62,956 nucleotides of DNA. Source: Clostridia bacterium (lineage in GTDB: Bacteria > Bacillota > Clostridia > Oscillospirales > Acutalibacteraceae). A program made the position numbers and the translations under genes. Positions 1 to 62,956 of the stretch are shown in pieces. Location: the NCBI GenBank assembly GCA_017415025.1, contig JAFQJH010000011.1, forward strand, positions 1-62,956, given 5' to 3'. Positions within the stretch are counted from its first letter, which is position 1; every line of letters starts with the position of its first letter. The notes below the pieces were generated by a model. The model worked only from the letters and a program-made list of their open reading frames with translations. It was not told the DNA's origin and made no database searches.

Positions 1-1644
1 AACGTGGCTAACGCTTGCGGGCATCCTGTTGCCTGCAGTTGCAACATCATTATGAACATAAGTTAATGAGCCGTTGTAATCGCTGACATAAACAGCACCC
101 GAACGGCCTAAATCAACAGTTTTGTATGTCCAGTAGTCTTCTATACCGGTGTTGTTGACGTAGCTCACCCATACCGAGGGGAAGAAATCGCTGTTGGTTG
201 AGTATTCAGAGGAACAAAAACGGCTCTTTTTTGTTACGCTTTCATCCGAGGATGCCAACATAATGCCGTTATTAACAGCGTTTTCGTACCAATTCTTAGC
301 TGCTTTTGTAACATCAAACACATACGGAGCCGCGGTTATTGTTGAACCAGATGTTGTGTTATTAACATACTTCTGATAGTCCAAAACCGTATACTGAGAC
401 AAGTTAGTTTTGCTCATTGGCTGATTGTTCCAATTTATTGTTTCACTCGTCCAGTTGTTTGTTCCGCAATCGTAGGCATAAATATAGTTTGTTGCTCCAC
501 TACCTGGGTCGTGTTCATATTGCAGTAAAACAAGCTTCGCATCAGTAACGATACTGCAGTCCGGTAAATCGGGAAGATTATACTTGATATATGTTCTTGT
601 TGTACCAAGACTGTTTTTGCCGACATAAAGATAGTGTGAATACATATGGCTATATGTAGGATCAGCAGTATCCACATAAACATCACTGATATCAGCGCGG
701 CTGACATCAAGCTTAACCGTCGGGTCAATAACAACCGGAAACTCACGGGATTTATCGTTAATCCATTCCTTATCAGCGGTTACGGTTACTATATATTTCT
801 CACCGTTCTGTTTGAACGAAATAGACACATCCGTTGACGTTTCACCTGTGGCATCGTACATTACCGGTGCTTCAACAAGAATAACGGGTTCAGTCGCTTT
901 CTTGCTTGTGTCATACAATCCGATAATACTTTCAGTTTCCATTTTCGGAACAAGCTTGCCGAAATCTGCATTAAAGTCATAAACATATTTACTCGTCTTT
1001 TTGTTGACGATAATGTTTTCCTTAACAGTTGACGGTGTAACGATATATTCAATATCAGTATCGCTGTATACATCATTATATTTTACACCTGACTTCTTGT
1101 TTTTAGCTTCCATCTTTTGAGCCTTTTTATCATCCTTCGTCTGCTCTTTCATTAACTTTGAAGACGTTAAATCCTCAACATCCTTTTTCTTACCTTTTGA
1201 TTTTTGGTATTTATCGCTTATCGGGGTTAATGAAATCTCATATCCGTCTGCATCATAAATTTTGACAGCTTCATCTGATAAAACCTGCGAGAAAGCAACC
1301 TTGTTTGACGCTTTTTCATTGACGTAATAATCTGTGCCGTCGATTGTCTTCTCGACAAGAGTGTTATCAATTTCTTTCCATTCTCCGTCTACCATATAGT
1401 GAACGGGCTCGGGATATGTGGCGGCAATAAATGTGCCGTCTGACAATCTGAAATGCTTTGTGCTTTCTGTACGTTCACTTTCAATTTCACAGATTATTGT
1501 TGCTTCTTCGGTTTCGTTGTCGGTAGTTGTTGATTCAAGATTTTCTAACTCTTGCGCAAATACTGACATAGGAAGAATTTCGATAATCAGAAGAATTGAT
1601 AGTATTATTGATATGATTCTTAAAAATATTTTCGACTTTTTCAT
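1..1644 (-). CDS. RHS/DNRLRE-type secreted surface protein, N-terminal part (runs off left edge)
   Basis: Partial: 548 codons are open from the ATG at 1644 to base 1, where the gene leaves the window. An AAGGAAAAG ribosome site lies upstream. The N-terminus is a signal peptide (MKKSKIFLRI, a hydrophobic run, then MSVFAQE). It is followed by a region with VHYMVDGEWKEIDNTL, the segment FPVVIDPTVKL, and a stalk-like DNRLRE-type domain (about residues 265-480, with NGIMLASSDEN near its end). The last residues (GIEDYWTYKTVDLGRSGAVY, then YNGSLTYVHND and NRMPASVSHV) match the entry into the RHS-repeat barrel of Gram-positive wall-associated proteins. Such proteins usually end in a variable toxin domain, which lies outside the window. 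Family assignment is by motif recall; toxin activity is inference. Confidence 0.75.
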   Translation of the reverse strand, partial: MKKSKIFLRIISIILSILLIIEILPMSVFAQELENLESTTTDNETEEATIICEIESERTESTKHFRLSDGTFIAATYPEPVHYMVDGEWKEIDNTLVEKTIDGTDYYVNEKASNKVAFSQVLSDEAVKIYDADGYEISLTPISDKYQKSKGKKKDVEDLTSSKLMKEQTKDDKKAQKMEAKNKKSGVKYNDVYSDTDIEYIVTPSTVKENIIVNKKTSKYVYDFNADFGKLVPKMETESIIGLYDTSKKATEPVILVEAPVMYDATGETSTDVSISFKQNGEKYIVTVTADKEWINDKSREFPVVIDPTVKLDVSRADISDVYVDTADPTYSHMYSHYLYVGKNSLGTTRTYIKYNLPDLPDCSIVTDAKLVLLQYEHDPGSGATNYIYAYDCGTNNWTSETINWNNQPMSKTNLSQYTVLDYQKYVNNTTSGSTITAAPYVFDVTKAAKNWYENAVNNGIMLASSDESVTKKSRFCSSEYSTNSDFFPSVWVSYVNNTGIEDYWTYKTVDLGRSGAVYVSDYNGSLTYVHNDVATAGNRMPASVSHV

Positions 1645-1753
1645 AATACTTTTCCTTTACTTAAATTTATTCTCCAAAAGGTTTCATACTAAGCACATTG
1701 CGATCACACCCCTTACAATAAAGACAAAATAGATTATAAAATGTAACATAAAA

Positions 1754-1783
1754 AAATAAGCTACGGAGAACCGCAGCTTATTT
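1754..1783 (-). terminator. Intrinsic terminator downstream of the zinc-ribbon protein gene
   Basis: A 13-base stem with one mismatch (1754-1766 against 1771-1783) and an AGAA loop. On the minus strand it is followed by a run of T. It would end the LRR/zinc-ribbon operon before the RHS-type gene. The rest of the 1645-1887 gap is AT-rich with nothing else recognised. Confidence 0.75.
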
Positions 1784-1887
1784 TATGCCTATATGAGATT
1801 TGTTTAGCTGCGTAAAAAACATTCAGCTTAATTTAATGCCACGTGTCTGTCAGATTGTATTTATGAGGATTCATTTAATGAAGCTTA

Positions 1888-2577
1888 TTAAGAACAATGA
1901 TGGCAAATATCTACCGGAACTAAAACACCACAATCAGGACATTTCTGTTCAGATATCCAAAATCTGATACAATCTTCCCTTCCACAATACTTACACTTTT
2001 TATGTGCTTCCTTTATTTCTTCATCTGAAACTGAATTGCCCCAAGAGACTATATTCCAACAACCGTTTGAATAATATTCTGCGCCTGGCTTAGGTGTGTA
2101 ACCCGTTGAACCGTCTGTGTAGTAATACAGAATTTTTTTGGTTGTAGTTTCTGTCGATGGTTCTGTTGCCGATTGAACTTTCGAAGGTTTTGTAGAAGAG
2201 GGCTTGGTTGGCACAGTATACTTTGTGGTTGTTGGAACTTTTGTGTTAGTCGTTCCTTTTGAAGTCTCAAAAGGTTTATTATCAATCGAAGCCTCCTTCT
2301 TTATCGTTGTCGGCATTATTGTGTGAAACTCTGTTACCTTTTCCTCTGCCACAGATTTTCCACTTGCCTCTTCCGTTTCTTCATATTCAAAAGGAAGATC
2401 GGTTGTCGCTTCGGTGTTTGAAAAGCCATCTGTTGATGAAGAGATTGAACTCTGATTGTCGGCAGGTGCAAATGAGGTAGAATCCTTGTTTTTTATTGTA
2501 ACAAAGATGGATACAACTAAAATACAAACAAAAGCAATTGCGATATATAATGTTTTCTTATTTATTTTCATAATCAC
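1888..2577 (-). CDS. Membrane-anchored protein with Ser/Thr-rich linker and C-terminal zinc-ribbon-like domain
   Basis: Not a family I recognise. It opens with one membrane segment (YIAIAFVCILVVSIFV) that could be an uncleaved anchor. About 110 residues rich in Thr, Ser, Glu and Lys follow, like a wall-spanning linker. It ends in about 75 residues with paired cysteines (CKYCGREDC, then CPDCGVLV and CHHC), which look like two zinc knuckles. The start is uncertain: GTG at 2577 is five bases after GAGAGG, while ATG at 2571 is eleven after it. The gene overlaps the end of the upstream LRR gene by up to 20 bases, so the two are probably co-translated. A cysteine knuckle placed outside the membrane is unusual. 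Function is unknown. Confidence 0.7.
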   Translation of the reverse strand: MIMKINKKTLYIAIAFVCILVVSIFVTIKNKDSTSFAPADNQSSISSSTDGFSNTEATTDLPFEYEETEEASGKSVAEEKVTEFHTIMPTTIKKEASIDNKPFETSKGTTNTKVPTTTKYTVPTKPSSTKPSKVQSATEPSTETTTKKILYYYTDGSTGYTPKPGAEYYSNGCWNIVSWGNSVSDEEIKEAHKKCKYCGREDCIRFWISEQKCPDCGVLVPVDICHHCS

Positions 2578-3706
2578 TGTTTCCTCTCTTCTTTAATAAT
2601 AGAATCACCGCCACACCTATTATTACGATCACAAGAAAAACAATTATGTAAGTTAAAACTGGTGTTTTTTCTTTCGGATAGTCCTGGTCTGATTCGATAT
2701 GGGTATCTGAAAATGCTGTGTCATCTTCCAAAAACTCAACATTTTCCTTGATCTTGTCGTTATGATCTTCAATAACCACATGTTCCCACTGCATAGAATT
2801 TCCGGCATAAGTAACTTTTGAGATGTTTTCTCCGTCAAAAGCCGAAGAGTCAATACTTTTTATACCCTTGCCTAATTCAATATTTGCAAGGAAATCACAA
2901 CAAAAGAATGCTCTGTATTCAATTGTTTCAACACTATCAGGAATATTAATGTTTACAATTGATGTATATGCAAAAGCTTCGTTTTCGATTATCTTTACAT
3001 TATTGCCAAGTGTAACATTGGTTAAATTTGAGCAAGATTTAAACATATTCGCTGGGATAGTTGTGATTCCGTTACCAATTACCACACTTTGCAATTTAGA
3101 TTCACTTTTATCTAATGCATTATAATCAATAATTTGTAATTTTTTGATATGTATAACACTATCTGGCACATAAAGCGACGTCAAAGATGTACATTCGAAA
3201 AACGCACTATCACCAATTGATATAAGACCTTCCGGCAACTCGATTTCGGTCATGTTTTCGCATTCGCAAAAAGCATAATCCGCAATAATTCTTGTCTCCG
3301 GTTTAATAACTACCTTTCCGTTTATATCAGTACTCTTAGTTGCAATCAAACAATTACTTAAATAAAGAATGCCATTTTCCCAATTAGACTCATTGTTATA
3401 GTACGCAGTACCATAAAAGGCTTCGCGTCCGATACTTGTTATGGATTCAGACAAAATAACGTTCTCTAATTCGCGACAATTCCTAAATGCATACCAACCT
3501 ATTTCAGTTACGGTATAACCATCAATTTCAGACGGAACTGTTAACGTGGTATCGGAACCAGTGTATTTTGTTATTTGTATTGTTCCATCGTCAAGAGCAC
3601 TATAATCATAATCACCTGAAGTTCGTGCCGACGGAGTGACCATAAATTGCACCATAGAAATAACGGTAATACAAATACATAGTGTGGTTGAAAGCAGTTT
3701 TTTCAT
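2558..3706 (-). CDS. BspA-like leucine-rich repeat surface protein with C-terminal membrane anchor
   Basis: 382 residues with a strong TAGGAGG site before the ATG. The N-terminus is a signal peptide (LSTTLCICITVISMVQFMV). Residues about 35-310 form LRR_5/BspA-type repeats with recurring cores such as VTEIGWYAFRNCRELENVIL, GLISIGDSAFFECTSLTSLY and IPDSVETIEYRAFFCCDFL. The end has one membrane helix (TYIIVFLVIVIIGVAVILLL) and a short basic tail, so the repeats should face outside. BspA-like proteins commonly act in adhesion or binding; this role is inferred. The leader carries a long palindrome and a terminator-like hairpin directly ahead of the ribosome site. Confidence 0.85.
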   Translation of the reverse strand: MKKLLSTTLCICITVISMVQFMVTPSARTSGDYDYSALDDGTIQITKYTGSDTTLTVPSEIDGYTVTEIGWYAFRNCRELENVILSESITSIGREAFYGTAYYNNESNWENGILYLSNCLIATKSTDINGKVVIKPETRIIADYAFCECENMTEIELPEGLISIGDSAFFECTSLTSLYVPDSVIHIKKLQIIDYNALDKSESKLQSVVIGNGITTIPANMFKSCSNLTNVTLGNNVKIIENEAFAYTSIVNINIPDSVETIEYRAFFCCDFLANIELGKGIKSIDSSAFDGENISKVTYAGNSMQWEHVVIEDHNDKIKENVEFLEDDTAFSDTHIESDQDYPKEKTPVLTYIIVFLVIVIIGVAVILLLKKRGNSDYENK

Positions 3707-3730
3707 CTTTTATCCTCCTAAAAATAAAAA

Positions 3731-3754
3731 AGTGCGCAGCCGAAGCTACGCACT
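3731..3754 (-). terminator. Terminator-like hairpin just ahead of the LRR gene ribosome site
   Basis: A 10-base stem with one mismatch and a CGAA loop. On the minus strand it is followed by TTTTTTATTTTT and then AGGAGG of the LRR gene. Because only a few bases separate it from the ribosome site, it sits inside the LRR transcript leader and could attenuate it. It may instead end transcripts arriving from the HTH gene. Confidence 0.6.
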
Positions 3755-3775
3755 AAAAAACGCATAGCTCTTTTG

Positions 3776-3891
3776 CTGCGACACAATTTTTCACGCACTT
3801 TAGCAAGTATGCGAAACAGAGCCTGCGCTTTTATCATGGGACAAAAGCGCACACTTATACTAAAATGCGTGATGATTCAATTGTGTCGCAG
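3776..3891. repeat. 116-base imperfect palindrome upstream of the LRR gene
   Basis: Outer arms are perfect over 13 bases (CTGCGACACAATT at 3776-3788 against its complement at 3879-3891). A second arm pair matches 12 of 13 (3791-3803 against 3860-3872). An inner stem (TGCGCTTTT against AAAAGCGCA, 3824-3832 and 3843-3851) closes a short loop. It is either a MITE-like element or a folded leader RNA. The remainder of the 3707-4058 gap is AT-rich and contains two other hairpins. Confidence 0.7.
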
Positions 3892-3971
3892 TTACATTAA
3901 ACCACAAAAAAAGAGCAATATATTTCTAATATAGAATTATAGGTAATTTAATTATATTGTCTGCAAAAATA

Positions 3972-4002
3972 AAAGAGCTGTAGTCTTGAACTACGGCTCT
4001 TT
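3972..4002 (-). terminator. Intrinsic terminator of the HTH gene
   Basis: Stem AAAGAGCTGTAGT against ACTACGGCTCTTT with one mismatch and a five-base loop. On the minus strand it is followed by TTTTATTTTTG. It lies 57 bases after the HTH stop codon. Confidence 0.75.
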
Positions 4003-4058
4003 ATACAGTAATATTTAGCTTAAATTCATAAAATGATTTATATCATATCTTTAAATCA

Positions 4059-4496
4059 TTATTTATTTTTAGTCTGTCGCTTTTTTCTCGGTGGGTATGG
4101 TGCATTTTCTGGAATCTGCCATCCTGCAGAATTCTTATACGCACCGGGAATTCTGCCGTCATCACACATATTTTTAACTGATGCTTTACATTTGCCGTGT
4201 AAAGTTGCATACTCCGATGCAGATATATACCGTTCTGCAACAATGATATCCTCGAAAGCTTTCTCACTAAGAATAATCAATTTATATGTGTTGTCAACAT
4301 ATGCAAGCGTCTCTCCTATAACATCTTCCATTGCAGGTGTAGATTGGTTCCAATAAGCCAGATTACCCTTGAATTTACCCGGAGTCCTAAATGAAGATAA
4401 CAATCTATTTAACGCACTATTATCTGCGGCTAAAACAGATCCGTTAGGACAGAGTATGAATTTCTTGTTGTTGTAAGCAATTAATCGTAATTTCAT
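4059..4496 (-). CDS. Small HTH (excisionase/MerR-like) DNA-binding protein
   Basis: 145 residues with ATG at 4496 behind AAAGGAA. The last third reads as an excisionase-type helix-turn-helix: YISASEYATLHGKCKASVKN, then MCDDGRIPGAYKN and GWQIPENAPYPP, ending in a basic tail (RKKRQTKNK). The N-terminal half (with KFILCPNGSVLAADNSALNR) is not a domain I can name. It is divergent from the nuclease-transposase gene with only 32 bases between the start codons. It could therefore regulate that gene or act as its accessory factor; this is inferred from position only. Confidence 0.75.
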   Translation of the reverse strand: MKLRLIAYNNKKFILCPNGSVLAADNSALNRLLSSFRTPGKFKGNLAYWNQSTPAMEDVIGETLAYVDNTYKLIILSEKAFEDIIVAERYISASEYATLHGKCKASVKNMCDDGRIPGAYKNSAGWQIPENAPYPPRKKRQTKNK

Positions 4497-4528
4497 AATA
4501 AAATTCCTTTCAGAAATGAGGTTATAAC

Positions 4529-7033
4529 TTGAAAAAGGACAGCCAAAACACTACTCTCGAAATACTTAAGAAAATGAAGCAGTTAAAATCTGCCATTGAT
4601 TCATCGAATGCAGATAAGCACCAAAATCAAATTAATAAAGATAGTCCATATTCTAATGATATCAATAATTATATTCTGACATATGATGAATTCTATTTCT
4701 ATCACTCTTTAAAGCTTAAAGAGGCTTTGGTGACACGCAAGGCTTTAGTAAGGGAAATTGATGTTGATTTATGGGTATCATCTCGTTCGTGCACAAACAG
4801 AGAACTTTTAATATTGGGTGAAGCCCCGTATGCATATGATTCTGAAGACGGGAGGATTGAATTGCATCATATAGGTCAATGTTTTGATGCTCCTTTTGTT
4901 GAACTGACCGCCAAAGAACATAACCAACAAGGGCATAATAAAACTTTACACCCATCCGATAAGTCCAGTTGGCGTAATATTGGGACTTTAGAAAAGGACT
5001 TCAATTCTGAACGCAGATTGTATTGGATGAAACGAGGAAAAGATGAAATATCTATTTATAATTCGGATGCTGATTTTCTGCTTTTAGAAAAAGCACAGTT
5101 TACAGCAAAAGAAGAGTTGAACGAGGGTATCAGAGAAACTATCGAAGTTTTGTTTCAAGAAAGTTCAGTGGAAGATCTACATTATTTTTCCGATTTAGCT
5201 CAAAGTTACGCTTTAGCTAAACAAGTCGGAGCTAATACTATTAGTGAATTCATTTACAAATTGAAAGCTGATCAACATAATAGTGAAAGAATATCGTGCT
5301 CATACTGTGGCTCTCAAGAATATTCATTGTACGGTTGTTACAGCACTTCGTCCGAGAAAGTACAACGATATAAATGCAAAAATTGCAACAAAGTGTTTAC
5401 TTCTGTTACAGAATCCTTGATTTCAGGTTGCAGTTTTTCTTTTCCTGAATGGTTAAAGTTTATTGACTGCTTATATAACGGTTATTCTGTTAAACAAACA
5501 GCTAAAAGCTGTAATGTTAGTGAAAAGACAGTTCATAATAACAGAATCAAGCTGTTTTATGCGTTAAAATTGCTTGATAACAAGATAAAACTTGCCGGAA
5601 ATATAGTTATAGATGAAACATATATACCTGTCAGTTATAAAGGAAATCATTCAAAACGTGACGATTTCGTAATGCCTCGGCAAGCTTTCAGACGTGGAGG
5701 AGAAAACCATAAAAGAGGTATTTCAGATAATCTAATATGCATTGTTTGTGCTTTAGATGATAGTGGAAATTCTGTTGCTCATGTAATCGGACCGGGTACA
5801 TCCTCATCAAAAAAGATAGGTTACGCTTTATACGACAGTCTTGATAAAGATAATGTCTTTTGTTTTTACTCTGATAAAGCAACAGCGATCAAAAAATTTG
5901 CTAATGATAATAAATTCCCTATCAAACAAGCTAAATTGATTTACAAAGCAAACAACAAAGTTGAGCAAGTAGAATTAAATTCTGACGTTTTTGAGGTTAA
6001 CAGGTATATACAGAGTATAAATGCATACCATTCCAGGTTGAAACGGTTTTTAAATAAATTTTCTGGTATATCTTCAAGATATTTATCGGGTTATTTGTAT
6101 TTGTTTGCATGGAAAGACAGGAACAAAAACAGAGATCAAGTAGAGGCATACAAAGAACTATTTGAAATATTAACAGAACCAAAGTCTTTTGTACCCATAG
6201 AAAATATTATTAAATACAATTACTTGCCTGATGCAACAAACCTAACATATGATTTGAATTTTTATAAATTGAAAAATGATGAAAGAGCACGCGCCATCTA
6301 TGCTCGCCATGCTTCAGGCGAAACTTTAAAAAGCATAGCTAAAGATTACAATGTTACACTTCAAGCAATTAGTAAAACAATTATTAATTACAGAAAACAT
6401 GGGTTGGCCTACAAGACACAACGGGATTTAAAGAAAGAAGAACAATTATATACAAACAAAATCCGGTATCGCGATGATATCCTTAGACGAAATTGGAGTA
6501 TTTATCACAAGAAGCTTTCGTGGAAAGGCAGTGCTAAAGATTTTGAGCAAGCTATGATGTCCGAATACCGTATATCTCGACAGACGGTCAAAAACATTGT
6601 AGCACAAATGCAAAGAGTTGAAGAATTACAAAAAGAATTCTATATATTTGAGGATATTCAATATCGTTCTTTAGAAGAAATATATAAGTCTGTATATAAC
6701 GATTTTTTAATTTTACATATAGGTGAAAAACTGTCAAAAAACAAAAGCAGTGAAATATTGGCTGAACGATATAGTTTTACAAAACAAAACATCTTAAGAA
6801 TTGTTAAGGTGATGAGTAGTGACAACGAACATTATTTTGAAGGTAAAAAAGGATCTACCATTGAGACAACCAATAGAGACAAAGCGCTGTTTATTGACTT
6901 TTTAAGGTGGGATGGTTCGAAAACTGATTTTTACAAATGGTCATCAACAAAATACGGAATATCTGAGCAATACATTTCTTGGATTATCAAATTATGCTGC
7001 ATAGCCGACCCGCGAAGATATGATATGGCGTAA
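4529..7033 (+). CDS. LHH/HNH nuclease-like domain fused to IS1595-type DDE transposase with C-terminal HTH repeats
   Basis: 834 residues, over twice the usual IS1595 transposase length. The start is TTG at 4529, eight bases after GAGG. Residues about 70-170 resemble the LHH type of HNH toxin nuclease: RIELHHIGQ (H113, H114), PFVELTAKEHN (H131), then H136/H141 and FNSERRLYWMKRG. Residues 257-286 are a CxxC...CxxC zinc ribbon. Residues 357-530 are an IS1595/ISXO2-like catalytic core: IDETYIPVSYKGNH (D362), FYSDKA (D449) and NAYHSRLKRF (N498/H501). The C-terminus has an HTH at about 590-625, then three similar modules (about 660-695, 725-760, 785-820) sharing a W-G-S...DF...Y-IS-Q pattern. The region is AT-rich. 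The fusion is seen in one uninterrupted frame; nuclease and transposase activity are inferred. Confidence 0.85.
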   Translation: MKKDSQNTTLEILKKMKQLKSAIDSSNADKHQNQINKDSPYSNDINNYILTYDEFYFYHSLKLKEALVTRKALVREIDVDLWVSSRSCTNRELLILGEAPYAYDSEDGRIELHHIGQCFDAPFVELTAKEHNQQGHNKTLHPSDKSSWRNIGTLEKDFNSERRLYWMKRGKDEISIYNSDADFLLLEKAQFTAKEELNEGIRETIEVLFQESSVEDLHYFSDLAQSYALAKQVGANTISEFIYKLKADQHNSERISCSYCGSQEYSLYGCYSTSSEKVQRYKCKNCNKVFTSVTESLISGCSFSFPEWLKFIDCLYNGYSVKQTAKSCNVSEKTVHNNRIKLFYALKLLDNKIKLAGNIVIDETYIPVSYKGNHSKRDDFVMPRQAFRRGGENHKRGISDNLICIVCALDDSGNSVAHVIGPGTSSSKKIGYALYDSLDKDNVFCFYSDKATAIKKFANDNKFPIKQAKLIYKANNKVEQVELNSDVFEVNRYIQSINAYHSRLKRFLNKFSGISSRYLSGYLYLFAWKDRNKNRDQVEAYKELFEILTEPKSFVPIENIIKYNYLPDATNLTYDLNFYKLKNDERARAIYARHASGETLKSIAKDYNVTLQAISKTIINYRKHGLAYKTQRDLKKEEQLYTNKIRYRDDILRRNWSIYHKKLSWKGSAKDFEQAMMSEYRISRQTVKNIVAQMQRVEELQKEFYIFEDIQYRSLEEIYKSVYNDFLILHIGEKLSKNKSSEILAERYSFTKQNILRIVKVMSSDNEHYFEGKKGSTIETTNRDKALFIDFLRWDGSKTDFYKWSSTKYGISEQYISWIIKLCCIADPRRYDMA

Positions 7034-7035
7034 TT

Positions 7036-8085
7036 TTAGGCAACTACGGGAATGGCGGGCAAATCCAAAATGTCTGATGTTTTTGCGTGAGTGTTTGATG
7101 AAGTTATATATGAAAGTAACTCTGTCTTGAGATTGGTATTCTCAATTTTTTTGTAGTTTTCAATCCAAATAAAAAGATTAACATAGTGATTAAGATATTT
7201 CGTGGAGACCCCATTATATCCTCTGAGGAAACGATGAAAACGATTATGTAAGTTGTTTACATTTTGTATGTGGTAAATGCCTTTAACTTCCGGAGGACTA
7301 GACATGCTTTTAGGCCTTACATGAGCCATAAGCTGTATTAAGTCAATGTTATCAAATCTGCTGAAATAGTTTTTAATTCCAATAGCTTTATCAGAAATAA
7401 CAATTGAGTCTGGAATAATGCGGTTATCAAAAGCGTGAGAAAGCATAGCAATAGTAGGTTGACCTTTTCCAAGAACTTCCCCATAGGTTTGACCATTTCT
7501 CTCATGTGCAACCATCACACAAGCTCTTGATCCGGTCTGAGCACGACTATCTGTACCTCGTCTATACGGAGCACGGGGCATTGTAAAGTTTTTGCTATTC
7601 TTATGATTACCCTTATAGCTAATAGAGATGAATGTTTCATCTGCTTCGACAATTCCACTAAGTGCTCTATTCTCCTGATCCTTTTGAAGCGCATTTAAAA
7701 TTTTATGTCTCCAAATGAAAGCTGTGCGAACACTGATTTTACACTCTTCAGAGCATTTTTGTAAAGAGGAACCGTTCAATAATAATTCAACATATTTTCG
7801 CCATGTGTTAATGTCACAATGAGTATTCGAAATAACAGAGTAAGAAGTTTCGGTGAATGTGCTGCCGCAGTTACTACATTTATATCTCTGTTTTCCGTTT
7901 TTATCTTTACCAAACTTCACAATGTTTTTACTCTCGCATCTTCTACAAGAATTGACAACAACAGTTGTGGTTTTGGAATCGTTATTGACAAGTTTGAGTA
8001 TATGTAGAATCTCTTCCGAAACAACTTTTAATTCATCAGGATTTAAGCGTTTCGCCTGATTGATAACGGTATCCAATCTGCTCAT
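7036..8085 (-). CDS. IS1595-family (ISXO2-like) transposase
   Basis: 349 residues. The ATG at 8085 is preferred because AAGGAG lies just ahead of it; the ATG at 8103 lies upstream of that site. A zinc ribbon (CRRCESKN and YKCSNCGSTF) is followed by an HTH-like segment and the catalytic core: EADETFISISYKGNH (first Asp), VISDKAIGI (second Asp) and IQNVNNLHNRFHRFLRGYNG with Asn/His in the third position typical of this family. It aligns by eye with the core of the 834-residue protein, including YKGNH and MPR..-.RRG, so the two are paralogues. Its stop is two bases from the stop of that convergent gene, so it is not a free-standing IS. A consensus promoter precedes it. Confidence 0.9.
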   Translation of the reverse strand: MSRLDTVINQAKRLNPDELKVVSEEILHILKLVNNDSKTTTVVVNSCRRCESKNIVKFGKDKNGKQRYKCSNCGSTFTETSYSVISNTHCDINTWRKYVELLLNGSSLQKCSEECKISVRTAFIWRHKILNALQKDQENRALSGIVEADETFISISYKGNHKNSKNFTMPRAPYRRGTDSRAQTGSRACVMVAHERNGQTYGEVLGKGQPTIAMLSHAFDNRIIPDSIVISDKAIGIKNYFSRFDNIDLIQLMAHVRPKSMSSPPEVKGIYHIQNVNNLHNRFHRFLRGYNGVSTKYLNHYVNLFIWIENYKKIENTNLKTELLSYITSSNTHAKTSDILDLPAIPVVA

Positions 8086-8121
8086 ATTTTTACTCCTTGA
8101 CATATCAAATTCTTTAATTAT

Positions 8122-8150
8122 ATTATAGCCGATTAGCTACTTTTTGTCAA
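8122..8150 (-). promoter_or_regulatory. Consensus sigma-A promoter for the IS1595-type transposase
   Basis: TTGACA and TATAAT separated by 17 bases on the minus strand, both hexamers perfect, ending 37 bases before the ATG. A perfect housekeeping promoter is notable for a transposase gene. Confidence 0.8.
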
Positions 8151-8224
8151 GCGTAAAATGCATAAAAATACAGTATTTTCAAGGGTTTTGAGCTCTTTTT
8201 CACCTATCAACAACAAAGTTCAAA

Positions 8225-8248
8225 AGAGCCCCTCGAGGGGAAGGCTCT
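8225..8248 (-). terminator. Terminator-like hairpin downstream of the lipoprotein gene
   Basis: AGAGCC pairs with GGCTCT around an inner palindrome (CCCCTCGAGGGG). On the minus strand it is followed by TTTTG. It lies beside a family-B repeat and may belong to it. Confidence 0.4.
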
Positions 8249-8270
8249 GAAAATCACTGCTAATCAAGGC

Positions 8271-8334
8271 TTCTCCTTGAGGAGAGGCTCCGCCGTAGGC
8301 GGTGGTGAGGTGTAGGTTGCAACGCAACCGTTAT
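8271..8334. repeat. Dispersed repeat family B, copy 1
   Basis: A 64-base segment (containing GAGGCTCCGCCGTAGGCGGT and GGTTGCAACGCAACC) repeated almost exactly at 45356-45419. It is rich in self-complementary stretches. It fills most of the gap between the transposase promoter and the lipoprotein gene. Confidence 0.85.
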
Positions 8335-8366
8335 TATAAATCATCCCCACAAATTAAAATTTGTAA

Positions 8367-9113
8367 TTAAGCCAAAACTTTTTCGAAATACTGCTGATAT
8401 TCATCGGAAAAGGCTATACAATCATAGCCGTTATCATAATAATCATCAGCGTAATAATACTTACCGTTCTGACAGCAAATCAAAACAATCTGATGATACT
8501 CAATCAGCCAATCCTTGCTGATTGCTTTGATTGTATATTGCTCGCAATTCTCTTCAATAAAAACGGTTTCTTTGCTGAACACCTTCGGCTCAATGTCGTT
8601 GTCATATGTCCAATCATAATTTACTTCGCTCTCTGTATAAACATCAACCATATAATCGACATCTATTTCCGATGTAACAATTTTTCCGTCATCGCGGTAA
8701 CAGTAATAATCATAATTAGCAAAATTATGATAATATTCGAGAAATGCCTTTTCATCAGAATTTCTGACGAAAAGCTGCAGATTAATATTATCCGCAAGCA
8801 CCTGAACACCTGAATATGACTGAAATTCATAAAATGTATGGTGTTCTGCATAATTTGCGACCGCTTTTATCGGAGTTGCCAATTCTCTGACTTTAATGTC
8901 AAAGCCCGTGTTCTCAAAATAAACATCCGTATACTTTTCGCCGTTTACAATGATATCCGTAACCTCAACCGGCTGTTCAATCTCATCGTTAAGAACAGCC
9001 TCCACGCCTGTTTCCACCGCCGGCAAGCGGTAATAAAAATCCGGCTCAAAGAAATCACAACCACAGAGTAAAACTGTTGACAGCACAATAATAAAGGCCG
9101 CTAATTTTTTCAT
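8367..9113 (-). CDS. Lipoprotein of unknown function
   Basis: 248 residues with an AGGGGAG site before the ATG. A lipoprotein signal peptide is clear: MKKLAAFIIVLSTV, then LLCGC with the lipidated Cys19. The mature part is acidic and rich in Tyr and Asp (EYYHNFANYDYYCYRDDGK, YYYADDYYDNGYD). No domain is recognised. It starts 11 bases after the stop of the HAAS-domain gene, so the two form an operon, and the lipoprotein may work at the membrane with that protein. Confidence 0.75.
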   Translation of the reverse strand: MKKLAAFIIVLSTVLLCGCDFFEPDFYYRLPAVETGVEAVLNDEIEQPVEVTDIIVNGEKYTDVYFENTGFDIKVRELATPIKAVANYAEHHTFYEFQSYSGVQVLADNINLQLFVRNSDEKAFLEYYHNFANYDYYCYRDDGKIVTSEIDVDYMVDVYTESEVNYDWTYDNDIEPKVFSKETVFIEENCEQYTIKAISKDWLIEYHQIVLICCQNGKYYYADDYYDNGYDCIAFSDEYQQYFEKVLA

Positions 9114-9124
9114 TTTTATCTCCC

Positions 9125-10474
9125 CTAATCAAGTATTGAATCCTTTTCAATCAATCTTCCGTTTTGCTCGGTTATATAGTATTGGTTAGAGCCAAAAATA
9201 AAGAATTCCGGTCCGAAAAAGTGAATATTGAAATATCGGCAATCGCTCTCTGCATCAAAGCTGTACTGCAAATCAAAATAATTTATCCCTCTGAAAATAC
9301 CCATACATTCCGCAATTGTGTTATCGTGCGATATCAGCCTGAAGTTTTCATCAATCAAATTGAAGGTATCTGAATCTGTCAGTATATAACCCTTGTGATT
9401 AAACAGCGATTTACGGCTGAAAAACCCGAGAATGTTGGTGGAAGAAAATGTGATTTCATCGAAAGTGATTTCCGCATCAAAAGATTTGTCTTTACATACA
9501 GAAAATGTAAGTATCGCTACACCTTTCTGTCCTTTCAGCTTCGTTATTTTCTGACCGTTTTCAGCCACTTCTGCTTTCTGTGTAAAATCAACATCATTAA
9601 AGCAAGCGAGTATTTCTTCAACATCGCCCTTGAACTGATTTCCGTCATTTTGGATAAATTCAAAAAACCTTGTTCGCAGGTCGGAAAATTCCTGTGCGTA
9701 GGCTTCTTCCTGCCTTTCGACCTCATGGTAAGTAACTGCAAAAGTGACACTGAACGCAAGAATAAGCACAGCAAATACAGCACAGACAAAAGTCTGTATC
9801 TTTTTGCAGCTCCTGAACGGTGAATTGTTAGTACGGATTGCAAGAATGACTGCTGTGACCGAAAATATACAAATTAAAACCGAAACGGCAACCGCCAGAA
9901 TATACGGAAGAGTCAAGTCAAACCACAGCTCGTCCGCCAGCAGCATTTTACTTGAAAAATACTGCAATTTACCTGTTATAAGGTGCGTCAACGCCAGAGA
10001 AAACCACCATACGCAGGGCAAGCCCGAAACCAATGTTATTACAGATGTTACGGCAGGTGTTTTTCGTTTGTAATTAAACGCGAGCCATATTCCCCAGAAC
10101 ATAAGCAGGGCGAAAAGCGAAAAGTGCTTAAGCCACACAAAGCTGTTGTTCATACCGTAATCCGGGATGTAGGCCGGGACGAATAATTTCGATATAAAAT
10201 TCCCGACAACTGCAATATGGTAAGCGACCAGCACAAGGTATTGCTTAACCGATAAATTATGAATCTTTCCCAAGTTTTCCGCCACGAGGCGCGGAGGCCC
10301 CATATCTTCGAGTGCCTTATATTTTGCGGTCCTCTCGTCATAGCCGATTTCGACATAGAAGTCGGCGGAATCCTGCAAGTGGCTTTCAAGCTCGGCGCAA
10401 ATCGGCGCGTGGAGCTTTTTGTTTTTTATGTTCTGTTTTACGACGTTTAAGTAGTCGTCGAAGTTGTAGTTCAT
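9125..10474 (-). CDS. HAAS (DUF1700-like) domain membrane protein, copy 1
   Basis: 449 residues. The ATG at 10474 is chosen because AGAGGTG precedes it and because it matches the start of the paralogue. Residues 1-75 (MNYNFDDYLNVVKQNIKNKK, then ICAELESHLQDSADFYVEIG and ALEDMGPP) are the HAAS/permease-prefix domain often found next to PadR regulators. Five hydrophobic segments follow (about residues 75-250, for example FSLFALLMFWGIWLAF and YILAVAVSVLICIFSVTAVI). A C-terminal domain of about 190 residues is probably outside. The domain is thought to work in PadR-linked signalling, but the role of this protein is unknown. The lipoprotein gene follows directly. Confidence 0.75.
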   Translation of the reverse strand: MNYNFDDYLNVVKQNIKNKKLHAPICAELESHLQDSADFYVEIGYDERTAKYKALEDMGPPRLVAENLGKIHNLSVKQYLVLVAYHIAVVGNFISKLFVPAYIPDYGMNNSFVWLKHFSLFALLMFWGIWLAFNYKRKTPAVTSVITLVSGLPCVWWFSLALTHLITGKLQYFSSKMLLADELWFDLTLPYILAVAVSVLICIFSVTAVILAIRTNNSPFRSCKKIQTFVCAVFAVLILAFSVTFAVTYHEVERQEEAYAQEFSDLRTRFFEFIQNDGNQFKGDVEEILACFNDVDFTQKAEVAENGQKITKLKGQKGVAILTFSVCKDKSFDAEITFDEITFSSTNILGFFSRKSLFNHKGYILTDSDTFNLIDENFRLISHDNTIAECMGIFRGINYFDLQYSFDAESDCRYFNIHFFGPEFFIFGSNQYYITEQNGRLIEKDSILD

Positions 10475-10583
10475 TGTTTCACCTCTTGCTCTCTTTTTTA
10501 TCAATCCTCAGTCCTTCGGACAGCTCCTTTCCAAAGGAGCCCGCACAGAGATAGTGACAGATAAAATTAATCTACCCTAAAAT

Positions 10584-10886
10584 TTGGAGTTTGTCGAAGT
10601 CTTTTGATTTTTAAATCAATCTAAAGACAAGAAACCTTCTCTGAAAGGGAATGTGCCCGACAGGGCGGATGGGTGGAGCGTCAGCGACAAAAAAGTTCTT
10701 TGTTATATCTTGTTTCCCTCGTTGCTTCGCAACGAAACCCCTCAGTCACGGCTACGCCGTGCCAGCTTTTTCTCCGAAAACTGGCACCCTTTTGTCTGCT
10801 TCGCAGACATTTCCCCTAACAGGGGAATCTCCTTTCAGGGGCGCCATTGTTCTACTGACTTTTTATTTTTCCCCGACAAATTAAAA
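10584..10886. repeat. Dispersed repeat family A, copy 1
   Basis: About 300 bases running from TTGGAGTTTGTCGA to CCCCGACAAATTAAAA. It shares long stretches with 34680-34920 and 45302-45670, including GACAGGGCGGATGGGTGGAG, CGTTGCTTCGCAACGAA and CATTGTTCTACTGACTTTTT. This copy has an extra segment near 10770-10830. It fills most of the 10475-10903 gap. Short open frames inside it are not real genes. Confidence 0.85.
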
Positions 10887-10903
10887 CTTATTGTACCTCT
10901 GAA

Positions 10904-12199
10904 TCAAGGAAAATCGTCATAAGCGGTTTTGATAATTTTACCCGAATCAACCGTAACATAGAAAGTGAAATTATCAAATATACTTTCACCAACAATAAAG
11001 TATGTTGAGTATATGACCTCATCATCCTCGGCATCATATCTGTAGAACAACAAGAGATTTTCATCTTTTACCACATCGAAAAACTTCGCTGCATCATCAC
11101 CAATATTTAAATCCATCAACGGGTTATCATCCCATGTGTAATGATCACTTTCCTGTTTCCAATCCGAGTCGCTGTAATATTCTACCGTATTTATATACGA
11201 TACGATCTCAATCCTGATTGAGCCGTCTTCCATAACACAGATATAAAAATGCGGAAAAGCCTCTGATTTTTCACCGATGATTGCCGACAGATGCCGTATG
11301 CATCGCGTGTCATCTATGTGTTCATATTCTTTAAATTCAAGATAATCAAAATGCGCGAGAACACCGTCAATATCGTCCGCTGTTATCTTATCTTTTTCAA
11401 GGCAGTAGTCACAGAAATCCTCAACAACACTGCACCATTTCTCTTTTTCCTCAAGGTCAGCTTGGTGCAGATATATATCCGTTACTTGCGCACTAGCAAA
11501 AACAATGCACAGTAAGGGAATCGCGACGATACTGAAAACTCGTTTAAAGTTGACTGAAGAGATATTCGGAGTGCGGATGTAGATTGAAATTTTACAGTAT
11601 GTAAAAATCAACAAGCCGATAACTGCAACCGTAAGAAGTAAAGCAATAATCGAAATAATCATATTCTGATTTTTTGTGCCGTACGCAATTTCCTGCATCG
11701 TTCTGTAATCCGCCCATTGACCCGTCAAGCGAGCAACGGTTTCACTCCAATAGGAAATCAGGACTTTGAAATTTATCACAGCAGAAATAACCGCCATACG
11801 TGCAGGTAGTATTCTTTTATGACACACAGACATAATATATCCTGCAATAACGGGAACAAGCATAAAGAAAAAAGCATGACTGTACGAGATGCTTATAACA
11901 GGACTTAGCAACGCCATTCCGATTACGGGAAGCATAAGCACGATGTATACGACTTCAGCAAATATCTGTCCCGCAGACAGCTTATGAAGCTTTGCAAGAT
12001 CTTCGGCAACATAATGCGGAGGCCCCATATCTTCGAGTGCCTTATATTTTGCTGTCACCTCGTCATAGCCGATTTCGACATAGAAGTCGGCGGAGTCCTG
12101 CAAGTGGCTTTCAAGCTCGGCACAAATCGGCGCGTGGAGCTTTTTGTTTTTTATGTTCTGTTTTACGACGTTTAAGTAATCGTCGAAGTTATAATTCAT
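10904..12199 (-). CDS. HAAS (DUF1700-like) domain membrane protein, copy 2
   Basis: 431 residues. The ATG at 12199 follows a GGGGGAAATAAA site; longer upstream frames lack a site. The first 60 or so residues are almost identical to copy 1 (DEVTAKYK here, DERTAKYK there). The rest differs, with its own membrane segments (IFAEVVYIVLMLPVIGMALL, FFFMLVPVIAGYIM, MIISIIALLLTVAVIGLLIF, VFSIVAIPLLCIVFASA) and an acidic exterior domain. It sits 23 bases after the PadR gene. In this family PadR is thought to control or pair with the HAAS protein; the partner signal is unknown. Confidence 0.75.
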   Translation of the reverse strand: MNYNFDDYLNVVKQNIKNKKLHAPICAELESHLQDSADFYVEIGYDEVTAKYKALEDMGPPHYVAEDLAKLHKLSAGQIFAEVVYIVLMLPVIGMALLSPVISISYSHAFFFMLVPVIAGYIMSVCHKRILPARMAVISAVINFKVLISYWSETVARLTGQWADYRTMQEIAYGTKNQNMIISIIALLLTVAVIGLLIFTYCKISIYIRTPNISSVNFKRVFSIVAIPLLCIVFASAQVTDIYLHQADLEEKEKWCSVVEDFCDYCLEKDKITADDIDGVLAHFDYLEFKEYEHIDDTRCIRHLSAIIGEKSEAFPHFYICVMEDGSIRIEIVSYINTVEYYSDSDWKQESDHYTWDDNPLMDLNIGDDAAKFFDVVKDENLLLFYRYDAEDDEVIYSTYFIVGESIFDNFTFYVTVDSGKIIKTAYDDFP

Positions 12200-12222
12200 T
12201 TTATTTCCCCCTATGTGAGACA

Positions 12223-12567
12223 TCAGACAGTCAGGGGCTGTGTTCCGAGGCACATAACTTTTTCGACAGAGTTGGAATAGACCTTCCACTCCTCGGTTTT
12301 TTCCTGCAGGAGCTTCTTGCCTTTTTTGGTGATACGGTAGTATTTGCGTTTTCTGCCGTCAACCTCCTGCCAATAGCTTTCCACCTGACGCTCCTTTTCC
12401 ATTGCGTGAAGAATCGGATAGAGTGTGCCCTCGTTAAGGTGGAAAACATCGTCCGAGGCAAGGCGGATTTGCTTTACAATCTCGTAGCCGTACATATCGC
12501 CCGAATTGATTGCGGACAGGACGAGTAATGATGTGCTTCCCTTTAATAACTCTTTGCTGATTTTCAT
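12223..12567 (-). CDS. PadR-family transcriptional regulator
   Basis: 114 residues. The ATG at 12567 is fixed by an AGGAGG site; the open frame continues upstream only because there is no stop. The winged-helix core is typical: LLKGSTSLLVLSAINSGDMY, then GYEIVKQI, LNEGTLYPILHAMEKE, SYWQEVDGRKRKYYRITKKG and a C-terminal helix. PadR proteins are repressors binding near their own promoters. The gene heads an operon with the HAAS-domain protein and has a good promoter upstream. Confidence 0.9.
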   Translation of the reverse strand: MKISKELLKGSTSLLVLSAINSGDMYGYEIVKQIRLASDDVFHLNEGTLYPILHAMEKERQVESYWQEVDGRKRKYYRITKKGKKLLQEKTEEWKVYSNSVEKVMCLGTQPLTV

Positions 12568-12616
12568 AAGATTACCTCCTATATGTTTTATATCTATGCA
12601 TTGGTTATCTAGGTAT

Positions 12617-12645
12617 ATGTTAGCAGATGAGTATATGTTTGTCAA
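12617..12645 (-). promoter_or_regulatory. Promoter of the padR-HAAS operon
   Basis: TTGACA and TAACAT with a 17-base spacer on the minus strand, 50 bases before the PadR ATG. The nearby region 12590-12620 has repeated TATCTA motifs that could form a PadR operator, but no clean inverted repeat is seen. Confidence 0.65.
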
Positions 12646-12673
12646 TAGTTTTTTATAAATTGAAGGTTGGCGT

Positions 12674-12763
12674 GCAAAGTCTTTGACTTTGCGATGATAT
12701 ATCCGCAATGCGGATATGATGAATGATGTTCGCTTCGCGAATGATGTGTTTGCGTTGCAAACA
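12674..12763. repeat. Tandem short-hairpin array 1
   Basis: Four consecutive hairpins with 3-base loops: GCAAAGTC/GACTTTGC, ATATCCGC/GCGGATAT, TTCGC/GCGAA and TGTTTGC/GCAAACA. They are separated by GATGAT-like spacers. The stems differ in sequence while the layout stays the same. The array lies in the 12568-13097 gap. Confidence 0.8.
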
Positions 12764-12885
12764 TTAATGGGCTGCGCCGCGATTATAAAACGGCGGCAGC
12801 AAGCCACCGCCCTACCGTGTATGGCTAAAATTCGCGCTTTGCCCTCCTTGTAAGCGGAGGGTGGCACGGCGTAAGCCGTGACGGG

Positions 12886-13012
12886 AGGATTGTTTTTTAA
12901 CAATCCCTCAGTCTTTTGCTTCGCAAAATCCAGCTCCCTTTACACAAGGGAGCCGGCTCTATCCGAGCTAAATCTGACTGTAAATCATCTCCCGACAAAT
13001 TAAAATTTACAA
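12886..13012. repeat. Dispersed repeat family C, copy 1
   Basis: Runs from AACAATCCCTCAGTC to CGACAAATTAAAATTTAC and is shared with 43485-43604 (CTTCGCAAAATCCAGCTCCC and TTTACACAAGG in both). With array 1 and a short family-D-like piece near 12790-12825 it fills the gap between PadR and the CDF gene. Confidence 0.8.
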
Positions 13013-13030
13013 AAAGATTTTGATTTTGTA

Positions 13031-13059
13031 TTGCGTGGGAGGTGGTTAGATAGTATAAT
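13031..13059 (+). promoter_or_regulatory. Promoter of the CDF transporter gene
   Basis: TTGCGT, a 17-base spacer and TATAAT, 38 bases before the TTG start. Confidence 0.6.
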
Positions 13060-13097
13060 TTACACAGTATTTTATTATCTTTTCGGGGTGGTACATT

Positions 13098-14267
13098 TTG
13101 ACAGATTTACTTGTTAAAATTTTTATTAAGGATAAGGATAACATTGCGAGTCCGCAGGTGCGCGGAAGGTACGGCATACTCAGCGGCTGTGTCGGCATCG
13201 CAGTAAACGTACTTCTTTTTATAGCAAAATTCCTTGTCGGCACGGTTACAAACAGTATTGCTATTACGGCGGATGCGGTCAACAACCTTTCCGACGCGGG
13301 CTCGTGCGCCGTTACGGTTTTCGGTTTTTATATGTCGGGCAAGCCTGCCGATGAGGAGCATCCCTTCGGCCACGGCAGAATTGAATACATAACCGCTATG
13401 ATAGTTTCCTTTATCGTTCTTTTTATGGGCTTCGAGCTCGGCTCACAGTCGATTGACAAAATCCGTAATCCCGAGGACGTAACCTTCAATCTTGTAGGCG
13501 CGATAGTTATCGGTATGTCGATTTTCGGCAAGCTCTGGCTCGCGCTTTTCAACCGTAAGCTCGGAAAGAAAATTAACTCCCCCGCTATGTCTGCCGTTGT
13601 TGCAGACAGCCTGAGCGATATTGCGGCGACAAGCGTTACATTAATTGCACTTATTCTCTCTCATTTCTTCCCGTCCCTTCATATCGACGGTTGGCTGGGA
13701 ATTATCGTTGCGTGCTTTGTTCTTAAGGCAGGCTACGGCATTTTCAAGGAAACACTCGGCGCACTTATCGGAGAGTCTCCGACCAAGGAGACCGTTCAGG
13801 AGCTTGAGGAGAAGATAATGTCCTACGAGCACGTTACCGGTATCCACGACCTTATTCTTCATAACTACGGTCCGGGCAGATTTTTCGGCAGTGTGCACGT
13901 CGAAATGCCCTCTGACATTGACGTTATGATTTCGCACGACATTATAGACAACATTGAACGCGATATTTATAAAGAAATGGGAATTCAGCTTGTTATCCAC
14001 TACGACCCGATTGAGGTCAACAATGAGCGCGTAAACGAGCTTCGCATAATTGCAATAAATGCCGTCAGGCGCATTAGTGATAAACTTTCAATTCACGATT
14101 TTCGCGTTGTTGACGGTCCCAGCCACACCAATCTTATTTTCGACGTTGTTGTACCTCACAAATTCCCGATGAACCAAGATGACCTTATGGCTGAAATTTC
14201 CTCAGAAATCGGTAAAATTGACCCTAAATTCTTCACTGTGATGAATATTGAGCACGCTTTTGTATAA
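13098..14267 (+). CDS. Cation diffusion facilitator (CDF) family metal exporter
   Basis: 389 residues starting at TTG, about ten bases after a GGGGTGG site; no better start is seen. The N-terminal half has the CDF membrane bundle with metal-site motifs ITADAVNNLSDAGS and EHPFGHGRIEYIT (helices 2 and 3) and VVADSLSDIAATS (helix 5). The C-terminal half is the cytoplasmic metal-binding domain (GIHDLILHNYGPGRFFGSVH). An extra region after about residue 310 extends it past the common 300-residue length. It should exchange zinc, manganese or iron for protons. It stands alone between the PadR region and the PRPP synthetase-like gene. Confidence 0.9.
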   Translation: MTDLLVKIFIKDKDNIASPQVRGRYGILSGCVGIAVNVLLFIAKFLVGTVTNSIAITADAVNNLSDAGSCAVTVFGFYMSGKPADEEHPFGHGRIEYITAMIVSFIVLFMGFELGSQSIDKIRNPEDVTFNLVGAIVIGMSIFGKLWLALFNRKLGKKINSPAMSAVVADSLSDIAATSVTLIALILSHFFPSLHIDGWLGIIVACFVLKAGYGIFKETLGALIGESPTKETVQELEEKIMSYEHVTGIHDLILHNYGPGRFFGSVHVEMPSDIDVMISHDIIDNIERDIYKEMGIQLVIHYDPIEVNNERVNELRIIAINAVRRISDKLSIHDFRVVDGPSHTNLIFDVVVPHKFPMNQDDLMAEISSEIGKIDPKFFTVMNIEHAFV

Positions 14268-14312
14268 ACTCAACAAATAAAAGCAATTTTTTTGAAATAT
14301 ATTTTGCGCGTA

Positions 14313-14348
14313 AAATGACGGGTTTTGTCTTTAAAAAATCCGTCATTT
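14313..14348. terminator. Hairpin between the CDF and PRPP synthetase-like genes
   Basis: A 14-base stem (AAATGACGGGTTTT against AAAATCCGTCATTT, one mismatch) and an eight-base loop. It is not followed by a good T run, so it may be a weak terminator or a folded leader. A second small hairpin (GTCCGA/TCGGAC, 14370-14387) follows before the ribosome site. Confidence 0.45.
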
Positions 14349-14423
14349 ATAGTACAATATCGTTGTATGGTCCGATTGACGTCGGACAAGGATTTTACTA
14401 ATATCTGCAAAGGTGGAACGGAA

Positions 14424-15593
14424 ATGAAAAACAAGGCAAATTACAACACTATTCCCGTCGGTCAGCTCGGTATTATCGCATTACCCGGTTGCGAAGAGCT
14501 TGCTTCAAAGATTGACCATTATCTCAAAAAGTGGCGTTACGAAAGAAACAGCGAGCACAAGAGCACACTTGCATTTGCAGGATATGAAAAGGACACTTAC
14601 ATCGTTGATATCAACTTTCCCCGTTTCGGTACAGGTGAAAGCAAGGCTGCTCTCAAGCAGACTGTAAGAGGCTACGATATCTTCATCCTCTGCGATTGCT
14701 TCAACTACGGTGTAACATATAAAATGTACGGAATGGACGTTCCGATGTCTCCCGATGACCATTTTGCAAACATCAAGCGTGCAATCAGCGCAATTGAAGG
14801 TAAGGCAAAAAGAATCTCCGTTATTATGCCGATGCTTTATGAGGGCAGACAACACAAGCGTTCCAGCCGTGAATCTCTCGACTGCGCTATGATGCTTCAG
14901 GAACTTCATTCAATGGGTGTCGAAAACCTCATCACATTCGACGCTCACGATGCAAGAGTTATGAACGCTATTCCACTTTGCGGTTTTGAAAGCGTTTCTC
15001 CCGCATACCAGATGATCAAGTCAATGGTACGCAACATTGAGGATCTTTCACTTGACAAGGACAACCTTATGGTTATCTCCCCTGATGAGGGCGGTATGTC
15101 ACGTTGTATTTACTATTCAACAGTTCTCGGTGTTGAGCTTGGTATGTTCTACAAGCGCCGCGACTATTCAAGAATCGTTGACGGACGTAACCCGATTATT
15201 GCTCACGAATTCCTCGGCGACAACGTTGCAGGCAAGGATGTTATCATCGTTGACGATATGATTTCTTCAGGCGAATCAATGATTGAGGTTGCTACAAAGC
15301 TTAAGGAGCTCAAGGCTAACAGAATCTATGTTTTCTCCGCTTTCGGTCTTTTCTGCAACGGTCTTGAGGGCTTTGACAAGGCTTACGAGAACGGCCTTAT
15401 TTACAGAGTCTTCACAACAAACCTTATTTACCGCACACCCGAGCTTCTGAAGAGAGATTGGTACGTTGAGGTTGACCTTTCAAAGTATATCTCTTATATG
15501 GTTGACACTCTTAACCACGACACATCAATTGGCGAGCTTCTTGATCCCGCTGATAAAATCAACAAGCTCCTTACAGAAAAGGGACTTAAATAA
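14424..15593 (+). CDS. prs: Ribose-phosphate pyrophosphokinase-like (PRPP synthetase)
   Basis: 389 residues from the ATG at 14424, which follows AAAGGTGG. It shows the PRPP synthetase / phosphoribosyltransferase fold: LGIIALPGCEELASKIDHYL, then IPMLYEGRQHKRSSRESLD-like sequence (ribose-phosphate/ATP region), LITFDAHD, and the PRPP loop VIIVDDMISSGESM. It is longer than the classic 315-residue enzyme, as seen in some Clostridia. It should make PRPP from ribose 5-phosphate and ATP for nucleotide, His and Trp synthesis, in the cytosol. A strong terminator follows. The family is clear; substrate is inferred. Confidence 0.85.
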   Translation: MKNKANYNTIPVGQLGIIALPGCEELASKIDHYLKKWRYERNSEHKSTLAFAGYEKDTYIVDINFPRFGTGESKAALKQTVRGYDIFILCDCFNYGVTYKMYGMDVPMSPDDHFANIKRAISAIEGKAKRISVIMPMLYEGRQHKRSSRESLDCAMMLQELHSMGVENLITFDAHDARVMNAIPLCGFESVSPAYQMIKSMVRNIEDLSLDKDNLMVISPDEGGMSRCIYYSTVLGVELGMFYKRRDYSRIVDGRNPIIAHEFLGDNVAGKDVIIVDDMISSGESMIEVATKLKELKANRIYVFSAFGLFCNGLEGFDKAYENGLIYRVFTTNLIYRTPELLKRDWYVEVDLSKYISYMVDTLNHDTSIGELLDPADKINKLLTEKGLK

Positions 15594-15604
15594 GATACCG
15601 ACAA

Positions 15605-15636
15605 CAGGCGTTGCTTCCGCAAGGAAACAACGCCTG
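15605..15636 (+). terminator. Intrinsic terminator after the PRPP synthetase-like gene
   Basis: Stem CAGGCGTTG against CAACGCCTG followed by AAATTTTTAT, 11 bases after the stop codon. Confidence 0.8.
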
Positions 15637-15823
15637 AAATTTTTATATTCTATGTTTTATACAAAATTTTCGTCGCAAAAAGTTTGTTAAAATATTATCA
15701 TTTAGTAATATCTGACAATAATTAACTGTATATCGACATTATTATATGAATAATATAACCATAGTAATTTTAGTTGTTTGGTAATATTGCACATATTTCA
15801 TATTTACAGTTTGTGCATAGTGC

Positions 15824-15852
15824 TTGACATAATAATTTCCTTCTGATATAAT
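15824..15852 (+). promoter_or_regulatory. Consensus promoter of the 43-residue protein gene
   Basis: TTGACA and TATAAT, both perfect, with a 17-base spacer. The start codon lies 53 bases further on. Bases 15640-15820 upstream are AT-rich with nothing else recognised. Confidence 0.85.
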
Positions 15853-15905
15853 ACAGCCACAAGGTAAGACAAGGCCTTGAAACAAAAGAAAGGAATGAAT
15901 TTATT

Positions 15906-16037
15906 ATGTCAATGGAAAAAATGTACTTTGAGGCTGCTGAAGCTGTAATCGACGAAATCGCAAAAGAAAAATCTCTCTTTTCATTCCGTACCATCATCAA
16001 GCTTATCGCTGTAAATTCTATTGCAAGAAAGATATGA
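15906..16037 (+). CDS. 43-residue small protein of unknown function
   Basis: A short frame (MSMEKMYFEAAEAVIDEIAK to IAVNSIARKI) with a GAAAGGAATG ribosome site, a perfect sigma-A promoter upstream and a strong terminator 60 bases downstream. Together these make a complete small transcription unit. The sequence looks like one or two amphipathic helices with a hydrophobic C-terminal half and a basic end. It is not recognised. It could be a small membrane-associated or regulatory protein. The transcript could also act as an RNA, but the good ribosome site favours translation. Confidence 0.6.
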   Translation: MSMEKMYFEAAEAVIDEIAKEKSLFSFRTIIKLIAVNSIARKI

Positions 16038-16098
16038 TGATGTGCCATGGGGTAACGGTTATAAACTGAACCCTAGTGTGGCCTCAAAACTAAAAAAC

Positions 16099-16121
16099 GG
16101 GGTTGGACTTCGTCCAACCCC
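16099..16121. terminator. Bidirectional intrinsic terminator
   Basis: Perfect 10-base stem GGGGTTGGAC / GTCCAACCCC with a TTC loop. It has T runs on the plus side (TTAATTTTTTT) and A runs on the other side. It ends both the 43-residue gene and the ceramidase-like gene. Confidence 0.9.
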
Positions 16122-16134
16122 TTAATTTTTTTAT

Positions 16135-17898
16135 TTATCTTCCGATGCTTTCAACAAGCTCCATAAATGCTGTGATTGTAGCAGAGCCTGCCTTATTACC
16201 TGAAGCAACGATTTCTTCATTCTCACCTGCAAGAAGGCTCTTGAATTCGTTATCAGGAAGGATGTAACCTACCTGGTCATTCATAAGACCGAACACGATA
16301 AGCTTCTTGTCAGAGCCGACTACCTCCTGCATTGAGGGATAATCGAAGTCCTTACCTGTCCAGGAATCTGCGCCCTGAAGGCATCCGCCGTAAGCGATTG
16401 CAGCCTCAAGCTCACCCGGAACAAGTGCGATTACAAGGTCTGTGCCAAGCTCAAGATAGCCGATTTCGGTATAAATCTCTGCGTTGAAATCAAGATCATC
16501 AGTTGAAACAACTGTGTTTGAAATTGCGCCGAGCTTACCTGCAAAGAGGAGAATCTGATTTGTAACGGGAACACTGTACTGACCCATCTTGAAGTTAAGA
16601 AGAGGAGCAACCTCAACCTCTTCGCTTGCGTCCTCGATAAGACGTGTTGCAAGCTCCGTACCGTAAGCATTAATTCCTTCAATGCTTGTCAGACCCTCGG
16701 GAAGCTCAAGCGGGCTGTAATCAGAAGAGATTGCAAGCTCTGCACCGAGAACCACCATAAGGTTTGCATCCTCACGCTCGTTGATAACCTGCTCCATATA
16801 ATACGGATAGTCGCCCGTAACCTCTGTACCTGCGGCACCGTTACCTACGCAGTGAATCGGAGAGTTGACAATCCAGGTTTCTCTGCCGCCGTCTGCGGGA
16901 ACGAAACGGAACTTATGAAGGTCAGCATCAACAACATAAGGATCTCTCTTCTCACGGATAAGATCCTCAACATCAGTTGTTGAGTAGTAAAGCTTACCCT
17001 CTTCCATTGTGTTTACTGCTGTTTTGATAGCATCCTCTGTTACGTTGTAGAGGTTTTCCATAAATGCCTTGTTTCTGCCATCAAGAAGCTCAAAATCAGC
17101 ACCGAAAAGTCTGTTTGCGATATTAGCGGCAGGATTCGTGAATACCATTTTGAGAAGGTCGCCGTTCATACCGAAGGTGTCGATACAGCTATGCTGATGA
17201 AGAACGGAAATATTGATGCCGACGATGTCGTTAGCCTGAGCAAAATCTGCAAGCTGTGCACGGATACCTGCAACGTCTGTGTTAGAAAGGCCGAAGCCGT
17301 CAACAACCGCGATTACAATTTTGCCTCTGCCGCTGCCGTCATCAAGAGCAACGCAACGAACACGCTGATCGTCATAAACTGCTGTTGCAGTTTTTGCTGA
17401 CGGGAATGAAAGGCTACCGCCGACATAGTGCTTGCCGTCGAGCTCGTCGCCTGTCTGGATTGAGCCGCTGCCGTAGCCGATGCTCCATACTGCGTCGTTT
17501 GCGGGCTGAGCAAGATATTCATCCATACCGGGATAGAACTGATCGTTGACATAAGTATCCTTATCAGCAAAATCAACTGACGGAACAACAAGGTTGATAG
17601 TCTTAAGGATAACGTCAATAAGCACGTCTACGATACCGTAGAGGAACTTAAGAAGCATATCAACAAAATCGTCAGTCGAAGTAGGAAGACGGAAGTTGCT
17701 GAAATTGAGGTAGCCGAGAGTCTGCATAAGCGAACCCGCAAAAATAGGAGCAATTTCCATTACCTCTTCGGGAATCTGATCTGTGATATTGATTTCGGGA
17801 GCTGATGTTTCTTCCGCGAAGGCATCAACTGAAAAACCAACACTGCCGATTGTAAAAATCATTACAACCGAAAGAATGAGTGAAATTATTTTTTTCAT
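16135..17898 (-). CDS. Secreted neutral/alkaline ceramidase-like hydrolase
   Basis: 587 residues with GAAAGGTG before the ATG. A signal peptide is clear (MKKIISLILSVVMIFTIGSV, then DAFAEE). The core matches the neutral ceramidase N-terminal fold, with the expected zinc ligands in order: VLHQHSCIDTFG, SPIHCVGNGAAG, VPGELEAAIAYGG and NDQVGYILP (His, His, Glu, Tyr). That family hydrolyses the amide of ceramide, but many bacterial members have no known substrate. It is exported by Sec and lacks an obvious anchor. A second copy without a signal peptide lies at 30218-31648. Family good, substrate unknown. Confidence 0.75.
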   Translation of the reverse strand: MKKIISLILSVVMIFTIGSVGFSVDAFAEETSAPEINITDQIPEEVMEIAPIFAGSLMQTLGYLNFSNFRLPTSTDDFVDMLLKFLYGIVDVLIDVILKTINLVVPSVDFADKDTYVNDQFYPGMDEYLAQPANDAVWSIGYGSGSIQTGDELDGKHYVGGSLSFPSAKTATAVYDDQRVRCVALDDGSGRGKIVIAVVDGFGLSNTDVAGIRAQLADFAQANDIVGINISVLHQHSCIDTFGMNGDLLKMVFTNPAANIANRLFGADFELLDGRNKAFMENLYNVTEDAIKTAVNTMEEGKLYYSTTDVEDLIREKRDPYVVDADLHKFRFVPADGGRETWIVNSPIHCVGNGAAGTEVTGDYPYYMEQVINEREDANLMVVLGAELAISSDYSPLELPEGLTSIEGINAYGTELATRLIEDASEEVEVAPLLNFKMGQYSVPVTNQILLFAGKLGAISNTVVSTDDLDFNAEIYTEIGYLELGTDLVIALVPGELEAAIAYGGCLQGADSWTGKDFDYPSMQEVVGSDKKLIVFGLMNDQVGYILPDNEFKSLLAGENEEIVASGNKAGSATITAFMELVESIGR

Positions 17899-17933
17899 AA
17901 TCGCACACCTTTCATAATATTATTTACCGTAAT

Positions 17934-17962
17934 ATTTTATCATATTTTTAAAAATTTTACAA
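17934..17962 (-). promoter_or_regulatory. Promoter of the secreted ceramidase-like gene
   Basis: TTGTAA, a 17-base spacer and TAAAAT on the minus strand, about 35 bases before the start codon. Confidence 0.55.
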
Positions 17963-18010
17963 CATTATTCCTCTTGTGAATAATCACCGAAATGGAGGCA
18001 CAGTTTTTGT

Positions 18011-18295
18011 ATGAGTTGCTGTATTGCTGAATTAAGAAACAAGGAAGTTATCTGCAAATCGAACGGTGCGAAACTCGGAAACGTTGACGACGTTGAAATC
18101 GACATTGAATGCGGAAAGCTGGTATCAATCGTGATTTACGGCAAAAGCCGTATGATGGGCTTCTGGGGCAAGTGCGAGGATCTTGTTATCCCGTGGTGCG
18201 ACATTGACGTTATCGGCGAGGATACAATTCTCGTCAACTGCACCTGTCCGAAGCCCTGCCCTCCCCAACAGCAACAACGAGGAAGATGGATATGA
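18011..18295 (+). CDS. YlmC/YmxH-family sporulation protein (PRC-barrel)
   Basis: 94 residues from the ATG at 18011; the TGGAGG site is rather far (about 14 bases) but no other in-frame start fits better. The PRC-barrel core reads IAELRNKEVICKSNGAKLG, then VDDVEIDIECGKLVSIVIYG and EDLVIPWCDIDVIGEDTILV. YlmC/YmxH proteins occur in spore formers and are small PRC-barrel proteins of poorly known role. The tail is Cys/Pro/Gln-rich (CTCPKPCPPQQQQ), which is variable in the family. The gene is single, flanked by a shared terminator. Confidence 0.85.
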   Translation: MSCCIAELRNKEVICKSNGAKLGNVDDVEIDIECGKLVSIVIYGKSRMMGFWGKCEDLVIPWCDIDVIGEDTILVNCTCPKPCPPQQQQRGRWI

Positions 18296-18300
18296 AAGCA

Positions 18301-18326
18301 GAAAGCCCCGATTGAACGGGGCTTTC
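18301..18326. terminator. Bidirectional terminator between YlmC-like and isomerase genes
   Basis: Stem GAAAGCCCCG / CGGGGCTTTC with a six-base loop, between convergent genes, with a weak T-rich tail. Confidence 0.75.
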
Positions 18327-18330
18327 ACTT

Positions 18331-19179
18331 TTATCTTTTGGAATTGAACAATTCTCTGAACTTCACCGCGCGCTCATAGGCAAGGTTTACATATTCAGAA
18401 TCGGTTAAGCTTTTATAAATATCATTTTCAGTTCGGTTCGGTCTGCCCTTCGAGATTACTTCAAAGGAAAGTGTGCCGTCATAGCCGCATTTGTGCATAC
18501 GCTCTGCAATCCTTTCCCAATCCGCAATGCCGTCAAAGGGTAAAAGATGCGCATCGTCAAGGAAGGTAAGCTCTTCTCCCGTCATTCCGACGTTGTCGTT
18601 AAGATGAGTAACCATAAGACGTTTGCCGAATCTGCCGAGCATATCGTTGCCGTGGTTGTAGCACAGCTCATGACCTGAGTCGAAGCAGAAGCCGACATCC
18701 GGAACATCGCCGAAGCGCTCAAGAATTGCCTCAAGATACTCCTCACCCTCCGTATTTTCAAAAGCAAGGCTGACACCCTTTTGAACGGCATAATTGACTA
18801 CGGGCTCAAGCCTGCGAAGTCCGAGCTCGGTCGGATTATGGTTATCCATACCGATGATTGCGTGGATAACCGCATATTTGACACCGAATGTATGGCAATC
18901 ATCAATCGTGCCGTAAAGATCTTTAAGCATAATCTCGGCAAGGTCGCCGCCTTCATCGTGAAAGATATCGTCCATTCCGTAAAAAGGTGCGTGGATATAT
19001 TCGCAGGAAAGTCCGAGACGGTTACCCTCTCCGATAAGCTCGCGTGCAAGGTCGGATGTACCGTGTCTCTCACGGTCAAAGGCGAAGGCATCAAAGCCTG
19101 CATTTTTCAAGAGAATGAGCTGTTCTTTTAATGAAGCCTCCAACTGCATACCGAGAGAAAGACAAAGCTTGTTGCTCAT
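18331..19179 (-). CDS. Sugar phosphate isomerase/epimerase-like TIM barrel
   Basis: 282 residues of the xylose isomerase-like / AP endonuclease 2 fold. Visible metal-site strands are VKYAVIHAIIG, VSLAFENTEGEEY, VGFCFDSGHELCY, MVTHLNDNVG and GTLSFEVISKG, giving the Glu/Asp/His set of the family. It should isomerise a sugar or sugar acid in the cytosol. Its start is only three bases after the stop of the alpha-L-rhamnosidase gene, so rhamnose-containing oligosaccharide use is a reasonable guess. The exact substrate cannot be told. Confidence 0.85.
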   Translation of the reverse strand: MSNKLCLSLGMQLEASLKEQLILLKNAGFDAFAFDRERHGTSDLARELIGEGNRLGLSCEYIHAPFYGMDDIFHDEGGDLAEIMLKDLYGTIDDCHTFGVKYAVIHAIIGMDNHNPTELGLRRLEPVVNYAVQKGVSLAFENTEGEEYLEAILERFGDVPDVGFCFDSGHELCYNHGNDMLGRFGKRLMVTHLNDNVGMTGEELTFLDDAHLLPFDGIADWERIAERMHKCGYDGTLSFEVISKGRPNRTENDIYKSLTDSEYVNLAYERAVKFRELFNSKR

Positions 19180-19182
19180 ATT

Positions 19183-21654
19183 TTACACTTCCTCAAAAAC
19201 ATAGCTGCCTGCGCCAAGCTTGATTATTGCGCAGTTGTTCTCTTTTTCAAACTCGTCCATATTATGCTCAACACCGTTGATGACAACCTTATCAGCAAAT
19301 ACGGGAAGAAGAAGCTTTGCGGACGAGCCTTCGGGAACCGTACACTCATAGACGAAGCTTTCATCATTGCTCCAGCTACTCTCGATAAGTCCCGCAACCG
19401 AATCATAGGATGCACGCACCCACTTCATTCTCTGCTGACCGTCGGGAAGCTCATCGGCAGTTCTTGTATCAACACGCGGCTGAAGAAGAATGTTTTTGAA
19501 GGCAATACCGTCAGTTTCAATACCTGCCATATAGCGGTACATCCATTCCATAACGGAGCCGTAAGCATAGTGGTTAAAGGAGTTCATACCGACGTCGCCG
19601 AAGCCGTTTTCAAGCGTATAGGAATTCCAACGTTCCCAGATTGTTGTCGCGCCCTGATCAACACTGTAAAGCCACGACGGCTCATTTCTCTGCATAAGAA
19701 GCGTGTAGGCAAGGTTATCCTCACCCATTTTTGAAAGCGCAAGGCAGAGGTTATACGTGCCGACAAAGCCCGTTGAAAGACGGTTGCCGTTTTCCTTGAT
19801 TTTTTCCACAAGACGGTCAGATGCTTTTTTCAGATAGTCGCCGCTGATAAGATCAAATGCGATTGCAATAACATAATCCGTCTGCGTATCGCCGATAAGC
19901 TCGCCATCCTTCATAAAGTTATTCTCAAAATGCTTGTGTGCTTCCTTGCGGAGTGTCCTGTAATGCTCGGCACGCTCGGGCTTTCCGAGCTCGTCACTCA
20001 TAAATATCATCATATCAAGGTCGTGCACAAGGAAGGCAGATGAAAGATATTCATTCTTGCAGAAATCATAAGCAAGCCAATCACCGTAACGCGGAATCGG
20101 ACCTTCAAAGCCGTATTTTTCGATAAGATTTGCAATATAGCTTTCCATTGAAGCGTAATGCTCCGCAATAAAATCCTTGTCGCCGTAGAGCTTGTAGAGA
20201 TTATAGGGAATGATAATACCTGCATCACCCCAGGCTGTTGCGTTATCACTGCGGCAGTACAAAACCCTTGGCGCGACATCGCCGTAAGCACCGTCAATCT
20301 GACCGTCACGCATATCCTGCATCCACTTCTTGAAGAAGCCGCTGACATCTGCATTATATGCAGCCGTCACACTGAACGCCTGAGCATCGCCCGTCCAGCC
20401 GAGTCTTTCGTCACGCTGAGGGCAATCCGTAGGAATGCTCAGATAGTTACTGCGCTGTCCCCAGACAGTATTTGAAATAAGCTTATTTACAAGCTCATCG
20501 GAGGTTTCCATACAACCGATTTCTTTTGTATCGGAGCCGACAACCTCAGCTCTGAAGGAAGTAATTTCAATATCTCCGTCCGCTGAAATCTCAACAAAAC
20601 GGAAGCCGAAGAACGTGAACGTCGGGCGGTAGCACTCTTCTTCCTTACCCGAAAGAACATAGTGGCTCTTGCCCTTTGCAGTACGGAAATTAACAGTATA
20701 AATACTGCCCTTTGCACCGTCGTTACCGCGCTCAATATCGCCCGAATCGTTAAGGAATTCAGCATAGCGTACCTTGACTGCAGTACCTTCCGTTCCCTTT
20801 AATTTAAGGTTGACCCAACCGACAATTTCCTGTGTCAGGTCAATAACGAGCTTTTGTCCCGCCTTAAGAGCTACGGGAAGCTTTTCGGGCTCGGAGATAA
20901 CATCAATTTCGCCGAACTTTGTGCCGTTATCCTTTGTATTTTCATATACTGTCATTTTCTCCGCACCGAAGCCGAGACCGTCACGAACGCGGACTGTCGG
21001 GCCGACAAAAGGAGTTACCTCGCCTTCGAAATAATCGCAGATTTCAGCGCTCTTCCACTCTGAAACATCATAGCTGACGGTTGAGATTTCCTCATAGCTG
21101 TCAAATCTGCCGTCGCGGTATTCGCCGTCCCAGATATCTGCGGTGCGAATCTGACCGCCGCACAGAGCCTTCCAGCTTTCATCGGTTACTGCAACCTTTT
21201 CTCCGTCAGCGGTAATACAAGCCATAACTGCAGGCTGATGCTTACCGTAATAGCCGCCTGAGATTCTGCCCTGATACCAACCGGGTGCACCGACAAGCAG
21301 GATGCGGTTCAAGCCGTTCACAGTGTACTCCGTGATATCGTATTCATAATAAAGAGTACGCTTATTATAATTTGTCCAGCCCGGCTTGAGCTCGTCGTTG
21401 CCGACACGCTTGCCGTTGACAAAGATATCTATACAGCCGAGTGCAGTGAAGGAAAGCTTTACCGAATGGGGATTTTCAAGATTGAAATCCGTTACAAACA
21501 TCGGCATACCGTCATCACAACGAACATCGGAAAACTGATAGCGCACCTTGCCCTCTTCATTCGCCCAGGGGGAATTTTCAAAATCCGCATAAGGCTTCAT
21601 ATCGGTTTTGATGAGCTTTGCATTATTCCAATAAACTGAATCATACTTAAACAT
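19183..21654 (-). CDS. Alpha-L-rhamnosidase (GH78)
   Basis: 823 residues from the ATG at 21654, which follows AAGGAG. The N-terminal beta-domains recognise sugar (FVTDFNLENPHSVKLSFTAL). The (alpha/alpha)6 barrel has the GH78 signature STDCPQRDERLGWTGDAQAF-type sequence (at IPTDCPQRDERLGWTGDAQA) with its acidic catalytic residues, and the downstream GATTIWERWNS glutamate. A C-terminal beta-sandwich follows. No signal peptide is present, so it acts on imported rhamnosides. It is followed immediately by the isomerase and preceded by a Gfo/Idh/MocA gene. A terminator-like hairpin sits between it and the latter. Confidence 0.9.
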   Translation of the reverse strand: MFKYDSVYWNNAKLIKTDMKPYADFENSPWANEEGKVRYQFSDVRCDDGMPMFVTDFNLENPHSVKLSFTALGCIDIFVNGKRVGNDELKPGWTNYNKRTLYYEYDITEYTVNGLNRILLVGAPGWYQGRISGGYYGKHQPAVMACITADGEKVAVTDESWKALCGGQIRTADIWDGEYRDGRFDSYEEISTVSYDVSEWKSAEICDYFEGEVTPFVGPTVRVRDGLGFGAEKMTVYENTKDNGTKFGEIDVISEPEKLPVALKAGQKLVIDLTQEIVGWVNLKLKGTEGTAVKVRYAEFLNDSGDIERGNDGAKGSIYTVNFRTAKGKSHYVLSGKEEECYRPTFTFFGFRFVEISADGDIEITSFRAEVVGSDTKEIGCMETSDELVNKLISNTVWGQRSNYLSIPTDCPQRDERLGWTGDAQAFSVTAAYNADVSGFFKKWMQDMRDGQIDGAYGDVAPRVLYCRSDNATAWGDAGIIIPYNLYKLYGDKDFIAEHYASMESYIANLIEKYGFEGPIPRYGDWLAYDFCKNEYLSSAFLVHDLDMMIFMSDELGKPERAEHYRTLRKEAHKHFENNFMKDGELIGDTQTDYVIAIAFDLISGDYLKKASDRLVEKIKENGNRLSTGFVGTYNLCLALSKMGEDNLAYTLLMQRNEPSWLYSVDQGATTIWERWNSYTLENGFGDVGMNSFNHYAYGSVMEWMYRYMAGIETDGIAFKNILLQPRVDTRTADELPDGQQRMKWVRASYDSVAGLIESSWSNDESFVYECTVPEGSSAKLLLPVFADKVVINGVEHNMDEFEKENNCAIIKLGAGSYVFEEV

Positions 21655-21683
21655 AAAAAGAACTCCTTGCATTTATTATAAAA

Positions 21684-21721
21684 GGTCAGACTTAATCTCT
21701 GATATAGAATTAAGTCTGACC
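21684..21721 (-). terminator. Hairpin between the Gfo/Idh/MocA and rhamnosidase genes
   Basis: Perfect 13-base stem (GGTCAGACTTAAT against ATTAAGTCTGACC) followed on the minus strand by TTTTATAAT. It ends just ahead of the rhamnosidase ribosome site. It may end the upstream transcript or reduce read-through into rhamnosidase. Confidence 0.65.
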
Positions 21722-21746
21722 TCACTTTTAAACCTTATTTCAACAA

Positions 21747-22835
21747 TTAATCAAAATATACAGGCTTTCCTGTCTTTGCCGATTCATAGATTGCTTCAAG
21801 AATCTGCGTTACAACGAGGGACTGCTCGGGTTTTGTCGGAACCTCGGTATCGTTGATAATTGCCTGATAGAAGCCGTTTGCCTCAAGCACCTCGGGGTCT
21901 GTCGAATCGCCGTCATAGAATGCAACACCGCCGCAGTCGAAGTTCGGAGTTTCGATAACCTGTCTGCCGTTCTTGACGTAATTAAGTCTGAGGTCTACCT
22001 CACCCATAGTATCTGCTCCGCCCTTATCACCGCAGAGCATAACGGTTGCTTCCATAGGATCTGCAATATTGAGCGCCCAGCTTGATTCAACGGAAACGGT
22101 TGCGCCGTTTTTCATAACGACAAAGCCGAAGGCTGAATCCTCAACGGTGAACTTTTCAGTATCCCAGTCACCCCAGGCGTTGCCTGTGCCAACCTGCTTG
22201 CCGAGCTTCTGATAGGATGTGCCGACAACCATCTTCGGCTCGTGGTTATTCATAAGCCAGAGCGTAAGGTCGAGCGCGTGGGTGCCGATATCGATAAGCG
22301 GTCCGCCGCCCTGCTCATACTCATTGAGGAATACACCCCAGGTAGGAACAGCACGTCTGCGAAGAGCGATTGCTCTGCCGTAGTAGATGTCGCCGAGCTC
22401 GCCGTCCTCACAAGCCTTTTTAAGGTAGAGATATTCGTCTCTCCAACGGCTCTGATAGCCGATTGTAAGCTTTTTGCCCGTTCTCTGTGATGCTTCAAGC
22501 ATAGCCTTTGCCTCGGCATAGGTTTTTGCCATCGGCTTTTCGCACATTACGTGCTTGCCTGCTTCAAGAGCATCAATTGTGATGAAGCTGTGTGAACGGT
22601 TAGGAGTAAGAACGTGGACAACCTCGATTGACTCGTCCTTAAGAAGCTCCTTGTAGTCCTCATAGATTGCAACCTCACCGAGGTTATGCTTATCTCTTGT
22701 TTCATAAGCGCGCTCAACGATAATATCGCAGAGTGCGACGATTTCAACATAATCAAGATTTTTGAGAGCATTCATATGCTTGCCGTTGCAGATACCGCCG
22801 CAGCCGATGATACCTACTTTAACTTTTCTTTCCAT
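21747..22835 (-). CDS. Gfo/Idh/MocA-family oxidoreductase
   Basis: 362 residues; ATG at 22835 follows GGCGG at nine bases (a GTG three codons upstream is less likely). The Rossmann fold opens with KVGIIGCGGICNGKHM, then VHVLTPNRSH and the family motif HVMCEKPMAKTYAEAKAM. The C-terminal alpha/beta domain contains GGGPLIDIGTHALDLTLWLM with the catalytic Asp/His. These enzymes oxidise or reduce sugars or cyclitols with NAD(P). The gene begins 26 bases after the secreted PHP gene and precedes rhamnosidase and isomerase, which suggests a shared sugar pathway. Confidence 0.9.
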   Translation of the reverse strand: MERKVKVGIIGCGGICNGKHMNALKNLDYVEIVALCDIIVERAYETRDKHNLGEVAIYEDYKELLKDESIEVVHVLTPNRSHSFITIDALEAGKHVMCEKPMAKTYAEAKAMLEASQRTGKKLTIGYQSRWRDEYLYLKKACEDGELGDIYYGRAIALRRRAVPTWGVFLNEYEQGGGPLIDIGTHALDLTLWLMNNHEPKMVVGTSYQKLGKQVGTGNAWGDWDTEKFTVEDSAFGFVVMKNGATVSVESSWALNIADPMEATVMLCGDKGGADTMGEVDLRLNYVKNGRQVIETPNFDCGGVAFYDGDSTDPEVLEANGFYQAIINDTEVPTKPEQSLVVTQILEAIYESAKTGKPVYFD

Positions 22836-22861
22836 AATTTGCACCGCCTGAAAATCAATTA

Positions 22862-24367
22862 TTATTTAAGGAAAAGATTGCCCAAAGCAATAATGCCTGT
22901 AAATCTGAGAACAAAAGCAAGAAGCTTTACGATTGTGTCACAGATAAGAGTTGCGGGTAAGCCGAGGTCAATAAAGAATGTGTCCTCTGCCTCAGGTGCA
23001 CCGTCATACTCAAGAGTGAATGCCTGAGTATAGATAACGCCGCCCTCACCGATAACCTCTGCTCTGACGTAAGAGCCGATTTTATCTGAATAGTCATCAA
23101 GGTCGATTGTGTTGCCTGTTGCGATGAACTCGCCGTCAGCAATCCAATGAACGAGATATGCATCCTTTGTACCGAGTGTGATTGTATCCTCTGCATCATC
23201 AACAGCAACGCTTGTTACCTTGGGAACAACTGCATTCTGATCAAATTCGAATCTTGTATCCTGACCGCCGTTCTGCTCCTCTTCAACGATTGTTTCGTAA
23301 GTCTGCTGAAGCTTTGCAGCAAATTCGGGAGCAATGCCTGCCGCTGCAAGCTCCGCCGCCCAAGCCTTTACCTCTTCACGGCTGCCCATATAATAGCTTG
23401 CGGAGAAGAATGCACCGTCTTCCATACAGGTTTTCAAAGCATCTGTTGTAAGCTCGGGCATACACATCCACGTATAGCCTGAATTTACAATATCGGGGTT
23501 ATGAGCATCTGACGTTGCGATACCGAACACGTTTCTGCCGTGAGGAACAACCTTCTGAAGAAGGATATCCCAGAGCTTTCTGTCAAAGCGTGTTCTGCCG
23601 TCGCCCTTACTGTTAATATCAATACCGATGCAGGAATCGTACTTGAGAAGAAGGTTTGCAAACTTATTGATAACGTACTTGTAGTGGATGTTATCAAGGT
23701 CATAGGCATCCTCGTAGCACTCTTCATCCCTTGCGTTTGAATACTCACCCGGATGATTGATAACAGAAAGTCCGCCGAGCTTATCAATCTTTCTGATAGG
23801 AGTTGCATAATCGCTTGTACCGCCGACAACATCGTTACCGTAATCAGCAAACCAGGTGTTTACGTGTGCATTATTAAAGGATGTGGGATTCTGCTCATTA
23901 GCATAAGGAACGCGCATCATAGTGTGAAGTGCGTTGCCGTTTTCGTCATACTGCTTGTAGAAATCGTCAGCATAGGTATAAGCCGCACCTGCATCCGTTG
24001 TGCCCGAAGCCTGAAGAGGATCAATGGGGCGATTGCCTTCCTTAATGGAGAGGACAACACGGATTGTTTCAGCCTCGGTATCCTTATCCCAGCCGTAGTC
24101 AACCGTGCCGTGGTCGGAGAGAGCCATAATATCGAAGCCGAGTTCGTAGTGTCTTTCCACCTGCTGTCTGATTGTCTGATCACCGTCAGAAACAGTTGAA
24201 TGGCAGTGAAGATCCGCCTTATACTGATTGGTTGTTGACCAGTCAACGTTTGCGTAAGTGTTGTTGATTTTGTAGTCAACGTCACCTGCCGCATAAGCAC
24301 CGACTGCAGTGCCCGTTGCAAGCATTACCATTGCAAGCATTACTGCAAAAATTTTCTTCAATTTCAT
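22862..24367 (-). CDS. Secreted PHP-domain phosphoesterase-like protein
   Basis: 501 residues from the ATG at 24367 (ACGGAGGTAATACTA ahead of it). It has a signal peptide (IFAVMLAMVMLATGTAVGAY, then AAG). The PHP domain follows with metal ligands ADLHCHSTVSDGDQT, IMALSDHGTVDYGW, GLSVINHPGEYS, GIDINSKGDG and IATSDAHN. A C-terminal helix (LICDTIVKLLAFVLRFTGII) could anchor it in the membrane. PHP proteins hydrolyse phosphoesters at metal centres; an exported one may act on extracellular substrates, but which is unknown. A second, cytosolic PHP protein is at 29494. Confidence 0.8.
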   Translation of the reverse strand: MKLKKIFAVMLAMVMLATGTAVGAYAAGDVDYKINNTYANVDWSTTNQYKADLHCHSTVSDGDQTIRQQVERHYELGFDIMALSDHGTVDYGWDKDTEAETIRVVLSIKEGNRPIDPLQASGTTDAGAAYTYADDFYKQYDENGNALHTMMRVPYANEQNPTSFNNAHVNTWFADYGNDVVGGTSDYATPIRKIDKLGGLSVINHPGEYSNARDEECYEDAYDLDNIHYKYVINKFANLLLKYDSCIGIDINSKGDGRTRFDRKLWDILLQKVVPHGRNVFGIATSDAHNPDIVNSGYTWMCMPELTTDALKTCMEDGAFFSASYYMGSREEVKAWAAELAAAGIAPEFAAKLQQTYETIVEEEQNGGQDTRFEFDQNAVVPKVTSVAVDDAEDTITLGTKDAYLVHWIADGEFIATGNTIDLDDYSDKIGSYVRAEVIGEGGVIYTQAFTLEYDGAPEAEDTFFIDLGLPATLICDTIVKLLAFVLRFTGIIALGNLFLK

Positions 24368-24402
24368 TAGTATTACCTCCGTAAATACAAATTTACAGGA
24401 TA

Positions 24403-24431
24403 ATTTTAGCACAAAGAAGTGCCCATTTCCA
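24403..24431 (-). promoter_or_regulatory. Possible promoter of the secreted PHP gene
   Basis: TGGAAA, a 17-base spacer and an extended TAAAAT -10 (TGC ahead of it) on the minus strand, just upstream of the ribosome site. The same TTGTGCTAAAAT string occurs in the promoter at 26082. Confidence 0.45.
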
Positions 24432-24509
24432 GCAAAATTAAGGCTGTTTTTGAATTTTATCACATTGCACTAAATATAGGGTTTAAATTCATAATATTGA
24501 ACAAAGAAA

Positions 24510-24541
24510 CGCAGAAGCAAAGACTCACCCTTGCTTCTGCG
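24510..24541 (-). terminator. Intrinsic terminator after the secreted lipase-like gene
   Basis: Stem CGCAGAAGCAA against TTGCTTCTGCG with a ten-base loop, followed by TTTCTTTGTT on the minus strand. Confidence 0.75.
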
Positions 24542-24559
24542 CCGTATATATTTATTGAA

Positions 24560-26059
24560 TTATTCAGCGTTTTTTATCTGCTCTATCCACGTTGAAATAA
24601 GAGCAAAAATGTTGACCTTTGTGCTCTGTGTGTCGGAATTTTCCGTTGTGAGCGGCTCGAGTGCTTCGGTTTCCTGATTATTGACAAGGAACTGCGGATA
24701 TTCGGGGAAGGTATGAACGGTCTCCTGCCCCTCGTTATAGATGAGCTTATAAACAAACTCGTCGTAGCCGTCCGTATACCAGGTGTGCATCATATCCTTG
24801 ACAAACCACGTGATTTCGGGGAAGGAACAGGTTGAAGCATCAATCATTCCGTCGGATGACAGGTGGTTGTGTCCGTCATTGACAGCCTGAACATAATCCT
24901 CACCGAGGGTTTCACCGTAATTCGCGCAGGTTGCGCCGAGTGACGTGTGCTCGGTTTCAATAAGGAAATCGCTCTGCACAACGCTGTCCTCTCCAATCGG
25001 AAGTGCGCCCTTGCCGTAGTTTGAGAGAATTGCAAAGCCTACACCGTTCGCCATAGCATCGGCAATGATTTCGTCACGCTTGTCCTGCACCTCATAGCGA
25101 TAACGGTCAATTTTCTTTATAAGCTCCGCGTTGACCTCTTCGTCAAGCATAAATGCCTTCGCATCCTCGTAGGCTTCGGGTGTCACAAATGCCCACAAGC
25201 CGGGTATGTAACCGAAAAGCGGTTTTATACATTCGTCGTAGACAATTTCGTCGATACTGCCGATAAATGCGCTGAGAAGTGCAACAACGGGGTTGAAAAC
25301 AAATTTTGCAAGTGAAAGGTAAATTGCACGGTAGAATACCATATCGGGAGCATTACCCTCCATAAAGTTGCCGATATAATTGACAAGTGATTGAGAATTA
25401 ATCGTCAGATCGCCGAGAAAAAGTGAGGTGATCGTCGAGATACCGTCAAAGGCCGATGACTGCATAACAACAGTTTCAACACTGTCATAGCCGTAAGCCT
25501 TGAGGTAGGTCATCGTAACGGCACCGCCCATACTTTCGGCACGGATAGCAACCTTATCGTGCTTTGTAAGACGCTTTGTATCTTCAATATAATCGTTAAG
25601 CTCGGCGGCAAGCTCAAACAGATCCTTTCGCCAATCGTAGCGGAAGGTAAAATAGTCATCCTTATAATGCTCTGCCGTCGGCGGATTAAAGCGTTCAATA
25701 TCAACCGTCGGATTTTTCGGAACGCCGTTTTCGTCACAGCTTGCATCATAGAAAAGCTCCATAACGTCAGCGCTGAGTCTGTGTGCAAAGTAGTCAAAAT
25801 CACGGCTGACAAGCATCCAGAGAAGCGGAGCGATAAGCCCCGTAATCATATCGGTAATCGCTTCGGGCTCAACGCCGAATGCGCCGTATTCATCCTCTGT
25901 GCCCGCATTGGCAACAAGCTCCGTGTAAGCAAAGCCCGTTACGAAAATGACGGGAATATTGCCGCAATCGCATTTATCATCCGTTGACTTGGCGAAAATT
26001 GTAACGCTCAGTGAAAACGCGATGATAACTGAAAGTAAAATTGAAAGAAACTTTTTCAT
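24560..26059 (-). CDS. Secreted alpha/beta-hydrolase (lipase/LCAT-like)
   Basis: 499 residues with an AGGGGG site. A signal peptide (MKKFLSILLSVIIAFSLSVT, then IFAKS) is followed by an alpha/beta-hydrolase opening (IPVIFVTGFAYTELV). The nucleophile elbow is AIRAESMGGAVTMTYLKAYG (AESMG, Ser). A later His occurs in the region VNDGHNHLSSDGMIDASTCS, typical of lipase-type triads. The layout resembles LCAT/PGAP-like lipases. It should act outside the cell on lipid or ester bonds; the substrate is unknown. It is divergent from the SpoVB-like flippase gene. Confidence 0.75.
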   Translation of the reverse strand: MKKFLSILLSVIIAFSLSVTIFAKSTDDKCDCGNIPVIFVTGFAYTELVANAGTEDEYGAFGVEPEAITDMITGLIAPLLWMLVSRDFDYFAHRLSADVMELFYDASCDENGVPKNPTVDIERFNPPTAEHYKDDYFTFRYDWRKDLFELAAELNDYIEDTKRLTKHDKVAIRAESMGGAVTMTYLKAYGYDSVETVVMQSSAFDGISTITSLFLGDLTINSQSLVNYIGNFMEGNAPDMVFYRAIYLSLAKFVFNPVVALLSAFIGSIDEIVYDECIKPLFGYIPGLWAFVTPEAYEDAKAFMLDEEVNAELIKKIDRYRYEVQDKRDEIIADAMANGVGFAILSNYGKGALPIGEDSVVQSDFLIETEHTSLGATCANYGETLGEDYVQAVNDGHNHLSSDGMIDASTCSFPEITWFVKDMMHTWYTDGYDEFVYKLIYNEGQETVHTFPEYPQFLVNNQETEALEPLTTENSDTQSTKVNIFALISTWIEQIKNAE

Positions 26060-26081
26060 AATATAACCCCCTGATATTTTT

Positions 26082-26110
26082 ATTTTAGCACAATGTTATC
26101 AGGATTTCAA
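26082..26110 (-). promoter_or_regulatory. Promoter of the lipase-like gene
   Basis: TTGAAA, a 17-base spacer and TAAAAT with TGC ahead (extended -10) on the minus strand. Confidence 0.6.
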
Positions 26111-26154
26111 TTCTTAATAATGAAATGCAAGCATAAATATTAAACGGTGATTTT

Positions 26155-27705
26155 ATGTCTGATGCAAAAAAGCTTCTTCACAATACAATACTGCTGACCG
26201 CGGCATCCTTTCTGATGCGGACAGTTTCGGTCAGCTTCAACGTATACCTTACAAACAAAATAGGTGCTGACGGCATCGGACTTTTTCAGCTTATTATTGC
26301 CGTTTACGGTATGGCGGTCACCTTTGCTTCGGCAGGAATACGGCTTGCATCAATGCGGCTTGTAGCAGACAATCTGGCAATCAAAAAATATTCCGAACGC
26401 AGAATTATGAGGCTTTGTATTCTTTATTCCTTCATCTGCGGTGTCGCTGTTGCGTGCGTGCTGTCAGGTTTTTCGGGACTTATAGGACAGAAATGGATAT
26501 GCGACCCGAGAAGTATTCCGAGCCTGAAGGTTTTAAGTCTCAGCCTTCCTTTTGTTTCGGTTTCGGCGGCACTCGGCGGTTATTTCACTGCTGTGGGAAA
26601 GCTTGTAAGATACACGGCAGTGCAGTTTTTTGAGCAGATTTTAAAAATCGGTGTAACTGTTTTCGCTCTGCGCGGTGTGCTGTCGCACGGTCTTGAGGCT
26701 TCGTGCGTGGCAATAGTATTCGGAATGACGAGTGCTGAAATGTTTTCCGCATTCTGTTCGTTTGTGCTTTATCGGTTTTCAACAAAAAGAGCTGATATTT
26801 TTGAAAAGCCTCGGGAAATAGTAAAAAAAATGCTCCGTATTGCCCTGCCCGATGCAGTCGGCGCGGAGATGCGCTCGATACTGATGACGGTCGAGCATCT
26901 GCTGATTCCCGTAGGCTTCAGAAAATCGGGAAGCAATCCGCAGACGGCTATGGCTACCTACGGCATTATTCACGGTATGGCACTTCCGCTGGTGCTTTAC
27001 CCCTCGGCGCTTTTATCTTCTCTCTCGGGACTGCTTGTACCAGAAATATCCGCACAGCATATCGCAAAAAACAATATCCGCATCGGGTATATGATTGCAA
27101 GAGTGCTGCACATTGCGCTGATTTTTTCAATCGGTACTGCGGGAATTATGTATTTTTCCTCCGACGAGCTTGCAAGAGCTGTTTATAATAATCCCGAAGT
27201 CGGTTTTTACACGCAGATACTCTCCCCTCTTATCCCTGTGATGTATATGGATATGACAATAGACGGGATGCTCAAGGGACTTGACCAACAGGTCAGCTAT
27301 ATGCGGTACAACATCATTGATGCAAGCATCTGCGTTATTTTTGTTTACCTGCTGGTGCCGATTTTTGCGGTAAAGGGTTATATAATCGTTGTTTTTATGA
27401 GCGAGATAATCAATTTTGCATTGAGCTTCCGACGTCTTACTATGGTAAGTGAGGTGCGCATTGAGCTTTTCAGGGATATTGTAATTCCGCTTCTTTGCGT
27501 TATTTCGGCAGGAAACGTTAAGAATATTATTTTTGCTCTTTTCCCTATTGATTTCGGCATCAAGGGTGATGCCGTTGCGGGCATTATAATCTGTGCAGGA
27601 GTTTATATTACTTTACTGCGCATTTTTACAGCTATAAACAAGGAAGAATTGCGCTGGGCAAAGAGACTTGCTGTGGGCAAAATTAAAAGCCACGACGGAG
27701 CGTGA
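26155..27705 (+). CDS. SpoVB-like MOP-family lipid/oligosaccharide flippase
   Basis: 516 residues with an ACGGTG site. About 14 membrane segments are visible from LLHNTILLTAASFLMRTVSV and GLFQLIIAVYGMAVTFASAG to the end, with the MATE-like repeat pattern typical of stage V sporulation protein B and Wzx-like flippases. The segment LSSLSGLLVPEISAQ is characteristic. SpoVB-type proteins move lipid-linked cell-wall precursors across the membrane, in the spore cortex or elsewhere. Here the gene stands alone, convergent with a lipase-like gene three bases away. Family good; exact cargo inferred. Confidence 0.85.
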   Translation: MSDAKKLLHNTILLTAASFLMRTVSVSFNVYLTNKIGADGIGLFQLIIAVYGMAVTFASAGIRLASMRLVADNLAIKKYSERRIMRLCILYSFICGVAVACVLSGFSGLIGQKWICDPRSIPSLKVLSLSLPFVSVSAALGGYFTAVGKLVRYTAVQFFEQILKIGVTVFALRGVLSHGLEASCVAIVFGMTSAEMFSAFCSFVLYRFSTKRADIFEKPREIVKKMLRIALPDAVGAEMRSILMTVEHLLIPVGFRKSGSNPQTAMATYGIIHGMALPLVLYPSALLSSLSGLLVPEISAQHIAKNNIRIGYMIARVLHIALIFSIGTAGIMYFSSDELARAVYNNPEVGFYTQILSPLIPVMYMDMTIDGMLKGLDQQVSYMRYNIIDASICVIFVYLLVPIFAVKGYIIVVFMSEIINFALSFRRLTMVSEVRIELFRDIVIPLLCVISAGNVKNIIFALFPIDFGIKGDAVAGIIICAGVYITLLRIFTAINKEELRWAKRLAVGKIKSHDGA

Positions 27706-27708
27706 CTT

Positions 27709-29475
27709 TTAAACAAATACATTTTTGATTTTATGAATGATAACCTGAATTGCATTCATCTCGACATTGACGGTTGCAAAGGCTTCATCAAGCACCTTGC
27801 CGTCCGCTGAATAAAGCGTTGCCGTGAGCGTTGCCGTTCCCTTTGAATTTGCATAGACCGTACCGTCCTTATCAACGGAAACAATCTCCTCGTTATCACT
27901 CTTCCATTCGACGTAACCGCCCTCGACATTAAAATCCGTGTTGAGCTTACCGCTCGAATTATACTTGAGTGTGATGTTGTTCCAGCTCAGTCGCAGCTCA
28001 TCGTCAACATCCGAATTGATTTTAAGCATCGTTTCTTCGTCAAGTATACGCACCCACGTCATTGTTACATAAGGCTGATGCACGTTGATAACGGTGTTAA
28101 TCTGTGAAAGAAGTGTCGGAATTTCCTTGCGGTGCGCCTTGATAAGGTCGAGAATTTCTATAAATAGGTCGATAAGTCCCTCAACCTCTTTGTCGCTGAG
28201 GTCAGCGTGCTTTGTCTTTTCCGCAACATAATCGGCAAGATACGACTGATAGCCGTCCGCCTTGATTTTTTTGTAATTCGACGGAATGAGCGAAACCAGC
28301 GTTGCGAAGACCATTTTACCGATTGAACCGGCTAAATCCTTGACTGTACGCTTTTTGCCGAGGTACTGTCCCGTGAAGAATATGAGGGAATTCTCATACC
28401 TTTCGGAATATGTCTCTCTATCAACCATAACGTCGGTTGCAAGGTAGGAAAAGACCTTTTTGAAAACAAGCTCACAGGAAAGAGAGTCCTCCGTATCGTA
28501 AAAAAAGTCCTTGGATTCCTTGCCCGTGTGCGCCATAAAAGAGTCAAACTCCTTGACAGCCGAATTATAGAAGGTTTCATAATCTGCCACACGGCTCGCA
28601 GACGGAAGATAGAGCGTTCTGCCGTAGGACGTGAAATTGAAATTATCCATTACGAACATCGGGACATAATCGCTCGGGTTGATAATGTTGAAAATATTAT
28701 CATAAAGCTCGTTGCCTGTATTGACATCGCTTGTTGCCTGCGGTGTTTCGTAAAGGTATGCGTAGATATTCTCGTTGGTAAAGCCTACACTTTTGATGTA
28801 ATCGGTCTGAGCTCCGATTGAGTCGGTATAACTGCCGTCAACAAGCTCCGCCGCAAAAAGATTTGCGATTGACGAGCCGCGGCTGTAGCCGGGAATAAGG
28901 AGCTTAACCGTTCCGTAAGGCTCAAGGTTTTTGCAGAAATCGTTGAAATAAACGAGCGAAGTCTGCTTTGAAATGTCAAAGCCCTCGTGATTCTCACCCG
29001 TGCCGACGCGGAGATTTCCGCCCCATTCCATACCGTAGTTACCGCTTCGGATGGCGGCAATAACAATTGTTGTCGGCTCTCCGCCGAGGTCAAGCTTCTT
29101 TGTACCGAGTGCAAGTCCGACGGTGTCGTAGCCCTCTGTATCATAGCCGTAGCTTGTGAAATCGTAACCGCACTCTTCAAGCATCATACGGATGTTTTCG
29201 TCGGGGTTTTCGAGATCAAATGAGCCGAAGGACGCCATTGAAACGCACAGCGAATACAGTGCGAGGTCATGATTATAGTCGTAGGCATTGCCCGTGAAAT
29301 ACGAATCAGAATACTCGTAGGGATAGATTATCGTCTCGTCAAACCAATCGCAACGAAATTCGTTCTTGCCGGGCATAGGGTCTTCGTCTTTTTTTGCAAA
29401 GGATACCGCGGGCAGACTGACAAAAATCATAAGCACTGCAAGAAACGCGGAAAGTATTCTGTTAAAAAGCTTCAT
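27709..29475 (-). CDS. Secreted lipase-like alpha/beta-hydrolase with Ig-like C-terminal domain
   Basis: 588 residues with AAAGGAGG ahead of the ATG. A signal peptide (ILSAFLAVLMIFVSLPAVSF, then AKKDED) leads into an alpha/beta-hydrolase with the nucleophile elbow LLIPGYSRGSSIANLFAAEL (GYSRG). The C-terminal 100 residues look like a bacterial Ig-like (BIG2) domain: VEWKSDNEEIVSVDKDGTVY and SKGTATLTATL. This pattern suits a secreted, wall-associated ester hydrolase. It is the last gene of an operon with a PHP protein and a ceramidase-like protein. Substrate unknown. Confidence 0.75.
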   Translation of the reverse strand: MKLFNRILSAFLAVLMIFVSLPAVSFAKKDEDPMPGKNEFRCDWFDETIIYPYEYSDSYFTGNAYDYNHDLALYSLCVSMASFGSFDLENPDENIRMMLEECGYDFTSYGYDTEGYDTVGLALGTKKLDLGGEPTTIVIAAIRSGNYGMEWGGNLRVGTGENHEGFDISKQTSLVYFNDFCKNLEPYGTVKLLIPGYSRGSSIANLFAAELVDGSYTDSIGAQTDYIKSVGFTNENIYAYLYETPQATSDVNTGNELYDNIFNIINPSDYVPMFVMDNFNFTSYGRTLYLPSASRVADYETFYNSAVKEFDSFMAHTGKESKDFFYDTEDSLSCELVFKKVFSYLATDVMVDRETYSERYENSLIFFTGQYLGKKRTVKDLAGSIGKMVFATLVSLIPSNYKKIKADGYQSYLADYVAEKTKHADLSDKEVEGLIDLFIEILDLIKAHRKEIPTLLSQINTVINVHQPYVTMTWVRILDEETMLKINSDVDDELRLSWNNITLKYNSSGKLNTDFNVEGGYVEWKSDNEEIVSVDKDGTVYANSKGTATLTATLYSADGKVLDEAFATVNVEMNAIQVIIHKIKNVFV

Positions 29476-29493
29476 TCTGCTCGCCTCCTTTGA

Positions 29494-30162
29494 TTATTTT
29501 ATAATTCTGAACTCGCCCGAACGAAGAATACGCAAAAGGTCATCGTTTGTTGTAATTTTTTCGTTCGTGATAATTCCGCTTAAAATTTCAATATGCTCTT
29601 CGCGGTGGAAATCCGTTCCGCCGACACGTATCTTCATATTGCTTTTCTCTGCCCAGGCCTCAGCTTTTTTATTGATATCCGTATTTTTACCCTTGCCGTT
29701 GTATACTTCACAGCCGTCAAGATACTTGGGATTCGTTCTGAAAATATAAGGGCGGAAGGGATGCGCCTGAAGGAAAATCATATTATGCTTTTTGCAAAGC
29801 TCATAAAATCTGCGCGGATAATACGTCATAAGATTACCGTGCTCGCGGATAAATTCGGGCGTTATGCCGTAAACGAGATAGTCGTTGCCGTTGCCGTAGA
29901 AACGCAGCTCCATACCGAAAAGGACGGTAAAATCATCGCCTGCGGCTGCAAGAGCCTTTTCGTATCCGCTCAGGTAAAAGTCCGTTTCCTTCTGCGGTGC
30001 AAAAAGATGCCTGTCAAGAAAGGTCAGCGGCGAATAATGGTCGGTTATAACTATTCCCGAATATCCCTTTGATTTGTATATCTCCACTGCCTTCTCCGCA
30101 GGACAAGCCGCACATCGGCTGACATCCCCCGTATGGCAGTGCAATTCATATTTGTATTCCAT
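29494..30162 (-). CDS. PHP-domain phosphoesterase (cytosolic)
   Basis: 222 residues with a CGGAGAAATAAA site. The PHP metal ligands are visible: YELHCHTGDVSRCA, GIVITDHYS, FGMELRFYG, MIFLQAHPFRPYI and VGGTDFHREEH. The length suits a stand-alone PHP hydrolase of the histidinol-phosphatase or nucleoside-phosphate type. It has no signal peptide. It lies 18 bases before the lipase-like gene and 55 bases after the ceramidase-like gene, so the three are probably one transcript. Confidence 0.85.
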   Translation of the reverse strand: MEYKYELHCHTGDVSRCAACPAEKAVEIYKSKGYSGIVITDHYSPLTFLDRHLFAPQKETDFYLSGYEKALAAAGDDFTVLFGMELRFYGNGNDYLVYGITPEFIREHGNLMTYYPRRFYELCKKHNMIFLQAHPFRPYIFRTNPKYLDGCEVYNGKGKNTDINKKAEAWAEKSNMKIRVGGTDFHREEHIEILSGIITNEKITTNDDLLRILRSGEFRIIK

Positions 30163-30179
30163 TTTATTTCTCCGTTAAA

Positions 30180-30213
30180 CAGGACAGTATAAGAAAAATC
30201 TCATACTGCCCTG
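30180..30213 (-). terminator. Hairpin between the ceramidase-like and PHP genes
   Basis: Stem CAGGACAGTAT against ATACTGCCCTG with one mismatch. On the minus strand it is followed only by TTTAAC, so it is a weak terminator or an intercistronic hairpin. It ends close to the PHP ribosome site. Confidence 0.45.
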
Positions 30214-30217
30214 CTGA

Positions 30218-31648
30218 TTATTTCACTCTGCTGATGATATCTGCAAATGCAGTTGAAAGTGTTTTAGCCGCTGAATAGCCGAGGGAATTTGTCTCGTGGT
30301 AGTGTCCGCGGTCAAACTTATCCTTACCCGTGCTCAGGTACGGCTGTGTCTTATGAAGAATAAAGTCGTTGGGAGGTACAACATAACCCGTGAAGTCGTT
30401 GGAAACGCCGAAAACAAGGAGATTTTCGTCATCAGCGATTTCAACAAATGTCGGCGGATTGATTTCGGGACCTCTGCCTGTTGCGGACTCCTCGGCAGAA
30501 GCCGCACCGCCGTAAGCGATTTCGGGGAAGGCCTCACCGGGAACGAGGAGTATCTGCTGTGCACCTATCTTCATATATGTCATCTCGGAAACGAGAGCCA
30601 TTTTAAGCTCTGCCGTTTCGCTTGCTACCATCTTTGAGCTCATAACCTTGAGCATTGCAAGGAATGCAAGAACACCGTTATCAGCGTGATAATGGAACGG
30701 CTGCTGAAGAACTGTAATTTCTGCAGGCATTTTTTCGTCATTATCAATTCTGAGTGCACCTGCCGCAAGAGCCTTACCCTGCTTTTCGGTACGGACCCAT
30801 CTGTCATCCTCATTCTCAAAGCCGGGGTCAACCGCGCCGATAGCGCCGATACCGAAGAGAATGTTGACGTCCTTCTCGGCATAGATTGCCTGACGCAGGA
30901 AGTAGGGATAGTCGGCACTGCAAAGGGTATTGCCGCCGCCGAGGGTATTCGGATGAGCACCGAAGTTGAGAAGCCATGTTTCCTTTGTTCCGTTATCGGG
31001 AACAAAACGGAAGCGGGTAAGCTTATCGTTCACATTAAGCGGCTCTCGTCTCTTGTAATTAGCCTCAGGCACGTGTGTTGTGCCGAGATAGAGGTCGCCC
31101 GTTGTTCTGTTTTCATAAGCCTCAATGCAGATTTCCTTGATTGTCTTGAAAATCTTCTGCATATATGTATCTACCTTGCCCGTAAAGGGAAGTCTGCCCC
31201 AATAGCCGACAGTATCAAAGCCTGCGTGCTGATGAGTACAGCAGATATTGATAGCCTTACATTTTGCGGTTTTGCAGAAATCCGCAAGGCTTTCACGGAT
31301 GAGTGTTACCTCAGTATTGGTAAGACCGATGATATCAGCCGTGACGATGATGATACCGCCCTCTTCGCCGACACCGAGCCACATTGCGCTTGCTGTAAGG
31401 TTATCGTGGATACCTGTCATATCCTGAGCCATTTTGTGACCTGCGATATAATATTTCTTATCACCGAAATCGTCGGGCATCATCTCTCTCATAGAGAAGC
31501 CGACATCAAACTTTGAATCCTTATTATTCTTGATTCTGGTGGGCTGTACCTTCGGCAATTCGGGTGCAGGACCCTTTTTGCAGATTTTATTGCCCTTTCT
31601 TGTCGCTATTTTTTTGACGGCGGATGCCGCAAGATCGCCAATATCCAT
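30218..31648 (-). CDS. Neutral ceramidase-like protein, second copy (no signal peptide)
   Basis: 476 residues from the ATG at 31648, which follows CAGGAGG. The fold and zinc ligands match the secreted copy: CTHQHAGFDTVGYWG, LNFGAHPNTLGGGN, LVPGEAFPEIAYGG and GVSNDFTGYVVPP (His, His, Glu, Tyr). Its N-terminus is basic (AVKKIATRKGNKICKKGP) and not a signal peptide, so it should be cytosolic unless exported another way. It heads an operon with a PHP protein and a secreted lipase-like protein. Ceramide cleavage is a family property; the substrate here is unproven. Confidence 0.75.
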   Translation of the reverse strand: MDIGDLAASAVKKIATRKGNKICKKGPAPELPKVQPTRIKNNKDSKFDVGFSMREMMPDDFGDKKYYIAGHKMAQDMTGIHDNLTASAMWLGVGEEGGIIIVTADIIGLTNTEVTLIRESLADFCKTAKCKAINICCTHQHAGFDTVGYWGRLPFTGKVDTYMQKIFKTIKEICIEAYENRTTGDLYLGTTHVPEANYKRREPLNVNDKLTRFRFVPDNGTKETWLLNFGAHPNTLGGGNTLCSADYPYFLRQAIYAEKDVNILFGIGAIGAVDPGFENEDDRWVRTEKQGKALAAGALRIDNDEKMPAEITVLQQPFHYHADNGVLAFLAMLKVMSSKMVASETAELKMALVSEMTYMKIGAQQILLVPGEAFPEIAYGGAASAEESATGRGPEINPPTFVEIADDENLLVFGVSNDFTGYVVPPNDFILHKTQPYLSTGKDKFDRGHYHETNSLGYSAAKTLSTAFADIISRVK

Positions 31649-31691
31649 AACAGTAAACCTCCTGAAAAGTGAGATATATAATTCCGTATAC

Positions 31692-31720
31692 ATTATATCA
31701 CAAGATATAGTGACAGACAA
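31692..31720 (-). promoter_or_regulatory. Promoter of the ceramidase-PHP-lipase operon
   Basis: TTGTCT, a 17-base spacer and TATAAT on the minus strand. It is back to back with the promoter at 31744. Confidence 0.6.
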
Positions 31721-31743
31721 GTAAATTTTATATGAACAAACGA

Positions 31744-31772
31744 TTGAAATACGGACTGATGTTTGCTATAAT
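31744..31772 (+). promoter_or_regulatory. Promoter of the M20 peptidase gene
   Basis: TTGAAA, a 17-base spacer and TATAAT, about 30 bases before the start codon. Confidence 0.65.
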
Positions 31773-31803
31773 AAGTTAAATTTAACAAAAAGAGGCGATA
31801 CAG

Positions 31804-33246
31804 ATGAAATACGTGCTTTACGTAATTCTCGCCGTCCTTGCAGTACTTGTTTTACTGCTTCTTGCGGCGGTTATAAGAACAGCCCTTATGAAAACCAAAA
31901 AGGCTGATTACACACCCAATCCCGACCCGAAAAGAACGGATGAATACTGTGCAAAGCTTTCGGAAATGGTGCAGTATGAGACTATTTCAAAGCGCGGCGA
32001 GGTGAACACCGAAAAATTCCTCGGCTTCCACAAGGTGCTCGAAAAGCTGTTCCCCACAGTTCACGAAAAGCTTGAAAAAACCGAAATCGACGGCAACCTT
32101 CTTTTTAAATGGAAGGGCAAGTCAAGCGAAAAGCCGATACTCATTATGAGCCACCAGGACGTTGTTGAAGCAACAGGCGAATGGAAATATCCTCCCTTCA
32201 GCGGTGAAATCGCAGAGGGCAAGGTCTGGGGCCGCGGCACTTCGGACACAAAGTGTACCGTTATGGCGTTTTTCCAGGCCGCCGAAGAGCTTCTCAAAGC
32301 AGGCTACACACCCGACTGCGACGTTTACATTGCAAGCAGCTGTACTGAAGAAATCGGCGGTGACGGCGCACCGAAGATTGTTGATTATCTTGACAAGCAG
32401 GGAGTTAAGCTCTTCCTCGTATGCGATGAGGGCGGCGGAATTATTCAGGACCCGATCGCAGGCATCAAGGGTAACTTCGCAATGGTCGGCGTTTTCGAAA
32501 AGGGCTACGGCGACGTTAAATTCATCGCACGCTCAACAGGCGGTCACGCAAGTGCTCCCCCGAAGAATACTCCGATCGCAAGACTTTCGAAATTCGTTGC
32601 GGCTGTTGATAAGAAAAATCCGTTCAACGTTGAATTTATGCCCGAGGTTGAGGCTATGTTCACAAAGCTCGCACCTTATGCAGGCTTCGGTCTCCGCCTT
32701 ATTTTCGGCAATCTTTGGCTGTTCAAGCCCCTTATGAAGAAGCTTCTTCCGATGATAAGCGCACAGGCAGGTGCAATGCTTTCAACAACAATTGCATTCA
32801 CTATGGCTGAAGGCTCAAACGGCTACAACGTTATTCCGCAGGAGGCTTCAATCTGCGCGAATATGAGATACATCCCCCACCAAGGCACTGACGAGAGCCT
32901 TGAGGTTATCACAAACCTTGCAAAGAAATATGACATTGAAACAGAGGTTGTATACCGCGGATATCCGTCACCCTGCGTTGACATCCACGGTGAGGCTTTC
33001 AAAATGGTTGAAAGTGCAATCGAAGAGTGCTTCCCCGGTGTCGGCTGCAGTCCCTACGTTGTTACGGGTGCAACAGATGCACGCTTCTATTCAAAAATCT
33101 GCGATAGCTGTGTTCGTTTCGCTCCCGTTATTTACGGCCCCGAGCAGATGAAGGGTATGCACGGACTTAACGAAAATATCGAGTGCAACACACTTGCAGG
33201 TGCGGTTGACTTCTATAAGAAGATAATCACAATGCAGAAAAGATAA
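31804..33246 (+). CDS. Membrane-anchored M20-family peptidase (carboxypeptidase-like)
   Basis: 480 residues with an AGAGGCGAT site. A single N-terminal membrane helix (VLYVILAVLAVLVLLLLAAV) is followed by an M20 catalytic domain: PILIMSHQDVVEATGEWKYP (His and Asp metal ligand region), GRGTSDTKCT (bridging Asp), ASSCTEEIGGDGA (catalytic and metal Glu), CDEGGG and the dimerisation domain. The last His is in MKGMHGLNENIE. The arrangement resembles CPS1/PM20D1-type enzymes. It should cleave peptides or N-acyl amino acids at the membrane face. A terminator follows. Confidence 0.85.
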   Translation: MKYVLYVILAVLAVLVLLLLAAVIRTALMKTKKADYTPNPDPKRTDEYCAKLSEMVQYETISKRGEVNTEKFLGFHKVLEKLFPTVHEKLEKTEIDGNLLFKWKGKSSEKPILIMSHQDVVEATGEWKYPPFSGEIAEGKVWGRGTSDTKCTVMAFFQAAEELLKAGYTPDCDVYIASSCTEEIGGDGAPKIVDYLDKQGVKLFLVCDEGGGIIQDPIAGIKGNFAMVGVFEKGYGDVKFIARSTGGHASAPPKNTPIARLSKFVAAVDKKNPFNVEFMPEVEAMFTKLAPYAGFGLRLIFGNLWLFKPLMKKLLPMISAQAGAMLSTTIAFTMAEGSNGYNVIPQEASICANMRYIPHQGTDESLEVITNLAKKYDIETEVVYRGYPSPCVDIHGEAFKMVESAIEECFPGVGCSPYVVTGATDARFYSKICDSCVRFAPVIYGPEQMKGMHGLNENIECNTLAGAVDFYKKIITMQKR

Positions 33247-33258
33247 ATAATAAAGCTG

Positions 33259-33287
33259 ATCCGCAACAGGAAATTCCCGTTGCGGAT
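33259..33287 (+). terminator. Terminator between M20 peptidase and pdp
   Basis: Stem ATCCGCAAC / GTTGCGGAT followed by TTTGTTATC. It also lies after the convergent pdp gene. Confidence 0.75.
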
Positions 33288-33291
33288 TTTG

Positions 33292-34593
33292 TTATCTTAT
33301 TACATTATATATAAGCTGTTGTTTTTCTACGGGCTCGGATGAAAATGTCAGAGCCTCGCAGAATTTCTGCTGTGCCGCAGAAATTTTTGTTTTATCGTTA
33401 GTGTAAAGCGTTGCGATTGTCTCATTCTTCTCCACCTTATACCCCGTTTTTGCTTTAAGGATTATGCCCGCGGAGAAGTCGAGAACATCGCTCTTTTTGT
33501 TTCTGCCCGCACCGAGGAGCAGTGAGGCAACACCGATTTTTTCGGCATCCATACTTTTTATATAGCCGTCCGAATCTTCTTTGATTTCAAAGGAATATTC
33601 GGCTTTCGGGAAAAGGTAGGTGTTTTCTATCCATTCGGGATTTCCGCCCTGTGCGGCAACCATTTCCTTAAGCTTTGTAAGCGCAGTGCCGTCCGCAATT
33701 GCTCCCTTTGCCATTGATACACAGGTTTCCTTATCCTTACCCGTTACGAGAGTGAGCATATTTGCGGCAAGCTCAATGCATACGGCAGTCAGATCCTCAC
33801 AGCCGTTACCCTTAAGAGTTTCGACGGCTTCGATAACCTCGAGAGAATTTCCGACAGCATTGCCGAGCGGGATGTCCATATTTGTGATAACGGCAACGGT
33901 ATCTCTGCCAGCCGACTTACCGATTTCAACCATAGCCCTTGCGAGTGCTTCGGACTCTTCAACACTCTTCATAAAGGCACCGCTTCCCGTTTTGACATCA
34001 AGAACGATTCCCCTTGAGCCTGCGGCGAGCTTCTTGCTCATAATTGAGGATGCTATAAGAGGAATACTGTCAACCGTTGCGGTATCGTTGCGCAGAGCGT
34101 AGAGCTTTTTATCCGCGGGAGCAAGGTCGCCTGACTGGCCGATGACGCTAAGACCGATTGAGTTCACCTGAGAGAGAAAAGCATCACTTGAAAGTGTAGT
34201 TTTAAAGCCCTCGATTGATTCGAGCTTATCAACAGTACCGCCCGTATGCCCGAGACCTCTGCCCGACATTTTAGCAACCTTACCGCCGAGCGCGGCAACT
34301 ATCGGTGTAACTATAAGGGTTGTTTTATCACCCACACCGCCCGTTGAATGCTTATCAACCGTGTAACCGTCAATCGACGACAGATCAACCATATCGCCCG
34401 AGCGGGCCATACACATCGTGAGCGTTGCGGTTTCCCTTTCGGTCATACCGTTAAAGCAGATTGCCATTAAAAGTGCGGTAATCTGATAGTCCTCGATTTC
34501 ACCCTTGCTTGCTGCGGAAATGAAGAAATCTATTTCCTCGTCGGTGAGCTCTTCACCATAGCGTTTTTTAAGAATTATATCGTAAATGCGCAT
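33292..34593 (-). CDS. pdp: Pyrimidine-nucleoside phosphorylase
   Basis: 433 residues from the ATG at 34593, which follows GAGGGGTG. It is the standard length. The phosphate-binding signature is VDKHSTGGVGDKTTLIVTPI, followed by AKMSGRGLGHTGGTVDKLES, the nucleoside-site KTGSGAFM, and the C-terminal lobe with GYKVEKNETIATLY. It splits uridine or thymidine into base and pentose 1-phosphate in the cytosol for salvage. It is single, convergent with the M20 gene, with a family-A repeat upstream. Confidence 0.92.
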   Translation of the reverse strand: MRIYDIILKKRYGEELTDEEIDFFISAASKGEIEDYQITALLMAICFNGMTERETATLTMCMARSGDMVDLSSIDGYTVDKHSTGGVGDKTTLIVTPIVAALGGKVAKMSGRGLGHTGGTVDKLESIEGFKTTLSSDAFLSQVNSIGLSVIGQSGDLAPADKKLYALRNDTATVDSIPLIASSIMSKKLAAGSRGIVLDVKTGSGAFMKSVEESEALARAMVEIGKSAGRDTVAVITNMDIPLGNAVGNSLEVIEAVETLKGNGCEDLTAVCIELAANMLTLVTGKDKETCVSMAKGAIADGTALTKLKEMVAAQGGNPEWIENTYLFPKAEYSFEIKEDSDGYIKSMDAEKIGVASLLLGAGRNKKSDVLDFSAGIILKAKTGYKVEKNETIATLYTNDKTKISAAQQKFCEALTFSSEPVEKQQLIYNVIR

Positions 34594-34679
34594 AAAATCA
34601 CCCCTCAGTTTTGTCTTATACAATATAACATATTATATTCAAAATGTAAAATGAAAAACATTGCAATCAGTTTAATAAC

Positions 34680-34920
34680 TTGGAGTTTGTCGATATCTTT
34701 TTAAACTTGAAACAAGCTAAAGACAAGCAACCTTCTCTGAAAGGGAAGGTGCCCGACAGGGCGGATGGGTGGAGCGTAAGCGACCAAAAAGTTCTTTGAT
34801 TTATCTTGTTTTTCTCGTTGCTTCGCAACGAACCCCTCAGTCACGACTTCGTCGTGCCAGCTCCCCTTTCAGGGGCGCCATTGTTCTACTGACTTTTTAT
34901 TTCTCCCCGACAAATTAAAG
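34680..34920. repeat. Dispersed repeat family A, copy 2 (uninterrupted)
   Basis: About 240 bases from TGGAGTTTGTCGATATC to CCCCGACAAATTAAAG, matching copies at 10584 and 45302. This copy lacks the insertion seen in copy 3 and so shows the empty site (ATCTTTTTAAACTTGAAAC). It fills most of the 34594-35015 gap. Confidence 0.88.
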
Positions 34921-35015
34921 TTTATCAATCAAAAGTGGTTTTATTCTTAAATTCTACTGACGGTAGGGTGACTTTTGGGGTGGGATGTGGTAGAATTAAT
35001 GCAAGGTGATGAAAT

Positions 35016-35792
35016 ATGGATAACAAGCAGACAGGCAGATTTATCTGCGAGAGAAGAAAAGAGCTTTCTTTAAATCAAAAAGATTTAGCAGAAAAGCTTA
35101 ATATTACGGACAAGGCTGTTTCTAAATGGGAAACGGGCAGAAGTGCACCTGACATTTCAATGCTCGAGCCTTTAGCGGAGGCTCTTGATGTCAGCGTCGC
35201 CGAAATTCTGAAGGGTGAAAAAATAGAAAAAGAAAAGCTGAACGAGGTTTCGGATAAAATCATCGTTCAGACTATGAAAAAATCGAGAAAAAAGATTTTT
35301 ATCGGAGCTTTTTCGGTATTGCTGATTCTGGCAATTATTGTAGGCGGGCAATTTCTTTATCATTACTTCAATTCCGTAAGCCCTGAAGATACAGAAAGAA
35401 TTATCAAATCGGCAGATTTCTCATCAATCGAGGGCGATGAGGATATGGAAATTATAAAATCGGTCAGACGAGGAAAGTATTATGCCTTCCTGATGAAAAA
35501 CCCTGACCACGATGAGGCACATTTAAGAGTTTTTCAAGCCGATAAGATTTTTAAAGACCGATTTATCTGCACAGGCGGTACATCGGCGCAGACAGGAGGC
35601 ATAGGTCAATACAGCTACTCGGAAAATCATCTCAATACGGATATCTTTTTCGGTTACGCCGTTAAGGAAGATGTATACCGATACGATTACCGCGGTGCTG
35701 AATGTGAAAGACCTGTTAAAGACGGAGTCGTACTCGACTTTATGATAGAATATAATCACACATGGACACATGCTGTGCTGAAAGGGTATTAA
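35016..35792 (+). CDS. XRE-family regulator with membrane anchor and exterior domain
   Basis: 258 residues with an AAGGTGATG site. Residues 8-62 form an XRE helix-turn-helix (LSLNQKDLAEKLNITDKAVS, then KWETGRSAPDISMLEPLAEA). A short linker leads into one membrane helix (IFIGAFSVLLILAIIVGGQF) and about 140 residues outside with no domain I recognise. This is a one-component sensor layout: outside signal, inside DNA binding. The target genes are unknown and the gene stands alone, ending at a bidirectional terminator. Confidence 0.85.
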   Translation: MDNKQTGRFICERRKELSLNQKDLAEKLNITDKAVSKWETGRSAPDISMLEPLAEALDVSVAEILKGEKIEKEKLNEVSDKIIVQTMKKSRKKIFIGAFSVLLILAIIVGGQFLYHYFNSVSPEDTERIIKSADFSSIEGDEDMEIIKSVRRGKYYAFLMKNPDHDEAHLRVFQADKIFKDRFICTGGTSAQTGGIGQYSYSENHLNTDIFFGYAVKEDVYRYDYRGAECERPVKDGVVLDFMIEYNHTWTHAVLKGY

Positions 35793-35795
35793 AAA

Positions 35796-35819
35796 AAGGA
35801 GTTGCTCGCGCAACTCCTT
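35796..35819. terminator. Bidirectional terminator
   Basis: Stem AAGGAGTTG / CAACTCCTT with a CTCGCG loop between two convergent genes, with A/T-rich flanks on both sides. Confidence 0.75.
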
Positions 35820-35835
35820 AATTATTTGTTATTGA

Positions 35836-37869
35836 TTATTCCTCAACAGCTTCTTCTGTTGCTTCTTCAGCAACTTCTTCAACTGCTTCTTCCTCTGCCT
35901 TGGGAGCGAGGAGTGCGCGGATTGAAAGGCTTACACGGCTCTTTTCAAAATCAATAGCTGTGATCTTGCAAGTAACCTTCTCGCCGATCTTGAGAACATC
36001 CTGCGGCTTGCTGATGTGCTGGTCAGCAATCTGTGAGATGTGGATAAGACCGTCGATGCCCGGAATAACTGTTGCGAATGCGCCGAATGTTGTCATACCA
36101 ACGATTTCTGACTCGATAACAGTATCAACGGGATAGTCACGGCGAAGGATCTCCCAGGGGTTGTCCTCTGCCTTCTTGTAGCCGAGAGAAATCTTCTTGT
36201 TTTCCTTATCAAGTGCCTTGACGAAAACTTCGATTTCCTGACCGATAGCAAGAACGTCTGACGGATGCTTGATTCTCTTCCATGAAAGCTCAGAGATATG
36301 TACCATACCGTCTACGCCGCCGATATCAACGAATGCACCGTAGTTTGTGAGTGACTTAACTGTACCCTGGTAAACCTGGCCTTCCTCAGCCTGTGCCCAG
36401 AATGCTTCCTCAGCAGCCTTGCGAGCCTCGCGGAGAACTGCCTTGATTGAGCCGACAGCCTTCTTGCGGCCGCGCTCTGCCTTAACCTCGATAATCTTAA
36501 GGTCAACCTTTGTCTTGAGAAGCTCGTCAAGTGAGTCGCCTCTTGATGCTGTTGCAAGTGATGCGGGAACAAATACTCTTACACCGTTAACGACAACGAT
36601 TACGCCGCCCTTGATAACGTCTGTAACTGTACCTGTAACAACCTCGTCATTTTCCTTAGCTGCTTCAATCTTGTCCCATGCGCCCTGAGCGTCATATCTC
36701 TTCTTGGAAAGCATAATTGTGCCTTCCTGATCATTTGTCTTCATAATGATGAGATTGATCTCGTCGCCGATCTTGAGCTCCTTCATCGGATCTGCTGTGG
36801 GATCTGCGCTGTACTCGTCAGCAGGAACATAGCCTGTCTGCTTTCTGCCGATATCAACCTGGATTTCACTCGGTGAAATACCTGTAACGATACCGAGAAC
36901 CTTCTGGTCCGTGCTCATATTTTTAAGAGACTCTTCGAGTGCCTCCATAAAACTCATATCTTCAGCGTTAGAAGTCGTTGCCACCTCCTCTGCTGTTTCA
37001 ATAACGTTTTCGATTGCGTTTGTGTTTTCCGACATTGTTGAAAGTACCTCCTTTATGATTGCCGCGGGAGTCGATGCCCCTGCGGTTACACCTACCCTCT
37101 TGCAGCCGCTAAAATCAATCTGTGAAAGCTCTTTTGCGGTTTCAATCAGGTAAGTCGGACAACAGTTCTCACACACAGCCTTCAACTTCGCAGTGTTTGA
37201 GCTTTGCCGTCCTCCTACTATAATCATGGCGTCGCAGACTGAGGCTAAACGCATTGCCTCCTCCTGACGCTCATTCGTAGCACTACATATTGTATCAAAG
37301 ATTTTTGCATTTGTATAGTGTTTTTTTATATTTTTTAAACATTTTTCGTATTCTACGGTGTTAAATGTCGTCTGCCAGACAACGATAATTTCTTTTTTTG
37401 CATATTCGGGGTGATTTTCGACTTCTTTTTCAAGCTCATCACTGTTTTTGAATACGACACTCTCCCCTTTGCAGTAGCTTCTGATGCCCTGCACCTCGGG
37501 ATGATTGGCATCGCCCGCGATAAAAACAAGAGTATTCTCGTCGGAGTTATCCGTAATAATTTTATGAATCTTGCGGACAAAGGGACAGGTTGCATCACAA
37601 TAATCGACATTTCTCTGCTTAAGGGAATCAATAACCTGTTTTTCGACACCGTGAGTTCTGATTACAACCTTTGTGTTTTCGGGAACATCCTTTTCGCTGT
37701 CAATAATGACAACTCCCTTTTCGGCAAGGTCGTCTATGACCTGCGGATTGTGAATAATCGGGCCGAGGGTGCAGACCTTTTCGCCGTCCTCAACCATTTT
37801 ATAAAGCATATCGACCGCACGGTTGACACCGAAGCAGAAGCCTGCTGTTTTTGCAAGTTTAATCTCCAT
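35836..37869 (-). CDS. ispH: IspH (HMBPP reductase) fused to ribosomal protein S1
   Basis: 677 residues with a GGAGTATGG site. Residues 1-285 are IspH with iron-sulfur cysteines in AKTAGFCFGVNRAVDM, DYCDATCPFVRK and DTICSATNERQE, reducing HMBPP to isoprenyl diphosphates. Residues about 320-650 hold four S1 RNA-binding domains (ending motifs QTGYVPADEYS, VRVFVPASL, GMVHISELSW, GLIHISQIAD). An acidic tail closes it (EEEAVEEVAEEATEEAVEE). This fusion is well known in Clostridia. It is the last gene of the operon and overlaps plsC by 11 bases. Confidence 0.95.
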   Translation of the reverse strand: MEIKLAKTAGFCFGVNRAVDMLYKMVEDGEKVCTLGPIIHNPQVIDDLAEKGVVIIDSEKDVPENTKVVIRTHGVEKQVIDSLKQRNVDYCDATCPFVRKIHKIITDNSDENTLVFIAGDANHPEVQGIRSYCKGESVVFKNSDELEKEVENHPEYAKKEIIVVWQTTFNTVEYEKCLKNIKKHYTNAKIFDTICSATNERQEEAMRLASVCDAMIIVGGRQSSNTAKLKAVCENCCPTYLIETAKELSQIDFSGCKRVGVTAGASTPAAIIKEVLSTMSENTNAIENVIETAEEVATTSNAEDMSFMEALEESLKNMSTDQKVLGIVTGISPSEIQVDIGRKQTGYVPADEYSADPTADPMKELKIGDEINLIIMKTNDQEGTIMLSKKRYDAQGAWDKIEAAKENDEVVTGTVTDVIKGGVIVVVNGVRVFVPASLATASRGDSLDELLKTKVDLKIIEVKAERGRKKAVGSIKAVLREARKAAEEAFWAQAEEGQVYQGTVKSLTNYGAFVDIGGVDGMVHISELSWKRIKHPSDVLAIGQEIEVFVKALDKENKKISLGYKKAEDNPWEILRRDYPVDTVIESEIVGMTTFGAFATVIPGIDGLIHISQIADQHISKPQDVLKIGEKVTCKITAIDFEKSRVSLSIRALLAPKAEEEAVEEVAEEATEEAVEE

Positions 37870-38503
37870 GTTCCATACTCCAGAGCTCTGTAATTTTTTC
37901 CATAATGAGGTTTGTTGCGTGGCGCAGATCCTTCATCTTTGTGCTGTTCGGATCGAATTTCAAGTCCTCGTGCTTTATCGGCTTACCGTAACGGACGGTA
38001 AGTCTTGTTCCCGTCTTTGCTTCGTCACAGGTATAAATAGAAACGGGAACAACATCGCATTTGCACACTTTAGCTATGTAACACACTCCGCCCTTACCCT
38101 TTTGCGGAGTATAGTCGGGCGAGCGCGTGCCCTCGGGGAAGATGCCGAGTATTCCGCCGTTTCTGACGAGCGTTACCGCGTAGTTGATTGCATCCTCATC
38201 AAACTTTGTTCTGTCCACGGGGAAGGCATTGAGCTGTGTCATTGCCCAGCCGATAAGCTTGTTCTGAAAAAGCTCGTACTTTGCCATAAAGTGCATCGTT
38301 TTATCACAGCCGACAGAGACAATAACGGGGTCAAGCGCGGTAATGTGGTTTGCCGCAAGGATGAAGCCGCCGCCCTCGGGCAGGTTTTCGACACCGACGT
38401 AGTTGATTTTGTATTTCGTTTTCGTTATAAGTCCCGCAAGCGGACGGACAACCGAATACAGCGGACGGGACTTGAAATTGGTAAAATCGTAATTATAGGG
38501 CAT
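37859..38503 (-). CDS. plsC: 1-acyl-sn-glycerol-3-phosphate acyltransferase
   Basis: 214 residues with a GAGGAATTTTAA site. The acyltransferase motifs are FILAANHITALDPVIV (NHxxxxD), FPVDR and GILGIFPEGTRSPD. It adds the second acyl chain to make phosphatidic acid at the inner membrane face. It lies 22 bases after cmk and overlaps the ispH-S1 start by 11 bases, the usual clostridial order. Confidence 0.9.
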   Translation of the reverse strand: MPYNYDFTNFKSRPLYSVVRPLAGLITKTKYKINYVGVENLPEGGGFILAANHITALDPVIVSVGCDKTMHFMAKYELFQNKLIGWAMTQLNAFPVDRTKFDEDAINYAVTLVRNGGILGIFPEGTRSPDYTPQKGKGGVCYIAKVCKCDVVPVSIYTCDEAKTGTRLTVRYGKPIKHEDLKFDPNSTKMKDLRHATNLIMEKITELWSMEHGD

Positions 38504-38525
38504 TTAAAATTCCTCGAAATATCTT

Positions 38526-39191
38526 TTAAAGTCTTTCTCTTATGATGCTGAGCACAAGCTTTGTGCCCTCCTCAAGATTACAGCCGCTGTTATCAACAAG
38601 GATTGCATCCTCCGCTTGCTTGAGCGGTGCGATTTCGCGGTGAGAATCCTGATAATCGCGCTTGTTTATATCATCAAGCACATCCTGAAATTCCACCTTC
38701 TCGCCCTTTTCGATAAGCTCCTTATAGCGTCTTTCTGCTCTTGCCTCGGCTGAAGCGGTGAGGAAAAGCTTAATCTGCGCATCGGGGAGAACAACAGTAC
38801 CGATATCTCTGCCGTCCATAATGCAGTTATTGTTCTTTGCGATATCTCTCTGTAAATCAAAGAGAAACGTTCTGACGGCAGGAATTGCAGAAACGTTAGA
38901 GGCTCCCATTGATGCTTCGGGAGTACGGATAGCCTCGGAAACATCCTCGCCGTTAAGGAAAACATGCTGTGCACCGTCAACAAAACCGAGCTCGACCTTG
39001 ATATCCTTAAGCGTTGCCGTAACGGCATCCGCATCCTTTGTATCAATACCCTTGCGGATTGAATAAAGACCGACAGTACGGTAAAGCGCACCCGTATCAA
39101 CGTAAATATATCCGAGCTCCTTTGAAACAAGCTTTGCGATACTTGATTTACCTGCACCTGCAGGGCCGTCAATTGCAATATTAATAGCCAT
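38526..39191 (-). CDS. cmk: Cytidylate kinase
   Basis: 221 residues from the ATG at 39191, fixed by ATAGGAGGATAACT; a longer frame upstream lacks a site. The P-loop is AIDGPAGAGKSSIAKL, followed by YVDTGALYR, DGRDIGTVVLPDA and the lid region with ASAEARAERRYKEL. It phosphorylates CMP and dCMP using ATP. The start is ten bases after the stop of the FAD-oxidoreductase gene. Confidence 0.95.
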   Translation of the reverse strand: MAINIAIDGPAGAGKSSIAKLVSKELGYIYVDTGALYRTVGLYSIRKGIDTKDADAVTATLKDIKVELGFVDGAQHVFLNGEDVSEAIRTPEASMGASNVSAIPAVRTFLFDLQRDIAKNNNCIMDGRDIGTVVLPDAQIKLFLTASAEARAERRYKELIEKGEKVEFQDVLDDINKRDYQDSHREIAPLKQAEDAILVDNSGCNLEEGTKLVLSIIRERL

Positions 39192-39201
39192 AGTTATCCT
39201 C

Positions 39202-40437
39202 CTATATATTCTCACCGGCAAGCTTACCGGTTGAAAAAGCAATCTGTAAATTAAAGCCGCCCGTATAGGCATCGACGTCAATTACCTCTCCCGCAAAGTA
39301 AAGCCCCTTGAGAAGCTTTGACTCCATTGTCTTCGGGTTGATCTCCGAGACCTTGACACCGCCCGAGGTAACGATAGCCTCATCAATCGGTCGGAAGCCC
39401 TTGACGGTTACCTTGAACGATTTTAAAAGCTCAACAAGTCTGCGGCGCTCCTCACGCGTAATCTGATTGACCTTGACCGTCGGCTTTATTCCGCTTAACT
39501 TCGCGACAACGGGAATGAGCTTTCTCGGCAGAAGCGCGCCGAGCGAATTGATGTAGTTCTTATTAGTATTCTCCGAGAAATCACGGAGTATTCTTGCATC
39601 AAGCTGATCGTGGTCAAGAGCAGGCTTTAAATCTATATATATAATGTATCTGCCTTTTTCCATATCGCGCAGATGTGAGCTTGCAGAAAGCACCATAGGT
39701 CCGGATACTCCGAAATGGGTAAAAAGCATTTCGCCGAAATCCTCGTAGACAACCTTGTTGTTCTTCTTGGTGTCAACAACCTTCATTCCGACATTGCGCA
39801 AGGAAAGTCCCATAAGCTCCGAGCAGAAACCCTCGTGGGCATTGAGCGGAACAAGTGACGGCTTCGGGTCAATTATTGTATGACCTGCCTGACGTGCAAG
39901 CTCATAGCCGTCGCCCGTTGAGCCCGTTGCCTGATAGGACATACCGCCTGTTGCGACAAGCACACTATCGGCATAAAGCTCCTCGCCATCATAAGTGCGC
40001 ACGCCCTTCAACTCGCCGTTTTCAATAATAAGCTCCTTTGCTCTGCCCTGAACAAGCTGAGCGCCGTCATCCGTGCCGTAGCGCACAAGTGCATCAACGA
40101 TATCGAGTGCTTTATCGGAAACGGGAAAAACGCGGTTGCCGCGCTCGCATTTGAGGGGTACACCCATATCCTCGATAAGCTCGATTGTATCCTGCGGCAT
40201 AAAATTTGAAAAAGCACTGTAAAGAAACCTGCCGTTGACGGGCACATTCGCGATAAGCTCGTCAAGCTCTTTACAGTTATTCGTAACGTTACATCTGCCC
40301 TTACCCGTAATTACAACCTTTCTTGCAGGCCGTTCATTACGTTCAAGTATCGTAACATCCTTACCGTAAGCCGATGCCGTTCCTGCGGCGATAAGTCCTG
40401 CCGCGCCCGCACCGACGATTAAAACCTTCTCTGACAT
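39202..40437 (-). CDS. NAD(P)/FAD-dependent oxidoreductase (HI0933/BaiN-like family)
   Basis: 411 residues from the ATG at 40437, which follows TTGGAGAAATT. The dinucleotide site is VLIVGAGAAGLIAAGTASAY and the second flavin motif KVVITGKGRCNVTNNCKELD. A VATGGMSYQATGSTGDGYEL segment and the C-terminal GLYFAGEVIDVDAYTGGFNL complete the family pattern. It is the first gene of the cmk-plsC-ispH operon, its usual position in this group. The natural substrate is uncertain despite the name BaiN given to relatives. Confidence 0.9.
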   Translation of the reverse strand: MSEKVLIVGAGAAGLIAAGTASAYGKDVTILERNERPARKVVITGKGRCNVTNNCKELDELIANVPVNGRFLYSAFSNFMPQDTIELIEDMGVPLKCERGNRVFPVSDKALDIVDALVRYGTDDGAQLVQGRAKELIIENGELKGVRTYDGEELYADSVLVATGGMSYQATGSTGDGYELARQAGHTIIDPKPSLVPLNAHEGFCSELMGLSLRNVGMKVVDTKKNNKVVYEDFGEMLFTHFGVSGPMVLSASSHLRDMEKGRYIIYIDLKPALDHDQLDARILRDFSENTNKNYINSLGALLPRKLIPVVAKLSGIKPTVKVNQITREERRRLVELLKSFKVTVKGFRPIDEAIVTSGGVKVSEINPKTMESKLLKGLYFAGEVIDVDAYTGGFNLQIAFSTGKLAGENI

Positions 40438-40473
40438 AATTTCTCCAATCAAAATACACAATTATACTTATAC

Positions 40474-40541
40474 ATTGTATAATAAAATCCAAAAAAATGC
40501 AATACAATCAATTGACTTTAATCAGTCAGGTAATGTATACT
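40474..40541. promoter_or_regulatory. Divergent promoters between the FAD-oxidoreductase and GH95 genes
   Basis: Minus strand: TTGCAT, a 17-base spacer and TACAAT (40474-40502). Plus strand: TTGACT, an 18-base spacer and TATACT (40512-40541), 30 bases before the fucosidase ATG. Confidence 0.6.
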
Positions 40542-40571
40542 TGTTTTATATTTACTATGGAGGTAATTTTT

Positions 40572-42875
40572 ATGGGACTCGGTTCACACGTTTTATGGTA
40601 CAATCACCCTGCAAAAGAGTGGGTTGAGGCACTTCCGCTCGGTAACGGAAGCCTCGGTGCAATGGTTTTCGGCGGAGTTGACAAGGAAACTGTCGGTCTT
40701 AACCTTGACACTCTCTGGTCAGGTTATTCACATAAATATGCCGTTGACAACAAGTACGAGCACTTCGTAAAGGCTCGCGAGCTTACGCTCGAGGGCAAGA
40801 TGCTCGAAGCAAGAGACTACATTGAAGAGAATTTCGTAGGCGACGACTGCGAATGGTATCTTCAGCTCGGCAAGCTTATGATTACATCAAACAGACATAT
40901 GTGCGCAAAGCAGTACAGACGTGAGCTTGACATTGCAACTGCCGTTACAAAGGCAGAGTACACTGCCAACGACACCGTATACAACAGAGAGGCTTTCATC
41001 AGCCATCCTGATAAGGTGCTCGTTTACTCAATGAAGAGTGAGGGCAAGAACAAGCTCGACTTCAACGTTATGGTAAACTGCGAGCTTAAAAATGAGGTTG
41101 AAACAAACGGAGATACATATATTTTAAGAGGTATCTGCCCGAGTAACATTGATTTTTCAAACGACCCGTATGCTGTTACGGAATATTTTGACGGAGAGAA
41201 AAAGGGCGTTGAATTCGTTTGTATGTTCAAGGTAATTACAGACGGTGTTATCAAGACCAACAAAAAGCATCTCACCGTTTCCGATGCAACAAATGCAACA
41301 ATTATCCTTACCGCTGAAAGCAATTTCGAAGGTTGGGACAAGCCCCTCTATCAATCAACAAAGGATTATGAGAGCATCTGCCGAGAGAGAATCAGCTCTG
41401 CAAGTGCAAAGGGCTTTGATGAGCTTAAGGCGGCTCATATCGCTGACCACAGCGCACTTTTCAACCGAGTTTCAATTGACCTCGGCAACAGCAAGAAGGA
41501 CGGCACTCCCACAAACCGCCGACTTCACGAGTTCCTTTACAATAAGAATAACGATAACGACCTTTACTGTCTTCTCTTCAACTACGGCCGTTATCTTACA
41601 ATCGCCGGCTCACGTGCGGGCTCGCAGGCAATGACACTTCAGGGCATCTGGACATTCAAGATGTGCTCACCGTGGCGTTCGAACTACACAACAAACATCA
41701 ACACGGAGATGAACTACTGGCCGACAATGACCTGCTCCCTCCCCGAGCTCAATCAGCCTCTTATCGACTTTATCAAGGAGCTTTCCGTTTCGGGTCAGGA
41801 GGTTGCGAAGGAATACTACAACGCACGCGGCTTCTGTGTTCATCACAATGTTGACCTTTGGAGAATTCCGACACCGTCAAAGGGTAATCCCGTATGGTCA
41901 TTCTGGCCGATGGCAGGTGCGTGGTTCTGCCGTCACCTTTACGAGCAGTATGAGTACACCCGTGACGAGGCATTCCTCAAGGATACCGCACTCCCGATTA
42001 TGGAATCAGCAGCTCGCTTCTGTCTTGATATGCTCATTGAGGACAAGGACGGCTATCTCATCTTCTGCCCGTCAACCTCACCCGAAAACGAATACAAGAT
42101 CGGTCACGAGGACTGCTCCGTCAGCGAGACGACATATATGACAATGGGAATCATCCGCGACCTCTTCAATAACATTATGAAGAGTGCAAAAATCCTCGGC
42201 GCAGAAAGTGACGTTATAGATGAAATCAAGGTGAAATACGAAAAGCTTCTTCCGTTCAGAACAGGCTCAAAGGGACAGCTTCTCGAATGGTATAAGGACG
42301 AGGTAGGCTTTGACCCGCATCACCGTCACGTTTCTCACCTTTATTCACTCTTCCCCGCTGACCTTATCAACGTTAACGACACTCCCGAGCTCGCTCAGGC
42401 AGCAAGAAGAACCCTTGAAATCCGCGGTGACAACGGTACAGGCTGGAGCCTCGGCTGGAAAATCAACTTCTGGGCAAGACTCCGCGACAAGGATAAGGTT
42501 ATCAAGCTCATTGATAATCAGCTCAGATATATCAACCCGAGATATCCGCGCGGCAGAGGCGGTACATTCCCGAACATGTTCGACGCTCATCCGCCGTTCC
42601 AGATTGACGGTAACTTCGGCGCAACAAGCGGTATCGCACAGGCTCTTATGCAGTCGTTTGAGAACAGAATCCTTATCCTTCCCGCACTTCCCGACAAGTG
42701 GGCTGACGGTCACATCCACGGTCTGACAGCAAAGGGCGGAGTTAAGGTTGACATCGACTGGGCACAGGGTAAGCTGACAAAGCTCACGCTTGACGGTAAG
42801 GGCGACTACGAGATTATTTACGGTGACAAGAAAATTGCTGTTACACTTGACGGCAAAAAGGATGTTGAATTTTAA
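40572..42875 (+). CDS. GH95 alpha-L-fucosidase
   Basis: 767 residues from the ATG at 40572, which follows ATGGAGG. The N-terminus is the GH95 beta-domain (YNHPAKEWVEALPLGNGSLG). The (alpha/alpha)6 barrel carries NINTEMNYWPTMTCSLPELN, the catalytic Glu region LIFCPSTSPENEY, and the conserved HPPFQIDGNFGATSGIAQAL with the catalytic Asp. The C-terminal beta-domain ends in GGVKVDIDWAQGKLTKLTLD. It should release fucose from imported glycans; no signal peptide is present. It is translationally coupled (TAATG) to the HAD phosphatase gene. Confidence 0.92.
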   Translation: MGLGSHVLWYNHPAKEWVEALPLGNGSLGAMVFGGVDKETVGLNLDTLWSGYSHKYAVDNKYEHFVKARELTLEGKMLEARDYIEENFVGDDCEWYLQLGKLMITSNRHMCAKQYRRELDIATAVTKAEYTANDTVYNREAFISHPDKVLVYSMKSEGKNKLDFNVMVNCELKNEVETNGDTYILRGICPSNIDFSNDPYAVTEYFDGEKKGVEFVCMFKVITDGVIKTNKKHLTVSDATNATIILTAESNFEGWDKPLYQSTKDYESICRERISSASAKGFDELKAAHIADHSALFNRVSIDLGNSKKDGTPTNRRLHEFLYNKNNDNDLYCLLFNYGRYLTIAGSRAGSQAMTLQGIWTFKMCSPWRSNYTTNINTEMNYWPTMTCSLPELNQPLIDFIKELSVSGQEVAKEYYNARGFCVHHNVDLWRIPTPSKGNPVWSFWPMAGAWFCRHLYEQYEYTRDEAFLKDTALPIMESAARFCLDMLIEDKDGYLIFCPSTSPENEYKIGHEDCSVSETTYMTMGIIRDLFNNIMKSAKILGAESDVIDEIKVKYEKLLPFRTGSKGQLLEWYKDEVGFDPHHRHVSHLYSLFPADLINVNDTPELAQAARRTLEIRGDNGTGWSLGWKINFWARLRDKDKVIKLIDNQLRYINPRYPRGRGGTFPNMFDAHPPFQIDGNFGATSGIAQALMQSFENRILILPALPDKWADGHIHGLTAKGGVKVDIDWAQGKLTKLTLDGKGDYEIIYGDKKIAVTLDGKKDVEF

Positions 42876-43444
42876 TGCTTGCTGACGTTTACGATTTTGA
42901 CAAAACGATATTCAACGGCGAGTCGGGTACATATTTTTACCTTTTCGAGTTAAGAAGGCATCCGCGGTTTCTGCTTTATTTTCCGTGGCATCTGATAAAT
43001 CTCATCGGATTTCTTGTCGGAATCGTTCCGACGGAAAAATTCAAGGAGGTTTTCTATTCTCCTCTTAAAAGAGTTGACGTTGAAAAAGAGACGACACTTT
43101 TCTGGCAGAAATATGCGCACAGAATCAACCCGTATTTTGTAAACAGAGACAGAAGCGTTAAGACAATCGTATGCTCCGCCTCCCCCGTTTTTCAGATTAA
43201 GCCGATTTGCGACAAGCTCGGCGTTGACCTTATAGTTGCAACCGAGTTTGACCCGAAAACAGGCAAGGCTATCGGCAAAAACTGCAAGGACGACGAAAAA
43301 ATCGAGCGTATGAAAAAGCAGGCAGCGGAATATACAATCCGCGACGTTTATACGGATAATCTTAAATCCGACGGTCCGCTTCTTACCCTTGCAACGCGCA
43401 ATAAATATCACGTTGTTAAAGGTAAGGTAACGAAAATCAATTAA
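42875..43444 (+). CDS. HAD-IB family hydrolase (phosphoserine phosphatase-like)
   Basis: 189 residues whose ATG overlaps the TAA of the fucosidase gene. The nucleophile motif is ADVYDFDKTIFNGESGTYF (DFDKT), motif II is IVCSASPV, and the later acidic pair is in VYTDNLKSDGPLL. A hydrophobic stretch in the cap (LIGFLVGIV) suggests contact with the membrane. It hydrolyses a small phosphate ester; the substrate is unknown. The tight coupling suggests co-expression with fucosidase. Confidence 0.8.
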   Translation: MLADVYDFDKTIFNGESGTYFYLFELRRHPRFLLYFPWHLINLIGFLVGIVPTEKFKEVFYSPLKRVDVEKETTLFWQKYAHRINPYFVNRDRSVKTIVCSASPVFQIKPICDKLGVDLIVATEFDPKTGKAIGKNCKDDEKIERMKKQAAEYTIRDVYTDNLKSDGPLLTLATRNKYHVVKGKVTKIN

Positions 43445-43459
43445 AATACTGTATCAAGA

Positions 43460-43489
43460 AATCCGCTCTGACAGTTGTCAGGGCGGATT
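43460..43489 (+). terminator. Intrinsic terminator after the HAD gene
   Basis: Stem AATCCGCTCTGACA against TGTCAGGGCGGATT (minor mismatch) followed by GTTTTTTTT. Confidence 0.85.
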
Positions 43490-43604
43490 GTTTTTTTTGA
43501 CAATCCCTCAGTCTTTGCTTCGCAAAATCCAGCTCCCTTTACACAAGGTAGCCTACTCTATACGAGCTGAAGCTGACTATAAAACATCACGACAAATTAA
43601 AATT
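43485..43604. repeat. Dispersed repeat family C, copy 2
   Basis: Shares CAATCCCTCAGTCTTTGCTT, CTTCGCAAAATCCAGCTCCC and the ACAAATTAAAATTC end with 12886-13012. A short family-D piece (GGGGCGCCGTCCCCTACG) follows at about 43620-43645. The rest of the 43445-43830 gap is AT-rich and leads into the perR promoter. Confidence 0.8.
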
Positions 43605-43749
43605 CGTACTGATTTATCGGGACGTCGGGGCGCCGTCCCCTACGAAATAAATTGAATATGCAAATAGACAAAAAAACAAGCAAGAAAGCTTTAATTTCAG
43701 CGAGAGTGAATATATTTTTTAAAAAAGTCAAAAATTTTTTAAAAACCTA

Positions 43750-43800
43750 TTGACAAATCCGAAAAATCAATTATAATAACAGTAACAATTATCATTATTG
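43750..43800 (+). promoter_or_regulatory. perR promoter with Per/Fur-box-like operator
   Basis: TTGACA, a 16-base spacer and TATAAT (43750-43777). A nearly palindromic CAATTATCATTATTG sits at 43786-43800, directly after the -10 box. It matches about 9 of the 14 specified positions of the Per-box consensus by eye. Autoregulation by PerR is therefore likely but inferred. Confidence 0.65.
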
Positions 43801-43830
43801 ATTAATTGAATCGCAAAGGAGGTCATACAA

Positions 43831-44208
43831 ATGGCAGTAACGAAGCACAGTAAACAGCGCGATGCAATTATCGAAGAGTTATGCCACAGGCATGACCACC
43901 CGACAGCCGAGGAGCTTTACCTCGCGCTTAAAATGAAGATGCCGAATCTGAGTCTCGGCACGGTTTACAGAAATCTGAATATGCTTTCCGATGACGGAAC
44001 GATTCAGAAAATTTCGGTCGGCGGCGCCGATCACTTCGACGGTAATGCTGATAATCATTATCATATGCTTTGCTCGGAGTGCAAAAGACTTTACGACGTC
44101 ACCTACCCCGTGCTTGAGGATATCGAGAAAAAGGCACACGATTTCGTTGATGGCAGAATTACATCACACACGATAACATTTATCGGTGTATGTAACGGCT
44201 GTTTATAA
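43831..44208 (+). CDS. perR: Fur-family peroxide-type regulator (PerR-like)
   Basis: 125 residues behind an AAAGGAGG site. The winged helix reads KQRDAIIEELCHRHDHPTAE, then LSLGTVYRNLNMLSDDG. The metal-site stretch is FDGNADNHYHMLCSECKRLY, and a second Cys pair closes the structural zinc site (GVCNGC). It should sense peroxide or iron and repress the adjacent rubrerythrin gene, 39 bases downstream. Assignment as PerR rather than Fur rests on the neighbour and on residue pattern. Confidence 0.8.
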   Translation: MAVTKHSKQRDAIIEELCHRHDHPTAEELYLALKMKMPNLSLGTVYRNLNMLSDDGTIQKISVGGADHFDGNADNHYHMLCSECKRLYDVTYPVLEDIEKKAHDFVDGRITSHTITFIGVCNGCL

Positions 44209-44247
44209 TAAAAACAATTTTTTAATTTATTTTGGAGGTAATTTATT

Positions 44248-44793
44248 ATGGCAAAATGGGTATGCAGCGTATGCGGTTATGTTCACGAGGGAGATTCAGC
44301 ACCTGAATTCTGCCCGCAGTGTAAGGTTCCGGCAGAGAAGTTCACAAAGCAGGAAGAGAACAATCTCTCCTGGGCAGCAGAGCACGTTGTAGGCGTAGCA
44401 CAGGGCGTTTCAGAGGACATCATCATGGATCTCCGCGCTAACTTCGAGGGCGAGTGCTCAGAGGTTGGTATGTACCTTGCAATGGCAAGAGTTGCTCACC
44501 GTGAGGGTTATCCCGAAATCGGTCTTTATTGGGAAAAGGCAGCTTACGAAGAGGCAGAGCACGCAGCAAAGTTTGCAGAGCTTCTCGGTGAGGTTGTAAC
44601 AGACTCAACAAAGAAGAATCTTGAGCTTCGCGTTGCAGCAGAAAACGGCGCAACTGCCGGTAAGTTTGACCTTGCAAAGAGAGCAAAGGCAGCAAACCTT
44701 GACGCTATCCACGATACAGTTCACGAAATGGCTCGCGACGAAGCAAGACACGGTAAAGCATTCCAGGGTCTTCTTGAGAGATATTTTGGTTAA
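44248..44793 (+). CDS. Reverse rubrerythrin (rubredoxin-ferritin-like peroxidase)
   Basis: 181 residues behind TTGGAGGTAATTTATT. An N-terminal rubredoxin knot (WVCSVCGYVHEG and EFCPQCKVPAEKF) precedes the four-helix diiron domain with ligand helices containing EGECSEVGMYLAMARVAHRE, EKAAYEEAEHAAKFAE, ELRVAAENGATAGK and EMARDEARHGKAFQ. The rubredoxin-first order marks the reverse type found in anaerobes. It reduces hydrogen peroxide with electrons from NADH-linked carriers. It pairs with perR upstream, a standard oxidative-stress unit. Confidence 0.93.
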   Translation: MAKWVCSVCGYVHEGDSAPEFCPQCKVPAEKFTKQEENNLSWAAEHVVGVAQGVSEDIIMDLRANFEGECSEVGMYLAMARVAHREGYPEIGLYWEKAAYEEAEHAAKFAELLGEVVTDSTKKNLELRVAAENGATAGKFDLAKRAKAANLDAIHDTVHEMARDEARHGKAFQGLLERYFG

Positions 44794-44856
44794 GAACCCC
44801 TCTGTCACTTCGTGACATCTCCCCTTTCAGGGGCGACATTCGATTATAAATAAACG

Positions 44857-44880
44857 AAGAGTGGCTGAAAAGCCACTCTT
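44857..44880 (+). terminator. Intrinsic terminator after rubrerythrin
   Basis: Perfect stem AAGAGTGGCT / AGCCACTCTT with a GAAA loop followed by TTTGTTTTG. Confidence 0.9.
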
Positions 44881-44964
44881 TTTGTTTTGCCTGCAACAAA
44901 AAAATAAGTGTCTAAAGTTCCTGGCTTCTGTGTGTTACGGCGGCATACAATAAAACCTATGAAC

Positions 44965-45070
44965 ATTTGCCAACGGCAAATATTTCACTTTGCGTAAGCA
45001 AAATTTCATGCGCCGTAAGGCGTATATCACATCTGCGTAGCAGATATTTCACTGCAACGCACAGCGTTGC
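44965..45070. repeat. Tandem short-hairpin array 2
   Basis: Five consecutive hairpins: ATTTGCC/GGCAAAT, TTTGC/GCAAA, ATGCGCC/GGCGTAT (one GT pair), ATCTGC/GCAGAT and GCAACGC/GCGTTGC, with 3-4 base loops. Spacers are close to ATTTCAC. The layout is the same as at 12674 and 58777 with different stems. Confidence 0.82.
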
Positions 45071-45290
45071 TCTGCCACCGCCCTACCGCGCGAGTTTCAT
45101 TTAAGGCGGTAGGGGCAGATATCATCTGCCCGCGGATTTTGATGTAATTTTTCGGGAGCATACTATGCTCCCCTACTGACACTGTCTTATTAAAATACGT
45201 AGGGCGTGGCTCTTGAGACACGCCGTCGTTTTTTTTTGCTGAATCTTCGGCACGTCGCAAGCGCCGTGCCCTACAAAATAAATTTCAGTT
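45065..45290. repeat. Dispersed repeat family D, copy 1
   Basis: Contains CCGCCCTACCGCGCGAG, the palindrome GGGCAGATATCATCTGCCC, and GGCACGTCGCAAGCGCCGTG, all found again in 52105-52242. It is part of a gene-free stretch of about 1.1 kb (44794-45921) that is filled with array 2, families D, A and B, and then the ytrA-type promoter. I see no gene in it. Confidence 0.8.
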
Positions 45291-45301
45291 TACTCGATAA
45301 A

Positions 45302-45670
45302 TTGGGAGTTTGTCTATCTCTTTTGGACACCTCATCCGCCTCGTTCCTCGGCACCTTCCCCTTGAGGGGAGGCTCCGCCGTAGGCGGTGGTGAGGTGTAG
45401 GTTGCAACGCAACCGTTATCCTTGAAAAATATGTTTGTCAATTTTGTTAAAAAACTTGAAACAAGCTAAAGACAAGCAACCTTCTCTGAAAGGGAAGGTG
45501 CCCGACAGGGCGGATGGGTGGAGCGTCAGCGACCAAAAAGTTCTTTGATTTATCTTGTTTTTCTCGTTGCTTCGCAACGAACCCCTCAGTCACGGCTATG
45601 CCGTGCCAGCTCCCCTTTCAGGGGCGCCATTGTTCTACTGACTTTTTATTTCTCCCCGACAAATTAAAAT
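45302..45670. repeat. Dispersed repeat family A, copy 3, interrupted by a family B element
   Basis: Matches copy 2 on both sides, but about 125 bases at roughly 45325-45449 are extra. The extra part contains the family-B segment shared with 8271-8334 (45356-45419). Its two arms are also inverted (CACCTCATCCGCCT and AGGCGGTGGTGAGGTG). This looks like insertion of B into A. Confidence 0.8.
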
Positions 45671-45747
45671 TTGCAATAAAGAATCTTCACTACATTCAGA
45701 ATGGCACGGCTAAATATAAAGACAAAATAAATTTTTGGTAAAAGCTG

Positions 45748-45804
45748 TTGACAAGGCAGGTGTGATATGATATTATGCAAGTGTGATAGCACAGGTATCA
45801 CACT
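45748..45804 (+). promoter_or_regulatory. Promoter and operator of the GntR-ABC operon
   Basis: TTGACA, a 17-base spacer and TATTAT (45748-45776). Directly after it is a perfect 9-base inverted repeat, AGTGTGATA / TATCACACT (45780-45804). A third GTGTGATAT lies inside the promoter spacer. This is the likely binding site of the GntR/YtrA-type regulator encoded next. Confidence 0.75.
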
Positions 45805-45822
45805 TGACTGTCACAGTGTGCA

Positions 45823-45903
45823 AGGGCCGTCGAGGGAATGTTCATTTTTTAAAATCAAGGGAAAGATTACATATATTTAAACATTCCCCAACGGACGGTC
45901 CGA
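45823..45903 (+). promoter_or_regulatory. Structured leader between operator and GntR gene
   Basis: Two arms, GGGCCGTCGAGGGAATGTT and AACATTCCCCAACGGACGGT, are complementary apart from small bulges. They enclose an A/T-rich loop. The fold would form in the 5' leader just upstream of the ribosome site. Confidence 0.5.
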
Positions 45904-45921
45904 TCAGGAAGGTAAGGTGAT

Positions 45922-46293
45922 ATGATGTTTGAAATCGACTCAAGGAGCCGTATACCGATTTATGAGCAGATCAAAAATCAGATTCTGCTCTTTATCCGTA
46001 TGGGCATTTACAAGCCAGATGAGCAGCTTCCGTCGATAAGGTCGGTTTCTCAGCAGACGGGCATCAATGTAAACACAGTTAAAAGGGCTTTTGCAGACCT
46101 CGAAGCCGAAGGGGTAATATATTCCCTTGTCGGCAGGGGTTGTTTTGTTTCTGCAAGCGCAATTGAAAACACTGCAATCGCACAAAAGGCGCTCAAGGAA
46201 ATTGAGCACGACATCCGTTCAATAAAATCAAAGGGTGTTGACAAAAACGATCTGATTAAACTCATTGAAAGTATCTATTCGGAGGATGATTGA
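45922..46293 (+). CDS. GntR-family regulator (YtrA subfamily)
   Basis: 123 residues behind AAGGTGAT. A winged helix of GntR type fills residues 1-75 (SRIPIYEQIKNQILLFIRMG, PDEQLPSIRSVSQQTGINVN, TVKRAFADLEAEGVIYS). Only about 45 further residues follow, the short C-terminus typical of YtrA regulators of ABC transporter operons. It should bind the inverted repeat at 45780-45804. The ABC gene starts two bases after its stop. Confidence 0.9.
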   Translation: MMFEIDSRSRIPIYEQIKNQILLFIRMGIYKPDEQLPSIRSVSQQTGINVNTVKRAFADLEAEGVIYSLVGRGCFVSASAIENTAIAQKALKEIEHDIRSIKSKGVDKNDLIKLIESIYSEDD

Positions 46294-46295
46294 TT

Positions 46296-47195
46296 ATGAT
46301 TAAGGTTTCTAATATTACAAAGACTTTTGACGATTTTACGGCTATTGATAACCTCTCGCTTGAGATTGGCGATTCTTCCATTTACGGTCTTGTCGGCTAC
46401 AACGGTGCAGGTAAGACAACACTTCTGAAAACAATCGCAGGTGTCTACGTTCCTGACAGCGGTACTGTCGAAATGGACGGAATTGACCTTTTTAAGCATC
46501 CTGAAAAGAAGCAGGAGCTTTTCTACGTTCCCGACGACCTCTATTTCGGACTTTCTTCTTCAATGAAGAGTATGGCGAACTACTACAAGAGCTTTTACCC
46601 GAACTTCTGTATGGAGACGTTCCATAAGCTCGCGGGACTTTTCGGTCTCGATATACACAAGAAGATTATGGGCTTTTCAAAGGGTATGCAGAGACAGGCG
46701 GAAATGGTTCTCGGCTTGTCTACCCTGCCGAAGGTTATTCTTCTTGACGAATCCTTTGACGGACTTGACCCCGCGAAGAGAAATCTGACAAAGAAGCTTC
46801 TGCTCGACTATATGGCAGACAAGGAATGCTCGATTCTTATTTCCTCGCACAATCTGCACGAGCTTGCTGATATGTGCGACCACATTGCGCTGATGAACGG
46901 CAAGAGCATTGCTATGGACTGTGCCGTTGACGATATGAACGGCAGCCGCTGCAAATTCAGACTTGCTTACACCGAAAACGTTGACCGCAACGTTTTCAAC
47001 GGCATTGAATATAAAAACTACAAGGCTGACGGCAAGATTGTTTCCTTCACCGTTTCCAAGAACCTTGAAGAGGCAGAAAGAATCATCGCCGCATCTAATC
47101 CCGTGCTGACAGAACGTTTCCCGCTTTCTCTCGAAGAGATATTCCTTGAGGAAATGGAGGACACGGACTATGACTTTGAGAAGCTCTTTTCGTAA
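46296..47195 (+). CDS. ABC transporter ATP-binding protein
   Basis: 299 residues; ATG at 46296 with GGAGG ten bases before. Walker A is GLVGYNGAGKTTLLKTIAG, the signature region is GFSKGMQRQAEMVLGLSTL, Walker B is KVILLDESFDGLDPAKR, and the switch His is in LISSHNLHELADMCD. It powers the large permeases that follow. Its end overlaps the first permease start by 26 bases. The set resembles antibiotic- or stress-responsive YtrBC-type exporters. Confidence 0.93.
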   Translation: MIKVSNITKTFDDFTAIDNLSLEIGDSSIYGLVGYNGAGKTTLLKTIAGVYVPDSGTVEMDGIDLFKHPEKKQELFYVPDDLYFGLSSSMKSMANYYKSFYPNFCMETFHKLAGLFGLDIHKKIMGFSKGMQRQAEMVLGLSTLPKVILLDESFDGLDPAKRNLTKKLLLDYMADKECSILISSHNLHELADMCDHIALMNGKSIAMDCAVDDMNGSRCKFRLAYTENVDRNVFNGIEYKNYKADGKIVSFTVSKNLEEAERIIAASNPVLTERFPLSLEEIFLEEMEDTDYDFEKLFS

Positions 47196-49566
47196 GCCCT
47201 TTTGGGGACTGTTTTTTCAATCTCTGAAGCTGTCGGTATGGTTTCCTCTGCTTGCGTTTGCAGGAAGAATTTTTCCGACCTTCTTCCGCCCTCTGGCAGT
47301 TTATGATGAAAGCATAATCGGATATTTCTGGGACGAATACCTCGCTCCGGAAAACCTGATATCCTTTCCGATATTCTCACCGATTTTTGCGATAATAACG
47401 GCGGTATTGCTCTTCAACTTTGCCTGGAGCAAGAAAAAGACGAATGTTTTATTCTCTTTAGGTATGACAAGAACACAGATTTATTCCGCGAAGCTGCTTG
47501 CAGGTATTCTTCCGCTTATTGTGCTGATGGGCATTGCGGCAGGCTTTGAAATTGTGATGTGTCTTATCAGCGGCTACACGCTGAGTATAAGATATCTCGT
47601 CGGTGCGGCATTCATTTTTCTTAATGCGATTTCGCCGTACATTCTTTGCTTCTGCGTAAGCTCAATGGTCATCGCGAACACTTCAAACGTTATCGAGGGC
47701 GGAGCTTTCACCTTTATCACAATGGCGGCACCGTCGGTACTGCGACAATTTTTAGCCAAGCTGTTCTGTGCCTACACGCTCGGCGCAAGTGAAATTGACA
47801 TTGAAAAATTCCTCGACGTTTTAAACTTAAACCGCGTTCCGCAAAGCTGGAACTGGACAGTTCCGTTTATACACGATTTTTCGGTTACTTTTGATAATTA
47901 TTACAATTACGGTGAAGCCGTCTCTTATTTCCGCATCGGAAGTCTTGAGGAAATCACCGTTTACGACTGGTCAGGCTTTATTATGTCTGTCATTTACACG
48001 GCGATTGCCGTTGCAGTCGGTTTGTACTTATTCAGGAAAAAGAAGAATGAAAACGCGGCAACCTTCGGCAGAAGCAGAAGCTTTAACGAATTCTGTGCCG
48101 TTGTTGCAGGTTTTTTCATCGCGGCTACACTTAACCAAAAGGTCAGCCTCGGTGAAGGTAAGTTCACTGAATTTCTGCCGCTTATCCCCTTTTTCTTCCT
48201 CGGATACTTTGTGTTCAAGCAGATTTTCGGATACAAGAGGCTTCGCGAATTGAAGAGGTCGCTTAAAAGAGTGCCGATTTACACCGCAGGACTTTTCGCG
48301 TGCTTTTTATGCTGTTATCTCGGATTTTTCGGCTACTCTTCATACGTGCCGAAGACTGATGACGTTATGTCGGTAAGTGTTTCCACACCGTTTTACAAAA
48401 ACCTCGATGACAGACTTGCCGATGATTCACGTACAGGGCTGAAGCCGATGAATACGAGAGACAAGTTTGATGAAAGAGAAACGAACATAAATTTAAACGG
48501 CTATCTCGGCACTTATTATTTCTTCGATGAAGAATATTACGATATGAACAACAATTACACGGCAACCTTCTACGACCCTGATGAAATTGCTCTGGTTACC
48601 GACGTTCACAAATCCTTTGCAAAGGACGGTCATATCAGCGGTTCGGACGATAACGCACAGGGAACTTCGGTTGTTATTACGTACAGACTCAAAAACAACA
48701 CCCTTATAGTGAGAAGCTACTACCGCACGACCGAGGAAACGGCACAAAAGCTGTTGAAGCTTAATGATACAAAAGCTGTTAATAATGAGGTTGATATTTA
48801 TTTCGGCCTATACGGCAGCGAAGATGAGTATCTCAACGACATCTACAAGGACAATTTAGAAGTCTACAACGGTGACTTCCGCGACAAATCCTTCCGCCTT
48901 TATGCCACCAGCGGATACCTTTTCCCGAAGGATATGTCGGCAGGCTTCAAGTTCGGCTATAACGAAGAGGAGCTGTTCAATGCGCTCAGAGAGGATATCA
49001 AGGCGCAGAGCGCGCAGGAGCATTATCACCATTCTGCAGAAGATGAGCTCGGAGTGCTGACGTTTATGGACGATTCGGATTTTATCCTGTACTCCGGAGT
49101 GTCGGAAAAGCTCAGCGAAAAGCTTGGCGGCGATTACATAACAGCTAGCTGGAGTATTAATTCTCCGACGGCAAAGAGCTTTGTTATCACAAAGGATATG
49201 GTCAACACTCTGAATTATTTAGAGAAGCGCGGTCTGACGAAATATTTTGAAAACGTGCGCACGGCTGAGGATATCCGCCACGTGAAAACAGCTACCCTCG
49301 GCGAGCTTTACGGTGAGAAAAACAAGCATCTTAATATGCCGCTTTTCTACGGCGCGTTCAAGTACTATGTTGTCGATACCGAAAACGGATTTGATAATTC
49401 ATATTTCAGCAAGACAAAAGCTCAAAAGATTACCGACAAAGCTGAAATTCAGGCGTTGCTTGATAAATCCGTGCTTTTCGGCTATTGCTCGAATGACAGC
49501 AAAATTGTTGAAATTACATACAACGACGGTATTGTCGCAACAGTGATGATACCTGATTCTCAATGA
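47170..49566 (+). CDS. ABC-2-type permease with large exterior domain, first copy
   Basis: 798 residues from the ATG at 47170 (TGGAGGACACGGACT before it). The N-terminal part has six or more membrane helices (for example IFSPIFAIITAVLLFNFAWS, LLAGILPLIVLMGIAAGFEI, YLVGAAFIFLNAISPYILCF). Helices near residues 270-400 include SGFIMSVIYTAIAVAVGLYL and FLPLIPFFFLGYFVFKQIFG. The last 400 residues are hydrophilic and likely outside. It has a close paralogue next, so the transporter may be a heterodimer. Cargo unknown. Confidence 0.8.
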   Translation: MTLRSSFRKPFWGLFFQSLKLSVWFPLLAFAGRIFPTFFRPLAVYDESIIGYFWDEYLAPENLISFPIFSPIFAIITAVLLFNFAWSKKKTNVLFSLGMTRTQIYSAKLLAGILPLIVLMGIAAGFEIVMCLISGYTLSIRYLVGAAFIFLNAISPYILCFCVSSMVIANTSNVIEGGAFTFITMAAPSVLRQFLAKLFCAYTLGASEIDIEKFLDVLNLNRVPQSWNWTVPFIHDFSVTFDNYYNYGEAVSYFRIGSLEEITVYDWSGFIMSVIYTAIAVAVGLYLFRKKKNENAATFGRSRSFNEFCAVVAGFFIAATLNQKVSLGEGKFTEFLPLIPFFFLGYFVFKQIFGYKRLRELKRSLKRVPIYTAGLFACFLCCYLGFFGYSSYVPKTDDVMSVSVSTPFYKNLDDRLADDSRTGLKPMNTRDKFDERETNINLNGYLGTYYFFDEEYYDMNNNYTATFYDPDEIALVTDVHKSFAKDGHISGSDDNAQGTSVVITYRLKNNTLIVRSYYRTTEETAQKLLKLNDTKAVNNEVDIYFGLYGSEDEYLNDIYKDNLEVYNGDFRDKSFRLYATSGYLFPKDMSAGFKFGYNEEELFNALREDIKAQSAQEHYHHSAEDELGVLTFMDDSDFILYSGVSEKLSEKLGGDYITASWSINSPTAKSFVITKDMVNTLNYLEKRGLTKYFENVRTAEDIRHVKTATLGELYGEKNKHLNMPLFYGAFKYYVVDTENGFDNSYFSKTKAQKITDKAEIQALLDKSVLFGYCSNDSKIVEITYNDGIVATVMIPDSQ

Positions 49567-49612
49567 TTTTTACATATTTGACAGGTAAAAATTTAAAAGG
49601 GAGGAAAAAATT

Positions 49613-52072
49613 ATGAATCTGAAATTAAACAGCCGTAAGCAATTTACGGCGATGTTCTGCCAGACGATGAAACTGACATCAATTATGGCAATATGTGCAT
49701 TTTTATGCTTTATGTTATTTACGTCTTTCAACTACGGAATGTACGAGCCTGACTACATTTACAGGACAGCGCATTTCTTTGACGACATTCGATACAACGG
49801 CTTTGAGGATTTCGCAAACCTTGCTTTTCTCGGCGCAGGTGTGCTCAACGCCGTGCTTTGCTTCAACTTCGTGTGGAGCAAAAAGCAGGCGAACGTTGTG
49901 CTCTCCCTCGGTATGAAGAAAAGTGACATTTACTTTGCAAAAATACTCGGCGGTATCGTTCCGATGGCGGCTTCTGTAACGCTTGCAGGTATTATAGAAA
50001 CAATAGCAAACGTTTCGGGCGGTTACGTTCTGAACGGAAGCTTCTTCGCAATGGCGGCTTTCACGATGCTGTCTTACCTTGCGGTTTATATTCTTGCGTT
50101 TGCGTTAAGCTCTGCCGTTATGGCAAACACGGGCAACATCATTGAGGGTGTTATCTTTACGGGAATTATCGGCCTTTTCCCGATGACACTCAAGGCTTTT
50201 CTTTCAAACCTTTTCTGGCAGTTCACGCACGGTGCGGCTATCCCCTTTTCGGACTATATGGCTGTCGAGGATTGGAACTGGGAAAATCCGTTTACGGTTT
50301 TTGAAAACTTCAATTACAGCTTTATGACCACATATTTTGAACCTGAAAACGTTGAAAAAATCAAGCTTGTATATTGGTCAGGTACAATTATGGCTCTCGT
50401 TTATGCCGCAGCCTGTATTGCACTCGGTTACCTCGGCTTCAGAAAGCGCCGTAACGAGATCTGCGGAACATGGGGACGAGCAAAGGGAATGAACGAAATT
50501 GCGGGCGCGGTTACGGGCTTTTATTCGGCCTACGTTATCGGTCTTTATATGCTCGGCAGCAGTCACGGCAACGCAAACCTGTTGACATATCTTGCCTGTG
50601 CAGGCTCTTTCCTAGCCGCTTACATCATATTCAAGCTCATTTTCGGCTACAAGAGAAGCAAGGAGGTTAAGGCTTCGCTCAACCGTTTCCCCGTTTATGC
50701 AACCGTACTCGGTGCTGTGGTTATGATATTTACGCTCGGACTTTTCGGCTATTCCTCAAAAATCCCCGAAGCCGACACCGTAGCAAGTGTTGATATCCGC
50801 TCGCCCTATTGTAAATTCCTTGATGAAAATTTTTCAGGCTCCTCTGAATTTGCACTCAATGTTACTTCGAGGGATTACTATGAAGTATTTCCCGAGCTTG
50901 ACGGCTCGATGTACGGAATAAATGCCAATTCAGTTCCCGAAATCACCTACACTGATTATCAGGACATTACAAAGGTTATCGGAATTCACGAAAGCTTTGT
51001 GCGCGACGGTAAAATCAAAAACAACGGCGAGCACTCCTGCGCTTCCGACCTTATGATTACCTACACGCTCAAAAACGGCAAAACAATCACACGTTATTAT
51101 TCCGAATCCACCGAAGGAACGACACTCAAGCTATTGACACTCAATGACAGCAGCAAGTATAACAAAGAACTGTTTGAATTCCTTAACGAAGCTCTGGGAT
51201 TTGAATATTCACAGGAAGCGGTTCTCGGCAAAAACGAGGAGGGCTACCTTGACATTGACGAGTACATTGATGAATACGGTACGGTAGCATTTCCCTACTC
51301 TGAAACAAACGAGGATTTCACCAATACCAACCGCTCGCTTTATTTCCTTGCACAGCAGCCGTGCTACCTCTTCCCGACGGATATGAGCACAGGCTACAAG
51401 CTCGGATATATTGAAAGGGATTTCTTTGATGCTATTATAACCGACATTAAGAATATGAGCGCAAATCAGTATTTCAACCACTCCGCAGAGGATGAAATCG
51501 GTGTTCTTTCCTTCGGACTGAGTGCTTCAAGCTATATGATGTCCGGCGGAGTAGTAATAGGTGAGGACAAATGGCTCACTGATACAGAAAACGCCGAAAC
51601 TCCCGACGGCACGGTTCACGAGACATCGTGGAACATCAACTCCGCAGACATCAAGAGCGTTGTTATAACGAAGGCTATGAAAAACACGGTTGCTTACCTT
51701 GAGGAGCACGACCTTATGAAGCACCTTGAAAGAAATCTCACGGCAAAGGACGTAAAGTCCGTCAAGCTTGCGACAATGGCAGAGCTTTGCGACGGCAATT
51801 ATGAAAGTGCCGATGTATACCCGATTTTCTACGGTGCTTACTGGACAGGCGAGCAGATGGAGGAATGGGTAAGAGAAAACAGCGTTAACCACTATTACTA
51901 CCGTTTGTTTGACCAGATTCACAATGAAATTACCGACAGAAGCAGAATAGAAAAGCTGCTTGGCGAGGGCGTTGTTTTCGGATTCTGCGCAAGCGACAGC
52001 AGAGTTATGGAAATCACATATAACGACGGCTCCGTTGCAACGGTTATGGTAGGCGCAGATGCGGTGCAATAA
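49613..52072 (+). CDS. ABC-2-type permease with large exterior domain, second copy
   Basis: 819 residues behind AAAAGGGAGG. It has the same plan as the first permease: VLNAVLCFNFVWSKKQANVV matches AVLLFNFAWSKKKTNVLFSL, and both end in SKIVEITYNDGIVATVM-like sequence (here SRVMEITYNDGSVATVMVG). The exterior 400 residues are acidic. The ATPase gene lies upstream in the same operon. Two similar but diverged permeases suggest a heterodimeric ABC exporter or efflux/sensing module. Confidence 0.8.
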   Translation: MNLKLNSRKQFTAMFCQTMKLTSIMAICAFLCFMLFTSFNYGMYEPDYIYRTAHFFDDIRYNGFEDFANLAFLGAGVLNAVLCFNFVWSKKQANVVLSLGMKKSDIYFAKILGGIVPMAASVTLAGIIETIANVSGGYVLNGSFFAMAAFTMLSYLAVYILAFALSSAVMANTGNIIEGVIFTGIIGLFPMTLKAFLSNLFWQFTHGAAIPFSDYMAVEDWNWENPFTVFENFNYSFMTTYFEPENVEKIKLVYWSGTIMALVYAAACIALGYLGFRKRRNEICGTWGRAKGMNEIAGAVTGFYSAYVIGLYMLGSSHGNANLLTYLACAGSFLAAYIIFKLIFGYKRSKEVKASLNRFPVYATVLGAVVMIFTLGLFGYSSKIPEADTVASVDIRSPYCKFLDENFSGSSEFALNVTSRDYYEVFPELDGSMYGINANSVPEITYTDYQDITKVIGIHESFVRDGKIKNNGEHSCASDLMITYTLKNGKTITRYYSESTEGTTLKLLTLNDSSKYNKELFEFLNEALGFEYSQEAVLGKNEEGYLDIDEYIDEYGTVAFPYSETNEDFTNTNRSLYFLAQQPCYLFPTDMSTGYKLGYIERDFFDAIITDIKNMSANQYFNHSAEDEIGVLSFGLSASSYMMSGGVVIGEDKWLTDTENAETPDGTVHETSWNINSADIKSVVITKAMKNTVAYLEEHDLMKHLERNLTAKDVKSVKLATMAELCDGNYESADVYPIFYGAYWTGEQMEEWVRENSVNHYYYRLFDQIHNEITDRSRIEKLLGEGVVFGFCASDSRVMEITYNDGSVATVMVGADAVQ

Positions 52073-52104
52073 ATAATGAAATTTTCGGGTGCACCACGAT
52101 TCTA

Positions 52105-52242
52105 AAACGGCGGGAGCAAGCCCCCGCCCTACCGCACGAGTTTCATTTGAGGCGGTAGGGGCAGATATCATCTGCCCGCGAATTTTGGTGTGATTCTCGG
52201 CACGTCGTCAAGCGCCGTGCCCTACAAAACTGATTTTAGTCT
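52105..52242. repeat. Dispersed repeat family D, copy 2
   Basis: Shares CCGCCCTACCGCACGAG, GGGGCAGATATCATCTGCCC and GGCACGTCGTCAAGCGCCGTG with 45065-45290. It fills most of the gap between the second permease and the envelope cluster. Confidence 0.8.
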
Positions 52243-52286
52243 GCCCGACAAATTAATTTTATGCAGGTGCAAGGAGGGAAAGAGCA

Positions 52287-52874
52287 TTGAGAAAGAAGAA
52301 GATAAAAAGAGGGATAAAATGGTTGGTTTTGTTGCTTGTTTTGGTCGCCCTCCTGAATTTCAACCTTATCCTTTTTAGCTGTAATCTGAGGAAAACAATA
52401 AAGCCCGATTTTTCCGTTTCGGATGTTACAGTATCGGATCTCGGATATCTTTTCGACGAAAGCAAACCTATAAACCTTGTCGATGTAATGTATTACGGAG
52501 AGCTGTCCGTTATTGATGGGATGAGGGTGCTTCTCAATCCCGATGAATACTGTTTTGTAACAGTAAAGCTTGAAATATCCAACAACACAGGAAAGGATAT
52601 TTACGATTGGGATTATTGTGTGCATCCTGAAAAAACATTATTTTATGCGGTAAGTGTAAACGACACCGAAAGTCCGCTGTTCTGTCCCATTCTTGACGGA
52701 GAAAAAAGTGTAATAGGTATCAGCATTATTGTACCAAGAGACAGCATTAATTTTGATAACCATCAATCAACGGACGAGGTAATCCCCTCTTCTTTTCTGA
52801 AAAACTTTTCAATCAAAGTTAAAGCCGCAGATTTGCGAAAAGATTGGAATTACGATGAATTCTACGGGGAGTGA
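52287..52874 (+). CDS. Membrane-anchored protein of unknown function
   Basis: 195 residues from a TTG at 52287, nine bases after AAGGAGG. A basic start and one membrane segment (KWLVLLLVLVALLNFNLILF, then SCN) lead to an exterior domain of about 160 residues with FVTVKLEISNNTGKDIYDWD and FSIKVKAADL. No family recognised. It is the first of three tightly packed genes ending in a VanY-like carboxypeptidase, so a role in the envelope is plausible. Confidence 0.65.
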   Translation: MRKKKIKRGIKWLVLLLVLVALLNFNLILFSCNLRKTIKPDFSVSDVTVSDLGYLFDESKPINLVDVMYYGELSVIDGMRVLLNPDEYCFVTVKLEISNNTGKDIYDWDYCVHPEKTLFYAVSVNDTESPLFCPILDGEKSVIGISIIVPRDSINFDNHQSTDEVIPSSFLKNFSIKVKAADLRKDWNYDEFYGE

Positions 52875-52878
52875 GAAA

Positions 52879-53445
52879 ATGAAAAAACTGAAAAAGATTG
52901 CTATTGCGGTAGCAGCGGTTATTCTTATCTGCACGCTTATTTACACAATCAAGCCGATATATTACCGCGTTTATCCCTTTGACCGATTCATGGTCAATTA
53001 CACCGTCAGCTACAACGGTGAACGGGTAAGATGTGAAGAACGGTATCACCGCTTTGAGGACGATGAGAAAAAGATTATTCAGGGCAGAGACAAGGGAAAA
53101 TTCAAAATCCGCGGCGGTCATTACGGAGAATACAATATCGGATTTGTCATAAGATCAAAGGAGCTTTATGTTATGACGGATTGTGACGACAGTTTCCTTG
53201 CACTCGAGCCCTTTGATTTCAAATTCAACTATTTCAATACAAATTGGTGGCATATAACCGATATGCACATTTATATTGATTTTCTGAAAATCGACGGTGA
53301 ATGGTACGCTGACTGCAAGCAGGTTATCACCGAGCCCGACGTTGATGAATCGGGCAGAACGCACACCGACACCTATAAATGTCGGGTTTTACTGAAAGAT
53401 GTCAACAATTATGAATACTTACCTTTGAGTGATGTGAATGGCTAA
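52879..53445 (+). CDS. Membrane-anchored protein of unknown function
   Basis: 188 residues from the ATG at 52879, which follows GGGGAGTGAGAAA. It has one membrane segment (IAIAVAAVILICTLIYTI) and a hydrophilic exterior rich in Tyr, Asp and Arg (RDKGKFKIRGGHYGEYNIGF, FLKIDGEWYADCKQVITEPD). No family recognised. It starts four bases after the previous stop and overlaps the VanY-like gene by eight bases, so the three are surely one unit. Confidence 0.65.
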   Translation: MKKLKKIAIAVAAVILICTLIYTIKPIYYRVYPFDRFMVNYTVSYNGERVRCEERYHRFEDDEKKIIQGRDKGKFKIRGGHYGEYNIGFVIRSKELYVMTDCDDSFLALEPFDFKFNYFNTNWWHITDMHIYIDFLKIDGEWYADCKQVITEPDVDESGRTHTDTYKCRVLLKDVNNYEYLPLSDVNG

Positions 53446-54142
53446 AAACAAAAGAAAAAACAGAAAATTTCTGCGATGCGTTCTGCTCGTGATAATTGTT
53501 TTTATCATCACCTTTGTTATCGCTGTCTGCGGTGCAAAGCTGGTAGATAAGCTGATACTTACCGACAGCGGACAGACCTTTGCAACGGTTGAGCACGGCT
53601 GGAACCTGATACTGATAAACAGAGACAATTACATTCCTTCCGATTACGAGGTTGAGCTGCTCGAGCTTTCCAACGGCGAGAAGGTGGACAAGCGCATCTA
53701 TCCCGAATTACAGCAGATGTTCGACGATGCGCGAGCAACGGGACTTGAGCTTTTCGTTGCCCAGGGTTACAGAACGGCAAGTGAGCAACAACTGTTGCTG
53801 TTTCAGAAGCAGAAGGCTTATGAAAACGAGGGTAAATCACAGTCCGAAGCGAAGGAGCTTGCAGAAAAGTGGGTTGCTGTTCCGGGAACGAGTGAGCATC
53901 AGCTGGGAATTGCGGTTGACATCAATGCGGATGAAGAAAAATGCAAGCCAGATGACGTTTACAGTTGGCTTGCGGAAAATGCGCATAAATACGGCTTCAT
54001 AAACCGTTACCCTTCCGATAAGACGGAGATTACAGGAATAATTTACGAGCCGTGGCATTACAGATACGTTGGCAAGGATGCTGCCAAGGAGATATATGAA
54101 AAAGGTATTTGTTTAGAAGAGTATATTGATTTGCTCAACTAA
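53438..54142 (+). CDS. D-alanyl-D-alanine carboxypeptidase family protein (VanY/M15B-like)
   Basis: 234 residues. A membrane helix (FLRCVLLVIIVFIITFVIAV) anchors an exterior M15B domain with the zinc-site motifs VPGTSEHQLGIAVDIN (SxHxxGxAxD) and IYEPWHYRYVG (ExxH). The order and spacing match VanY and related peptidoglycan carboxypeptidases. It should trim D-Ala from the stem peptide of the cell wall. It is the last gene of a three-gene cluster and ends at a bidirectional terminator. Confidence 0.9.
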   Translation: MAKNKRKNRKFLRCVLLVIIVFIITFVIAVCGAKLVDKLILTDSGQTFATVEHGWNLILINRDNYIPSDYEVELLELSNGEKVDKRIYPELQQMFDDARATGLELFVAQGYRTASEQQLLLFQKQKAYENEGKSQSEAKELAEKWVAVPGTSEHQLGIAVDINADEEKCKPDDVYSWLAENAHKYGFINRYPSDKTEITGIIYEPWHYRYVGKDAAKEIYEKGICLEEYIDLLN

Positions 54143-54181
54143 AACATCAAACGGCGGGAGCAATTCCCCGCCATACAACAA

Positions 54182-54220
54182 AAAAACACTTGTAAATCGT
54201 TTTTCGACTTACAAGTGTTT
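54182..54220. terminator. Bidirectional terminator between VanY-like and acyl-CoA synthetase genes
   Basis: Thirteen-base perfect stem AAAACACTTGTAA / TTACAAGTGTTTT followed by TAATTTTATTT, with an A run on the other side. Confidence 0.85.
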
Positions 54221-54225
54221 TAATT

Positions 54226-55899
54226 TTATTTCTTTTTATAATTTCTCTTGATTTTAAGAGTTGTTGTTTTCGGAAATTCTGTGTCACGCGTTTTAATCTT
54301 TGTAACCTGCTTGAATGCGGGCATTGACTTGTTAAATTCGCGGACATCCTTTTTAATCTGCTCTTTGGCATCGGGCTGTTCAACCGTGTCGAGCCAGAAT
54401 TCGGCGGTAATTGCTCCGCCCTCCTCGTAAACGACAACCTCCTTGACATATTCAATGCCTGAAAGCTTGTCCTCAAGCTCCTCGGGAGAAACGTTCTTTC
54501 CGTTTGAAAGAACGATAAGATTCTTTTTTCTTCCGCGGAAGAAGAGGAAGCCGTCCTTGTCAATATAGCCGTAGTCGCCCGTCTTGAACCATTCGCCGTC
54601 GAATGCTTCAGCCGTTGCTTCGGGGTCGTCATAGTAGCCCTTCATAACGTTCGTGCCACGGACATAAACCTCGCCGACACCGTCCTCATCGGGGTCGTTG
54701 ATTTTAATTTCGTTACAGTCAAGAGCCTTACCTGCACTTCCGAAACGGAAATCGTCAAGTCTGTTACAGGTAACAACGGGAGAACATTCCGTGATTCCGT
54801 AGCCGTTTACAACCTGGATACCCATATCGTAAAGACCCTTTTCATATTTCATATCAAGGTATGCGCCGCCGCAGATAATCATCTCAAGCTCGCCGCCGAG
54901 GTTTTCAATAACCTCTTTAAAGAGCTTTCTTCTGACGTCGATGCCGAATTTCATAAGAAGATTGCTGATTTTGAGTCCTTTTTTAAGTATTTCATCTCTG
55001 CCCGTTTTCTTGGCTGTGTACCAGATTTTCTTGTAAATGGTTTCAACAGCAAGAGGAACAGCCGAGAAATGCTGCGGATGATAGTCCACCATATCCTTCT
55101 GAATATCCTTGAGGCTCTTGCAGATATATCCCCACTCGGAAAGGAGCGGACTTGCAATAAGCGCACTTGCCCAGGAGAGTGTGTGGTGGAAAGGAAGGAA
55201 AGCGATAGTATGGCTGGCTGTCATAGCACGGCAGGTTGCGATAGCGTTTGATGCAACATTCTTGTGAGTGAGCATAACGCCCTTGCTCTTGCCTGTTGTG
55301 CCTGAGGTGTAAACGATAAAAGCAACGTCGTCAGGCTTGACCTCCTCGGAAAGGAAGCTCTTGTTGCCTGCATCAAGACTTTTGTGGCCTTTTTTGACAA
55401 GCTCGTCAAAGTCTTCGAACTTAACGTACTCCGTGAGTTCAACACCCTCGGTTTCCTGCATCATCTTGACTGCACTTGCAAATTCCTTTGTATAAATTAT
55501 TGCACTGCAGCCGCTTCTGACCATAAGCTCGGTGAGGTCGGCATCGGTAAGCTTCGGGTCAAGAGGAACAGCAATAACCCTTGAACAGGCACAGGCATAA
55601 TACATCATTGCCCAATAATAGCTGTTTTCGCTGAGAATGGCAATTTTCTTATCCTTCATTCCGAGGTCATAGAAATACTGTCCGATACCCAGAACATCGT
55701 GGAAGGTCTCGTTGAACTTCTTTTCCTGCACCTTGCCGCTGAAATCGTTATAGAAAAGATGTCTCTTTGTACCGCCCTTTTCAGCACCGTAGAGGACAAT
55801 TTCCTTGACCGTATCCATATCGGGGAAATTACCGTAATTTTTATAATTAACCTTCGTCTTATTCCTTGCCAAATTTAACTCTCCTTTGCCTAAAGCCAT
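54226..55899 (-). CDS. AMP-binding acyl-CoA synthetase-like enzyme
   Basis: 557 residues. The adenylation motifs are AFIVYTSGTTGKSKGVMLTH, FLPFHHTLSWASAL, GYGITECSP, WFKTGDYGYID and the C-terminal lysine in FPKTTTLKIKRNYKK. It should activate a fatty acid or similar acid as acyl-AMP and pass it to CoA. The ATG at 55899 has only a short AAGGA spacer; a TTG nine codons later has AAAGGAG at better spacing, so the true start may be 55872. It is single, divergent from thrS. Confidence 0.88.
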   Translation of the reverse strand: MALGKGELNLARNKTKVNYKNYGNFPDMDTVKEIVLYGAEKGGTKRHLFYNDFSGKVQEKKFNETFHDVLGIGQYFYDLGMKDKKIAILSENSYYWAMMYYACACSRVIAVPLDPKLTDADLTELMVRSGCSAIIYTKEFASAVKMMQETEGVELTEYVKFEDFDELVKKGHKSLDAGNKSFLSEEVKPDDVAFIVYTSGTTGKSKGVMLTHKNVASNAIATCRAMTASHTIAFLPFHHTLSWASALIASPLLSEWGYICKSLKDIQKDMVDYHPQHFSAVPLAVETIYKKIWYTAKKTGRDEILKKGLKISNLLMKFGIDVRRKLFKEVIENLGGELEMIICGGAYLDMKYEKGLYDMGIQVVNGYGITECSPVVTCNRLDDFRFGSAGKALDCNEIKINDPDEDGVGEVYVRGTNVMKGYYDDPEATAEAFDGEWFKTGDYGYIDKDGFLFFRGRKKNLIVLSNGKNVSPEELEDKLSGIEYVKEVVVYEEGGAITAEFWLDTVEQPDAKEQIKKDVREFNKSMPAFKQVTKIKTRDTEFPKTTTLKIKRNYKKK

Positions 55900-56004
55900 A
55901 CTTTCCTTTATACAACACTATACCGCTAAAGTGTATAATTTCTTTTTTGCAAAAATATATCAAAAGTATGAATAAATTATTAACAGATATGCAAAAATAT
56001 TTTC

Positions 56005-56033
56005 TTGACAATTTCTCCATTAAGTTATACAAT
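56005..56033 (+). promoter_or_regulatory. Promoter of the thrS T-box leader
   Basis: TTGACA, a 17-base spacer and TACAAT. The T-box leader follows directly. Confidence 0.8.
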
Positions 56034-56039
56034 TATACC

Positions 56040-56276
56040 AATATCGAAATCGTTGATGCAGAAGGCTGTTTCAGACGGATTTTTCAGAGAGCCGTTCATT
56101 TGGTGAAAGAGCGGTATTATCTGTGATTCAGTTACCACTGCGGAGAGCGTTCCGAAATAAGGAATGACGTCTTGCCACGTTACGGCAGTTAAAGCGGCGG
56201 AAAATTTTTCCGCAATTCGGGTGGAACCGTGGAGTTTATGCTTCATCCCTTTCTATGAGGGATGGAGCTTTTTTTA
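56040..56276 (+). promoter_or_regulatory. T-box riboswitch leader of thrS
   Basis: The core T-box AATTCGGGTGGAACCGTGG is at 56214-56232. A terminator follows it: stem GCTTCATCCCT / AGGGATGGAGC (56240-56268) and seven T. The bulge base after TGG is A, fitting the expected U discriminator of tRNA-Thr. A candidate specifier triplet ACC (Thr) is at 56134-56136. Uncharged tRNA-Thr should stabilise the antiterminator and switch thrS on. Specifier assignment is by eye only. Confidence 0.88.
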
Positions 56277-56303
56277 TGTTTTTATTTTAAGGAGGAATAC
56301 ACA

Positions 56304-58250
56304 ATGGTAAAAGTAACACTTAAAGGCGACGTTGTTAAGGAATTTGACAACGGCATCACAGCCGCAGAGGTTGCAAAAAATCTTGGCATGGGTCTTTACA
56401 AGGCCGCTTGCCTTTGCAAAATAAACGGCGAATACGCAGACCTTCGTACTGTTATCAACGAGGACTGCGCACTTGAAATTCTCACATTTGACGATGATGA
56501 GCAGGCAAAAAAGGCATTCCGCCACACAGCTTCGCATATTATGGCACAGGCTGTTAAAAGACTTTTCCCCGAGGCAAAGCTTGCTATCGGTCCCGCTATT
56601 GATAACGGCTTCTACTACGATTTTGATGTTGATAAGGCTTTCTCACCCGAAGACCTTGAAAAAATTGAAGCTGAAATGAAGAAAATCGTCAAGGAGGCTC
56701 TCCCCCTTGAGAAATTTGAGCTTGACCCCGACGAGGCTATCGCAATGATGGAAGAAAAGGGCGAAATCTACAAGGTTGAGCTTATCAAAGAGCACGCCGA
56801 TAAGGGCGAGAAGATTTCCTTCTTTAAGCAGGGTGAATTCGTTGAGCTTTGCGCAGGTCCGCATATCCCCGACACAAGCAGAGTAAAGGCTTTCAAGCTC
56901 ACATCCTGCACGGGTGCATACTGGAGAGGCGATTCAACAAAGAAGATGCTCCAGAGAATTTATGCAACAGCCTTCACAAAGAAGGATGAGATGGAAGAAT
57001 ACCTTGCAGCAGTTGAAGAAGCAAAGAAGCGTGACCACAACAAGCTCGGCCGTGAGCTCGAAATCTTCACAACAAACGAGCTTATCGGTCAGGGACTTCC
57101 GATTCTTCTTCCGAAGGGTGCAAGAATCATCCAGCTTATGCAGAGATTCATCGAGGATGAGGAGCAGAGCAGAGGCTGGCAGCTCACAAAAACTCCCTAT
57201 ATGGCAAAGAGTGACCTTTATAAGGTATCAGGCCACTGGGATCACTATAAAGACGGTATGTTTGTTCTCGGTGACGAGGACAAGGACGACGAGGTTTTCG
57301 CACTCCGTCCGATGACTTGTCCGTTCCAGTATCAGGCATATCTCAACCGTCCGCGTTCATACCGTGACCTCCCGTTACGTTATAACGAGACATCCACCCT
57401 CTTCCGTAACGAGGCTTCGGGCGAAATGCACGGTCTTATCCGTGTTCGTCAGTTCACAATTTCCGAAGGTCATCTTATGTGCCGTCCCGACCAGCTTGAG
57501 GAGGAGTTCAAGGGCTGTCTTGAGCTTGCAGTATACTGCCTTAAGACTCTCGGTCTTTATGAGGACGTTTCCTACCGCTTCTCACAGTGGGATCCTGCTG
57601 ATACGGAAAAGTATATCGGTACTCCCGAGCAGTGGGATGAGGCTCAGGGCGTTATGAAGAAGATTCTTGACCACCTTGAGATTCCGTACAAAATCGGCAT
57701 CGGCGAGGCCGCATTCTACGGTCCGAAGCTCGACATTCAGATTAAAAACGTATTCGGCAAGGAGGATACGCTCATTACAATCCAGATTGACCAGATGCTT
57801 GCAGAGAAGTTCGGTATGGAATACACTGATTCTGACGGAACAAAGAAGAATCCGTACATCATCCACCGTACATCTATCGGCTGCTACGAGAGAACGCTTG
57901 CTCTTCTTATTGAAAAGTATGCAGGCGCATTCCCCGTATGGCTTGCTCCGACTCAGGTTAAGCTTCTTCCGATTGCTGACAGACATCACGACTACGCTTA
58001 TGAAATCAAGGCAAAGCTTGAAAAAGCAGGCATCCGTTGCGAGGTTGATGCAAGAAGCGAGAAAATCGGCTACAAAATCCGTGAAGCACAGCTCGAAAAG
58101 GTTCCCTATATGCTTCTTATGGGTGACAAGGACATCGAGGCAGGCTGCGTTTCAGTTCGTAAGCGCGGTGAGGGCGACATCGGCGCAATGGGCATTGACG
58201 AATTTGTAAACCTTGTTGTTGAGCAGAATAACTCAAAGGTTATTTTCTAA
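56304..58250 (+). CDS. thrS: Threonyl-tRNA synthetase
   Basis: 648 residues from the ATG at 56304 (TTAAGGAGG before it). Domains in order: TGS (VKVTLKGDVVKEFDNGITAA), the editing SAD domain with HTASHIMAQAVKRLFPEAKL, and the class II core with motif 2 (NETSTLFRNEASGEMHGLIR) and motif 3 (HRTSIGCYERTLALLIEK). The C-terminal anticodon-binding domain follows (KLLPIADRHHDYAYEIKAKL). It charges tRNA-Thr and edits serine errors. The upstream T-box controls it and a YbaK-type deacylase follows. Confidence 0.97.
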   Translation: MVKVTLKGDVVKEFDNGITAAEVAKNLGMGLYKAACLCKINGEYADLRTVINEDCALEILTFDDDEQAKKAFRHTASHIMAQAVKRLFPEAKLAIGPAIDNGFYYDFDVDKAFSPEDLEKIEAEMKKIVKEALPLEKFELDPDEAIAMMEEKGEIYKVELIKEHADKGEKISFFKQGEFVELCAGPHIPDTSRVKAFKLTSCTGAYWRGDSTKKMLQRIYATAFTKKDEMEEYLAAVEEAKKRDHNKLGRELEIFTTNELIGQGLPILLPKGARIIQLMQRFIEDEEQSRGWQLTKTPYMAKSDLYKVSGHWDHYKDGMFVLGDEDKDDEVFALRPMTCPFQYQAYLNRPRSYRDLPLRYNETSTLFRNEASGEMHGLIRVRQFTISEGHLMCRPDQLEEEFKGCLELAVYCLKTLGLYEDVSYRFSQWDPADTEKYIGTPEQWDEAQGVMKKILDHLEIPYKIGIGEAAFYGPKLDIQIKNVFGKEDTLITIQIDQMLAEKFGMEYTDSDGTKKNPYIIHRTSIGCYERTLALLIEKYAGAFPVWLAPTQVKLLPIADRHHDYAYEIKAKLEKAGIRCEVDARSEKIGYKIREAQLEKVPYMLLMGDKDIEAGCVSVRKRGEGDIGAMGIDEFVNLVVEQNNSKVIF

Positions 58251-58265
58251 AGCGAGGTAATCAGA

Positions 58266-58745
58266 ATGTCTATTCAAGCAGGTAAAGAATATCTGAAGCA
58301 ATTCGGTCTTGACGGTAAGGTGCTCGAATTCGAGGTTTCGAGCGCAACAGTCGAGCTTGCGGCTCAGGCTGTCGGCGTTGAGGGCAAGAGAATTGCAAAA
58401 ACACTTTCGTTCAAAATCGGCGAGGATGCAATACTCATCCTTGCCGCAGGCGACGCAAAGATTGACAACAAAAAATATAAGACAACATTCGGAGCTAAAG
58501 CAAAGATGCTCACTCCCGACGAAGTAGTTGAGCTTATCGGCCACGCAATCGGCGGTGTCTGTCCGTTCGGTATCAATGACGGTGTCAAGACGTATCTTGA
58601 CGAGTCTCTGAAGAGATTTGAAACCGTTTTTCCCGCTGTCGGAAGTTCAAACAGCGCAATCGAATTAACAACAGACGAGCTTGAAAAATATGCACAGAAC
58701 TATGTCGGCTGGGTTGACGTTTGCAAAGGCTGGCAGGAGGAGTAA
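58266..58745 (+). CDS. YbaK/EbsC-family aminoacyl-tRNA deacylase
   Basis: 159 residues behind GCGAGGTAATCAGA, 15 bases after thrS. The YbaK/ProX fold is clear: LEFEVSSATVELAAQAVGVE, GKRIAKTLSF, DNKKYKTTFGAKAKMLTPDE and IGGVCPFGINDGVKTYLDES. This family hydrolyses mischarged tRNAs such as Cys-tRNA(Pro). Its place after thrS under the same T-box ties tRNA quality control to threonine supply. Substrate not determinable here. Confidence 0.88.
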   Translation: MSIQAGKEYLKQFGLDGKVLEFEVSSATVELAAQAVGVEGKRIAKTLSFKIGEDAILILAAGDAKIDNKKYKTTFGAKAKMLTPDEVVELIGHAIGGVCPFGINDGVKTYLDESLKRFETVFPAVGSSNSAIELTTDELEKYAQNYVGWVDVCKGWQEE

Positions 58746-58776
58746 AGCCGTTAACATAACGACTTTACAATGAAAT

Positions 58777-58859
58777 CCGACCTCACGGTCGGATGAAATC
58801 TGCTTTCGCAGATGAAATATCGGCTCTGCCGATATGAAATATTTGCCCTGACAGGCAAA
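58777..58859. repeat. Tandem short-hairpin array 3
   Basis: Four hairpins: CCGACC/GGTCGG, ATCTGC/GCAGAT, ATATCGGC/GCCGATAT and TTTGCC/GGCAAA with loops of 3-6 bases and ATGAAAT-like spacers. The ATCTGC/GCAGAT unit also occurs in array 2. It fills most of the 58746-58933 gap. Confidence 0.82.
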
Positions 58860-58933
58860 CATTAAGGGTCTGCGACGCTGTTTTTATATGATAACTTTAG
58901 TTCCTTTAATTGATAGCGATGGTGATGAATAAA

Positions 58934-59728
58934 ATGTCAGATTTTCGATTTGGATTTACAAGAGACTTTGACGGTGCACAGACAATTAAGGACTGCGGTG
59001 CGGATTTTCACGAGCTGAATCTCGGTAATATCGCAAAAATGTCCGACGAAGAGCTTGAGCTTCGTATTGCCGAGGCAAAAAAGAACGGCTATTCCTACGA
59101 GGTTGCCAACTGTATGATTCCCGGCGAATACAAGCTGACCGTTGAAAATCCCGATTATGATGCGATTGATGAATATCTCGAAAGAGCATATTCAAAGGCG
59201 GCGCGGTTGGGAATCAAGGTTGCTGTTATGGGCTCTTCGGGAGCGAGAAATTTCCCCGAAGGTGTAACTTATGAGGAAGCCTTCGACAGACTTGTTGTTT
59301 TCCTCAAAGACCACGTTGCTCCCGTTTGCAAAAAGTACGGAATTGTGTGTGCTCTCGAAAACCTTTCCTACGGCGAGAGCAACATTCTCAATACAATTGA
59401 TGAATCGCTCAGAATTGTTGAAGCGGTCGGCAGTGAGCGGATTAAAATCCTTGTTGATTTCTACCACTTCGGCTATAACAGGGACAGCCTAGATTCAATC
59501 AGAAAAGCCGCCGACAAAATCGTTCACATTCACGTCGCAAGCGTATTAAACGAGCGTAAATATCCTGTACCGCGCGACGGTGAGGATTACAGCGTCATAA
59601 CCGATATTCTGCGTGAAATCGGCTATGACAAGCGCGAGGGCAGAATCAGCTTTGAGGCCAGAGTGCCCGACGGCAAAAACTTTGCAGAATGTATAACAGA
59701 AAGTCTTGAAGTATTCAAGAATATTTAG
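58934..59728 (+). CDS. Sugar phosphate isomerase/epimerase-like TIM barrel
   Basis: 264 residues from the ATG at 58934, chosen because GGTGAT lies seven bases ahead; ATG or GTG codons just upstream are possible. Xylose isomerase-like barrel strands are visible: ADFHELNLGN, VAVMGSSGARNFPEG, IVCALENLSYGESN, ILVDFYHFGYN, KIVHIHVASV and GRISFEARVP. It resembles the isomerase at 18331 only in fold. It starts a compact operon with phosphoglycerate mutase and a glutaminase-like gene. Substrate unknown. Confidence 0.85.
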   Translation: MSDFRFGFTRDFDGAQTIKDCGADFHELNLGNIAKMSDEELELRIAEAKKNGYSYEVANCMIPGEYKLTVENPDYDAIDEYLERAYSKAARLGIKVAVMGSSGARNFPEGVTYEEAFDRLVVFLKDHVAPVCKKYGIVCALENLSYGESNILNTIDESLRIVEAVGSERIKILVDFYHFGYNRDSLDSIRKAADKIVHIHVASVLNERKYPVPRDGEDYSVITDILREIGYDKREGRISFEARVPDGKNFAECITESLEVFKNI

Positions 59729-59738
59729 GGTGATTTCT

Positions 59739-60953
59739 ATGAAATATGCAGTAATTTTATACGACGGAATGGCTGATTATCCCGTTCCCGTTTTTGACGG
59801 CAAAACGCCGATGATGATGGCGAATAAGCCGAATTTTGACCGCCTTGCACAGAAGGGCGAGGTAGGTCTTGTGCGCACTGTTGCCGAGGGTCTCAAGCCC
59901 GGCAGTGACGTTGCAAATTTAAGCGTTATGGGCTATGACCCGATGAAATATTACACAGGCCGTTCACCGCTCGAGGCGGTAAGCATCGGCGTTAAGATGG
60001 CTGATGACGATATTGCGCTTCGCTGCAATCTCGTTACACTTTCCGACGAGGAAAACTATGAAGACAAGACAATGATTGACTATTCCGCAGGCGATATTTC
60101 GAGCGCAGATGCGGCTGAAATCATCAAAACAGTTCAGGAAAGCTTCGGCGACGATGAATTTGCATTCTACAACGGTGTCAGCTACCGCCACTGTCTTATT
60201 CATCACGGCGGCACGGTTGAGTTAGGCAATATGACTCCTCCGCACGACATTTCGGACAGAGTTGTCGGTCCGTATCTTTCAACAGCTCCGACAGCAGAAA
60301 AGCTTATCGCTCTTATGAAAAAGAGCTATGACCTTCTCAAGGATCATCCCGTAAACAAGAGAAGAATTGCTGAGGGCAAGCGTCCCGCAAACTCAATCTG
60401 GCTCTGGGGTGAGGGCAAAAAGCCGATGCTTCCCCTCTTCACTGACCTTTACGGTATCAAGGGCTCGGTTATTTCCGCAGTTGACCTTCTTAAGGGAATC
60501 GGCATTGCGGCAGGTATGAACACACCCGAGGTTGAGGGTGCGACAGGCTACATTGACACCAACTTTGAGGGTAAGGCAAAGGCTGCCGTTGAGGAGCTTA
60601 AAAACGGAGCTGACCTTGTTTACGTTCATATTGAAGCTCCCGACGAGTGCGGACACAGAAACGAGCCTGAAAACAAGGTTCGCGCAATTGAGCTTATTGA
60701 CGAGAAGGTGCTCCCGATTGTAATCGGCGGTCTCGAAGAAATCGGCGAGGACTACAAGATTATGATTCTCCCCGACCATCCGACACCTATCGTTACAAAG
60801 ACTCACGCAAGCGACCCTGTTCCTTATGTGATTTACAAGAAATCGGCTGAAAAGGACAGCGGAGTTGACTCAATCAACGAGGAAACCGCAAAGGCTACGG
60901 GCGTTTACGTTGACTTCGGCCCGTCAATGATGAAAAAGTTTATTGAGGAATGA
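59739..60953 (+). CDS. apgM: Cofactor-independent phosphoglycerate mutase (archaeal ApgM type)
   Basis: 404 residues from the ATG at 59739, behind AGGGTGATTTCT. The metalloenzyme superfamily motifs are AVILYDGMADYPVPVF (metal Asp), KPGSDVANLSVMGYDP (phosphoserine-type Ser), VGPYLSTAPTAE, YVHIEAPDECGHR and ILPDHPTPIVTKTHASDPVP. The length matches ApgM. It interconverts 3- and 2-phosphoglycerate with metal and no bisphosphate. It lies ten bases after the isomerase gene and four before the next. Confidence 0.93.
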   Translation: MKYAVILYDGMADYPVPVFDGKTPMMMANKPNFDRLAQKGEVGLVRTVAEGLKPGSDVANLSVMGYDPMKYYTGRSPLEAVSIGVKMADDDIALRCNLVTLSDEENYEDKTMIDYSAGDISSADAAEIIKTVQESFGDDEFAFYNGVSYRHCLIHHGGTVELGNMTPPHDISDRVVGPYLSTAPTAEKLIALMKKSYDLLKDHPVNKRRIAEGKRPANSIWLWGEGKKPMLPLFTDLYGIKGSVISAVDLLKGIGIAAGMNTPEVEGATGYIDTNFEGKAKAAVEELKNGADLVYVHIEAPDECGHRNEPENKVRAIELIDEKVLPIVIGGLEEIGEDYKIMILPDHPTPIVTKTHASDPVPYVIYKKSAEKDSGVDSINEETAKATGVYVDFGPSMMKKFIEE

Positions 60954-60957
60954 TTTT

Positions 60958-62817
60958 ATGGAAATGAGAATGCCATCCGTTCCGCTTTTTACGGTTGACC
61001 CGTATTTTTCGGTATGGACATCGGATATAAACAAAAAGCCGACCTTACATTGGACAGGAGCGGAAAACAACATCTTCGGCACAGTTTTTATTGACGGCAA
61101 TGCCTACCGTTTTCTCAGTGATGATGACAACGAGGCAATGGACGTTATTTCGGTTGATGCTGACACATTTTCAACAACAGTTGTTTATGAGGCGGCAGGC
61201 ATACGTCTGACAGCAAAATTCACCTCCCCGATGCTTGTGACGGATTTGTACTACGCTTCGCGTCCCGTCTCATACCTTAAGCTTTCCTATGAGAGCATTG
61301 ACGGCAACTGTCACAAGGTTGTTGCAAAGCTTTCCGTCAGCGAGGAGCTTGTTCTCAACAAAGCAGGAGAAGGCAGAGCGTGGTCAGAAAATGTTGACAT
61401 TGACGGTCTTTCCTGTGTTAAAATCGGCAGCGGTGAGCAGAAGGTGCTCTGGAGAAGCGGCGACGACGTCCGTATCGACTGGGGCTACTGCTACCTTGCA
61501 GTTGACGGTAAAGCAAAAACGGGCAATGAGGTTACCGAAGGTCTTTATTGCGTGTACTGTGAAAAGGAAATCGCAAACGAGGCACTTTTCCTCCTCGCTT
61601 ACGACGATATTGACAGTATGGTTTACTTCGGCGAAAAGCTCAAAGCATATTGGAAAAATGACGGCAAAACAATCGTTGAGGCAATCAAGGAGGCTTATGA
61701 CGAATACGACAGTCTTCTTTCAAAATGCAACGCCTTTTCCGACAAGCTGATTGCGGATGCAACAGCAAAAGGCGGAGAAAAATATGCAGAATTGCTGACT
61801 CTCGCCTACCGTCAGGTTATGGCGGCGCACAAGCTTGTTGTTGACAAGGACGGCAACAACCTTTACATTTCAAAGGAATGCTTCTCCAACGGCTGTGCAG
61901 CTACGGTTGACGTTACATATCCGAGTGCACCGATGTATCTTCTTTACAACACGGAGCTTCTCAAGGGTATGCTCCGTCCGATTTTCCGTTATTCGAATAC
62001 TGAAGAGTGGAAATTTGACTTTGCACCCCACGACGTCGGACAGTACCCGCTCGTGAACGGTCAGGTATACGGTAACAACGAGCTGAAATGGCAGATGCCC
62101 GTTGAGGAATGCGGAAATATGATCATCCTCGTTTCCGCTATCTGCAAGGCTGACGGCGACTATTCCTTTGCCGAGGCAAACTTCGCTCTGCTTGAAAAAT
62201 GGAGCAAGTACCTTGTTAAGTACGGCAAGGACCCCGAGCATCAGCTTTGCACGGATGATTTTGCAGGTCATCTTGCCCACAACTGCAACCTTTCGTTAAA
62301 GGCAATTATGGGTATGGCAGGCTTTGCGGATATCCTTGAGCATCTCGGCAAAAAGGATGAGGGAGAAAAGCTGTTTGCAACCGCCAAGGAATATGCGGAT
62401 GCATTTATTGCCAACGCGGAAAATCCTGACGGAAGCTACCGTCTTGCTTATGACAGAGAGGGTACATTCAGCCTTAAGTACAATTCGGTTTGGGATAAAA
62501 TCTGGAAAACAGGTCTTTTCCCCGAAACTTTCTGCAAAAACGAAATTGAGCGATACAAAAAAGAGGCACTGCCCTACGGTGTACCTCTTGATTCTAGAGA
62601 AAAATATACAAAGTCTGACTGGCTTCTCTGGGTTGCGTGCCTTGCGGAAAAGAAGGAAGATTTTGAATTCTTTACAGGTCTTTTGTGGAATGCTTACAAC
62701 ACAATGCGCACACGTGTGCCTATGACCGATTGGTACTACACAGATACATCTGAAATGGTCGGATTCCGACACCGCACGGTACAGGGCGGACTTTTCATAA
62801 AGTTAATGTTAGATTAA
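60958..62817 (+). CDS. GtaA-like (DUF4965/DUF5127) protein, glutaminase-type fold
   Basis: 619 residues from the ATG at 60958 (GAGG nine bases ahead). Regions typical of the DUF4965/GtaA family are MPSVPLFTVDPYFSVWTSDI at the start, YRQVMAAHKLVVDKDGNNLY, FFAPHDVGQYPLVNGQVYG-like sequence (WKFDFAPHDVGQYPLVNGQV), DDFAGHLAHNCNLSLKAIMG and the end PMTDWYYTDTSEMVGFRHRT. Some relatives are called glutaminase A, but the fold is that of (alpha/alpha)6 glycan enzymes and many members are uncharacterised. No signal peptide is seen, so it is likely cytosolic. It ends an operon with isomerase and ApgM. Confidence 0.8.
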   Translation: MEMRMPSVPLFTVDPYFSVWTSDINKKPTLHWTGAENNIFGTVFIDGNAYRFLSDDDNEAMDVISVDADTFSTTVVYEAAGIRLTAKFTSPMLVTDLYYASRPVSYLKLSYESIDGNCHKVVAKLSVSEELVLNKAGEGRAWSENVDIDGLSCVKIGSGEQKVLWRSGDDVRIDWGYCYLAVDGKAKTGNEVTEGLYCVYCEKEIANEALFLLAYDDIDSMVYFGEKLKAYWKNDGKTIVEAIKEAYDEYDSLLSKCNAFSDKLIADATAKGGEKYAELLTLAYRQVMAAHKLVVDKDGNNLYISKECFSNGCAATVDVTYPSAPMYLLYNTELLKGMLRPIFRYSNTEEWKFDFAPHDVGQYPLVNGQVYGNNELKWQMPVEECGNMIILVSAICKADGDYSFAEANFALLEKWSKYLVKYGKDPEHQLCTDDFAGHLAHNCNLSLKAIMGMAGFADILEHLGKKDEGEKLFATAKEYADAFIANAENPDGSYRLAYDREGTFSLKYNSVWDKIWKTGLFPETFCKNEIERYKKEALPYGVPLDSREKYTKSDWLLWVACLAEKKEDFEFFTGLLWNAYNTMRTRVPMTDWYYTDTSEMVGFRHRTVQGGLFIKLMLD

Positions 62818-62823
62818 AATCAT

Positions 62824-62846
62824 AACCACCCGTCAAACGGGTGGTT
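62824..62846 (+). terminator. Hairpin after the GtaA-like gene
   Basis: Perfect stem AACCACCCGT / ACGGGTGGTT with a CAA loop, followed by TGCACAAG rather than T. It could end the operon or be the first hairpin of a mobile element (see next feature). Confidence 0.6.
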
Positions 62847-62850
62847 TGCA

Positions 62851-62900
62851 CAAGGGCTATAAGCCCTGATACTAGCCCGCGTCTCAAGGCGCGGGCTTTC
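62851..62900. other. Two further hairpins at the right edge, possible IS200/IS605-type end
   Basis: AGGGCT/AGCCCT and AGCCCGCG/CGCGGGCT follow the previous hairpin in quick order, the last with a TTTC tail. Three close hairpins of this kind recall ends of IS200/IS605-type elements from memory. The element itself would lie beyond the window, so this is a weak inference. Confidence 0.35.
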
Positions 62901-62956
62901 ACTTCGTTCAAGCCTTATTGCTTTTGCCGCTTTGGCAGACCTCTAAAGAGGTTACC

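Follow-up and report, generated by a model that had tools for sequence, protein, structure and literature searches.

The window analyzed here, a stretch of 62,956 nucleotides of Clostridia DNA, encodes a protein that very probably belongs to a family of transposons with two transposases and an LHH nuclease. The original prediction was of a single 834-codon frame in which a toxin-type LHH nuclease, an IS1595-type transposase and C-terminal HTH modules are fused, and profile searches identify both enzymes in it (PF14411, E 1.4e-13; NF033547, E 1.6e-28). We designate this protein Tnp1. Beyond what had been predicted, the neighboring genes turn out to be parts of the same element, whose ends can be recognized. 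The parts and their conservation are seen directly in four elements, and one of these, in genome G693, also displays its ends, a target duplication and empty sites. As a full explanation, for which we regard the case as evenly balanced, we propose that Tnp1 is the main transposase of a cargo-carrying family bounded by terminal inverted repeats (TIRs), and that it would act in a composite transposase with the LHH nuclease, a second transposase (Tnp2) and an HTH regulator, the LHH making the second-strand cut.

The gene of Tnp1 (4529..7033, plus strand) starts with TTG and runs without an internal stop. The profile check proposed for the two families placed both above their cut-offs. The LHH (HNH/EndoVII) nuclease domain covers residues 89–170 (4793..5038, plus strand), where PF14411 scores 51.3 bits against 23.3 (Pfam); the toxin-type segment common to LHH proteins starts near residue 30. 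In the predicted structure the block means of pLDDT range from 72 to 96 across residues 31–170, and the confident part of the LHH region contains strands at 109–114 and 123–127, followed by helices. The IS1595-type DDE core (residues 303–532; 5435..6124, plus strand; D362, D449, N498/H501) is recognized by transpos_IS1595 (NF033547, NCBIfam) at 100.1 bits against a cut-off of 75, and by RNase-H/DDE fold matches. It is preceded by a four-cysteine zinc ribbon (C257–C286; 5297..5386, plus strand), for which the ribbon profiles stay below cut-off (Pfam, NCBIfam; NF050000, 16.8 bits against 28). The zinc ribbon and the Asp/Asp/Asn-His set had both been proposed by eye from the letters, and the alignment bears them out: C257/C260/C283/C286 and D362/D449/N498/H501 are kept in all seven aligned transposases (four Tnp1 and three Tnp2).

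At the C-terminus, one HTH followed by three similar modules had been expected. The HTH stands (residues 583–627; 6275..6409, plus strand; HTH_23, E 6.5e-11, Pfam), and three helical modules follow it (residues 645–703, 710–768 and 776–830; 6461..7018, plus strand), with helices in the predicted model. Modules 1 and 3 are clear repeats, their score being reached by 0 of 500 shuffles; module 2 is a weak one, with 9 of 500 shuffles reaching its score against module 3 and 69 of 500 against module 1. Among the 50 Foldseek and 50 VIA matches listed in whole-protein fold searches there is no HNH-type nuclease, an absence that is uninformative because the DDE core filled both lists. A sequence search of solved structures gave no match for the whole of Tnp1 or for the LHH segment, and Rfam gave none at the window element.

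Convergent with Tnp1 lies Tnp2 (7036..8103, minus strand), a second IS1595-type transposase of 355 aa (NF033547, 149.3 bits against a cut-off of 75, E 1.4e-43) in which an InsA-type ribbon profile is above cut-off (Pfam); the stop codons of the two genes are 2 nt apart in the window and overlap by 4 nt in a second element, that of genome G297. The Pfam profile DDE_Tnp_IS1595 (cut-off 27) is passed by the Tnp2 proteins of the window (39.2) and G693 (30.2), with the Tnp1 proteins of G297 (14.2) and of a further genome, G256 (16.4), below it. A tree of 13 IS1595-type proteins separates the four Tnp1 (clade support 99/96) from the three Tnp2 (97/96), with ISSag10, ISAma5 and three further transposases outside these clades; the placement of the G693 Tnp2 is less sure because of its long branch (1.65). 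Divergent from Tnp1 is a small HTH protein of 145 aa (4059..4496, minus strand), which is kept in all four elements, with 57% identity to its counterpart in G297, 29% in G256 and a full-length match in G693 (E 1.5e-34); HTH_17 is below cut-off on the window protein (Pfam). Possible cargo is represented by a 229-aa protein and an LRR/BspA-like protein (1888..3706, minus strand), which lie within the element only if its left end is further left, and neither of whose genes has a match in the congener G1128.

The Tnp2 gene is preceded by a promoter, TTGACA-17-TATAAT (8122..8150, minus strand), with 12/12 sigma-70 consensus bases in the window and G297 and 11/12 in G693. Its spacer contains an operator-like palindrome, TAGCN6GCTA (8126..8139), which is found at the same position in all three Tnp2 promoters (window, G297 and G693). 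It should be noted that composition predicts about 0.9 such palindromes in the window, where one is found, and 0.3 in the other loci; the count is therefore ordinary and only the placement is telling. A second copy follows the first in G693, and two one-mismatch copies precede the HTH gene at the opposite end, a placement suggesting that a single regulator likely serves both ends of the element.

To place these genes in a wider context, genomes of the same family were searched with residues 1–252 of Tnp1, and 6 of 398 gave a match: the own genome, a fused gene in G297, a split form in G256, and ordinary LHH toxin genes in the three others. G297, which represents another genus, encodes an 830-aa protein with the identical domain order and 41% identity over its full length, and thereby supplies the homologue that the original prediction had called for. 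Its cassette matches that of the window, with the HTH protein divergent and a convergent Tnp2 (54%). In G256 the parts are spread over separate, overlapping genes, which encode the HTH protein, a product of 207 aa that belongs to no known family, a 442-aa protein with a C-terminal LHH, and a 646-aa Tnp1 that is IS1595-type with a long C-terminus. A search of the order with the HTH protein (394 genomes) added G693, which carries the same four split genes; the LHH and Tnp1 genes overlap by 4 nt in G256 and are 5 nt apart in G693. The LHH accompanies Tnp1 in 4/4 elements, fused in two and as an adjacent gene in two, and PF14411 is above cut-off in all four.

Profile comparisons, built from two sequences per profile, connect the fused and split forms: the fused LHH segment (residues 28–169) aligns with the C-terminal part of its split counterpart at 97.9% probability (E 4.7e-13), and residues 230–636 of the fused Tnp1 match the split Tnp1 (E 1.8e-34). 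At its N-terminus, the split LHH protein is similar to the HTH protein (80.9%, E 1.2e-5), and in G693 this part has a weak HTH_17 match of its own, which suggests that the split nuclease probably has its own DNA-binding parts.

Among the four elements, both ends are known for that of G693. In two congeners (G652 and G673) its flanks adjoin directly, and in G693 the same flanks are about 22.5 kb apart, separated by an element of 22,457 bp (G693:C13:91620 to 114076). The TIRs agree at 24/24 bp, GGGCTCTTATCTATTTCGGGAGAC, and the target duplication GAAAAC, 6 bp, lies outside both ends; with the flanking C/G pair taken as part of the TIR, it shrinks to AAAA, 4 bp. An 8-bp duplication is ruled out. 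The LHH and Tnp1 genes lie beside the left end; at the right end is an inward-reading Tnp2 of 388 aa. The cargo comprises a ClpX/ClpB-type AAA ATPase, an M48 peptidase, a 2093-aa RHS protein and others, including the weaker calls of an LRR-like protein (by eye) and a WYL-like protein (below cut-off). One end of the G256 element matches the G693 TIR at 24/30 positions, with 50 locus shuffles reaching at most 19. A simple search for terminal inverted repeats in the surroundings of the four loci gave no useful result, as cargo lies between the ends.

In the window, the right terminal sequence (8211..8231, minus strand), GGGCTCTTTTGAACTTTGTTG when read inward, resembles the right end of the G297 element, GGGCTATAATGAACATTTGTGTTG, read likewise, and it is the sole copy in its own assembly at up to 3 mismatches. 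It adjoins a dispersed repeat (8229..8364) whose left part is cut off: seven other copies, from the own genome and two congeners, run leftward past the point matching 8229, where the window copy stops. The element has therefore inserted into this repeat, which is its target site, and its right end is at about 8231. On the left, a search of 1–4529 with the inward sequence of the right end gave no good match, and the half that the target repeat lacks is absent from the left part of the contig; the left end of the G297 element was likewise looked for and not found. Under our explanation, the left end of the window copy would show a sequence like GGGCTCTTTTGAAC next to the missing half of the target repeat, together with a short duplication that matches. 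The contig starts at position 1 inside an RHS-type gene (1–1656, minus strand), and the left end may thus lie off the contig. The product of this gene shares 34% identity with the G693 RHS cargo protein over the latter's first 549 residues (E 5e-78), and the region is common to the congener G1128 at 81%, so that the gene is either cargo or host DNA. G1128 retains window positions 1–1829 and those from 8371 rightward, and yields no empty site because these flanks are on two contigs; positions 1830–8370 have no match there, except for short leader-repeat pieces (3706–3786) and, in the right-flank search, the dispersed repeat.

Both resolved targets, the window repeat and that of G693, are hairpins with an 8-bp stem and a 4-nt loop (z −3.8 and −3.7), and such hairpins cover 1% of window positions, or 5.5% of the positions outside a crude gene mask. 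Nucleases of the HNH fold often cut branched or target DNA, and the LHH might be a target-site or hairpin-cutting enzyme that nicks or opens the palindromic target, with the DDE subunits doing all end cleavage. We consider this unlikely, if the best placed of the alternatives: the hairpin preference is drawn from two sites, both of them intergenic repeats or terminators and as such common landing places, the insertion point within the hairpin differs between them, and for G297 and G256 just one flank is known.

Homologues lacking the LHH histidines, which had been named as evidence against a nuclease, were not found. H113–H114 and H141 are kept in 7/7 LHH rows, together with N90, L112 and W166, and H131 in 6/7, the equivalent histidine of the G289 toxin row being one column off in the alignment. 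The split rows have lost E111/E125 and have D instead of E130, which counts against our preferred explanation. The fused LHH is more similar to the G289 toxin (36% identity) than to the split LHH (24–25%), and a single origin of the four transposon LHH domains is neither shown nor rejected (support 47/36); the LHH may have been acquired on two occasions, perhaps to serve different purposes.

According to the literature, LHH is largely confined to polymorphic toxins (PMC3482391), and a role as guard or toxin was among those originally suggested. The domain would then harm competing elements, or cells from which the element has been lost, and would be silenced by the element's own proteins; the HTH protein or the ORF191/207 protein, which lies beside the split LHH and is without known family, could serve as antitoxins, and the RHS protein in the G693 cargo is a toxin-type carrier. 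This role fits the transposon LHH less well, and we judge it improbable. A SUKH/SMI1 gene adjoins five of six ordinary LHH genes by profile or annotation (G289, G029, R. albus, B. velezensis and B. subtilis), and the sixth (G076) by eye, whereas no SUKH match was obtained among the scanned neighbors of the transposon LHH genes, a scan that left out the G297 HTH protein. In two elements, moreover, the LHH is the N-terminus of a transposase, an odd place for a free toxin, and the PADLOC matches, a weak one for Tnp1 and another for the G693 split Tnp1, are limited to short, sub-domain stretches that we take for shared HTH or ribbon segments. It is similarly improbable that the copy in the window has been domesticated or is dead, with the fusion a relic and the mobility of the family residing elsewhere, as might be argued from its single copy in an 84%-complete genome and from a left end found in neither contig nor assembly: its Tnp1 keeps all catalytic residues in an open reading frame, its Tnp2 has a consensus promoter, the repeat next to its right end is found uninterrupted elsewhere, and the contig begins inside the RHS gene, beyond which the left end may lie.

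Among the functional options originally raised, help in cutting donor or target DNA appears to fit best, given the constant company of LHH and Tnp1. Release of Tn7 depends on 3' cuts by TnsB and 5' cuts by TnsA (PMC8649781; PMC8188705). By analogy, we propose a composite transposase made of the toxin-derived LHH, the large Tnp1 to which it is fused or adjacent, the smaller Tnp2 and the small HTH regulator. The DDE subunits, guided by the zinc ribbon and HTH modules, would bind to the TIRs, where they would make the 3' cuts and carry out strand transfer; the LHH, tethered to these ends either through the fusion or through an HTH of its own, would cut the other (5', non-transferred) strand; and the element would thereby be released as a cut-and-paste intermediate, as with TnsA beside TnsB. 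Lying inside or beside Tnp1, the LHH would be positioned for such a TnsA-like role. The HTH protein and the TAGCN6GCTA operator would tune Tnp2. Counting against this scheme, Tnp2 alone could be the catalytic transposase. We hold second-strand cleavage by the LHH tentatively, as somewhat short of an even case.

In all, the family, order and class samples contain four elements, the fused ones of the own genome and G297 and the split ones of G256 and G693; the samples (398, 394, 391 and 275 genomes) overlap, and their counts are not additive. The own genome is that of a gut bacterium. The HTH-protein profile has matches in 185/394 order genomes, nearly always by the common HTH alone, and among the matches listed only G000 and G693 have full-length, undivided ones. 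A class search with the fused protein (391 genomes) gave, apart from the own genome, just one ordinary IS1595 (G789), an order search with the split LHH (275 genomes) gave its own genome alone, and within the genus of G693 the split LHH occurs in 1/24 genomes. Relatives were absent from the viral contigs searched. Among plasmids, 104 records match Tnp1, all through the IS1595 core and none covering 80% of the query, with none matching the split LHH; among phages, 4 records match the IS1595 core of Tnp1 and none the LHH. The original prediction knew of no described transposase with an LHH, and the open-licence literature searched yielded none, nor did it yield a description of LHH/IS1595 two-transposase elements, most subscription journals lying outside its coverage. 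These large two-transposase mobile elements are apparently rare and undescribed.

A polymorphic-toxin nuclease would here be built into a transposition machine, in four elements from three or more genera. The family allows a direct test of whether an enzyme of bacterial warfare has been taken over for DNA transposition, and whether unrelated parts have arrived at a division of labor like that of Tn7; IS1595-type enzymes would then drive 20-kb cargo elements. A compact protein that fuses nuclease and transposase and has a second DDE partner is also a new candidate for work on the mechanism of strand cleavage. It is conceivable, though we would not expect it, that this is a third kind of heteromeric transposase beside TnsA–TnsB, in which two different IS1595-type DDE subunits, of which the larger bears the nuclease, rely on this polymorphic-toxin enzyme for cleavage of the second strand, and which lands in hairpin-forming repeats and carries polymorphic-toxin genes from which the nuclease may derive.

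Compared with the Tox-LHH toxins, whose motif is given as N, LHH, E, H, H, W (PMC3482391), the transposon domains share the whole nuclease segment (residues about 30–170), and N, LHH, H, H and W are kept in fused and split rows alike; the E, if E130 is the residue meant, is present in the fused rows and replaced by D in the split ones. Unlike those toxins, Tnp1 has no secretion or RHS/WXG carrier domain (Pfam, NCBIfam), its LHH is fused to or in an operon with a transposase, and no SUKH immunity gene was matched among the scanned neighbors.

With Tn7 and Tn7-like elements the family shares a nuclease and a DDE transposase that are fused or adjacent, defined ends and a large cargo. TnsA is a protein of the restriction-endonuclease fold, as opposed to the HNH/EndoVII fold expected of the LHH. 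No TnsA, TnsB or TniQ family is among the matches listed (Pfam and NCBIfam for the Tnp1, Tnp2 and HTH protein of the window; Pfam for the G693 and G256 genes scanned), two IS1595-type proteins take the place of TnsB, and an AAA protein is present in G693 only and is ClpX/ClpB-like.

The likeness to the IS1595 family lies in the DDE core profile, the four-cysteine zinc ribbon, the D/D/N-H residues and the terminal inverted repeats, the closest named relative of Tnp1 being ISSag10 (35% over residues 257–523). Members of that family usually have an 8-bp target duplication and a single transposase gene (PMC8101967). In contrast, Tnp1 has an N-terminal LHH nuclease and a long C-terminal HTH region, the duplication in G693, the one resolved member and a different copy from that of the window, is 6 bp, and both Tnp1 and Tnp2 are encoded in the window, G297 and G693, a tally that omits G256, whose contig is too short to count transposase genes. 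The G693 element further departs from typical IS1595 in being a 22-kb cargo element. If the inferred role of the LHH holds, this would be a DDE transposon that works in a Tn7-like manner, stands outside the Tn7 family, and departs from IS1595 in two features, the length of its target duplication and the number of its transposases.

The transposon encoding the LHH-IS1595-type transposase landed in a dispersed, hairpin-containing repeat (8229–8364), of which ~135 bp are found in the window and whose intact form spans some 190 bp; several copies occur in the same genome, and more in a congener (G1128). To the right of the element, two paralogous membrane proteins are encoded in tandem on the minus strand (9125–10504 and 10904–12289), with N-termini that are near-identical (~90% DNA identity across some 220 bp). 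This family, which is multiplied in G1128 as well, seems to grow by recombination.

In other genomes, the element or its surroundings contain additional genes. Left of the fused LHH-transposase element of another genus (G297), a tyrosine recombinase (locus L009, 4000–5097) and a TrwB/TraG-like coupling ATPase (locus L101, 1594–2916) are both encoded on the minus strand; these represent either cargo or an adjoining conjugative element. The complete element in G693, where LHH and transposase are split, contains a 185-aa protein and a ClpX/ClpB-like AAA ATPase directly after Tnp1 (locus L096, 779–3006). These two proteins could be cargo or a regulator of transposition, and a relative of the ATPase is found in a further genome (G1137:C76).

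Elsewhere in the window, the gene at 2558–3706 is preceded by a hairpin-rich leader (3698–3904, minus strand), for which 15 of 18 genomes, its own included, gave a match, and copies of which precede other genes in the genus. An Rfam scan of this leader returned no family at the gathering threshold; it is possibly an undescribed leader RNA. At the contig start, a truncated minus-strand gene (1–1656) encodes the N-terminal portion of a secreted RHS-type protein, which matches CBM96. Two Gut-1 RNAs (RF01706) were identified by Rfam, at 58768–58845 on the plus strand (60.8 bits) and at 44977–45054 on the minus strand (59.5 bits).
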